From Microcaldota archaeon (lineage in GTDB: Archaea > Micrarchaeota > Micrarchaeia > Anstonellales > Bilamarchaeaceae): DNA of 43,307 nucleotides. The DNA lies in the NCBI GenBank assembly GCA_014727925.1, contig WJMN01000008.1:1-43307 (forward strand), in the 5' to 3' direction. Both the position numbers and the translations under genes were made by a program. Of this stretch, positions 1 to 43,307 are shown piece by piece; position 1 is the first letter of the stretch, and every line of letters begins with the position of its first letter. The notes below the pieces were generated by a model. That model had not been told where the DNA came from and searched no databases. It saw only the letters and a program-made list of their open reading frames with translations.

Positions 1-186
1 CGCGATAACTTTTACAACACAATAGTCGACAATAGCGAGACGTACACATACACTCCAGGCAAGGATTCACAACATCCTGAAGTCGGGAAAACATTCAATC
101 CGGACTCCTCCCTCCTGGTTGCTGTTTCTCCGGAATTCAGGGACATGGGAAAGGCCGTGAGGAACAAACTGACTGGAAAGCGGTGA
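1..186 (+). CDS. C-terminal fragment of an unidentified protein (…RDNFYNTIVDNSETYTYTPGKDSQHPEVGKTFNPDSSLLVAVSPEFRDMGKAVRNKLTGKR-stop)
   Basis: Open frame from base 1 to TGA at 184-186; truncated by the left window edge; not in the ORF track. Confidence 0.5.
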   Translation, partial: RDNFYNTIVDNSETYTYTPGKDSQHPEVGKTFNPDSSLLVAVSPEFRDMGKAVRNKLTGKR

Positions 187-261
187 TAGCACAACATCTG
201 CCTGCGCACCCCGCAGGCATAAATTTTTAATCCACCTCTTCTCTATTATTCATGTGGTTTT

Positions 262-1575
262 ATGGCAGTTTCACCGCTCGATTCGCGCTACAAAACGGAG
301 ATGACACCTGTTTTTGATGAGGAGAACAAGCTCCGCAAATGGATGGAAGTAGAGGTTGCGCTTGCAAAGGCCCATGCCCTCCTCGGCCATATTCCTGAAG
401 AAGCTCCCGGGGCCATAGAGGCAGGAATGGAAAAAGTAAAAGTTGAGCGTGCCCAGGAAATAGAAGCCGAAATCCACCATGACCTGATGGCGATGGTCCG
501 CGCACTCTCTGAGCAGAGCGGGGAATACGGAGGCTACATCCACATCGGAGCAACAAGTTATGATATTGAGGACACTGCAACTGCACTGATTTTCAGGGAG
601 GCAATTGAGGTCCTAGAAAACCGCCTCAAAACCCTGAACTCAAAACTCAAAACCCTTGCAAAAGCGCACAAGAAAACAGTGTGCATAGGAAGAACACACG
701 GCCAGCACGCCAACCCCACCACTTATGGAATGAAGTTTGCAGTTTATTACCAGGAAATAAAGAGGAACCTAAAGCGCCTAGAAGAGGCAAAGGAAACCAT
801 TTCAGTGGGGAAGATGAGCGGGGCAACCGGCACGATGGCTGCATTCGGCAGGGAAGGAATTCAGATGCAGGAGCTTGTGATGGAGGAGCTGGATTTGAAA
901 CCCGCAAAAATCTCCACCCAGGTAATCCAAAGAGACAGGCATGCGCAGGTGCTCTGCACCCTTGGAATAATCGCAGGCACCCTAGAAAAAATGGCAAAAG
1001 AAATCCGCAACCTCTCCCGGCCGGAGATGGGCGAGCTTTCCGAACCCTTCGGGAAAAAACAGGTTGGCTCCTCCACCATGCCGCACAAGCGCAACCCGCA
1101 TAAGTCCGAGAGAATCTGTTCGCTTGCAAGAGTAGTGCGGGCAAACGTGCAGACTGCGCTGGAGAATATCCCCCTAGAGCACGAGCGAGACCTCACCAAT
1201 TCTGCAAACGAGCGCTTTATTTTTCCAGAAAGCTTCATAGTTACGGATTACATGGCAAAACAGATGGCAGCAATTCTTGAAGGCCTGGAATTCTATTCCG
1301 AAAACATCCAGCGCAACCTTGAGCTCACTAAGGGCCTGGTAATGGCCGAGCGCGTAATGATGGCACTGGTGGAAAAAGGCATGAGCAGGCAGGAAGCCCA
1401 CGAAGCAGTACGCGAAGTAGCCCAAAAAGCATTTAGGGAAAAGAAGTCCCTCAGGGAAGCCCTTTCGGAAAGCGAAGCGGGAAAGCAGTTCAGCGAAAAG
1501 GAGCTAGATGGGCTTATGGACCCCTCAACCTATCTGGGAAAAGCAGAAGAAATAGTGGATTCCGCTCTCGACTAA
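262..1575 (+). CDS. purB: Adenylosuccinate lyase
   Basis: 437 aa; fumarase/aspartase superfamily signature GSSTMPHKRNP; N-terminal SPLDSRYKTEM typical of PurB. Confidence 0.95.
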   Translation: MAVSPLDSRYKTEMTPVFDEENKLRKWMEVEVALAKAHALLGHIPEEAPGAIEAGMEKVKVERAQEIEAEIHHDLMAMVRALSEQSGEYGGYIHIGATSYDIEDTATALIFREAIEVLENRLKTLNSKLKTLAKAHKKTVCIGRTHGQHANPTTYGMKFAVYYQEIKRNLKRLEEAKETISVGKMSGATGTMAAFGREGIQMQELVMEELDLKPAKISTQVIQRDRHAQVLCTLGIIAGTLEKMAKEIRNLSRPEMGELSEPFGKKQVGSSTMPHKRNPHKSERICSLARVVRANVQTALENIPLEHERDLTNSANERFIFPESFIVTDYMAKQMAAILEGLEFYSENIQRNLELTKGLVMAERVMMALVEKGMSRQEAHEAVREVAQKAFREKKSLREALSESEAGKQFSEKELDGLMDPSTYLGKAEEIVDSALD

Positions 1576-1641
1576 ATCCCTCTCCTTTCTTTTCAATATA
1601 TTTATAAAGCTTAAACGAAATACCCAGAGTGGTGTGACTGA

Positions 1642-2457
1642 ATGGCTACCCTATCTGCCAAGCAACTGATGTATGGTTCTATCGGCCTTGCTTTCCTCGG
1701 GGCAATACTTGCCCTGAGCTCAAGCGCCAGCGGGATTCTGGGAATAATCGGAGGCCTTTTTGCAGGACTGGGGGGACTGGGCGCAGTGGTTTTCTTCAAG
1801 TATGGATATCTTGTGGTTCCCCTGATTACAAAATGGCAGAAAATAGTGATGGTCACCGATACCGGATATGAGATTCCGCCCTCCCAGGATGTAATCATAA
1901 AAAAGGTAGGAAACGAGTATTATGCATCCGCTTTTCTTTCAGTAAAGATTTTTGAGTCTGCAACCGAGAGGGGTCCGGAGCAGAATGTTGCCTACAACAA
2001 ATACTTTGAAAGGGCAATTTCCAACATGAGATATGTCGTGAAAATCTGCTATCTCCTCTATGCAGAAGATGTTGCGGAAAAGAGAAGGACAATTGAAACA
2101 AGGAAGGCAGAGTCCCAGCTGCGGCTTGCAAGGGAAAGAGACAAGGCAGACCCGGACGTACTGAAGATGGACAAGTATGAGAGGGAGATAGGGATGTGGG
2201 ACAACCAGCTCCAGCGCCTGATAAAGGGGGTGAGGCCCATGGGCGTGCTTGCCTATGCAATGACTTCTGCCACAGGGGTTTCAAAGGAGGCGGCTGTTGC
2301 CACTTTGAGGGCCCAGGTAAGGGAGCTTAAGGTAACGCTCCAGAATGCCCTCAATGTCCAGGTAGAGCAGCTTACTGCAGATGAAATGAAGAAGTGCTTC
2401 GAATGGGAGTACGCATTCCCTTCAGGGCCAAAGGAACTGGAGGAAAACATATTGTGA
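1642..2457 (+). CDS. Membrane protein: two N-terminal TM segments followed by a VirB4 N-terminal-domain-like region
   Basis: 271 aa; hydrophobic segments at about residues 10-55; C-terminal pattern …LQNALNVQVEQLTADEMKKCFEWEYAFP resembles the end of VirB4/TraC N-terminal domains; directly upstream of a VirB4-like ATPase. Confidence 0.55.
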   Translation: MATLSAKQLMYGSIGLAFLGAILALSSSASGILGIIGGLFAGLGGLGAVVFFKYGYLVVPLITKWQKIVMVTDTGYEIPPSQDVIIKKVGNEYYASAFLSVKIFESATERGPEQNVAYNKYFERAISNMRYVVKICYLLYAEDVAEKRRTIETRKAESQLRLARERDKADPDVLKMDKYEREIGMWDNQLQRLIKGVRPMGVLAYAMTSATGVSKEAAVATLRAQVRELKVTLQNALNVQVEQLTADEMKKCFEWEYAFPSGPKELEENIL

Positions 2458-2466
2458 GGGGATGAT

Positions 2467-4044
2467 GTGGGAAGGCTCTCAATAAGCAAGGTGCCCAACA
2501 ACGACATATCAAGCAGGAATATCCTTGTCCATCCCCCGGAGCCCCCGATGGAGGTGCTCTGCAAGGACCCGGCACAGGGAATTTATGTGGGCAGGACAAA
2601 GATGCTCAACGTTCCTTTTTACTGGACCTACAAAGAGGTCACCAACCCCCATCTTGCAGTGGTGGGGATAACCGGCTCAGGAAAATCCTACTTCATAAAA
2701 ACATTCCTTACCCGCGCTTCCTTCGTCTGGAACTCAAATGCCCTGATAATAGACTGGGCAGGAGAATACAAGCAATGGGTAAGGATGACCGGGGGAAAGG
2801 TTGTTTCCCTTGGAAAGGGCTCTTATCTGAACCTCCTTGACCTTGGGGGAATGAAGCCCTATGACCGCATAAAGCAGGTAATGCGCACGATAGGGATACT
2901 CACCAACATAGACCAGTACCCTGAGCAGAAGCGCCTTACTGAGCAGGCAATTGAAAAGGCCTACAAGGATAACAAGTTCAGGATGGATGAGAGGGAGCAG
3001 AGGGATGAGCTTGGAAGGCCTCTCCAGGCACCCACACTCAAGGACGTTATGACCATCCTGGAAGAAAGATCCTCCATGGGGACATACGAGTTCCCTGCAG
3101 AGCTTGAGAATGCAATATACCGGCTGAAGCAGTTTACCAAGCCGGGAGAGGACTTCTTTGCCCAGCAGAGCACAATCAGCCTTACCGAGCTTACAGAATC
3201 AGGCCTGGTTGCCCTGGACCTTTCAGGGCTCCCGGACGAGCGCTTCCGCGCCCTTGGCGCCCTTGCCATGCTCCAGTTCATAAAGGAGAGGATGAGGGCC
3301 ACAGGCTGGGCCACGGAAAAGGGGCTCCGCCTGATTGTTGTGCTAGATGAGGCCTGGAAAATCGGGAAAGATGAAAACAGCGATGTTGTGATGATAGTCA
3401 GGGAAGGAAGGAAATACAACTTCGGCCTTATTGTGGCTTCACAGAACCCCACAGACATTGCAGAGGCGATTTTCTCAAATGTGGGGACAACATTCATACT
3501 AAAAATCAAGTTTGAAAAGTTCCTGAATTATATACAGGGTACTCTCAATTTCAGCGAATACATGAGGGACGCAATCGCAAAGTTCGGAGTCGGGGAGACC
3601 GCGGTAAACATGGCGTTTTCCAGCGCAAACCCCTACCCCTCCACCTTCCTCATAGACAAGATTGAAGGGGAGGAGCCGATGAGGGAATTTTTCCTGGACC
3701 TCAGCAAGGTCCTTACAAAAGAGCAGAAGGAGGAGATGGACGTGGCAAGAAGTGTTTCATTTAAAAAAGACAGTTTGAGGAGGCGGCTCAGGGAGTTCGG
3801 GCTAAGCGAAGGCCGCATTGAGGACGTGGTGCGTCTTTTTGACCAGAAGAGCAGGCACATGGATATTGCTTCTTTTATAATCCTGCTTGAGCGCTTTGGG
3901 GTTGAAAGGTCAAATATAACTATGTTCCTTAAGGAAATAGGGATTGAGGACACTACAGTGATAAACATATTTACCCTCGCAGACAAGCGAAAGGCAGATG
4001 TGATGGACAGGGACATAACCCAGGTTATCCTAGAGGAGGGGTAG
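2467..4044 (+). CDS. VirB4/HerA-family (DUF87-like) ATPase
   Basis: 525 aa; Walker A GITGSGKS, Walker B LRLIVVLDEAWKI, ASQNPTDI motif; GTG start. Confidence 0.85.
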   Translation: MGRLSISKVPNNDISSRNILVHPPEPPMEVLCKDPAQGIYVGRTKMLNVPFYWTYKEVTNPHLAVVGITGSGKSYFIKTFLTRASFVWNSNALIIDWAGEYKQWVRMTGGKVVSLGKGSYLNLLDLGGMKPYDRIKQVMRTIGILTNIDQYPEQKRLTEQAIEKAYKDNKFRMDEREQRDELGRPLQAPTLKDVMTILEERSSMGTYEFPAELENAIYRLKQFTKPGEDFFAQQSTISLTELTESGLVALDLSGLPDERFRALGALAMLQFIKERMRATGWATEKGLRLIVVLDEAWKIGKDENSDVVMIVREGRKYNFGLIVASQNPTDIAEAIFSNVGTTFILKIKFEKFLNYIQGTLNFSEYMRDAIAKFGVGETAVNMAFSSANPYPSTFLIDKIEGEEPMREFFLDLSKVLTKEQKEEMDVARSVSFKKDSLRRRLREFGLSEGRIEDVVRLFDQKSRHMDIASFIILLERFGVERSNITMFLKEIGIEDTTVINIFTLADKRKADVMDRDITQVILEEG

Positions 4045-4045
4045 A

Positions 4046-4513
4046 ATGGCCAGAATGTGCATAATATCCAGGGAAGAAGTTCCTGAGGGAGAAGGAACCC
4101 CCATAAAAGAGGACGCAATAATCCGCACAATAAGGAGGATAAAGGGGAAATTGGGCATACTCCAGAACAACCAGCTGGTTGTTTCGGATGAGCACCTAGA
4201 AGAATACAGGAAAAAGCGGGAAAAATTTGAGAAGATGGCAGTAATCCACACCGCGGTTGCCGCAATTCTCGTGGTAATCCTCACTCTGGGCCCGCTTCTG
4301 CTGGGGGCCCCAATCAACCTGGTAAGCATTTTCTTTGCACTTGTGCTGGGAATAATGATTGCCGCACTTTCCCTGCTAAGCTACGTTCCCGGGCTTGAGG
4401 GGGAGGAAGAGAAAAAAACAAAGAGAACGCCAAAGCAGATTGCAAGGAGCCTTTCTCCTAGGAAAAAGGCAGCGCCACGCCGCCCCAAGGCGAAAAAAGC
4501 AAAGAAGAAGTGA
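4046..4513 (+). CDS. Small membrane protein, two TM segments with a Lys/Arg-rich C-terminal tail
   Basis: 155 aa; hydrophobic stretches around AVIHTAVAAILVVILTLGPLLLGAPINLVSIFFALVLGIMIAAL; basic tail RKKAAPRRPKAKKAKKK. Confidence 0.7.
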   Translation: MARMCIISREEVPEGEGTPIKEDAIIRTIRRIKGKLGILQNNQLVVSDEHLEEYRKKREKFEKMAVIHTAVAAILVVILTLGPLLLGAPINLVSIFFALVLGIMIAALSLLSYVPGLEGEEEKKTKRTPKQIARSLSPRKKAAPRRPKAKKAKKK

Positions 4514-4518
4514 GTTGA

Positions 4519-5247
4519 ATGGTTGAAGATGGAGCACCAGAACCCAAAGTAGATGGCTTCCGGATGACCGCAAAGCTTACCGGAAAGTTTTCTGATGTTG
4601 CAAAGGCCCTCAGCACAATATCTTTCCTCAAGATAGCAAAGGAGAAAGAGGGGGTGGGTGTTGCTTATGTGGAGAGCAGGAGCATAGACAAAACACCCTA
4701 CCTTTTTTCCATGATGAAGTTTAAGAAGGATGAGATAGAGGCAATCTACACAGTCCCGTCCAATGTTTCTCCAACCAAAAGAAAGCTTGATGTGCTTCGC
4801 TACCTGCTCAACATGATAACCCTAATTGAGCCCCATTACGCTATTGACAACAAGGTGGTCTACCAGCTTGTTGAGGAGACCATGAGGCAGATGGAAGATT
4901 ATACCAGCGGAGACTACAAATCCCTATACAAAGAATACGACCAGCTCAAGAGGGAGGTGGAGAACCTTCGCCGCTCTTCTATGATATACCGCAACCAGGT
5001 GAAAAGCCTTTCCAAGGAAAATTATGAGCTGAAAAACGAGAACGATGAGTACAAGGTGAGATTTGAAAAACTCAGGGGAGGGATATCCGACAGTGTCCTG
5101 AGCACAAGAATCCAGAACTGGATAATGGACCATAATGGCTCCATAAACATTGTGGAGTTTGCAAAGTACAACCGGGTTCCTGAGGCCAGGGTGGAAGACG
5201 TTCTGAACCGCCTGGTGAGGCAGGGGTATCTGGAGCAGATTCAGTGA
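4519..5247 (+). CDS. Coiled-coil protein with C-terminal winged-helix-like domain
   Basis: 242 aa; heptad-rich centre (YDQLKREVENLRRSSMIYRNQVKSLSKENYELKNENDEYK) and LSTRIQNWIMDHNGSINIVEFAKYNRVPEARVEDVLNRLVRQGYLEQI. Confidence 0.65.
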   Translation: MVEDGAPEPKVDGFRMTAKLTGKFSDVAKALSTISFLKIAKEKEGVGVAYVESRSIDKTPYLFSMMKFKKDEIEAIYTVPSNVSPTKRKLDVLRYLLNMITLIEPHYAIDNKVVYQLVEETMRQMEDYTSGDYKSLYKEYDQLKREVENLRRSSMIYRNQVKSLSKENYELKNENDEYKVRFEKLRGGISDSVLSTRIQNWIMDHNGSINIVEFAKYNRVPEARVEDVLNRLVRQGYLEQIQ

Positions 5248-5251
5248 GCAT

Positions 5252-7807
5252 ATGGTGGATATAAAGGACTTGAAGATAAAGAAGCGCACCTTCCAGTTTG
5301 ATGTAAAGAGGCGCTATTCAAACGAACTCAAATTCAAGAAGGTGGAAAAGACACCACTTGAGAAAATAAAGGAGTTCCTAGAGTCCTTTAGGAAACCAAA
5401 GGGAGAAGTGGTTCTGGAGGATAAAGAGGAGGAAAAGGAGAAAGGGGGAACTGCTCGGCTTGGGGAAAAGGAGAAAGAAGAGCCCCTGGTAAGCACAAAT
5501 CTCCTCCTGAAGGCAGGAGGAGGCACGATCCTTATTTTCCTTCTCCTGATCTCTGCATTCCTTTTCATACAGTCAGGGGTATATGCACAGGAAGTGGTTG
5601 TGAATCCCCCCGATTCCCAGGCAATCCATTCCGAAGTCATTGCTTATGACATACTTACTGCAAGCCAGGAGGAAAATCCCCGGGACCCGACACATACAGC
5701 ATTTGTGAGGATGGAGCTGCAGGGGGAAAAAACCGCAACAATTCCCATATCCCTTGAGGCCTACAACCGCGTGGTGCCCTCCTCTGTCTATGTTTTGCGC
5801 AGCCACCGCTACCAGGCAGAAACCTACCCCGAATTCCTCAATTCATTTAAGCAACGGATGTTCCACTGGGACATTCCGGTAAACGAGATAGGTATGGGTG
5901 AGCTGGCCACTCTTCCCTCACAATCCCTGGTTGTGGTGCCCAGCGGATACATACCCCAGCAGATGCTTTCAGGCAGCGGCACACGCATAACCGACCTCCT
6001 TGATAGGGGGGCAACAGTTGTGTATGTGGGCCAGCCCTTTTTCCGGATGTTCAATGAGCAGGGCGCAGTTGTTTCATCAAACCCTGCCGCACTTGACCCG
6101 ATGCGCGTTACTTTTGACGAGAGCACCCAGCTGGTTTCTACCAATAACCTGAGCATGGGCAGCCCGCTATATGCACTTGGGGGAGGTTCCATGATTTGGG
6201 GCTCAGTAAGCTCAGTTTCATATGGGGAGGGATACCTGATTGCATTCCCCCAGACGCTTGACGGCGGCTGGGCCAGCGGTGAAGAAGCAGCCGCCGATAT
6301 TTACCGCCTCATAGTGGAGATGCCCTGGATTTCCCCGGCAGGGAGCGCTTCATCAGAAATTGGGGTTTCCACGAACCTCACAGTGGCAGAGCTTTACACC
6401 AGCGTGTTTGAAGGAGACCGCAAGTATTTGCGGGTATATGGATTTGATGAAGAGAGCGGGACCGGATTCAATGAGGTAATTTATGCAAAGAAGAGCACAA
6501 AGGGGGAGATATACACAGAAGGCCACGATATTGTCCCCGGCGGGCTCGGCCCAACGGAAATGGACATAATGGCAGACCTGCGAGAAGAAGGCGGGGAGGC
6601 AAGGCTCTTTCTTGTAATTACCCATATTGGGGAAGAAGTAGACAGGACCCCGGTTGCCACCACCAAGGTAGCCCTGAATTCCCAGCCAACATTCCCTTAC
6701 GAATTTCTCCTTCCCAGCGGAAACTACGTACTCAACATAATGGATACTGAGGACAACAGGTATGCACGTTCATACATGCGGGTAGGCACGCTGGATATTG
6801 TGCAGGGCTCCCACGCTATATCCACAGACACATACAGGTTCTCATTTTACCTAGATGGGCAGCGTGTGCCGGTTTCAGGAAGCGTTTATGTGAATGGAGA
6901 CCCGTCTAATGCACGGGAGTTTGAAAATACAGAGTCAATTGAGCTTGAGGCCTCCAGAATGGTCGGGGGGCCCCTTGAGGGGAACCAGGAGCACACTTTC
7001 ACTTTTGAGCTGGGCGATTTCCAGTTTACTGAAACTGTGTATAAGCGCGCACCATCATCAATATTTGATGAGCCTCTGTTTGTGGCCGCCGGAATAATCG
7101 GGATAATTGCACTTGGGATTGGCTTCCTTTTTGCAAGGAAAACCGAAACCATGTATGGCTTGGATATCCCTGACTTCCCTCCGCAGACAACAAATAAAAT
7201 CCCCATGAAAAAGGAAACCCTCCTTAAAATCTTCACCAAGCTCAATGAAAAGTACAAATGGAAGCACACCCCCCTCACACTGAGCGAGATAAAGAGCGGC
7301 TTCCGGGGAATGCTACATGAAGGAAAGCCGATTTTCATAAGCGATTACAATCTTGAGTACCTGCTTCTCCGCCTGATAGGGATGGGAGAAGTAAAGAAGG
7401 AGATAAAGTATTATGGGCTCACATCCTGGGAAGAAGATACAGGATACAGCATGAGATACCTTGCTTTCTTCCGGAAGCTGAGGGACATCTGCATAAACAA
7501 CGCGGTTCCCTTTACCCATTTTGAAAAATCGGAGAATTATGATTCTAGGATAACAATTCTCGGCCAGAAGATTTTCGTGCATCTTTATGATGAGCCGGGA
7601 AGGGTGATACCGAATGCACTTTCCTCCCTTGGAAAAGGCCTTAACATAATTCTATTTGAAGAGGAGGCGGAAAAGAGCGAATTCTACGAATACCTTTCCA
7701 GCGGCTACCAGGGAGGAACCATCCTCAAACTTGAGATACAGGCAGGCTCGGTTCTCCTCAAGACCTTTAGGGAATTTGAAGAGATGGTCAAGGAGATGAA
7801 GGTTTAG
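5252..7807 (+). CDS. Large membrane protein: basic cytosolic N-terminus, TM, roughly 500-aa predicted ectodomain, second TM, cytosolic C-terminal domain
   Basis: 851 aa; TM-like LLLKAGGGTILIFLLLISAFLFIQSGVYA and LFVAAGIIGIIALGIGFLFA. Confidence 0.7.
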   Translation: MVDIKDLKIKKRTFQFDVKRRYSNELKFKKVEKTPLEKIKEFLESFRKPKGEVVLEDKEEEKEKGGTARLGEKEKEEPLVSTNLLLKAGGGTILIFLLLISAFLFIQSGVYAQEVVVNPPDSQAIHSEVIAYDILTASQEENPRDPTHTAFVRMELQGEKTATIPISLEAYNRVVPSSVYVLRSHRYQAETYPEFLNSFKQRMFHWDIPVNEIGMGELATLPSQSLVVVPSGYIPQQMLSGSGTRITDLLDRGATVVYVGQPFFRMFNEQGAVVSSNPAALDPMRVTFDESTQLVSTNNLSMGSPLYALGGGSMIWGSVSSVSYGEGYLIAFPQTLDGGWASGEEAAADIYRLIVEMPWISPAGSASSEIGVSTNLTVAELYTSVFEGDRKYLRVYGFDEESGTGFNEVIYAKKSTKGEIYTEGHDIVPGGLGPTEMDIMADLREEGGEARLFLVITHIGEEVDRTPVATTKVALNSQPTFPYEFLLPSGNYVLNIMDTEDNRYARSYMRVGTLDIVQGSHAISTDTYRFSFYLDGQRVPVSGSVYVNGDPSNAREFENTESIELEASRMVGGPLEGNQEHTFTFELGDFQFTETVYKRAPSSIFDEPLFVAAGIIGIIALGIGFLFARKTETMYGLDIPDFPPQTTNKIPMKKETLLKIFTKLNEKYKWKHTPLTLSEIKSGFRGMLHEGKPIFISDYNLEYLLLRLIGMGEVKKEIKYYGLTSWEEDTGYSMRYLAFFRKLRDICINNAVPFTHFEKSENYDSRITILGQKIFVHLYDEPGRVIPNALSSLGKGLNIILFEEEAEKSEFYEYLSSGYQGGTILKLEIQAGSVLLKTFREFEEMVKEMKV

Positions 7808-8960
7808 GGGCCTGTTTCCCATCGTTTTTATCCAGGATTTTGCCATAAAGCTCAACAAGCGCCTCAACACGCTTGTCCGCATCATATTCCCTGGCTATTG
7901 TCTTGCACTTCTCCCCCATTCCCTTCCCGTTTTCAAGAGCAAGCAGCAGTTTTTCCCTAAAATCAACCTCTTCTTTGAACAGGTATCCTGTTTCCCCGTC
8001 TTTTATGAAATCAGATGAGCCGGATTTCTCAGGCGCAACAACCGGGAGCCCCGCAGCCATTGCCTCAAGCGCCACAAGCCCCTGTGTGTCAAAGTATGAG
8101 GGGAATGCAAATGCATCTGCAGCACCATAATAGTCCGGAAGCTCCTTTTTGGGCACAAAGCCTGTAAATATGAAGTATTCCTCCAGGCCCCTGAGCGCCA
8201 CAAGGTTCTTGTAATACTCATCTGCAGGCCCTTTCCCCACAATTACAAACACCACGTTTGATTTCTTGTTTATGATGGACTGGGCCTCATTTATCAGCAG
8301 CTCAAGGTTCTTTTCTTTCACCACTCTCCCCACATGGAGCACGATTTTTTTCTTCCCAAGCTTGTGTTTTTTCCTTATCCACTCCCCATCTCCCTTTGAG
8401 TACGTACGGTAATTTATTCCAGCCGGCATTACAGTTATGTTTGGGATGCTGTGTGTTTCCAGGATTTTTTTGGTGAATTCGCTGGGCACAAGGACCTTGT
8501 CAAAAAACCTGTAATACCACCTTAGGTATTTCCATGAAACATCCTCAAGGAATTTCTGCATATCCTCACGGGTTGTAATGTAGTGGGTTGCGCTGGGCAC
8601 CATGGTGTGGAAAGAAGCTATGCAGGGCTTTTTCAGGGTCCTCGCACAGTCCACAGCCGCAAGGCCGGTCGTTGCTATGCCATGTGAGTGTATCAGGTCA
8701 ACGTCCATTTCCTTAAGCAGTTTCCGGGCAGAGCGGAAAGGGAACAGGGCAAGGCGGTAATCGGGGTACGGCTTGAATGAAGCCGAAGTGAAATAGTATA
8801 CTTTCTCATCCTTGTTTTCCTCTTTCTGCTTTTTCGTGCCAGGAGTGAGTATGAAAACTTCATGCCCTCTTTTCTCCAGCCCCTTCCTATAGTTGAGTAT
8901 GGCGGTTACTACCCCATCGTTGTTTGGCAGGTAGGTATCTGTAAAGTATGCTATTTTCAT
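7788..8960 (-). CDS. GT4-family glycosyltransferase
   Basis: 390 aa; DTYLPNNDGV N-terminus, HSHG, KNLELLI, and FPSYFDTQGLVALEAMAAGLPVVA signature. Confidence 0.9.
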   Translation of the reverse strand: MKIAYFTDTYLPNNDGVVTAILNYRKGLEKRGHEVFILTPGTKKQKEENKDEKVYYFTSASFKPYPDYRLALFPFRSARKLLKEMDVDLIHSHGIATTGLAAVDCARTLKKPCIASFHTMVPSATHYITTREDMQKFLEDVSWKYLRWYYRFFDKVLVPSEFTKKILETHSIPNITVMPAGINYRTYSKGDGEWIRKKHKLGKKKIVLHVGRVVKEKNLELLINEAQSIINKKSNVVFVIVGKGPADEYYKNLVALRGLEEYFIFTGFVPKKELPDYYGAADAFAFPSYFDTQGLVALEAMAAGLPVVAPEKSGSSDFIKDGETGYLFKEEVDFREKLLLALENGKGMGEKCKTIAREYDADKRVEALVELYGKILDKNDGKQAPKPSSP

Positions 8961-9814
8961 TCTTTTTCCATCCCCGGGATTTTTTCAAGGTGTTTTTTGA
9001 TTGATACTTTTGAAACTTCAGTAGGTATGGTGTCTGAAACAAATACTTCTCCGGACTCCCGCAGCTTCTCTAGGGAATTTTTGAGAAAGAACCCGTGCGA
9101 TGCAGTGCACACTACCCTTTCTGCCCCCCCTCTTTTCACATTTTCTACTGCCCTGAGCATTGTTCCTCCGGTTGAAATCATGTCATCTATTATAAGCACC
9201 GGCTTCCCGGAAACATCATTCTCCATCTTAACTTCCTTTATCTCCCGGTATGCCTCCTTTCCTTCCCGGTAATCTCCCCTCTCCTTTTTCATGCTGCTGC
9301 CTCCGAATTCCTCTACCAGGTAGTTTGCCCCTTCATCCGGGCTCATTATTTCCAGCTCCTCGCCGGCAATTTCCCTGGCTTTTTCAACCAGGTTGCGGTT
9401 TAGGGAGAGATTCATTATCTTCAGGCCCCCATACTCAAATTCACCTTCTTTCTTGATAAAATGGCAGTCAAATGTCACCAGCAGGTCCACCCCCTCCCTC
9501 TTCAGCAGGTTGCAGAGCACCTTTGCGCTTTTTATTTCTCCTTCTTTAAACACCTTGTCCTGCCGTGAGTATGGGAGGTAGGGAACAACAAGGGTTATGC
9601 TTTTTGGGCTCTGCTCCCGTATTGCCCGCAGCGCAAGCAGGGTCTGGAATATAGAGGAGTCCTGCTCAGGGTAAAGCCGGTTAAGCAGAAGCACGTCCTT
9701 TCCCCTGGCTTCCCCGGCAGAGGGGACTCTCACGTAGCTATCTCCATCGGGGAACGTCTTTATTTCCACGTTTGGCTCGTACAAGTCTGAAAAGGAGGGG
9801 CAGACAAATCTCAT
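8957..9814 (-). CDS. prs: Ribose-phosphate pyrophosphokinase (PRPP synthetase)
   Basis: 285 aa; PRPP-binding motif VLIIDDMISTGGTM, YLPYSRQDK, FPDGDSYVRV. Confidence 0.93.
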   Translation of the reverse strand: MRFVCPSFSDLYEPNVEIKTFPDGDSYVRVPSAGEARGKDVLLLNRLYPEQDSSIFQTLLALRAIREQSPKSITLVVPYLPYSRQDKVFKEGEIKSAKVLCNLLKREGVDLLVTFDCHFIKKEGEFEYGGLKIMNLSLNRNLVEKAREIAGEELEIMSPDEGANYLVEEFGGSSMKKERGDYREGKEAYREIKEVKMENDVSGKPVLIIDDMISTGGTMLRAVENVKRGGAERVVCTASHGFFLKNSLEKLRESGEVFVSDTIPTEVSKVSIKKHLEKIPGMEKE

Positions 9815-9841
9815 GGGTTAAAAAAGAAAAGAAATTGTTTT

Positions 9842-9864
9842 AAAAGCCACTACCAGTGGCTTTT
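9842..9864 (-). terminator. Perfect 10-bp hairpin (AAAAGCCACT-ACC-AGTGGCTTTT) between pyrI and prs
   Basis: Inverted repeat read directly; lies 3' of pyrI and 28 nt upstream of the prs start. Confidence 0.55.
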
Positions 9865-9869
9865 TGTGT

Positions 9870-10313
9870 TTAAACAAGCTCAGAAGCCCGAAACTTCCTT
9901 TCGCAGTACCCGCATCTGTATTCTCCATTATCTAGGGCAAACCTTGAAGGCACGTCCTGGTGATTGGAGATGCATTTCGGGTTTGGGCACTTTCCAACTC
10001 CCTCCATCTTTTCCGGAAGCTCTGCTTTTTTCTTTTTTACTACCCTGCCTTCCTGGATATGGTTGATTGTAGCATTTGGGGCAATAAGCGCAATAGCATC
10101 AGTTTTCTCTTCTGATACAAGAATCCCCTCAATTTTCACGATGTCCTTCTTATTGCTTTTGCCGCTTCCCACATTCATCACAAGCGCCACCCTGTGGGGG
10201 TAGCTCTTGTCTATTCCAAGCAGGTCCATTACGCGGATTCCCATGCCCTGCCGGATGTGGTCCACCACAGTTCCCTGCTCTATTGTGTCTACTGTAATTC
10301 CCATCAAAATCAC
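9870..10313 (-). CDS. pyrI: Aspartate carbamoyltransferase regulatory chain
   Basis: 147 aa; C-terminal zinc site CPNPKCISN…YRCGYCE; adjacent to and overlapping pyrB. Confidence 0.95.
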   Translation of the reverse strand: MILMGITVDTIEQGTVVDHIRQGMGIRVMDLLGIDKSYPHRVALVMNVGSGKSNKKDIVKIEGILVSEEKTDAIALIAPNATINHIQEGRVVKKKKAELPEKMEGVGKCPNPKCISNHQDVPSRFALDNGEYRCGYCERKFRASELV

Positions 10314-11239
10314 CCTTTTTTCTGCCGGGCAGAGCCCAGCATCTTCTTCATAATGCCCATCCTCATCGGTATTCCGTTTTTTGCCTGCTCAAAATATTTT
10401 GCATACTTGCTCTTGTCCACTTCAGGGGGGATCTCGTCAATTTTTGGGAGGGGATGCAGAATAATCATGTCCTCTTTTACTCCCTGGAGGTACTCCGGCT
10501 TGATTGTGAATTTCTTCTTTACGCTCATCGCCTCATACTTGTCCTCAAACCTTTCCTCCTGTATCCTGCACACATACACAACATCCGCATCCTTAAAATC
10601 AATTGTTTCGGTTTCTTCTACTTCCATCTCAAACTTCCTTTTTACATCTGCAATGGCATCCCGGGCCATTTCCAGCCCGCTGGGCGCGACAAGCTTCACC
10701 TTTGCCCCGAACATTCCCAGTCCATAGAGGAGCGAGCGCATTGTGCGGGCATGCTTCAGGTCCCCCACAAGGTGCACATTCAAGGCGCCGATATCCCCCT
10801 TCATCTTTTTGAGCGTATAAAGGTCCAGGAGTGTCTGGGAGGGGTGCTGGTTACCCCCGTCTCCCCCGTTTGCAATGGGCGCTTCTGCAAACTCAGATGC
10901 AACCCGTGCAGAGCCTTCCAATGGATGCCTTATCACAATGATATCTGCATAGCCATCCACGGTTCTTATAGTATCCTCAAAGCTTTCTCCCTTCTTCAGA
11001 GAAGAGCTTGAGCCAACAAAATCCACAATCTGCAGCCCCAGGCGCTCGGCCGCGCTCTGGAAGGAAAGCTTGGTCCTTGTGGAGGGCTCAAAAAACATTG
11101 TCGCAACAATCCCATCTAGCTTTTCCACATTTCCTGCTTCAAGCTGCCTGTCCATCTCTTCTGCCCTTGCAAAATAGTCCTCTACATCCTCTTTGCTGAG
11201 GTCTCTAAATGATATTAAATCCATAATCCCACCTTTCAC
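10310..11239 (-). CDS. pyrB: Aspartate carbamoyltransferase catalytic chain
   Basis: 309 aa; FFEPSTRTKLSF and HPSQTLLDLYT motifs. Confidence 0.97.
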   Translation of the reverse strand: MKGGIMDLISFRDLSKEDVEDYFARAEEMDRQLEAGNVEKLDGIVATMFFEPSTRTKLSFQSAAERLGLQIVDFVGSSSSLKKGESFEDTIRTVDGYADIIVIRHPLEGSARVASEFAEAPIANGGDGGNQHPSQTLLDLYTLKKMKGDIGALNVHLVGDLKHARTMRSLLYGLGMFGAKVKLVAPSGLEMARDAIADVKRKFEMEVEETETIDFKDADVVYVCRIQEERFEDKYEAMSVKKKFTIKPEYLQGVKEDMIILHPLPKIDEIPPEVDKSKYAKYFEQAKNGIPMRMGIMKKMLGSARQKKG

Positions 11240-11418
11240 GGTTTAGGCAGAAACAGGAATATAAACCCCCCTCTCCCGTGCATGGATAAGGTATTTATTT
11301 TATTGCGTTCCTTATGTATTTTTCTTCTAATCCGAAGCGCAGGGGGACATCGCCTTCAGTTTGAAGGTATCCCGGATTCCCCCCAAAGTGTATAGTATTC
11401 GGGTAAGGTAGATGGCCT

Positions 11419-11991
11419 ATGAAAATAGTATTCGAGGGACAGGACGGCTGCGGAAAGGATACCCAGCTTGCCCTCCTCAAAGAAAAGATTGAGTTTACCC
11501 ATTTTAAATATCCAACTCCTGCGTTTCCCTCCATACGCGAATACCTGGAAAAAAAGCGTGAGATTTTTCCCAAATCCCTTTTCCTGCTTTTTCTTGCAGA
11601 CATTGCAAATGAGCAGGAAAAGCTCGCCGATTCCCCAGGTGCCAGCATAATAGACAGGTATGTGTTTTCCACAATTGCATATGACAGGCATTTTACTTAT
11701 GAGAAGGCCAAGGAGCTGGTATCGGGCATGGGATTCCTGCGCCCGGACAAGGTAATTCTTCTGGACCTGCCCCCGCAGGTTGCACACGAGCGCAAGATGA
11801 GGCAGAAAAGCCAGGAAGGAATTTCCCCCGACCGCTATGACGAGGACACTGAATACCTCACCCACGTGAGGGAGCGATTCCTCATGCTAAATGAAGATTC
11901 CTTTCTCTGCCCTGAGTGGGTTGTGCTGGATGCAACAATGCCCCCAGAAGAGCTGCACAGGGAGATATTAGGGCTCCTGGGCCAAGCGTGA
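11419..11991 (+). CDS. tmk: Thymidylate kinase-like protein
   Basis: 190 aa; P-loop FEGQDGCGKDTQ, DRYVFSTIAYD. Confidence 0.85.
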   Translation: MKIVFEGQDGCGKDTQLALLKEKIEFTHFKYPTPAFPSIREYLEKKREIFPKSLFLLFLADIANEQEKLADSPGASIIDRYVFSTIAYDRHFTYEKAKELVSGMGFLRPDKVILLDLPPQVAHERKMRQKSQEGISPDRYDEDTEYLTHVRERFLMLNEDSFLCPEWVVLDATMPPEELHREILGLLGQA

Positions 11992-12060
11992 GATTTTTAT
12001 AGGGTACCTCTCTAAATTCTTTTTCACCTCCATTGTCTTATGGATGTTTTCACAACAATA

Positions 12061-12135
12061 GCTCCTGTAGTCTAGCCCGGTCAAGGACACCGGACTTTCA
12101 CTCCGGTAGCCCGGGTTCGAATCCCGGCGGGAGCA
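12061..12135 (+). tRNA. tRNA-Glu (anticodon UUC)
   Basis: 75-nt cloverleaf: acceptor GCTCCTG/CGGGAGC, anticodon arm CCGGA-CTTTCAC-TCCGG, T-arm CCCGGGTTCGAATCCCGG; CCA not encoded. Confidence 0.95.
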
Positions 12136-12246
12136 TTCTGAACCGAAGGTTCCCAGACCCCCGGATTCCCCCTGATTTTTGACACGCTGTTGGCCCCACG
12201 GGCAAATATTAATAAGTGGCTGGTACCCTTAACCAACAGTGGGAAA

Positions 12247-13431
12247 ATGGTCAGCAGGGAGGAAATATCTGAACTGAGGCAGAAGCATTTTGAGATGGAG
12301 CGCCGGATAGCAGAAATCGGAACGGAGCAGTTCCCAACAATTATCATGCTTTCCGAAGCCCTGAAGGACATCCTAGACGGGATAGACACGGTAAAGCAGA
12401 AAGAGCAGGCCATGAACGACCCGCATATAAACAAGAGAATCAAGCTTGCAAAAAAGGGAATCAAGCTGGGCAAGAGCCTGAAGTATTTTGAAGACAATAT
12501 TGTGCTGGAGTTTGACCAGGGAAATCTCACTGAAGAAACAGGCAAGAGATTCGCTGAAATTACCAAGCACCTGAAGAAGAACAGGGAGTGGGCGGCAAAA
12601 AAAGAGTTTGCCTATTTTGAAGAGCTGATGGCCCTAAGCCAGCAATACCAGGAGTCAGGAGAAAAGATGGAAAATGCCAGGAAGGAGCTTGAAAAGGCCA
12701 GGCACCGTGCAGAAGGCCTCCTTGAAACTCTCTCCTGGCTGGAGACGCAGGAAGTTGACCTGGAAAAGGCCGGGAAGCATGCCCAGTGGGAGGAAAGCAT
12801 TTCAAGGCTCAGGGAGCTGAGGCATGAGCACCTTGTTGAGCTATCCACAAAGCCGGCAAAAGAGCTTCTGGCAGATGAAAAACTGGTTTTCGGCCAGTTT
12901 CCTGGGAAAGAAGCCCAGCTAGAAGAGATAATGAAGTTTTTTTCCGAATACCCTGAGCTGGGGAAATACAAGGCAGCAGAAATCTGCAAGCTGTTTTCTG
13001 CAAGTGAAAAAAAGCTTTCTCATATTTGCCCGGAAACTTCTAGATTCAGGAATTCAATTGCAAAAAACAGGAGGATATTTGAAATCCTGCACAACCTAGA
13101 TAGCACCAGCTACCTTGAGCCGGACCCGGAAAACGAAGCAGTATTGGATTTCTACTCAAAACACATACCCGGAGCAGGAGAGCCGGTGGAGAAGCTCAGG
13201 CTTCTTGCACCGGGCAGGAAGCAGCATGAGGCAGCTTACCGGAAACAGAAAAAAATTGAAGAAAAGAAAGGGGAACTGGAGGGCAAATCCAGGGAAACGC
13301 TCAGGGAAAAGCTGGAGGAGATAAATGCGTGCACAGAACTGCTAAATTCCGCCCCTGAGGAGCCCGCGCAGGAAAAAGAAGAAATAGAGGAATCCCTTTT
13401 TTCAAAAATCAGCTCTTTTTTCAAAAGCTAA
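12247..13431 (+). CDS. Hypothetical coiled-coil-rich protein
   Basis: Glu/Lys-rich long helical sequence; ATG at 12247 preferred over the upstream TTG at 12190 of the ORF track. Confidence 0.7.
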   Translation: MVSREEISELRQKHFEMERRIAEIGTEQFPTIIMLSEALKDILDGIDTVKQKEQAMNDPHINKRIKLAKKGIKLGKSLKYFEDNIVLEFDQGNLTEETGKRFAEITKHLKKNREWAAKKEFAYFEELMALSQQYQESGEKMENARKELEKARHRAEGLLETLSWLETQEVDLEKAGKHAQWEESISRLRELRHEHLVELSTKPAKELLADEKLVFGQFPGKEAQLEEIMKFFSEYPELGKYKAAEICKLFSASEKKLSHICPETSRFRNSIAKNRRIFEILHNLDSTSYLEPDPENEAVLDFYSKHIPGAGEPVEKLRLLAPGRKQHEAAYRKQKKIEEKKGELEGKSRETLREKLEEINACTELLNSAPEEPAQEKEEIEESLFSKISSFFKS

Positions 13432-14042
13432 GCCCTTTTTTTTCTCCGCCTCTCCCAGAAGCCAAAAAGTGGAACCACGAAATACACAAGGTTGCTCCAG
13501 TCCGGAGCCCAGAATGTTAGGGCAACACCCACAAGGCTCACAAGCACGAATCTCTGCACAATCTTCATGCTCGTCTTGAAGGATTCGTGCTCATACCTGT
13601 CTGCATCAACGAGTTCCTTGTGCTTATCAACATAGACTGCCTGGAAGTAAAGAAACAGCATTATCAGGAAAATATTGAAATGGAAGAAGAGCTCTGAAAT
13701 CATGAGCCCTCCATATTCTCCGACCAGTTTTGTGGAAAAGGGTATCAGCACTACCAGCATGAGCCAGAGAAGGGTCAGCCATATATACCTTTCATCAATT
13801 TTTCCTATGTGCCTAAAATGATAGTTGTGGGCAAGCCAGAAGAATCCTAGCAGCACAAAGCTCAGGATATAGTCTAGGAATATGGGGAACATGCCCATGA
13901 GGCTGCTGTATAGGGCAGTGGAGGTTTGCGCAACTTCAGGAAGCTTTATGTCAAAGATAAGGAGAGTTATGGCAATTGCAAAAGTCCCGTCTACTATGGT
14001 TGCAAGCCTTCCCTTTCCAAGGAACTTCTTTTCGCTCATCAT
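13428..14042 (-). CDS. TMEM175/DUF1211-like membrane protein (putative K+ channel family)
   Basis: 204 aa; N-terminal RLATIVDGTFAIAITLLIFDIKLPEV resembles the TMEM175 family signature; multiple TM segments. Confidence 0.8.
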   Translation of the reverse strand: MMSEKKFLGKGRLATIVDGTFAIAITLLIFDIKLPEVAQTSTALYSSLMGMFPIFLDYILSFVLLGFFWLAHNYHFRHIGKIDERYIWLTLLWLMLVVLIPFSTKLVGEYGGLMISELFFHFNIFLIMLFLYFQAVYVDKHKELVDADRYEHESFKTSMKIVQRFVLVSLVGVALTFWAPDWSNLVYFVVPLFGFWERRRKKRA

Positions 14043-15013
14043 TCCTCCCTTTTCATTCCAAGAAGCATAATCTGGGCAAGCAGGGCCTCAATCTGGATGT
14101 GCTCGTTTGCCCCCTCAACAAGCCGGAAATCATATTCCCCAATTCTGTCTACCAGCTGGACCTTCTTTTTTTCGGGAATCTCAAGGTTTGCTGTTTCCCT
14201 GTATATCTGGAGTATTATATCAGAGCCCGAAAGCCCATACTGCGTGCTCAGCTCAAGAAGCATCTTGCGCGCATCCAGGAACCTTCCGCCATATGCAGCA
14301 TCTACCATTTCCCTTATCTCCTTGGGCCTTGCGCGTGAGGATATTTTGTAGATGACCTCTTCAGTGATTGTATTGGAGTGGATTGCAGCACCCTGCAGGG
14401 CATTTATTGCCTTGCGCATGTCTCCTTCAGATACATATGAGATTGCCTCCTCAGCCCCCTTTTCCACCTCCAGCCCTTCCTTTTCTGCTATTGTTTTTAT
14501 CATCTGGTGGACCTGGCTTTCCCTAAGGGGAAGGAAGCGGAAAACTGCACACCTGCTCTGCACAGGCTCGATGATTTTGGATGAATAGTTGCAGCTTAGG
14601 ATGAAGCGGGTAACCGGCGAATACATTTCCATGGTGCGGCGGAGTGCATGCTGGGCATCCGGGGTAAGCGCATCTGCTTCATCTAGGAAAATCAGCTTGA
14701 AGGGCACGCCCCCCCCGACAGAAACGCTGCGGGCAAAATCCTTTATCTTCCCCCTCACTATTCCGATTCCCCTCTCATCTGATGCATTAAGCTCAAGCAG
14801 GTTCCCCTCAATCCTGTCTCCGTAAAGGTCATGGGCCAGGGCAAGGGTTGCAGTAGTTTTCCCTATTCCCGGAGGACCGGAGAAAAGCATGTTTGGCATG
14901 TTTCCGGATTTTACAAATGCCTTCAGGGATTTTACTGTTTCATCCTGCCCTAACACTTCTGAGAGTGATTTTGGGCGGTATTTCTCTGTCCATGGAAGAA
15001 GTTCCTGTTCCAT
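14039..15013 (-). CDS. rfcS: Replication factor C small subunit
   Basis: 324 aa; WTEKYRPKSLSEVLGQ, GPPGIGKTT, LDEADALTPDAQHALRRTMEMYS. Confidence 0.96.
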   Translation of the reverse strand: MEQELLPWTEKYRPKSLSEVLGQDETVKSLKAFVKSGNMPNMLFSGPPGIGKTTATLALAHDLYGDRIEGNLLELNASDERGIGIVRGKIKDFARSVSVGGGVPFKLIFLDEADALTPDAQHALRRTMEMYSPVTRFILSCNYSSKIIEPVQSRCAVFRFLPLRESQVHQMIKTIAEKEGLEVEKGAEEAISYVSEGDMRKAINALQGAAIHSNTITEEVIYKISSRARPKEIREMVDAAYGGRFLDARKMLLELSTQYGLSGSDIILQIYRETANLEIPEKKKVQLVDRIGEYDFRLVEGANEHIQIEALLAQIMLLGMKREE

Positions 15014-15078
15014 TCACCCACCTTTTGTAGTGCTTTGGGTAATTAACAATATAAACATTCTCCATTATTCTTTTTCCA

Positions 15079-15774
15079 GTGGTAATTATGCAGAGAGTAA
15101 AAACCGGGATAGCCGGGATGGATGAGGTCCTCAACGGCGGAATCCCCATACACAGGCACATTGCCCTCAACGGAGGGCCGGGCGCCTGCAAAACCTCTTT
15201 TGGATTTGAATACATCTACCGTGGGGCACAGGCAGGGGAGAACGGGGTCTACATTTCCCTGGAAGAGACCCCTGAGGATATAATTGAGAATATGTCTGCA
15301 ACATTTACCGGATTTACAGACATGCCTGACCTGATTTCCTCCAAAAAGCTGGAGATACTCAAGCCCGACAGGTTCATGTTTGAGGATATTGCAGAGCTTC
15401 TTGAGGAAAGGATTGCAAATAATGACATAAGGAGGGCAGTAATTGATTCCTCCACCATGGTCCGCCTCGCATTCAAGGACGAGTCAGAATACAGAGAAAC
15501 GATGTTTGAGTTCTTCTCCCTTCTCCGCAACCTGGACATAACCGCGATGATGTGTGTGGAGGCACCCAACCAGAACCTCGCAACCTCCAAGTTTGACATA
15601 GAGCACTTTGTGATGGACGGAATCTTCAACCTCTATAATCTCGGAAAGGCAGACCAGAGGGTAAAGGCGATAGAGGTTTACAAGATGAGGGGTACCAACC
15701 ACATAAGGGACAAGGTCCCATTCAAGCTCACCCCAAACGGGATAAAAGTCTTCGTTGGCGAAAAAGTCTTTTGA
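15079..15774 (+). CDS. KaiC-like RecA-superfamily ATPase
   Basis: 231 aa; VKTGIAGMDEVLNGGIP, P-loop GGPGACKTS, YISLEETPED. Confidence 0.85.
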   Translation: MVIMQRVKTGIAGMDEVLNGGIPIHRHIALNGGPGACKTSFGFEYIYRGAQAGENGVYISLEETPEDIIENMSATFTGFTDMPDLISSKKLEILKPDRFMFEDIAELLEERIANNDIRRAVIDSSTMVRLAFKDESEYRETMFEFFSLLRNLDITAMMCVEAPNQNLATSKFDIEHFVMDGIFNLYNLGKADQRVKAIEVYKMRGTNHIRDKVPFKLTPNGIKVFVGEKVF

Positions 15775-15831
15775 TACTCCCTTTTTTTATTCTTTCCTTA
15801 TTTAACTTTACCCCTATTCCGGTGAATAATT

Positions 15832-18663
15832 ATGTATGATCATAAAGCAGTTGAGAAGGAAATCCTTGATTTCTGGGAGAAAAAAGAGATATACGAAAAG
15901 GTAAAGAAGTCCAGGCTGAAAGGCGAGGACTACTATTTCTGCGACGGCCCGCCCTACGCAACCGGGCAAATCCACCCGGGAACAGGGTGGAACAAGTGCG
16001 CAAAGGATGCAATCTGCCGCTTCTGGAGGGGCAGGGGAAGAAACGTCCGGGTGCAGCCCGGCTTTGATACCCATGGCCTGCCTATTGAGGTAAAGGTAGA
16101 GAGGGAACTCAAGATAAAGAACAAAAGGGAAATAGAAAAATACGGGATTGACAAGTTCATAGAGGAGTGCAAGCAGTTTGCCACCAAATACATAGGGGTG
16201 ATGGGAGACCAGTTTAAGTCCCTGGGAGTCTGGATGGACTGGGACAACCCCTACATCACATACAAAGACAGCTACATTGAGTCATCCTGGGAAACTATAG
16301 CAAAGGCACATTCCAGGGAACTTCTTACAGAGGGAGTGTATGTCCTTCCTTACTGCAGCCGCTGTGAAACAACAATGGCGAACTATGAGCTGGAGTATGG
16401 GGAGGAAACAGACCCCAGCATTTTTGTGAAATACAGGATAATGGACAGGGACAATGAGTTCCTCCTTGTCTGGACCACAACCCCCTGGACGATAACCGCA
16501 AACATGGCGGTAATGGCCCATCCCAATCTTCCATATGTGAGGGTAAAGGTAGGCGATGAGGTCTGGATTCTTGCAAAGGACCGGCTGGATTATATCATGG
16601 AGCTTACAGGGGAGACGGCAACAGTCCTTGATGAGTTTATCGGGAAGAAGCTCCAGGGCGTCCAGTATGAGCACCCCTTCCAGCACATAATAGAAAAGGA
16701 AGCGGACCGCAAGGTAATTCTCAGCGATGAGTATGTTACCCTAGAAGAGGGCACCGGGCTTGTGCACTGCGCCCCGGGGCACGGACCCGAGGATTTCCTG
16801 ATGGGAAAGAGATTCGGGATTGAGGCTTTCTGCCCTGTTGATATGAGGGGAAGGTATACACCTGAAGCAGGGGAGCTGGAGGGAAAGCCTGTGCGCGCGG
16901 CAAACCCCGAAATAATAGCGATACTAAAAGAGATGGGGCTGCTGCTTTATGAATCCAGGATAAAGCACCGCTACCCCCACTGCTGGAGGTGCAAGAACCC
17001 CCTTATTTTCCTCACAACAAAACAGTGGTTCATTGAAGTTTCCAAGCTTAAGGAAAAAATGCAGGAGGAAACAGAGAAGACCGCCTGGCAACCTGATTTT
17101 GCGAGGAACCGCTTCAGGGATTTTGTAAGGGATGCTCCGGACTGGTGCATTTCCAGGCAGAGGTACTGGGGAATACCCCTCCCAATCTGGAAATGCGAAA
17201 ACTGCGAAGAAATGAAGGTTATCTCCTCAAAAAAGGAGCTCGGGGACGTCAAGGAGCTCCACCGCCCATATATAGATGAAAAGGAGCTTAAGTGCAAAAA
17301 GTGCGGGGGAAAGATGAAGAGGGTCCCAGATGTCCTTGATGTATGGTTTGATTCAGGCAACGCGGTATGGGCTTCCCTGGACAAAAAAGAAAAGGAGAGA
17401 TACGGGCAGGCAGACTGCATACTTGAAGGCCAGGACCAGATACGCGGATGGTTTTACTCGCTTCTCGGCTCAGGGATGATAAAGAACGGCCAGTCACCCT
17501 ACAAGAGAGTAATCATGCACGGCTTTTTCGTGGATGAAAAAGGGGAGAAGATGAGCAAGTCGGTGGGGAATTTTGTGCCTGTTGAAGATATACTGGAGAA
17601 ATACGGGGCAGACTCCTTCAGGCTTTGGGGGCTTTCCAACACAATATGGGATGAGCAGAAGTTCAACTGGGTCTCACTCAGGGAGGCCCACGGAGCCCTG
17701 GACATACTTTACAACATGCACATTTACCTAAGCCGCTTTTATCCGAAGGAAAAAATAAAGGATGCAGAACTGGAGAAAGAGGACCGCTGGCTCCTCTCAA
17801 GGCTCAACAATACCAGAAAGACCTTCAATTCCTCCTTTGGGGCCTATGAGATAAGCAATGCCACAAAAGCCCTCCGGCATTTCCTTGTGGAGGACCTGAG
17901 CAAATTTTACATGAAGATTGCAAAGGACAGGGTTTCCGGAGGCAGGAACAAGGAAGGTGCGCTTTTTGCAATATACTCTTCTGTGCTTGGGGTGGCAAAG
18001 ATGCTTTCAGTGGTTTCTCCGTTCCTCCCTGAACACGTTTACCAGAAGTTTTTCAGGAAGCACGAAGGAGAGGAAACAATTTCACTCTATCCGCTTGCGG
18101 AGATAAGGGAAGGCGAAATAGACCCTGCGCTGGAAAAGCAGTTTGAGAATGTGAGGGAGATAGCCCCTGCCCTGCTTGAGCTGAGGCAGGAGAACAAGGT
18201 AAAGCTCCGCTGGCCGCTTTCCGAAGCTTATATACAATCAGATTCCCAGGATGTTGTAAAATCGGTGGAGGGGCTCTCAGGGATACTGCGCAAACTTGTG
18301 AATGTGAAAGAGGTTTCCGCAGGCACCGCCTCACCAAAATTCGCTTCCGGGGAGTTCCAGGACGGAAAGGTATTCCTAAACTGCGAGCTCAGCGAGAGCC
18401 TTTACGAAGAAGCAATCACCAACGAGATTGTACGCCGGGTCCAGATGCTCAGGAAAAAGCTCGGGCTTGTGGAAAGCAACCGGGTAGCTGTGCAGATGGA
18501 CCTTGAGGACGAGTTCAGGGCGATTGTAGAGAAGAACAGGAAGGATATTATGAAGGACACAAATTCTAAGTACCTTGAATTTTCTGAGCTTGAAGCAGAC
18601 AAGGATGCGAAATCCTGGGAAGTTGACGGGAGGATTGTAAGAATAAAAGCAGAAAAAGCCTGA
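15832..18663 (+). CDS. ileS: Isoleucyl-tRNA synthetase
   Basis: 943 aa; GPPYATGQIHPGTGWNK, DTHGLPIEVKVE, EKMSKSVGN. Confidence 0.96.
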   Translation: MYDHKAVEKEILDFWEKKEIYEKVKKSRLKGEDYYFCDGPPYATGQIHPGTGWNKCAKDAICRFWRGRGRNVRVQPGFDTHGLPIEVKVERELKIKNKREIEKYGIDKFIEECKQFATKYIGVMGDQFKSLGVWMDWDNPYITYKDSYIESSWETIAKAHSRELLTEGVYVLPYCSRCETTMANYELEYGEETDPSIFVKYRIMDRDNEFLLVWTTTPWTITANMAVMAHPNLPYVRVKVGDEVWILAKDRLDYIMELTGETATVLDEFIGKKLQGVQYEHPFQHIIEKEADRKVILSDEYVTLEEGTGLVHCAPGHGPEDFLMGKRFGIEAFCPVDMRGRYTPEAGELEGKPVRAANPEIIAILKEMGLLLYESRIKHRYPHCWRCKNPLIFLTTKQWFIEVSKLKEKMQEETEKTAWQPDFARNRFRDFVRDAPDWCISRQRYWGIPLPIWKCENCEEMKVISSKKELGDVKELHRPYIDEKELKCKKCGGKMKRVPDVLDVWFDSGNAVWASLDKKEKERYGQADCILEGQDQIRGWFYSLLGSGMIKNGQSPYKRVIMHGFFVDEKGEKMSKSVGNFVPVEDILEKYGADSFRLWGLSNTIWDEQKFNWVSLREAHGALDILYNMHIYLSRFYPKEKIKDAELEKEDRWLLSRLNNTRKTFNSSFGAYEISNATKALRHFLVEDLSKFYMKIAKDRVSGGRNKEGALFAIYSSVLGVAKMLSVVSPFLPEHVYQKFFRKHEGEETISLYPLAEIREGEIDPALEKQFENVREIAPALLELRQENKVKLRWPLSEAYIQSDSQDVVKSVEGLSGILRKLVNVKEVSAGTASPKFASGEFQDGKVFLNCELSESLYEEAITNEIVRRVQMLRKKLGLVESNRVAVQMDLEDEFRAIVEKNRKDIMKDTNSKYLEFSELEADKDAKSWEVDGRIVRIKAEKA

Positions 18664-18674
18664 AAGTTTCAGGC
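18658..18674. terminator. Palindrome GCCTGAAAGTTTCAGGC spanning both convergent stop codons
   Basis: 8-bp arms around a single G; +TGA at 18661-18663 and minus-strand TGA at 18671-18669 are symmetric within it. Confidence 0.5.
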
Positions 18675-18857
18675 ACTTTTGAACTTTCCCCTCTTTTCAA
18701 GGTCGGACCAGCAGTTCTTGCAGATGTATGCCTTGCTGCCCTTTCCTACTCTTTTTGAGCTCTTAAGGCATTTGGTGCATACTTCCCTGCCGCAGTAGTT
18801 GCACTTGTCCAGCTTTGCTGTTTTTGAGTCGCATCTTTCACATACTTGTATTGCCAT
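18669..18857 (-). CDS. Small zinc-ribbon protein
   Basis: 62 aa; four CxxC pairs: CERC, CNYC, CTKC, CKNC. Confidence 0.75.
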   Translation of the reverse strand: MAIQVCERCDSKTAKLDKCNYCGREVCTKCLKSSKRVGKGSKAYICKNCWSDLEKRGKFKSA

Positions 18858-18942
18858 AGTGATACCCCTGGTTTCGATGATGTACCAAGAAACTATTCTT
18901 TGCCCAAAAGGTATTTAAAAGGTTCTTGGATATTTCTCCTGC

Positions 18943-19386
18943 ATGGAGGAGATAACGAAATCTCTTATTTTTGCACTTCTCCTTATAGTCATTCTCTACA
19001 TTTTTGGTGCAATAATGTATCACAACCTGGAGAACTGGAGCTGGGTTGATTCAGTTTATTTCATGACCGCCACATTCACCACTGTCGGGTATGGGGATTT
19101 TGTGCCGACAACCGATGAGGCCAAGATTTTTACGGTTCTTTTTATGTGGACAGGAATCTCCATCGGGTTTTACCTCATCTATACAATCTCAAAATACAGG
19201 GAGGAAAAGATAGACCACCGCCTATTCCCATTTCTTGCCCACTTCATGGACCGCGGCAGAAACTCTAAGAAAAAGGACAAGTACAATATTGCGGAAACAA
19301 GGATTCCCTCTGACCAGAGGTACATCATAAACCCGGCAAGGCCCCGCCCCAGAAAAAAATCCACTAAGAAATCATATAAAAAGTAG
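18943..19386 (+). CDS. 2-TM potassium channel
   Basis: 147 aa; pore filter TVGYGDF between two TM helices. Confidence 0.9.
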   Translation: MEEITKSLIFALLLIVILYIFGAIMYHNLENWSWVDSVYFMTATFTTVGYGDFVPTTDEAKIFTVLFMWTGISIGFYLIYTISKYREEKIDHRLFPFLAHFMDRGRNSKKKDKYNIAETRIPSDQRYIINPARPRPRKKSTKKSYKK

Positions 19387-19726
19387 CGGCAAGCCTGAAA
19401 TTCTTTACAAGGGCTTTTATCCCTGTTGCAATCCCCAGGGCGAGCAGCAGCTCCATTCCGCTGCCCAGGTAAATCAACACCCATAGTGCGGGGAAACCCA
19501 TATTCCTGAGCATCTCAGGGGCTATTTTTTCTTTGAGTATCTCGGCTTCAGCCGGCTTCATCCTTTTCATGAGGTTCATTGCCTCGCCCACGCAAACAAG
19601 CGAAAAGCCTGAAAGGGCAAGTGCAGCTCCCTTCCCTCCAAAAAAATCATAAAACCCAAAAATGAGCAGGATGCTCCCTATCCATCCTATTATTCCGGAG
19701 CTTATCCCCAGGGCGTGCTCCCTCAC
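19364..19726 (-). CDS. Hypothetical membrane protein
   Basis: 120 aa with several hydrophobic segments; 3' end overlaps the K+ channel gene by 23 nt. Confidence 0.6.
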   Translation of the reverse strand: MREHALGISSGIIGWIGSILLIFGFYDFFGGKGAALALSGFSLVCVGEAMNLMKRMKPAEAEILKEKIAPEMLRNMGFPALWVLIYLGSGMELLLALGIATGIKALVKNFRLAATFYMIS

Positions 19727-19732
19727 TCTTGC

Positions 19733-21001
19733 TCACCACACCTGGGAATAGTGCTTGCCCAGCTTTTCCTCTATCCTGAGGAGGCGGTTGTATTTGCAGG
19801 TCCTCTCTCCCCTTGCGGGTGCGCCGCTTTTTATCTGTGTTGCACCTATCCCTACAGAAAAGTCTGCTATGAACGTGTCATCTGTTTCCCCTGAGCGGTG
19901 GCTGACTACCACCTCCATCCCCGCTTCCATTGCAAGCTCTGCTGCTTTTCTCGCTTCAGTGACTGTCCCTATCTGGTTCACCTTGAGCAGCAGCGCATTC
20001 ATTGCATTCATTTCTATTGCCTTCTTCACCCTCTCCGGGTTTGTAACAACCAGGTCGTCGCCGACTACCTGCACTTTCTCGCCGTATCTTCTGGTGAATT
20101 CTGCAAACCCTTCAAAATCCTCTTCAAAAAGCGGGTCCTCTATGCTGAGTATCTTATATGCCCGCAGCAATTCACCGTAGTAATCTATCAGCTCCCCCTT
20201 TTCCATGTACTTTCCATCCATGAAGTATTTGCCATCGCTTTCGCGGTAAAAAGAGGAGGCCGCAGCATCCAGCCCAATTCCTGCATTGGCAGCATACCCA
20301 CATTCCTCTATGGATTCGGATATTGCATCAAGTGCCTCTGTTGTCCTGCTCATGGGAGGGGCAAAGCCGCCCTCATCCCCAACATTCCGGGAGGTTCTCC
20401 CGTATTTTTTTACCAGCTTGTCGTTTAGCGTGCGGTATATTTCGCAGGCTGCCCTCAGCCCTTCTGAAAAAGAAGGGGATTTTGCAGGTATTACCATGAA
20501 CTCCTGGATGGAGAGCCCGTTTCCCGCGTGCTTCCCGCCGTTGATTATATTCAGCAGGGGTATGGGCAGTTTCTCCCCCCCAAGAAAATCATAAAGCGCC
20601 ATCTTCTTTGTGGAGGCAGCTGCCTTCAGATTTGCCATGGAAACCGCAACTATCGCATTGCCCCCTAGTTTCTCCTTGTTCTTTGTGCCGTCTAGCTCAA
20701 TCATCTTCTGGTCTATGTCTTCCTGGGGGCTTGCCTCCATCTCATAAATTGCCGGCCCGATTGCCTTATTCACATTGTCCACCGCCCTGAGCACCCCCTT
20801 TCCACTGAACCTCGGCCCACCGTCCCTCAGCTCTGTTGCTTCGTGGAGGCCCCTTGATGCGCCTGAAGGGCTTGATGCCCTTCCAAATCCACCCCCCTCT
20901 GTTTTGATGTCAACCTCAATTGTTGGGTTTCCCCTTGAATCAATTATTTCCCTGGCGAACACCGATTTAATCTTCATATTGGTGCAATTCTCCGAAAACA
21001 T
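19733..21001 (-). CDS. eno: Enolase
   Basis: 422 aa; IDSRGNPTIEVDI, LLLKVNQIGTVTEA, VVSHRSGETDDTFIADF. Confidence 0.98.
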   Translation of the reverse strand: MFSENCTNMKIKSVFAREIIDSRGNPTIEVDIKTEGGGFGRASSPSGASRGLHEATELRDGGPRFSGKGVLRAVDNVNKAIGPAIYEMEASPQEDIDQKMIELDGTKNKEKLGGNAIVAVSMANLKAAASTKKMALYDFLGGEKLPIPLLNIINGGKHAGNGLSIQEFMVIPAKSPSFSEGLRAACEIYRTLNDKLVKKYGRTSRNVGDEGGFAPPMSRTTEALDAISESIEECGYAANAGIGLDAAASSFYRESDGKYFMDGKYMEKGELIDYYGELLRAYKILSIEDPLFEEDFEGFAEFTRRYGEKVQVVGDDLVVTNPERVKKAIEMNAMNALLLKVNQIGTVTEARKAAELAMEAGMEVVVSHRSGETDDTFIADFSVGIGATQIKSGAPARGERTCKYNRLLRIEEKLGKHYSQVW

Positions 21002-21031
21002 TTATATTTTTACTATGGCCCAGATTACCCC

Positions 21032-22156
21032 ATGAAAACAACTGCTTCTTCCGAAATGGAGATGATAGAGCTCCTCTACAGCCTTGGCATTCCTGCAGAA
21101 GCAGTGCTCGTATCAAGGCATGGGAAGCTTTTTCCTGAGACTGCACAAATTAGCAAAAGCGGGGAGGCAGAGATAATTTTCTATAAGCACAAGCCCCCGC
21201 AATTTAGGCCGGGGGAGCCCCCTTCCCACTGGAAGCGTGCAGCATATTCGCCAAATTGTGCATACTGCAAGTCTGCTCCAGCAGTTTACCTTCCTTATGC
21301 GGCCCAGCACCTCTGCCCCAAGCACTTTAGGAGGCTTTTTGAAAAGAGGGTAAAGCGCACCGTCCGCAGCTACGGAATGGTAAAAAAAGGCGAGCGGGCA
21401 GGAGTTGCGCTCTCGGGGGGCAAGGACTCTTATTCATTGCTGCACGCGCTTATTTCCCTGAGGGAAGCCCTGCCATTTGAGCTTGTTGCAATTACGGTTG
21501 ATGAAGGAATTCCTGGCTACCGGAACAGGGCAATAGAAGTTTCAAAGAAGAGATGCAGGGAGCTGGGAATTGAGCAGCACATTTATTCTTTTAGGGAAGA
21601 GCACGGAAAAACTATTGAAGAAATTGCAGACCAGGGGAAGGAAAACCCATGCTCTTACTGCGGGGTGCTGCGCAGAAAAATACTTAACTCAAAGGCACGC
21701 GAGCTGGGGCTAGACAAAATTGCAATCGGGCACAACCTTGATGATGTTGCGCAGACTGCGATGCTCAACCTCATCCGCAATGAACCCCTCCGCTTTGCAA
21801 GGTTCAACGAGCCCCTAATTGAAAACGAAAAATTGATACCCAGAATCCGCCCGCTCAGAGACATAAGGGAAAAGGAAGTTGCGGCATACGCATTCCTGCA
21901 CGGGCACAATTATGATTCGGGGCGCTGCCCGCATGCAGCCACTGCCCTCCGCTGGTCTGTGCGCCATGAACTCAATTCCCTAGAAGACCAGTACCCGGGG
22001 ACAAAAAGCAGGATAGCCTCAAGCTTCAATACCCTCCAGGGCATCGTGAAGGATTCCCTAAAGGAAAAAAGGCTGGAGCTAAACGAATGCAGAATATGCG
22101 GGGAGCCCTGCTCTGAAGAAGTTTGCATGGCCTGCAAAATGCTAAGCGATTTATAG
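21032..22156 (+). CDS. TtuA/Ctu1(NcsA)-like tRNA thiolation ATPase with an N-terminal extension resembling ThiS/MoaD
   Basis: 374 aa; PP-loop VALSGGKDSYSLLHAL, CSYCGVLRRK, zinc sites NCAYC…LCPKH and CRICGEPC…CMAC; N-terminus ELLYSLGIPAEAVLVSRHGKLFPETAQISKSGEAEIIF. Confidence 0.85.
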   Translation: MKTTASSEMEMIELLYSLGIPAEAVLVSRHGKLFPETAQISKSGEAEIIFYKHKPPQFRPGEPPSHWKRAAYSPNCAYCKSAPAVYLPYAAQHLCPKHFRRLFEKRVKRTVRSYGMVKKGERAGVALSGGKDSYSLLHALISLREALPFELVAITVDEGIPGYRNRAIEVSKKRCRELGIEQHIYSFREEHGKTIEEIADQGKENPCSYCGVLRRKILNSKARELGLDKIAIGHNLDDVAQTAMLNLIRNEPLRFARFNEPLIENEKLIPRIRPLRDIREKEVAAYAFLHGHNYDSGRCPHAATALRWSVRHELNSLEDQYPGTKSRIASSFNTLQGIVKDSLKEKRLELNECRICGEPCSEEVCMACKMLSDL

Positions 22157-22178
22157 GTTCTCCGGCATAACTGCCCCA

Positions 22179-22943
22179 ATGGAAATCATTTTTCTTGGAA
22201 CAGGCGGAGGAAGGATAAATCTCATCAACCAGACGCGCGCAACCGGCGGCTTCATCATTTCCGGAACCAAGAATATCCATATTGACCCTGGGCCCGGAGC
22301 GCTTGTCCAGTTGCGCAGGCTCGGCCTCTCCCCCCTTAAAACAGACATAATTGTGGTTACCCATTCCCATATAGACCACATAAGCGATGCGGGAGTTTTG
22401 ATAGAGGGAATGAGCAGCTACGGGCTCAAGAAAAAGGGAATTCTTATCGGAGGCCCGGATTCCCTTGAAGGTACTACTGATGGCCAGAGCATCAGCGAGT
22501 TCCATCTATCCAGGGTTGAAACAATCGTGAATGCAAAGCCAGGAGAATCCTTTGAATTTGAAGGCGGAAAATTCACCTTTACAAAAGGAGTGCACGATTC
22601 CTTCCCCGCGTTCGGCTTTGTGCTGGAGATGGACGGTAAGCGCATCGGGCACACTGGAGACACCGAGTATTATGATGGAATAGAGGATGTTTTTGAGGGC
22701 TGCGACCTGCTGGTTCTAAACACCATAAAGCCGGAAAAAGACCGCTACCATGGCCACCTTACTGCAGAAGAGGCCTCAAAATTGATTGGGAGGCTGCAGC
22801 CAAAGCTTGCAATTCTTACCCACATGGGGATGAAGATGATTAATTATCCTCCTGAAAAGAAGGCAAAGGAGATTGAAGAGGAAACAGGGGTAATGACAAT
22901 TGCGGCAACTGATGGGATGAAAATCCTCTCCGACCAGTTCTAG
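22179..22943 (+). CDS. Metallo-beta-lactamase-fold hydrolase
   Basis: 254 aa; THSHIDHISD, GHTGDTEYYDG, YHGHLTAEEA. Confidence 0.9.
   Translation: MEIIFLGTGGGRINLINQTRATGGFIISGTKNIHIDPGPGALVQLRRLGLSPLKTDIIVVTHSHIDHISDAGVLIEGMSSYGLKKKGILIGGPDSLEGTTDGQSISEFHLSRVETIVNAKPGESFEFEGGKFTFTKGVHDSFPAFGFVLEMDGKRIGHTGDTEYYDGIEDVFEGCDLLVLNTIKPEKDRYHGHLTAEEASKLIGRLQPKLAILTHMGMKMINYPPEKKAKEIEEETGVMTIAATDGMKILSDQF
22928..22939. repeat. Direct repeat CTCCGACCAGTT, copy 1 (end of the MBL gene)
   Basis: Identical to 23798-23809. Confidence 0.9.
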
Positions 22944-23016
22944 TCCTTAGGGCAAGGCAGTGTTTGGCATTGTTCAGTGGAAATGAGGCATGGATAATAT
23001 TATAAAATCCTGAATT

Positions 23017-23417
23017 GTGTTTTACAGCAAAGGGGATATTTTGGAAAAGAAAACCAGCAAGGAATTTTTTAGGAAACTGTTTCACAGCAAGGTCAGGAGT
23101 TTGAGGTATACAACACATCCAATAGAGAGGGCAATAAAAAGAAAAATAATCAACAAAAGTGAAAAAACAATTCCCAGGTTTGAAAAAGACATAGACACAA
23201 AAGACCCCTACCTTGCGGTTGAACAAACTTCTGAATTTGAAGGCGAGCGAAAGTTTAAGCTCTATTATAGGGCACCGGAAGGGGGATTTATCGCCTACTT
23301 ATCGCCTACATAATAGCTTTAAATAAGCAAATGCGATTGATTAGCGTGTATAAGACGACTAAGTCACTGCAGGAAAAGCTATATAAGCATGAAAAAGCAA
23401 TTATGAAAAAGCGTTAA
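23017..23417 (+). pseudogene. DUF4258-like putative toxin frameshifted by an 11-bp tandem duplication (intact track ORF ends at 23313)
   Basis: RYTTHPIERAIKRKII fits the DUF4258 N-terminal pattern; removing one TTATCGCCTAC copy extends the frame to 23417 with GFIAYIIALNKQMRLISVYKTTKSLQEKLYKHEKAIMKKR. Confidence 0.6.
23288..23309. repeat. Perfect 11-bp tandem duplication TTATCGCCTAC x2
   Basis: Read directly: ttatcgcctacttatcgcctac. Confidence 0.95.
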
Positions 23418-23462
23418 TAAAAGAGGATATCAACAAAAAAATATTAAAAAGGGGAACTTAGC

Positions 23463-23789
23463 ATGAAAAATGTGGATTATGATCCAGAAGCCGATGCAAT
23501 CTCACTTGATGTCCAGGAGGCCAAGGCCCACTACACTGTAGAATTTACTGAACATATTCTGGTGGACATGAGCAGTGAAGGAAAGATTGCCGGTGTTGAA
23601 ATACTGGACGCAAGCGATGAGATATCCAAACTGTTTGGCCGGATAGTTTCAAAAACAGAAATCAAGCAGTTGCTGTTTAAAGTTAAACAAAAACCGGATG
23701 GATATGCCATCCAGTTCAGCTCCCCTAAAAAGAATAACCAGGTTGCAAACCTGCTTTTCCCAGTATACAAAAGCCCATTGATATCATAA
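23463..23789 (+). CDS. DUF2283-like protein (putative antitoxin) with a C-terminal extension
   Basis: 108 aa; MKNVDYDPEADAISLDV…ILVDMSSEGKIAGVEILDAS matches the DUF2283 pattern. Confidence 0.8.
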   Translation: MKNVDYDPEADAISLDVQEAKAHYTVEFTEHILVDMSSEGKIAGVEILDASDEISKLFGRIVSKTEIKQLLFKVKQKPDGYAIQFSSPKKNNQVANLLFPVYKSPLIS

Positions 23790-23797
23790 CCTGGCTG

Positions 23798-23809
23798 CTC
23801 CGACCAGTT
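23798..23809. repeat. Direct repeat CTCCGACCAGTT, copy 2 (downstream of the DUF2283 gene)
   Basis: Identical to 22928-22939; in the same frame reads TCC GAC CAG TTT TAA = SDQF-stop. Confidence 0.9.
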
Positions 23810-23854
23810 TTAAAAGTTTAATAAGCAGAATAAACTAATTTTCGGGGTTATTTC

Positions 23855-26209
23855 ATGCTTGATAAAAGATTCTCACAGGCAATTGAAGAAAAATGGCAAA
23901 CAGAATGGGAAAAAAGGGGCACATATACTTTTAGGGGGCTAGATGAGAGACCAACATACGCAATAGATACCCCGCCCCCTTTTACCAGCGGGGAGCTGCA
24001 CATGGGCCACACCCTCTCTTACGCATATTTTGATTTTGTTGCCCGCTACAAGCGCATGCGGGGATTTAATGTGTATTACCCGCAGGGATGGGACACCCAG
24101 GGATTTCCCACAGAAACAAAGGTTGAGAAAAAATGCGGAAGGCTTCCCTGCGGCCTGTTCAGAGAAAAGTGCAGGGAATGGACGGCCCAGATGATTGACA
24201 AGATGAAGGACACCATGGTCAGGCTGGGTTTTTCCCCGGACTGGGAGCACCAGTACCTTACCATGGACAGCGAATACCACCGGAAAGTCCAGCTTTCCCT
24301 CCACTTAATGTATGACAAGGACATGGTCTACCGGAGCGAACATCCTGTTTTCTGGTGCTACAAGTGCAACAGCGCCCTTGCAAAAACAGACACAGACGAC
24401 CTGGAGAGGGAAACCCTGCTCAACCACATCCTTTTTAAGGGCCCAGAAGGCGAAGGCCTTGTTATCGCTACTACCAGGCCGGAACTCATGTATGCCTGCG
24501 TTGCGGTGATGTACCACCCAGATGATGAGCGCTACAAAAACCTTGAAGGAAAAGAAGTTACTACTGCATTGGGCAAGAAGGTGCCGGTGCTCCCGGACAG
24601 GGACGTGGACAAAGAATACGGAACCGGCCTCCTGATGGTCTGCACATTCGGAGACAAGCAGGACATAGTGTGGGCATACCGGCACAAGCTTCCGATAGTC
24701 TCAATCCTTGATGGCAGGGGAAAGCTCACCGGAACAGGTGGGTTTGATGGCCTAAAGCCAAAGGAAGCAAGAGAAAAGATAATAGAGAAATTCAGAGAAG
24801 AGGAGAAAATCCTAAAGCAGGAAAAGACCACCCAGGTGGTCAAGGTCCACGACCGCTGCAAGACACCTGTGGAATATGCTCTTTCAAAGCAGTGGTTTGC
24901 AGACATAACAAATCACCGGGAGGAAATAAAGAAGATGGCCCGGGAAGTCCGTTGGGTTCCGGAATTCGGCATAAACTATCTTGATGACTGGGCAGACTCT
25001 GTTGAGTGGGACTGGGTGATTTCAAGGCAGAGGCATTTCGGAACACCGCTTCCCTTCTATTACTGCCCTAAATGCGGGGAAACAGAAAAGGCGGATGAGC
25101 TTCCCTTTTACCCGGAGAAAGCGCCCGAGAAGGCCTGCAGCTGTGGAGAGAAGATGAAGCCCGAGGAATCGGTGTGCGACTGCTGGGTGGACTCTTCCAT
25201 AACCCCCCTGATGGTTGCAGGATGGCCTGACCGGGAAGGGTGGGAAAGGATGTACCCGAATGCGCTCCGGCCCCAGGGAGTGGAAATCATCCGCACCTGG
25301 GCATTCTACACCATCTACCGCTCAGGAATAGGGATAACCGGAAAAAAGCCGTGGGATGTTGTTTTGCTTAACGGAAATGTGCTTGCCCCGGATGGAAGGA
25401 AGATGAGCAAGTCGCTGGGAAACGTAATTTCCCCCACTGACCTTCTAAAACAGTATCCTGCCGATGCCCTGAGGCAGTGGGCAGCAATGAGCGGGGCCAT
25501 GGCCAAGGACCGGCCGTTTTCCTACGAAGACATTAAGTTTGCCAAATCGTTCTTGAACAAGGTATGGAATGCGGCAAAGTTCGTGCAGAAAAGCCTGGAA
25601 GGCTATGACGGCTCTTCCCCCCCGCTTTCAGATATTGACAAATGGATACTAGAATCCATGAACAAAGCAACAGAAGAGTGCACAGATGCTATGGAGAATT
25701 ATGAATTCCACAGGTGCGCAAGGAAGCTGCACGATTTTTTCTGGCACGATTTCTGCGATGATTACCTAGAGTATGTAAAGTACCGCATCTATGGGGAAGA
25801 TGAAGAATCCAGAAAGGCGGCGCAGCATACGCTCCACGAAGTGCTCTATTCCTTCATAAAGCTCCTTGCTCCGATTTCCCCCCATATCTCAGAAGAGATT
25901 TACCACGAGATGTTCAAATCCCGGGAAGGAGAAGACACAATCAACTTTATGCCCTGGCCCGAGCCCGGCCCACGGTTTGCTAAAGAGCACCGCAAAGTTG
26001 GGCAGATGCGGGAACTTGTTTCAAAAATCCGCCAGGCAAAGGCATCAGAAAAGATTTCCCAGGGTGCAGAAATACTCCTTTATTTACCAGGTACAGAACT
26101 TCCGGAAGAAATGCTAGAAGAAGTGAAAAATATAACCAGGATAAAGGAAATTAATGAAGGGGAATTCAAAATAGAGAAAGTAGAAGAAGAGAAAGAAAAG
26201 GAAGCTTAG
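23855..26209 (+). CDS. valS: Valyl-tRNA synthetase
   Basis: 784 aa; PPPFTSGELHMGHTLSY, GWDTQGFPTE, GRKMSKSLGNV. Confidence 0.95.
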   Translation: MLDKRFSQAIEEKWQTEWEKRGTYTFRGLDERPTYAIDTPPPFTSGELHMGHTLSYAYFDFVARYKRMRGFNVYYPQGWDTQGFPTETKVEKKCGRLPCGLFREKCREWTAQMIDKMKDTMVRLGFSPDWEHQYLTMDSEYHRKVQLSLHLMYDKDMVYRSEHPVFWCYKCNSALAKTDTDDLERETLLNHILFKGPEGEGLVIATTRPELMYACVAVMYHPDDERYKNLEGKEVTTALGKKVPVLPDRDVDKEYGTGLLMVCTFGDKQDIVWAYRHKLPIVSILDGRGKLTGTGGFDGLKPKEAREKIIEKFREEEKILKQEKTTQVVKVHDRCKTPVEYALSKQWFADITNHREEIKKMAREVRWVPEFGINYLDDWADSVEWDWVISRQRHFGTPLPFYYCPKCGETEKADELPFYPEKAPEKACSCGEKMKPEESVCDCWVDSSITPLMVAGWPDREGWERMYPNALRPQGVEIIRTWAFYTIYRSGIGITGKKPWDVVLLNGNVLAPDGRKMSKSLGNVISPTDLLKQYPADALRQWAAMSGAMAKDRPFSYEDIKFAKSFLNKVWNAAKFVQKSLEGYDGSSPPLSDIDKWILESMNKATEECTDAMENYEFHRCARKLHDFFWHDFCDDYLEYVKYRIYGEDEESRKAAQHTLHEVLYSFIKLLAPISPHISEEIYHEMFKSREGEDTINFMPWPEPGPRFAKEHRKVGQMRELVSKIRQAKASEKISQGAEILLYLPGTELPEEMLEEVKNITRIKEINEGEFKIEKVEEEKEKEA

Positions 26210-26216
26210 GCTTCCT
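26199..26216. terminator. Hairpin AGGAAGC-TTAG-GCTTCCT; the loop holds both convergent stop codons
   Basis: 7-bp perfect stem; loop TTAG = TAG (valS) on + and TAA (pilin-like gene) on -. Confidence 0.55.
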
Positions 26217-26709
26217 CAACATGGGCAACTATTCTTCCGCTTATTGTATGCTCAGGGCCTCCTGAATCACAATCAGGATTAACTTCCGGGGCGCAGCTTA
26301 CGTAGTTTATGCTTACCCTTAGCTTTTCTGTTTCGCCCTTTATTGCACCGAGCTCATTAAGGGGCATATCGATATCATATTCAGTCCCCTGCGGAATCAT
26401 TACATTATATGAATAGTCTTCATAAGTGGTGCCATCATTTGCAATGATTTTTGCTCCTCTCAGCCTTATGTTGTAGCCAAGTCCATTGTTTATGCGGAAT
26501 CCAAGCTGGGGAGTTCCGCCTTCATCTATGTAAAGGAGGTGCCCTGTGCATGCAAGGTCGGGCTGAAGGGTACATTCTTCTGCAATCAGGTAAGAAGGAT
26601 TGAAAACTCCGGTAGCCATGATTGCCCCAATTACTACGACCAGGGCAACGAGGGCCCAGCCGTAAGTCATCAGGTATTCCATAGCCGCTTGGCCTTTTTT
26701 AGCACTCAT
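26206..26709 (-). CDS. Class III signal-peptide (type IV pilin-like) protein
   Basis: 167 aa; N-terminus KKGQAAMEYLMTYGWALVALVVVIGAIMATGVF. Confidence 0.85.
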   Translation of the reverse strand: MSAKKGQAAMEYLMTYGWALVALVVVIGAIMATGVFNPSYLIAEECTLQPDLACTGHLLYIDEGGTPQLGFRINNGLGYNIRLRGAKIIANDGTTYEDYSYNVMIPQGTEYDIDMPLNELGAIKGETEKLRVSINYVSCAPEVNPDCDSGGPEHTISGRIVAHVEEA

Positions 26710-26748
26710 AATGGGAATTTCGGGGAAAATACTTTAAAATAGTTTAGT

Positions 26749-28410
26749 ATGAATAAAACAGGCAGTGGTGCGATGTCTGAAAAAAAACCCCAGTTAGTTG
26801 ATGCCGGGAGCTATTACAAAATTGCTAATGATTATTATGAGAAAGGCAACTACGAGAAGGCAATAGAAAACTACAATATGGCCATCCTGCTAAACCCGCT
26901 TTTTTCTGAGGCATACTTCAACCGCGCCCTGAGCTACTACCAGATGAAAAATTACGATAAGGCGGTCGCGGATTACAATGAAGCGGCCGAGCTTGACCCG
27001 AAAAACCCAATCATATTCAATAACAAGGGGGACGCATTTTACCGCAAGCAGGACTACACAAGCGCAATAAAGGATTACGACAAGGCGATAATGCTCAACC
27101 CCAACTACCTCAAGGCATATTACAACCGCGCCCTCTCTTATGCCTCCCTAGAAGACTATGAGAAGGCAGTGGAGGATTTCAGCAAGGTTGTGCAGCTTAA
27201 GCCGGATTTTTCAGAGGCATATCACCTCCGGGGGCTGGCATACGAGTATGCAGGGGATGTGGACAGCGCAATTTCTGATTATGAAAAAGCCCTGGAGCTC
27301 AACCCCGAGCTGGCAGAGGCAAAAAGCCACCTGGAATCTGCAAAGAGCAAGAAGCAGACAGGAGGCGGCGGAGAAGCCGGAAAAGAGGGAAAGACTTCAG
27401 AGATAAAAGTGCTCAAGAAGCCGGACATGAACTTCACCGATGTTGCCGGAATGGAGAGAATGAAGGAGGAGATAAGGGAGGCAGTAATTTATCCCATGGC
27501 AAAGCCGGAGCTTGCAAGGAGGTATGGTAAGCTCGGAGGAGGCGGAATAATAATGTACGGTCCGCCCGGATGCGGAAAGACATTTGTGGTAAAAGCGGCC
27601 GCTGGAGAATCAGAATCATCATTCATAAATGCAAAGCTTTCAGACCTCCTGGACATGTATGTGGGAAACACGGAAAAGAACATTCACAAGGTATTTGAGA
27701 CCGCGAGGAAGAATACTCCCTGCATACTGTTCTTTGATGAAATAGACGCGATTGGGGGAAGAAGGGATGCACAGCAGGGCGCCCAGTACATGAGAATGGC
27801 GGTAAACCAGATGCTTTACGAGATGGACGGGGTTGAGGCAAACAACGAGAACGTCCTGGTTATTGCTGCTACAAATGCGCCCTGGGATGTGGACCCTGCG
27901 CTAAGGAGATCCGGCCGTTTCAGCAAAACTCTCTATGTATCCGAGCCCGATTTTGGCTCAAGGGAGGCAATCATAAAGATACATGCAAAGAAGAGGCCGG
28001 TTTCAAAGTACATCCCCTATAAGCGCCTTGCCCTTGCAACTTCAGGCTATGCCTCTTCAGACCTTAAATCGATAGTGGATGAGGCAGCAGCAATTCCATG
28101 GAGGGAGGCGTTCAAGAGCGGGAAGGAGAGGCCGGTTGTTACAAGAGACTTTATAAAGGCAATAAGAAAAAAGAAGAGCTCTCTTCCGCCCTGGTATGAG
28201 CAGGCAAACAAGCAGATAGGCAAGCAGGAAGAGATAACCATCGTGGACGGGAAGGAGCACAAGAAGGTCACAGAGAGCAAGATGGGCGCTGGGGAGAAGC
28301 AGGCATTCAAGGATCTCCTAGATGTAATCCAGAAGCGCAACAAGTGGTACAACAAACTCTGGCTCAAATTCCTAAAGAACGTTGCCCTGATTTTCCCAAT
28401 ACCCATCTGA
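26749..28410 (+). CDS. TPR-AAA+ ATPase fusion protein
   Basis: About five TPR repeats, then AAA+ module: GPPGCGKTF, ILFFDEIDAIGG, ATNAPWDVDPALRRSGRF. The start may be 26773. Confidence 0.9.
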   Translation: MNKTGSGAMSEKKPQLVDAGSYYKIANDYYEKGNYEKAIENYNMAILLNPLFSEAYFNRALSYYQMKNYDKAVADYNEAAELDPKNPIIFNNKGDAFYRKQDYTSAIKDYDKAIMLNPNYLKAYYNRALSYASLEDYEKAVEDFSKVVQLKPDFSEAYHLRGLAYEYAGDVDSAISDYEKALELNPELAEAKSHLESAKSKKQTGGGGEAGKEGKTSEIKVLKKPDMNFTDVAGMERMKEEIREAVIYPMAKPELARRYGKLGGGGIIMYGPPGCGKTFVVKAAAGESESSFINAKLSDLLDMYVGNTEKNIHKVFETARKNTPCILFFDEIDAIGGRRDAQQGAQYMRMAVNQMLYEMDGVEANNENVLVIAATNAPWDVDPALRRSGRFSKTLYVSEPDFGSREAIIKIHAKKRPVSKYIPYKRLALATSGYASSDLKSIVDEAAAIPWREAFKSGKERPVVTRDFIKAIRKKKSSLPPWYEQANKQIGKQEEITIVDGKEHKKVTESKMGAGEKQAFKDLLDVIQKRNKWYNKLWLKFLKNVALIFPIPI

Positions 28411-28470
28411 GCCAGGGGTGATTCTGCTGGGTTTTAAATATTCACTTTCCTATCCAGTTTTGGGATTGAA

Positions 28471-29700
28471 ATGATAATAAGGAATGCCAAATTTTACCTT
28501 GGGGGAAGAGTGGTCAAAAAAGATATACTTATTGAAAAGGGAAAAATAGCAGGCTTTGGAAAATTCAAGGGCGAGGCAATGGATGCAGAAGGGCTGTTTG
28601 CCCTTCCCGGGCTTATAGACCCGCATGTCCATCTGCGGGATCCTGGGATGACACACAAGGAGGATTTTGAAACAGGGACAAGGGCCGCGCTTGCAGGAGG
28701 CTGTACCACTGTGCTGGACATGCCAAATACCAGACCTCCATGCACAAGCCTTTCAGAATACAGGAAAAAGAAAGAGATTGCAAAAAGGAAGGCACTCTGC
28801 GATTATGGGCTGCATTTTGGGGCATCCGGAAGCAATATCCAGGGAGTTAAAAAGGCAAGGCCCCGCTCCCTGAAACTGTACATGGGAGAATCCACGGGCA
28901 GGATGCATGCAGGGAATATGCTTACACTCTGGAGGCACTTTAGCAATTTTCCAAAAAACCGCCCCCTGATCGTACATGCAGAAGACCAGGAAACCCTTGC
29001 TGCAATGAAAAAGGAAGGCCGGGGAAGGCCTGAGGCCGCAGAAAAAATAGGGGTGGAGAAGGCACGAATCCTTGCCCAGGAAGCAGACCGGGTAATTTAC
29101 TTTGCCCATACCACCCTTTTTGAAACAGTCCACCTTGCAAAGATATGGAAAAAATCCCTAATTGAGGTAAGCCCGCACCACCTTTTCCTTTCAAGGGAAA
29201 AAGACGGAAAAAGGCTGAAGGAATTTTCAAAGGTTTATCCCCCGCTGAGGAGCGAGGGGGAAAGGAGAGAACTCTGGGGTGCACTGTACCATGTGGATGC
29301 TGTGGGCAGCGACCATGCCCCGCATACCCCTGCAGAAAAGAGAAAAGGGGCAGCGGGATTCCCCGGGCTTGAAACCTCTCTTTCACTGTTCCTGGATGCT
29401 TACAACAGGGGCGAAGTGGAACTGCCATGGATAATAGACAGGATGGCAGAGAGCCCTGCAAGGATATTTGGGCTCAAGTCCAAGGGAAGAATTGACAAGG
29501 GTTATGATGGCGATATAACCCTGGTGGATTTGAAGGAAGAATGGAAGGTAAAAGCCGATGAGTTTGCCTCAAAGTGCGGATGGACGCCTTATGAGGGCTT
29601 TAGGCTAAAGGGGAAGGTAAAAAAAGTAGTTTTGAGGGGAAAGCTTGCAGCAGATGAATCAGGAGTAACAGGAAAAACCAAGGGAAAGAACGTTCTTTAG
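28471..29700 (+). CDS. pyrC: Dihydroorotase
   Basis: 409 aa; LIDPHVHLRDPGMTHKEDF, GSDHAPHTPAEK. Confidence 0.95.
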   Translation: MIIRNAKFYLGGRVVKKDILIEKGKIAGFGKFKGEAMDAEGLFALPGLIDPHVHLRDPGMTHKEDFETGTRAALAGGCTTVLDMPNTRPPCTSLSEYRKKKEIAKRKALCDYGLHFGASGSNIQGVKKARPRSLKLYMGESTGRMHAGNMLTLWRHFSNFPKNRPLIVHAEDQETLAAMKKEGRGRPEAAEKIGVEKARILAQEADRVIYFAHTTLFETVHLAKIWKKSLIEVSPHHLFLSREKDGKRLKEFSKVYPPLRSEGERRELWGALYHVDAVGSDHAPHTPAEKRKGAAGFPGLETSLSLFLDAYNRGEVELPWIIDRMAESPARIFGLKSKGRIDKGYDGDITLVDLKEEWKVKADEFASKCGWTPYEGFRLKGKVKKVVLRGKLAADESGVTGKTKGKNVL

Positions 29701-30134
29701 GTGCTCCCGGGGTTCGGCTGCGGGGAAATAACCACAGTGCCCCCTTCATTGAATAATTCAACCCGGTACCTTCCGCTTCCTAATTCTTCCCCAAGGAAAT
29801 CTCCTTTATCTTCCATGGGGAACTGGGTGGTGCGGACCACGTCATTTTTTTCTCCTGCAGTGAGCAGGGTGAATATTATCTCATGTTCAGTTATTTCTGC
29901 GGCTTCCACAGTCCCAGGGATATATATCTCAGTAATCATTGCAGAGCCGTCACCCATATGCCCTATTGCATTTACCAGGAATGAAATGCGGGCAACTGAA
30001 AAATGGACCTGAAGAAGGGCAAGGTCTGCTCTTATCGCATCCATCTTGAAGAACATGATGTAGAGCAGAGGGATGAGTATAAGCAGGATGAATCCGATGA
30101 CCACAAGAAGTTCGTTGCTAACCTGTCCTCTCAT
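29697..30134 (-). CDS. Pilin-like protein with a class III-type N-terminus
   Basis: 145 aa; RGQVSNELLVVIGFILLILIPLLYIMFF. Confidence 0.65.
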   Translation of the reverse strand: MRGQVSNELLVVIGFILLILIPLLYIMFFKMDAIRADLALLQVHFSVARISFLVNAIGHMGDGSAMITEIYIPGTVEAAEITEHEIIFTLLTAGEKNDVVRTTQFPMEDKGDFLGEELGSGRYRVELFNEGGTVVISPQPNPGST

Positions 30135-31236
30135 AGAAGCCCTCTGTCATGCCTTCTGTCATGTAGTGTTTCCTTTTGTCTCTTTTATAATTCTTTCTTT
30201 TGTTTAGGAGCCTTTTTATTTCAGCCAGGTTTTTGTTGACTACGGTCTTTAGCTCGTATCCTTCCGAGCGCACCGCAATCATTGCATTGTCCACTTCAAG
30301 CCGGGTGCTCATCTGGTACACTGATTTGCCTTTTTTGAAGTGGATATTCACATCTCCTAGGTCAAAGGTTTTCCTGAACCTTTTTAGCGAATCCTTCATG
30401 CTCTGTTTTATGTCCCCGTAATAGAACATCGCTTCTTCAGGCAGGCCGCTTATGAAAACAGAGGGCCCTTCAACTATGAGGCTGAGGACGAATTTCATGA
30501 CATCTACTGCAGTGAGAACTCCCACTGCACGCCCCCCTTCTTTTACCACCAGCCTGGAAACGTTCTTATTTGCCATTATCCTTGCTGCCCTTTCCAGCGG
30601 CTCATCCGCCTTTATAGTTACCAGGCTTTCCCGCATGTAATCCCTTACTTTTTTCTGGTCCGGGTTGTCTATTTCAGAAGTGAGGGCAAATCTCTGTCTG
30701 CCCCTGGGCTTTAGCACCAGCATGGATAGGTCAAATGGAGTTATGCTGCCGATTACCTTGTTGCTCCGGGTAACTGCCAGGTGGTGGACCCCGAGTTTTT
30801 TCATCACGCCCCTTGCCATGCCCACTGTTTCGTTTTCATCTATAGTATAGATGGGGCTTGCCATGAGTGCGGAAACGCTGGTTTTGGGGACGGTTTTCAT
30901 CTTGACCATTTCAGCCATAACATCCGCCCGGCTAACCTTTCCGAGTATTTTTCCATCCTCAACTACCGGGAGGGCCTTGAAGTGGCCTGCCATGAATGCC
31001 CGCATGTGGTCTGCAATGTCCATTACCCCCTTCAGGTGTGGCGCCCTTACCGCGGCCCCTATAGCCTTGGTTTTGCTTGAGTCGCTTATGTTGGGGCGAA
31101 TGTCCCTGTCGTCAATAAGTCCATAGTATTTTCCATTATGGGTAACCATCACCGCAGTTCCTGTCCTTAATATTGAATCAAGGGCCTTGGAAAGCGGTTC
31201 GCTGCCTTTTATTACATCTGCTTTCATCATTCTCAT
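30118..31236 (-). CDS. CBS-domain protein (multiple CBS motifs)
   Basis: VTHNGKYYGLIDDRDI, LPVVEDGKILGKVSRADV, LAVTRSNKVIGSITPFDL, LVVKEGGRAVGVLTAVDV; ATG at 31236 preferred over the GTG at 31317 of the track. Confidence 0.85.
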   Translation of the reverse strand: MRMMKADVIKGSEPLSKALDSILRTGTAVMVTHNGKYYGLIDDRDIRPNISDSSKTKAIGAAVRAPHLKGVMDIADHMRAFMAGHFKALPVVEDGKILGKVSRADVMAEMVKMKTVPKTSVSALMASPIYTIDENETVGMARGVMKKLGVHHLAVTRSNKVIGSITPFDLSMLVLKPRGRQRFALTSEIDNPDQKKVRDYMRESLVTIKADEPLERAARIMANKNVSRLVVKEGGRAVGVLTAVDVMKFVLSLIVEGPSVFISGLPEEAMFYYGDIKQSMKDSLKRFRKTFDLGDVNIHFKKGKSVYQMSTRLEVDNAMIAVRSEGYELKTVVNKNLAEIKRLLNKRKNYKRDKRKHYMTEGMTEGFYERTG

Positions 31237-31277
31237 GGGACTCACCAAAAATAAAAAACAGTAAACCTTTATATCAC

Positions 31278-31313
31278 TTTTTACAGGAGTTTTAGCCAAA
31301 GCAAAAACTGGAA
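31278..31313. repeat. 36-bp direct repeat, copy 1 (TTTTTACAGGAGTTTTAGCCAAAGCAAAAACTGGAA)
   Basis: Identical to 31342-31377. Confidence 0.95.
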
Positions 31314-31341
31314 CCAAAAAACACCGTCTTAAACCCCGGGT

Positions 31342-31377
31342 TTTTTACAGGAGTTTTAGCCAAAGCAAAAACTGGAA
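31342..31377. repeat. 36-bp direct repeat, copy 2
   Basis: Identical to 31278-31313; 28-bp spacer between copies. Confidence 0.95.
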
Positions 31378-31466
31378 GTGCCATCTCGAGGCCCAGCTTA
31401 AGCGGCGTCGCCGCCTGCTATTGGAAAGTTAGTTTATTTTTAATTAGTTTCGGCAGAAACCAGTTT

Positions 31467-32147
31467 ATGGACCTCCCCCTCACGTCCATGGTGCGAAAGC
31501 CCAGCTGGAAGCAGCTTCTTATGGAGTTAGTGGCATCTGAGAAGCTCGACCCATGGGACATAGATATTGTTGCGGTGGCCGACGGGTTCAACAAACTGGT
31601 AAAGGAGATGGAGAAGTTTGATTTCAGTGTTCCCGCAAACGTAATTCTCGCATCTGCAATCCTGCTAAAATACAAGAGCAATGCACTAAGGATATTTGAG
31701 GAGGCTCCGGAGGAAATCCCTGAACCTGAGCCTGTGGAGGTGGGAGATGAACAGGTGCCCCAGCTCAGGATAAAGTCAAGGATACCTCCCAAATTCCCCC
31801 TGACTCTTAACCAGCTTATTTCTGAAATGGAGAAAGTAATCAAATATGATGAAGCTGAGCCCAAGCCCCGAATCCAAAAAAAAACAAGGGAAGTAGTGGA
31901 GATGCCCCTCCCGGATTATGATATAGAGAAAGAAATGGAAAAGCTGTATTCACAGATGCAGGAGGAGAAGGATTCTGAAGACCTTGTGCTTTTCTCAAGG
32001 CTGGTCAAAGAGAAAACCCCCCGGGAAACAATACTAACTCTTTCCCCGCTACTCCACCTTGCCCAGGAAAAAGCAGTGGGGCTCAGGCAGGACAGGTTCT
32101 GGGGGGAAATTTTCATAAAGGTGAATGGATGGAACCCAAGCGCCTGA
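31467..32147 (+). CDS. scpA: Segregation and condensation protein A
   Basis: 226 aa kleisin-like; LMELVASEKLDPWDIDIVAVADGF, ASAILLKYKSNAL. Confidence 0.9.
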   Translation: MDLPLTSMVRKPSWKQLLMELVASEKLDPWDIDIVAVADGFNKLVKEMEKFDFSVPANVILASAILLKYKSNALRIFEEAPEEIPEPEPVEVGDEQVPQLRIKSRIPPKFPLTLNQLISEMEKVIKYDEAEPKPRIQKKTREVVEMPLPDYDIEKEMEKLYSQMQEEKDSEDLVLFSRLVKEKTPRETILTLSPLLHLAQEKAVGLRQDRFWGEIFIKVNGWNPSA

Positions 32148-32641
32148 TCGAAGCAGCATTGTTCATGAGCGGGAGGGAGCTTTCGGTCCCTGAGCTCAAG
32201 AAGCTTACAGGGATTGCTTCAGCAGGGCACATAAAGTCCCTGCTTGATGAGCTACAGGGAGATTACCGGGAAAGTGCACTTGAGATATTTGAGGCTGACG
32301 GCTCTTACCTGATGAAGGTAAAGGACAACTATGTTGAGAGCGTGAAGCACTTTGCCCAGTCTGAGGCCATAAGCAGATCCGCCCTGAGAACTCTTTCCTA
32401 TGTTGCAAGGCACAACGGCATAATGAAATCCGAAGTAGTCAAGCGAATCGGCACCGTTGTTTACAGCGATGTAAAAGAGCTTGTTGAAAACGGATTTATA
32501 CTCCAGAGGAAATACGGCAGGAGCTCAAAGTTGTTTCTTACCGACAAATTCAGGGCATATTTTGAGCAGCAGAAGCCGGAGGAGGCAAGCCCAGAAGTGC
32601 CCCGGATGGCTCCCCCGGAAGAAGATGAGTTTGAGGGATAG
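32129..32641 (+). CDS. scpB: Segregation and condensation protein B
   Basis: 170 aa; IEAALFMSGRELSVPELKKLTG, RTLSYVARHNGIMKSEVVKRIG, KYGRSSKLFLTDKF; overlaps scpA. Confidence 0.9.
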   Translation: MEPKRLIEAALFMSGRELSVPELKKLTGIASAGHIKSLLDELQGDYRESALEIFEADGSYLMKVKDNYVESVKHFAQSEAISRSALRTLSYVARHNGIMKSEVVKRIGTVVYSDVKELVENGFILQRKYGRSSKLFLTDKFRAYFEQQKPEEASPEVPRMAPPEEDEFEG

Positions 32642-33184
32642 TCACTCTTCTTTTAGAAACATTTCTATTTTGCTCCGGAGTTCTTCAACACTTCCTTGGT
32701 TTGCAATCCTGCGGTCGGCAAGGGCAAATGCATCAGAGAGGCTCTGCCTGTCTGCTTCCTTGTTTTTCATCTCCATTGCCTCGGTTTTAAGGAACTCTTC
32801 AAAACTTTCCGGGTCGTTTTCCCTTTTCCTCTTTTTCATCCTTGCAAAGCGTATTTCCGGAGATGCAGAGACGTAGAGGAGGCGGGCTGAGGGCAGCTTC
32901 TTTATTTCTGCCGCCTCTGCTCCATTGCGTATTGAGTCAATTACGTAATCCTTTCCCGGCTCCAGCCGGTTGATTGTTTTTTTTGCAAGTGCCCCAGGCC
33001 CGTGTTCCCTCCTGAGCGCATTGCCTTTGTTTATCAGGTTTTCCCTTGTAATCTCCTTTCCCTCTTCAGAAAGTTCCTTCCTGAGTATATCAGAAAGAGA
33101 GAGGTAGGAAAAACCCCTTTCCCTGAGGTATTCTGCAATTGTTCCCTTGCCTGCGCAATTTTCTCCTGTTAATCCGATAATCAT
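32642..33184 (-). CDS. P-loop nucleotide kinase-like protein (dephospho-CoA kinase/UPF0200-like)
   Basis: 180 aa; MIIGLTGENCAGKGTIAEYL P-loop. Confidence 0.75.
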   Translation of the reverse strand: MIIGLTGENCAGKGTIAEYLRERGFSYLSLSDILRKELSEEGKEITRENLINKGNALRREHGPGALAKKTINRLEPGKDYVIDSIRNGAEAAEIKKLPSARLLYVSASPEIRFARMKKRKRENDPESFEEFLKTEAMEMKNKEADRQSLSDAFALADRRIANQGSVEELRSKIEMFLKEE

Positions 33185-33230
33185 TTTCCCACCCCGGCAA
33201 TATCAGGGGGGAGGTATAAAACCGTTAAGT

Positions 33231-33248
33231 TTGTAACCATGGTTACAA
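33231..33248. promoter_or_regulatory. Perfect 18-bp palindrome TTGTAACCATGGTTACAA, candidate operator
   Basis: Self-complementary; lies between the divergent kinase-like and hisS genes, upstream of a TATA-like AATATATAAACC. Confidence 0.55.
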
Positions 33249-33305
33249 TTCCCCTTTAATATATAAACCTTCTCCTTCTCTTTGTTAGCGCTTAGAGGTA
33301 AATTC

Positions 33306-34523
33306 ATGAAAAGGGCCAAGGGAATGAGGGATTTCCTCCCTCCCCAGATGATGCAGAGGGAGAAGGTCTTCTCCGTACTAGCAGAAACCTACCGGGAATT
33401 CGGGTTCCAGCCGCTGGAAACTCCTGCCCTTGAGCTGCTTAGCACGCTGAGGGCAAAGAGCGGGGAGGAGATTGCAGGCCAGCTCTTTGAAATACGCGAT
33501 TCAGACTTTGGCATGCGCTTTGACCTTACCGTTCCCCTCTCCAGGGTAGCGGCAAACACCTCGTTCCCCAAGCCATTTAAGCGCTACCAGATTGGCCCGG
33601 TCTGGAGGCGGGAAGAGCCCCAGAAAGGAAGGTTCAGGGAGTTCTGGCAGGCGGATGCCGACATAATAGGTTCTTCTTCGATGAGGGTTGAGGCAGAGCT
33701 CCTGGAAATGGCATCCACCGCGCTCAGGCGCCTGGGCCTGTGTGATTTCAAAATCCTGCTCAACAACCGCAGGATACTCAACTCCCTTCTTGACCATTTT
33801 GGAATTTCTGAGAAGAGAGGCGGTATTTTCAGGACGCTAGATAAGATAGACAAGATAGGGTATGCTTCTGCATGCAAGTCCCTAGAGCCCCTGCTTGGAG
33901 AGAGCGCCGGAGAGATTATGCCTCTTTTTAACCTGGAGGGCACAAATGAAGAGAAGCTTGCGGAGTTTGGGAAGTATTCGCCTGAAGGGACCGAGGAGGT
34001 AAGGCAGATACTTGAATTGTTCCCGGATTTCTCTTTTGAGCCAACTCTTGTCCGCGGACTCGGATATTATTCCGGCCCGGTTTTTGAGTTTAAGGGAACA
34101 GGCGAGTACTCAGGAAGCTTTGCAGGAGGGGGGCGATACGACGGCCTGCTTGAACTTTACGGAAAGGGCGCCCCGGCTGCAGGAGTGAGCCTCGGAGTGG
34201 AGCGCATTCTCCTCCTGCTTGGAGAAAACATGGAGAAAAAGACATATACTGATGTTTTTGTTGCAACCCTTCCCGGACAATACCAAAAGGGAATTGAAGT
34301 GGCAAAGGAGCTGAGGAAGGAAAGGATCCCCGCAGAAACAGATTTAATGGGCAGGAGCCTGAAGAAACAGCTTGATTATGCCCGCTCACTCCGAATACCC
34401 TGGGTTATGGTGATAGGGGAGAAGGAGGCAGAGAAGAACCAGGTTACTCTGCGGGACATGGATGCAGGGGAAGAGGAAACACTCCCCATTGCAAAAGCGA
34501 TAATGAAAATAAGGAGGATTTAG
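33306..34523 (+). CDS. hisS: Histidyl-tRNA synthetase
   Basis: KGMRDFLPPQM, motif 2 region YQIGPVWRREEPQKGRFREFWQAD, RGLGYYSGPVFE; ATG at 33306 preferred over 33282. Confidence 0.95.
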   Translation: MKRAKGMRDFLPPQMMQREKVFSVLAETYREFGFQPLETPALELLSTLRAKSGEEIAGQLFEIRDSDFGMRFDLTVPLSRVAANTSFPKPFKRYQIGPVWRREEPQKGRFREFWQADADIIGSSSMRVEAELLEMASTALRRLGLCDFKILLNNRRILNSLLDHFGISEKRGGIFRTLDKIDKIGYASACKSLEPLLGESAGEIMPLFNLEGTNEEKLAEFGKYSPEGTEEVRQILELFPDFSFEPTLVRGLGYYSGPVFEFKGTGEYSGSFAGGGRYDGLLELYGKGAPAAGVSLGVERILLLLGENMEKKTYTDVFVATLPGQYQKGIEVAKELRKERIPAETDLMGRSLKKQLDYARSLRIPWVMVIGEKEAEKNQVTLRDMDAGEEETLPIAKAIMKIRRI

Positions 34524-35873
34524 GTGCCAAGAAAACTGCTGAGGAAACTCGGAGACGTACAGGAGGCTGTCATAAAGCCCCTTTTCTACTATTCAATCAT
34601 AGCGCTGTTCATAGTCCTTTTCATATCCATAATACGAACAAGCATTTTCCCGAAGGAGGTTGGGGAAGAGCACCTAATTTTTGAGATGGTTTTCCTGCTC
34701 CTGCTCGCTATTCTCGCAAGGAGCATTGTACTGTATTTCAAGCAGCCTACTGTGCTGATCCTCATGCTTCTTGGAATTGTGATGGGCTCTTCTTTTATGG
34801 GGATGGTCTGGCCAGGAGTTGTTTCCATCCTGCCATTTATTCCCCAGGAGCCCCCGGAGATATTTCAGCACATGGAGCTTGTTGACATTTTTGCGCAGTT
34901 TGGGGCCATAATATTGATGTTCAAGGTTGGCCTGGAGTCCAGCATCCACAAAATATTCACAAAGGAGAATTTCCTAGTAGCAATACTCGGCATAGTTTTT
35001 CCTTTTATCGCAGGCTATCTCTTTGCGCTCTACACCGGAGGGGCATTCATGTATGCTCTTTTCATGGGGGCAGCCCTCACCGCAACAAGCGTTGGCGTAA
35101 CAGCGGCCATCCTCAAGGAGATGAAGCTGATGGACGAGAGGTTTTCCCAGATGGTAATGGGCGCCGCGATAATTGATGACATCCTATCCCTCCTTGTTCT
35201 TTCCCTGGTAATGAACCTGCCAACCTCCCTGGACCCCGCTTCCCTTGAACCCTTCCTCTCCGTTATTTTCTATGCATTCATCTTCCTTCTCGGAGGCTCA
35301 ATAGTTGGGAAATATTTTGTGGAGAAAAAGCTCACCGTACTCAAGATAAACGAGAAATCCCTCCTCTATGTGTTTTCTTTTGTATTTATCTATGCCTACA
35401 TCGCGGAATTCATAGGCCTCTCCAGCATAGTGGGCGCATTCCTCGCAGGGGTTCTCCTGAACTATAGCAGGAATTCAGAAGAGATAGACAAGAGGACACG
35501 TTCGCTGGAACTCATTTTCGTTCCTGTATTCTTTATTTCCCTTGGGCTCCTAGTGGATATTGGGGCAGTTATCCAGTTCTTCTGGCCCATCCTGCTCATA
35601 TCCGCGGTTGCAGTTCTTACCAAGCTGGTAGGATGTGGCATCGGCGCATTCGCCTCAAAGCTGGATGCAAGGGATTCTGCTTTGGTTGGGTTTGGCATGT
35701 CTCCCCGCGGCGAGGTTGCCCTGATTATTGCGCTTTTTGGGCTTAACAGCGGCGCCCTTTCTATCCCCGAATATTCAATAATTTCCGCAATGGCTTTCAT
35801 AACTACTGTTGTTGTCCCTCCGGTATTCCAGAAGCTCCTTTCATACAAACCTGCAGGAGGCCATGCCGCATGA
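34524..35873 (+). CDS. KefB/CPA2-type cation:proton antiporter
   Basis: 449 aa; many TM segments, FKVGLESS, GAAIIDDILSLLVLSL, FGMSPRGEVALIIALFGL. Confidence 0.9.
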   Translation: MPRKLLRKLGDVQEAVIKPLFYYSIIALFIVLFISIIRTSIFPKEVGEEHLIFEMVFLLLLAILARSIVLYFKQPTVLILMLLGIVMGSSFMGMVWPGVVSILPFIPQEPPEIFQHMELVDIFAQFGAIILMFKVGLESSIHKIFTKENFLVAILGIVFPFIAGYLFALYTGGAFMYALFMGAALTATSVGVTAAILKEMKLMDERFSQMVMGAAIIDDILSLLVLSLVMNLPTSLDPASLEPFLSVIFYAFIFLLGGSIVGKYFVEKKLTVLKINEKSLLYVFSFVFIYAYIAEFIGLSSIVGAFLAGVLLNYSRNSEEIDKRTRSLELIFVPVFFISLGLLVDIGAVIQFFWPILLISAVAVLTKLVGCGIGAFASKLDARDSALVGFGMSPRGEVALIIALFGLNSGALSIPEYSIISAMAFITTVVVPPVFQKLLSYKPAGGHAA

Positions 35874-36391
35874 TGCTTGAAGTCCCCCTCATCTACCTTA
35901 AGGGAAAAAAGGCCTACAAAAAGAAGCTGGGCACGCTCAAGCCCATGGGAAGCGCCATAAAAGTGGCCAAGAAATTCAAGGAGCAGCTGGGCACGGAGCT
36001 CATCCACGTGGTTGACCTGGATGCACTGCAGGGGAAGAAAACCAACTATGATATCTATGATCACTTGACTTTCAGCATGTATGTGCAGATAGAAGTAAAG
36101 CCTGACCCAAAGCTCATCAAGCCCCTACTTGGCCTGAATGCCCGCGTGGTAATTGAGCTTCCCACCAAGCTGGATTTGAAGCAGTTTGAGGACAAAAAGC
36201 GCCTCCTTGTAGGGAAGATAACTCCCCGCTTCAGGGGTTCTCTAGAAGGTGTATATGATATTTACCTAGATGGCGAGTCCCCGGCAAAACTCCGTGAGCT
36301 CCTTAAAAAGAAAAAGAGGGTATTTGTCAACAAGGACCAGAACAAGAAAAGCGACAAGGTTTTTGGCCGCATCGGCCACCCTGAATTATGA
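35870..36391 (+). CDS. HisA-like short protein of unknown function
   Basis: 173 aa; VPLIYLKGKKAY and TELIHVVDLDALQGKKTNYDIYDHL resemble HisA beta1/beta2 regions. Confidence 0.55.
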   Translation: MMLEVPLIYLKGKKAYKKKLGTLKPMGSAIKVAKKFKEQLGTELIHVVDLDALQGKKTNYDIYDHLTFSMYVQIEVKPDPKLIKPLLGLNARVVIELPTKLDLKQFEDKKRLLVGKITPRFRGSLEGVYDIYLDGESPAKLRELLKKKKRVFVNKDQNKKSDKVFGRIGHPEL

Positions 36392-36465
36392 CGTGCATAT
36401 ACAATACCTTTATAAACAATCCCACACATATTTTTCCATATAATAATTACTAGAGGGAGAGCAAT

Positions 36466-37002
36466 ATGGCCATAAGACCAGCTAAATGCGTAAGAGACGG
36501 AGAAAAAGTAGCCTGGACCAGGCACTCCAAGAAAAAGCCAAGGAAGTCTTACATAAGGACAATGCCCCACAAGGACCTGAACCAGCAGAGGATGGGCGTG
36601 GACAAAGATACCTATGACGCAGCCTACCACCTAGTATGCCGGAACGACAAGCTCATAATCCGGGACAATGCTATGGAGGCGGCAAGGCAGTCGGCAAACA
36701 AGGTTCTTGAGGATGCAATGCCGGCAAATTACTTTTTCCTTGTGAGGGTTTACCCCCACCATGTAATCAGGGAAAATAAGATGGTTGCAGGAGCGGGCGC
36801 AGACCGTATCCAGAAGGGTATGCGCAGGGCTTTTGGAAAGCCCATGGACAGGGCGGTCCGCCTGAAGAAGAACCAGAAGCTGCTTTCAGTTTATGTAAAG
36901 AAATCTGAGATAAGTGAGAACGCGGTCAAGGAGGCATTCCGCAGGGCAAGGATGAAGCTTTCCGGGAAGTTTTCCATGGTTGAAGGAGGGACTGATTCTT
37001 GA
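36466..37002 (+). CDS. rpl10e: 50S ribosomal protein L10e (uL16)
   Basis: 178 aa; MAIRPAKCVRDGEKVAWTRHSKKKPRKSYI, FFLVRVYPHHVIRENKMVAGAGADRIQKGMRRAFGK. Confidence 0.95.
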   Translation: MAIRPAKCVRDGEKVAWTRHSKKKPRKSYIRTMPHKDLNQQRMGVDKDTYDAAYHLVCRNDKLIIRDNAMEAARQSANKVLEDAMPANYFFLVRVYPHHVIRENKMVAGAGADRIQKGMRRAFGKPMDRAVRLKKNQKLLSVYVKKSEISENAVKEAFRRARMKLSGKFSMVEGGTDS

Positions 37003-38765
37003 TAAGCGTTGATGAAGAAGATTTTCTCATTGCAACGGATATAGATAAGCTAATTGATATTTTGTCAACAAGAAAGGACGTAGAAGTAGGGAAGCTTTCA
37101 AAAGAGCTTAAAATGAACCGTCGGGAAGTGGAGAAATGGCTCCATGTCCTAGAAGAAGAAGGAGTGGTTAATCTTGACAACAGGATGGGCGCCCTCCATG
37201 CACTTTGGGTGATGGAGGAAGAGGAGCAGGGCCCCCCAAGCGCAAGGCCAAGAAAAAAGCCACCTGCAGAATATGAAGAACTGGAACTGCAGGAAACCAC
37301 CGAAGAGCCGGTAGACCTGGTTGAAGAGATAGGGGAAATGGCACCTCTGCGCTCAAAGAAAAAATCATTTTTTCCGGATGTCCTGAAAGACGGCAAGGCA
37401 ATGCCAAAAAAAGAAAAACCCAAAATCAGGCTTGAAGAAGAGCAGAAACCCCAGGAACCCCCAAAGAAAAAACAGGCAAAGGCCTCTTCAGCCAAAACGG
37501 TTGAGAATGTCCCGGTATCTATTCACAAAGGGCCTGCAGAGCCTATGAAAAAGCGGCTGGAAAAAAGCAAATTCCTTAATCTCCCCCCAAGAAAAACAGG
37601 AAAGCTCAGGGGGCAGCTGGACGAGTACCTGAAACTGATAAAGGAAGGAAAGGAAGAGCTTAAACAGCTAGAAAGCGAGAAGGAGAGGGTGCACCGTGAA
37701 GGGTTCCTCTCCCTTGAAAAAGAGTTTGAGGCAAGCCTTGACAATCTTGAGTACGCACTCCTTGAGAAGGAGAAAAGAATTCTTGAGGCAAAGGAAAGGA
37801 TGTCAAGCCTCCCTGAAAAGGTGGAGGAGATTGAGCAGATGCAGGAGGCCCTCAAGAAGTTTGACCAGGAAGCGGGAAGCGTTCTTTCCCGCACAAAGAA
37901 CAGCCTGGATGAGGACTGGGGCAACCTTCAAGAGGTGAGCGGAGAACTCTCAGAAGAAATCTCCAAGGGTGAAGAAGAGGTAATGCGGGACCGGAGCAGG
38001 ATAATGCAGCTGCGGGACATGCTCCAGTCTATGGAGCATGCAGAATCCCAGCTCAGAGAAACCCTGGAATCCGGGCGCAACGCAATAGAGGAGATGGAGG
38101 AGAAGGTGCGCACGGTTGAGGAATCTCTTGAAGACATCGTGGATTCCCGGGCAATTGTAAGCGAGAGGATAGAGCACATCCACTCCACACTTGAGCGCAG
38201 GATGAAGAGCATTGAAAACCTCAGAGATGAGCTTGAGAAAGTGGAGAAGGTTGAGCAGTGGTTCGGGGAATATTCTGATGATTATCAGGGCAAAATGGAC
38301 GAACTGCAGGAGTATGTCCAGCAGAGCGAAGAGGAGCTTGAGCGCATAAGGAAAGCCGCAGAGCTTGAATATGTTAACAGATACCTCCAGGAGCTGGATG
38401 TTGCAGAGGATAAGTACCGCGACAATCTTGGCGCCCTTGAGATGGAGGAGGCAAGCATAGATGAGCAGATTTCAGATGTGCGGGGAAGGATAAAGCAGCT
38501 CATGCGGGAAAGCTCAGAGATAATGTCCAAGTACCGCCACATGACTGATGAAGGGGGGAATTTCCAGGAGATGGTGGCAACTGCAAGAGAAAGGAACAGG
38601 CAGCAGCGAACTTCAGTAGATGAAAAGGCATCCCAGCGCCGCACAATTGTTTCCGAATCAAAAAAGGCAGCAAAGCGCAGCAGAAAGCCCAATCCCAAAA
38701 AGCCAGCCAAATCTAAAAAATCCTCTTCCAAAAAGAAGGCCAAGTCCAGAAAAAAGAAGAATTAG
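36999..38765 (+). CDS. Long coiled-coil protein with N-terminal winged-helix-like domain and Lys-rich tail
   Basis: 588 aa; VEVGKLSKELKMNRREVEKWLHVLEEEGVVNL; tail KKAAKRSRKPNPKKPAKSKKSSSKKKAKSRKKKN; TTG start overlapping the uL16 stop. Confidence 0.75.
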   Translation: MISVDEEDFLIATDIDKLIDILSTRKDVEVGKLSKELKMNRREVEKWLHVLEEEGVVNLDNRMGALHALWVMEEEEQGPPSARPRKKPPAEYEELELQETTEEPVDLVEEIGEMAPLRSKKKSFFPDVLKDGKAMPKKEKPKIRLEEEQKPQEPPKKKQAKASSAKTVENVPVSIHKGPAEPMKKRLEKSKFLNLPPRKTGKLRGQLDEYLKLIKEGKEELKQLESEKERVHREGFLSLEKEFEASLDNLEYALLEKEKRILEAKERMSSLPEKVEEIEQMQEALKKFDQEAGSVLSRTKNSLDEDWGNLQEVSGELSEEISKGEEEVMRDRSRIMQLRDMLQSMEHAESQLRETLESGRNAIEEMEEKVRTVEESLEDIVDSRAIVSERIEHIHSTLERRMKSIENLRDELEKVEKVEQWFGEYSDDYQGKMDELQEYVQQSEEELERIRKAAELEYVNRYLQELDVAEDKYRDNLGALEMEEASIDEQISDVRGRIKQLMRESSEIMSKYRHMTDEGGNFQEMVATARERNRQQRTSVDEKASQRRTIVSESKKAAKRSRKPNPKKPAKSKKSSSKKKAKSRKKKN

Positions 38766-38770
38766 CTTCT

Positions 38771-40876
38771 CTATTTTTTAAGCAGTTTTCCTGCTATTAT
38801 TGCAATTTCTCCCAAAGCCTGTGCTGCAACCACGTTGCTCATGAAACAGATGTTCAGCACTGCAACACCTGGCAGGGCCAGCACAACAGGGAAGAAGGAA
38901 TACCCAATGCCTTTTAGGTAATGTTCCATCCTCCTGTTCCTCAGCTCTGTTTTGACATCCCTGAACCCGCCCTCAACCAGATTTTTGGCAAGGTCCCTGC
39001 TTATTCTCCTCCGGGAAAGGAAGAAGTTTATTGCTGCTAGTATTAGTGACAACAGCCAGAGGTTCGGCAGTTCTTTTTCCGGTAATTCAACCCAGTTGAG
39101 CACCACAGGAACCCTGCATACTTCTTCAGGCAAGGCGTCTTCCACAACCCCCACAACAGCAGCTTCTATATTGTATCCGGGCTTGCTTGCGGAAACCTGC
39201 TTTTCTCCGGGCTTAGCAAATACATACGATATCCTTCCCCCTTCATCTGTTACCAATGTTTTCCCTTCTACAAATACTTCTGCTCCGGGAATAGGGTTCC
39301 CCTCAGAATCCAGCAGCACAATCAGGGTTTCCTCGCCCGCAACTGCAACTTCTCCTACAATGGATATTTTCCCCAAAAGAACAACATCAAATATTTTTGC
39401 AACCTGCCCATACCCTTCGGCATCTGCATAAATAATCCCGCTGGGAGTGAATTCCAGAGAAGCATATCCATTGCTGTCTGCAATTGTGGACTCCTCGTCC
39501 GTAAATACATCAGCTCCCCCAACTTCTCCCCCTCTGTTGTTAATAATCTGGAATAGGCCCTCTTCCCCAACGATTTTCTCACCGTCTTTTAGCACTATTT
39601 CGAGTTCTTTATCCACACATCCATTTCCTATGCAGAACTCGTTTTCCGCACAGTCTGCATCTGCACAGCATTCATAGGCAACACAGGCATGGTTCTGGAC
39701 CACTCCGCAGGGGCATTCTACTTTCTCGCAGGTTCCTCCCACGCACGCTTCATCCTCCTCACAGTCCCCATCTTCTTCACATAATGCACAAATCCCTTCA
39801 ACGCACAGCCCGCTAAGGCATTCTACCCCCTCCCCGCACTCTTCACCGGTTTCTTTTTTTGGAATACATGCTCCACCTTCACAGTATTCCCCCTCTCCGC
39901 AGTCTCCACCCTCTTCGCATTCCGGAAGCACTTCAAGGAGAAATTCCCTTAGTGTATGGTCATGGAAATTCCTTGCATGAGCTGCCAACATATAACTGCC
40001 CGGCCCCCCCGCAGTTATATTCAGGAAAACAGTGGCCTCATCCCCGATTCCGATTTTATCCAGGGTAGCTGAACTGCAGGAAAACCCCGCGGGGCAGTCA
40101 AGATATGCTTCAATATCGTCTTCGCGGTAGTCTCCCCTGTTTTCTATTGTGAATTCCAGGGCAATCGTCTCCCCCGCCCTCATGTCCTCTGCAGGTATTG
40201 GGAGGATAAACAGCTCATGCTCATCATCGTCTGGCTCAGGAGGCTCCCCGCAAACATAATCAACATTTGCCCATATCCAGTACTGCACGCCGCTTCCATT
40301 ATTGGGAAGCATAATCTGGTAATCGCTTGTGCTCCCGTTCCAGTTGGGCCGGTTGTCAAGCACATCCGCCACAAACACCAGGTTCCCAAGCCCATCATTG
40401 AAGTACCCCTCCCTGAAATATGCAGAAGGAACTCCATTTGCATATGTGTAAGTGGTTGGCACATTGTTGTATGTTGAAGAGTTGATGCTAAAGGTTTCCA
40501 ATCCCGTAAATGTGCTGCTTCCATTCTGCTCTCCCCCCATAAATGCGTCAAGCTGGGCGAGATTCCCTGCAGCAAGTGGCATTGCAATTGAGCTGCTGTT
40601 TGCTGCAATGATGTACATCTCTATTGAGCTGTAGGTGCAGGGTGGCTCCTGCCCCACAATATCGAGTTCCACCACCTGGTTTCCTGTTACAGTATGGGTG
40701 TAAACTACACCTCCCCCGAGGATAACTTCTCCGTAAAGCCCGTCCCAGTCCGAAACATTGGCTGTCCCGTTGAAATAGACCTGGGTTACGTTGCCCCCTT
40801 CTGTGGTTATATTTGCAGCTGAAAAAATCAGTCCGACAAAAACTATAGCTGCGAGAAGGGCCCTCATCTTACCCAC
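38771..40876 (-). CDS. Secreted/membrane-anchored Cys-rich surface protein
   Basis: 701 aa; signal peptide MRALLAAIVFVGLIFSA; CARDB-like region; Cys-rich CEEGGDCGEGEYCEGGACIPKKETGEECGEGVECLSGLCVEGIC…; C-terminal TM segments. Confidence 0.75.
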   Translation of the reverse strand: MGKMRALLAAIVFVGLIFSAANITTEGGNVTQVYFNGTANVSDWDGLYGEVILGGGVVYTHTVTGNQVVELDIVGQEPPCTYSSIEMYIIAANSSSIAMPLAAGNLAQLDAFMGGEQNGSSTFTGLETFSINSSTYNNVPTTYTYANGVPSAYFREGYFNDGLGNLVFVADVLDNRPNWNGSTSDYQIMLPNNGSGVQYWIWANVDYVCGEPPEPDDDEHELFILPIPAEDMRAGETIALEFTIENRGDYREDDIEAYLDCPAGFSCSSATLDKIGIGDEATVFLNITAGGPGSYMLAAHARNFHDHTLREFLLEVLPECEEGGDCGEGEYCEGGACIPKKETGEECGEGVECLSGLCVEGICALCEEDGDCEEDEACVGGTCEKVECPCGVVQNHACVAYECCADADCAENEFCIGNGCVDKELEIVLKDGEKIVGEEGLFQIINNRGGEVGGADVFTDEESTIADSNGYASLEFTPSGIIYADAEGYGQVAKIFDVVLLGKISIVGEVAVAGEETLIVLLDSEGNPIPGAEVFVEGKTLVTDEGGRISYVFAKPGEKQVSASKPGYNIEAAVVGVVEDALPEEVCRVPVVLNWVELPEKELPNLWLLSLILAAINFFLSRRRISRDLAKNLVEGGFRDVKTELRNRRMEHYLKGIGYSFFPVVLALPGVAVLNICFMSNVVAAQALGEIAIIAGKLLKK

Positions 40877-41037
40877 ACCGCAGCCAATATTTATTAAATT
40901 TCCTAAAATTATTATTTTCTACGTCGGTCTCCGCTGCACTGGAGGGTGCAAAAAAACAAAAAATCCTTTTCCGACGTCAAAACAATCCTCTTTACTTTAT
41001 AAGTAAAATATATAAATTATTGCTCTGAAACCTGTTT

Positions 41038-43307
41038 ATGGGGTGGGAACTTCCAAGGAGAAACCTCCTTGCAGTCAGCATACTGCCAGTCTTATTTGTT
41101 TTTTTTCTCCTGGGAGCCACAGATATCTCAAACCAGAGCAATTACACAACTGCCCTTGTCCAGGATGGCCAGCATTTTACCACCGCAGATGAGTTTCTTT
41201 CTGCTGAAAATACAACTCAAAATACCACAAACCAGTCTGAGTTTATGGAAGTGGAAAGCTTCTTCAATACCACCAATGAAACTGCAGAATCCCCCCCTCC
41301 CCCAATCCTGAACCAGACCCCTCCGGAGCCACCGCCTGCAAATATTTCTCCAAAGACAACCCTGCCCCAGAAACCAAATGCCACAGCACTTAATGATTCT
41401 GAATTCCGTGAAGTAGAAGAATTCCTGAATGTCTCAGGTGAAGAGCAGAACAAAACCCAGCAAGAGTTTGCTCCCGTGGAAGAATATCTCAACATAACCA
41501 ATAAACAAAACAAAACACACAGCACCCCTCCGGTTTCTCCTGCTGAGAGGAATGTTTCAGCCCAGGGAACTCTTTTCAAGATGAAGGATTCAGCAGGCCG
41601 GGCCACCAATGCAACAGCATATATTTTTGAGGAGGGCACTGAAAAGCAAATAAAACTTGAGGGCATTTCAAAATCCCACACCCCTTTTGGTGTTCCTCCT
41701 GGAAAATACGACCTGAAACTTATCCCGGGCAAACCAAATCCCAAATCCAAGGAAGGAATTATCCGGCTGCCGGTGCAGGAAGTCTTCCTCAGCAGCGTCA
41801 AAATAGATGCAGACACGGACCCTGAGCTGAGGATGCAGGGCCTTCCCCCTTCCGCAACCCCGTTTGGGAAAAACACAAAGCAGGCCTTTGCAATAGACCC
41901 TACGGATTTTGAATTCACAGAGGGGCAAATAACCATGGTTTCTAGGGGGAGCGAGCTCTACAAGTGCGCAGAATGGAATTACCCGGAGCAGCTCTGTGAA
42001 GGCAAGTGGGTAAAAATCCAGGACCTCACCCCCGGAGAAGAGTTCACCATAAAAATAAGCCCGGCCGACCCTGCATATGCGGTTTACAACGCAACTTATG
42101 GCGCTCCGGAATGCTCAAATGACACTTCGCCCTGCATCGCGGGCTCCTCCCTCCTCAATTCCAGGGATTCCCTTGGGACTCCGGAGCCCAACCAGCCCAA
42201 CACAATTGACGGCTGCACCGATGGAGCCGCAGGCACCTACCAGGTTGATGAATCCACAGAAAACATCACAATTGAAAGCCTCACCCTGCCTTACGATACT
42301 TTCAACGAGGGTGACCTCGTGCAGGTAAACGCAACAGTTTACTGCTGGAGCACAGGGGCAGCTGACAACATAAACCTTGTTTACACAAGTACTGCAGGTT
42401 CCCCCTCCTGGTCAGTTGTAAATTCCACAGACCCCTGCCCGGGCGGAGGGTTCCGGTCCCTGAGCTGGACATTTGCCCTGGACAACACAATCGGCTCCCA
42501 CGCAGTCCGTGTAATCAACCAATACAATGGAAATACAGGAACTACCTGCGGAACAGGGGCATACGATGACAACGATGACCTTGTTTTCCAAGTAAACGGG
42601 ACACCACCTACTGTAAACCTGGTTTCTCCCGCAGAGGGTGCCACAGTATATGAAGGAATCGAGCAGTTCACTTTCAATGTTACCGATGCATCCTCCTGCG
42701 CCCTGTATATAGATGGAGTGCAGGACCAGCCCACCACAATCTCTGCAGCCGCAGACACCAATTATGTGTTCAACGCCTCCCTGCTTTCCGGGGACCATAC
42801 CTGGCAGGTGCTCTGCGGCGCAATTTCCAGCGAAGTGCGCAATGTCACCCAGAGCACAACAAAAATAATTTTTGAAGACAGTTTTACTTCCTCCGGAGGA
42901 TTCTCTCCTGATGCAACCAATTCCGCGCCCTGGCAGAGGGGAAACGCAACACAGGTGTTGGGATGCCACCTGGATTCTTCCTGCTGGGGCACAAGCCTCA
43001 GCTCCAATTACAACGCAGGCGGGCCCTATGATGATTACCTCACCAAATCAGTTTCCATGAACCTGTCGGACTATGCCAATGTTTCTTTTGTGTTCTACCA
43101 TTACCGCTATTTTGAAAATGCAGCAACCCTTTATGATGCAGGGGTAGTGGACATAAACAACGGAACCGGCTGGACCCGCCTTACGCCCGAAGGGGGCTAT
43201 TCCGGCACAGTTAACAATGGATTTGGAAGCTCCCTTGGGAACCAGCAGGCATACGGCTACCACGGAACCGGCTGGGAGCTCGAGGAGTTCAACCTTTCTT
43301 CCTATTC
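41038..43307 (+). CDS. Large surface glycoprotein-like protein, truncated by the right window edge
   Basis: ATG at 41038 opens a stop-free frame to the end (at least 756 codons); hydrophobic N-terminus RRNLLAVSILPVLFVFFLLGA; many N-x-S/T sequons. Absent from the ORF track. Confidence 0.85.
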   Translation, partial: MGWELPRRNLLAVSILPVLFVFFLLGATDISNQSNYTTALVQDGQHFTTADEFLSAENTTQNTTNQSEFMEVESFFNTTNETAESPPPPILNQTPPEPPPANISPKTTLPQKPNATALNDSEFREVEEFLNVSGEEQNKTQQEFAPVEEYLNITNKQNKTHSTPPVSPAERNVSAQGTLFKMKDSAGRATNATAYIFEEGTEKQIKLEGISKSHTPFGVPPGKYDLKLIPGKPNPKSKEGIIRLPVQEVFLSSVKIDADTDPELRMQGLPPSATPFGKNTKQAFAIDPTDFEFTEGQITMVSRGSELYKCAEWNYPEQLCEGKWVKIQDLTPGEEFTIKISPADPAYAVYNATYGAPECSNDTSPCIAGSSLLNSRDSLGTPEPNQPNTIDGCTDGAAGTYQVDESTENITIESLTLPYDTFNEGDLVQVNATVYCWSTGAADNINLVYTSTAGSPSWSVVNSTDPCPGGGFRSLSWTFALDNTIGSHAVRVINQYNGNTGTTCGTGAYDDNDDLVFQVNGTPPTVNLVSPAEGATVYEGIEQFTFNVTDASSCALYIDGVQDQPTTISAAADTNYVFNASLLSGDHTWQVLCGAISSEVRNVTQSTTKIIFEDSFTSSGGFSPDATNSAPWQRGNATQVLGCHLDSSCWGTSLSSNYNAGGPYDDYLTKSVSMNLSDYANVSFVFYHYRYFENAATLYDAGVVDINNGTGWTRLTPEGGYSGTVNNGFGSSLGNQQAYGYHGTGWELEEFNLSSY

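Follow-up and report, generated by a model that had tools for sequence, protein, structure and literature searches.

A cluster of five genes, here named A to E, in a micrarchaeal genome probably encodes the inner-membrane core of a domesticated, chromosomal and relaxase-less translocator of the type IV secretion system (T4SS) class, ancestral in the Micrarchaeota, a phylum of tiny, host-dependent archaea. This degree of confidence refers to the class of the machine and excludes its substrate. The window, i.e. the whole stretch of 43,307 nucleotides that was analysed, is one contig of a 1.0-Mb genome that is 88% complete. The five ORFs occupy positions 1642-7807 (Table 1), and the co-directional arrangement and short spacing reported in the initial annotation were confirmed, all five being on the + strand with gaps of 9, 1, 5 and 4 nt. 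The purB gene is located upstream of the cluster, and a family-4 glycosyltransferase gene, followed by prs, pyrI and pyrB, lies downstream in convergent orientation. A scan for promoters and terminators yielded signals at chance level.

Table 1. Coordinates and main features of the five genes of the cluster
Feature	Position	Strand	Length	Description
Protein A	1642-2457	+	271 aa	TM hairpin and VirB4 N-terminal-type domain, no P-loop
Protein B	2467-4044	+	525 aa, GTG start	VirB4/CedB-type ATPase domain
Protein C	4046-4513	+	155 aa	Small TM-hairpin protein with basic tail
Protein D	4519-5247	+	242 aa	N-terminal domain, coiled coil, winged helix
Protein E	5252-7807	+	851 aa	Two TMs around a large ectodomain

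Protein B, which contains the motifs GITGSGKS and VVLDEAW, has a match to Pfam DUF87 (1.3e-19), and its Walker A, Walker B and REGRKY motifs are invariant in an alignment of 20 sequences. Its scores to the curated NCBIfam models, all far under the equivalog cut-offs, are 83 bits for CedD, 81 for CedB, 66 for VirB4 CD1110 and 44-48 for HerA. Against the CedB model, the B proteins obtained 65-98 bits and did not reach the curated cut-off of 700, a paralogue encoded in a second, minimal locus (see below) scoring 98 bits. Another ATPase of this genome scores 190 bits against HerA, versus the 44-48 bits of B. Since the genome has its own HerA and the best scores of B are those to CedD, CedB and VirB4, B is a VirB4/CedB-type motor and not a repair helicase of the HerA-NurA clade. 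The earlier view that a VirB4-class ATPase stands at the centre of an envelope machine is supported. B has no N-terminal domain of its own, and some relatives have a second copy of its helical C-terminal domain, encoded by a small gene of its own.

According to an AlphaFold2 model built from 77 orthologues (pLDDT 83.2), protein A consists of a two-helix N-terminal hairpin followed by a soluble domain of ~200 aa; it had been described as a 2-TM protein, which accounts for the hairpin and misses the VirB4-like domain behind it. When this model was compared with the PDB using Foldseek, ranks 1 to 4 were all R388 TrwK/VirB4 chains (E 5.6e-3 to 2e-2, probability 1.00, 164 columns, TMq 0.39), and the other listed matches were unrelated, with probabilities of at most 0.69. 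The likeness to classical VirB4 N-terminal domains is purely structural and modest in score, with no sequence match, and profile searches against Pfam and PDB gave no family match for A, but chance, coiled-coil or wHTH matches at most. As A has no P-loop, we infer that the part shared with VirB4 must be the N-terminal domain. Among 60 HHalign comparisons, the best, though a weak match, was that of A with a small NTD-like protein of Pontibacillus (P 3.5e-4, probability 37.5%), which is a standalone protein encoded beside a VirB4-like ATPase; on Bacillota plasmids, a small TM protein is encoded immediately before the VirB4-like ATPase. Each of the Sulfolobales proteins CedB and CedD is similar to a part of the VirB4 N-domain (PMC11868833). 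A and B are best read as the two halves of a split VirB4, A being the membrane-anchored N-domain and B the ATPase, with the hairpin of A perhaps taking over the job of VirB3. The VirB4 N-terminal domain and the RecA-like ATPase by which a T4SS is recognised are both present, as two proteins, A being assigned by structure alone. The A gene is often duplicated (A-A') in relatives.

Protein C contains hydrophobic segments at residues 70-88 and 92-110. In an alignment of 19 orthologues, its relatives show a CxxC...CxxC zinc ribbon ahead of the TM hairpin, the cysteines of which are partly lost in the genus of the window, and C is syntenic in every complete locus among the best 80 of 339 confirmed relatives. 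The charged N- and C-terminal segments suggest that both ends are cytosolic, and C is therefore a probable cytosol-facing membrane subunit. Its earlier description as a small 2-TM protein with a basic tail stands, and an outer-subunit role is unlikely. Protein D is composed of an N-terminal domain, a long coiled coil and a C-terminal winged helix, in agreement with the first description; the wHTH core is invariant among 19 aligned sequences, and profile searches of PDB and Pfam returned coiled coils and wHTH domains only.

The AlphaFold2 model of protein E, built from 58 orthologues (pLDDT 84.9), predicts a cytosolic N-terminus, a TM segment at residues 82-109, an ectodomain from ~120 to 600, a second TM segment at 608-627 and a cytosolic C-terminal part with a winged helix (654-731) and an alpha/beta domain (734-850). 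The large ectodomain anticipated for this protein is thus placed between two TMs, and is modelled as beta-sandwich, Rossmann-like and Ig-like domains. Foldseek retrieved only generic tandem beta-sandwich folds (TM ~0.1), including complement C3 and phage tail proteins; profile searches of Pfam, NCBIfam and PDB found no family for E, nor for its C-terminal domain searched separately. E is the part of the set without a known relative. We propose that E is a surface or gate subunit specific to the main system.

Gene-context clustering around A-E identified two further families, named P and V, both of which occur in the 15 genomes first searched (15/15), including that of the window. The P proteins (80-180 aa) are TM hairpins with matches to PF04956 TrbC/VirB2 (E 0.0026) and T4SS_pilin (0.018) below the curated cut-offs, and their top PDB match is R388 TrwL (E 0.07); a VirB2/CedA1-like pilin role is thereby suggested. 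The V proteins (280-1140 aa) mostly have 5-8 TMs and gave no sequence match to VirB6 families, TrbL, CedA, PDB entries, TrwI or CD1112, so that their candidacy as VirB6/CedA-like channel proteins is deduced from position, topology and co-occurrence. Arrays of V genes are located directly upstream of A in eight loci from three families, most minimal A-B-D loci have one V gene before A, and in several families a P gene is found upstream of A or V. In the genome of the window, A-E and the V arrays are not adjacent: V genes are found on contig C32 (44.7-51.4 kb, six genes) and on C33, C28 and C42, and P genes on C37, C4 and C42. The absence of a pilin noted at the outset holds for A-E themselves, with the P family encoded elsewhere in the same genome, and the idea of a self-contained five-gene machine had to be abandoned, as P and V are present in the same genomes and adjoin A-E in many relatives. 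The VirB4 N-terminal-type domain of A and the occurrence of pilin-like and VirB6-like parts in the same genomes point to a T4SS that has diverged, and not to a class of machine of its own; the export or import machine first envisaged keeps its VirB4-class motor and its co-conserved set of genes and loses its unrecognisable character.

Eight loci have V arrays of six genes, and four further loci have arrays of five. Array positions form clades in a tree of 96 V proteins, although many deep forks are moderately supported and branches are long. For the eight six-gene arrays, 254 of 336 nearest neighbours share their position (mean 56 and maximum 81 in 500 shuffles), and for the five arrays that are of the same type as in the window's genome the agreement is 100%, whereas a Micrarchaeales-type array (L197) agrees at two or three positions only. 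Judging from these comparisons, array positions 1-6 are orthologous across genomes.

The cluster was then surveyed in named GTDB loci, namely the best 80 of 339 confirmed relatives, almost all from Micrarchaeota. In 64 of these 80 loci all five genes are present in the order A-B-C-D-E; 14 of the remaining 16 are partial, mostly cut by contig edges, and the two others lack a called A (L135) or have an inverted E (L140). This conservation of gene order is far beyond chance. Identity of B to its orthologues is 83-89% within the genus and mostly 62-69% across the remaining order. Of 146 genomes of the phylum, 131 contain B and 132 contain E, and G133 is the only discordant one (Fisher p 1e-18 for co-occurrence, a value that ignores shared ancestry). 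The five genes are thus co-conserved, as the initial annotation had supposed, and B and E go missing together. In 11 genomes that have neither B nor E (families f16, f18, f20 and part of f21), A, V and P are missing as well, with the exception of one marginal P match; two genomes have A, V and P singly side by side, with no V arrays and a weak E match. Several of the genomes lacking the system are related, so the independent losses are fewer than the genomes. The joint absence of A, B, E, P and V connects the unlinked arrays with the A-E system. A second locus, present alongside A-E, contains A-B-D paralogues without E (minimal system), and V arrays are missing from genomes that keep only this minimal system. 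The best reading of this distribution is that the A-E system is carried by nearly all Micrarchaeota and is ancestral in the phylum.

Components of other systems were searched for in 18 genomes. The MOB relaxase PF03432, the sole relaxase family covered, was found in none of them (0/18), and the coupling protein VirD4/TraG (PF02534) matched in 2/18, one match being part of a 3271-aa ORF (G034) and the other, in a genome lacking the system (G085), being sub-threshold. ComEC (PF03772) was likewise found in 0/18 genomes, versus 10/14 positive control genomes, and no VirB5 or VirB7-11 was seen in the clusters. A relaxase and a coupling protein are also absent from Ced/Ted (PMC9905601).

The closest known parallels are Ced of Sulfolobales and Ted of Thermoproteales, which are also archaeal, chromosomal, relaxase-less T4SS derivatives (PMC9905601, PMC11868833). 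B is closest to CedD/CedB, pilin-like and polytopic genes adjoin the motor as in these systems, and as in Ced the VirB4 N-terminal function is divided between proteins (PMC11868833). However, the N-terminal domain is here a separate membrane protein without ATPase, the micrarchaeal system has up to six channel-like paralogues in arrays and the additional conserved proteins C, D and E, and V has no sequence match to CedA, V and P being positional counterparts; the reported Ced/Ted hosts are Thermoproteota, whereas the A-E system is found in DPANN archaea. With the bacterial conjugative T4SSs (R388 Trw of MPF_T, and MPF_FATA of Bacillota) the system shares the VirB4 fold (A), the VirB4-type ATPase (B) and a putative VirB2-like pilin, and with Bacillota plasmids also the small standalone TM/NTD-like protein just before the VirB4-like ATPase. 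In contrast to them, it has no PF02534 coupling protein and no MOB relaxase, it has V arrays where they have a single VirB6, and its E has no counterpart there. The A-E system works like a T4SS, with which it has the motor in common, lacks the features specific to conjugation and is not Ced/Ted by score.

Resemblances also exist with T4SSs of other small or host-dependent cells. The rvh system of Rickettsiales belongs to a host-dependent lineage, has scattered T4SS genes and includes five VirB6 paralogues (virB6a-e) that are conserved in the group and carry large extra domains (PMC2653234). It differs from the A-E system, which is archaeal, with non-homologous gene clusters, a split VirB4, up to six V paralogues and two arrays per genome, and in which VirB8-11 and VirD4 were not seen. 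In Patescibacteria, an ultrasmall epibiotic lineage, a VirB4-based system is also near-universal, but it is of the bacterial MPF_FATA type, in which VirB4 is full-length and both VirB3 and a coupling protein are present, and A-E-type genes are unreported (PMC12102498). The SPEARE/VirB4 giant proteins of Nanohaloarchaea, also DPANN, link Ig-rich surface domains to VirB4-type ATPases within one giant fused protein, whereas A-E are separate subunits (PMC10266531). Similar giant ORFs occur in some Micrarchaeota alongside the A-E system. No published description of the system in Micrarchaeota was found in the open-access literature, and the text of the Mancarchaeum genome paper (PMC5498576) names type IV pili, Sec and Tat and makes no mention of the present system. 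The proposal of an undescribed machine has held so far, and A-E is apparently an undescribed T4SS relative.

In the proposed working of the machine, B would form a VirB4 ATPase ring, presumably hexameric, which A would tie to the membrane via its own hairpin, replacing VirB3. Five or six V paralogues would build a VirB6/CedA-like channel, and P may form an external or channel-lining filament. C would be the small cytosol-facing membrane subunit, and D a cytosolic adaptor or substrate-handling protein acting via its winged helix. The ectodomain of E might touch the partner cell or gate the pore, its cytosolic winged-helix part coupling back to the motor, and the winged helices of D and E may handle substrate or signal.

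As to the substrate, nucleic acid imported on cell contact is favoured over protein delivery with slightly less than even confidence, because B is nearest to DNA importers, a coupling protein is missing and winged helices occur in two of the subunits. The presence of pyrB, pyrI and prs in the window's genome speaks against this reading, since nucleotide scavenging is not obviously forced. Delivery of proteins or effectors into the host at attachment, for which the same T4SS-derived parts would serve with D and E picking the cargo, differs as to substrate and not machine class, and is a substantial possibility in its own right. The near-universal presence of the system in a host-dependent phylum and the adhesin-like, Ig-rich ectodomain of E agree with it, as do the best symbiont parallels, Rickettsia rvh (PMC2653234) and the Patescibacteria T4SS (PMC12102498), and the same role has already been assigned to the nanohaloarchaeal giant Ig-plus-VirB4 proteins (PMC10266531). 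However, PF02534 is absent except as part of one giant ORF, and no conserved effector gene accompanies the cluster. The closeness of B to CedD/CedB, the lack of relaxase and coupling protein as in Ced/Ted, and the minimal P-V-A-B-D locus, which offers counterparts of pilin, channel and motor, could also indicate DNA exchange between micrarchaeal kin for recombinational repair, functionally equivalent to Ced/Ted. This is improbable, as E, C and six channel paralogues are not required in Ced/Ted, an obligate symbiont encounters hosts more often than kin, and no linkage to damage-response genes was seen.

Two other explanations do without transport between partners. A T4SS-derived motor devoted to assembly of surface structures or envelope upkeep, such as S-layer or adhesin secretion, would fit the near-universal inheritance, the stable gene order and the large ectodomain protein E, but the loss of the system in several Micrarchaeota families is clean and complete, so that it is not essential for the envelope, and the VirB2-like pilins suggest a contact organelle; we regard this explanation as rather unlikely. 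That a HerA/NurA-type repair or defence module lies beside membrane genes by chance is very improbable: B does belong to the HerA/FtsK superfamily and has weak HerA profile matches, but its neighbours are VirB4-NTD, TM and ectodomain proteins and pilin-like and polytopic genes co-occur with it. The plain HerA-NurA reading was rejected on account of the separate HerA, the fold of A and the co-occurrence pattern.

Being near-universal and having channel-like arrays, the T4SS-type translocator may move DNA or proteins to or from hosts. To the question of how DPANN archaea and their hosts trade material, A-E, near-universal in one phylum, clearly bounded and naturally lost in some families, adds a concrete candidate that is testable in Micrarchaeota co-cultures. 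It is conceivable, if doubtful, that six ancient, position-conserved VirB6-like paralogues are assembled in one ring under a split VirB4 hexamer and capped by the phylum-specific E, as a conduit for host interaction. A split VirB4 combined with channel arrays of about six paralogues would be an unusual T4SS architecture, and, given the parallel with Patescibacteria and Rickettsia, conduits of the T4SS type would be a solution that recurs among tiny host-dependent cells.

The genome that carries the A-E cluster also contains a paralogous second copy of the system (L064), composed of the pilin-like P, the polytopic membrane V and the A, B and D genes, without C or E. This minimal system was also found in many relatives and looks like the more Ced-like version of the two. 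Nucleotide metabolism genes flank A-E on both sides, and a large part of this neighbourhood is common to the genus.

Of the two types of array, one (L194 and L195) has several V proteins with very large additional domains, as do the Rickettsia RvhB6 proteins. Four small one-TM proteins, type IV pilin-like in appearance, adjoin the P genes at L187.

Features discussed in the text
Feature	Location	Size (aa)
purB; prs, pyrI, pyrB, thymidylate kinase, bordering A-E	window:262-1575 and 8957-11991	
Minimal-system A	L064 (G000:C42:15000-33000) 7397-8176	
Minimal-system B	L064 8176-9615	
Minimal-system D	L064 9584-10315	
P and four small one-TM protein genes	L187:4381-6560 (G000:C37)	
V3	L194; L195	1143; 1126
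V4	L194; L195	733; 933
V5	L195	876
Giant ORF with VirB4/HerA-type ATPase domain	G034:C6 near 9217	3271
Giant ORF with VirB4/HerA-type ATPase domain	G039:C15 near 88617	4596
Small TM protein gene, Bacillota plasmid	L211:4458-5282	
Small TM protein gene, Bacillota plasmid	L215:4297-5292	
Small TM protein gene, Bacillota plasmid	L216:4479-5249	

The giant ORFs of two genomes, G034 and G039, are similar to the SPEARE proteins of nanohaloarchaea (PMC10266531), and in both genomes E-like matches lie ~10 kb or less from the giant ORF. In the three Bacillota plasmid loci, the small TM protein gene is immediately followed by a VirB4-like DUF87 ATPase gene, and these pairs possibly reflect independent VirB4 splitting in Firmicutes.

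The whole system is missing in the Micrarchaeota families represented by G067, G085, G088, G094, G095, G102, G117, G126, G128, G138 and G154, which constitute a natural experiment on its role in symbiosis.
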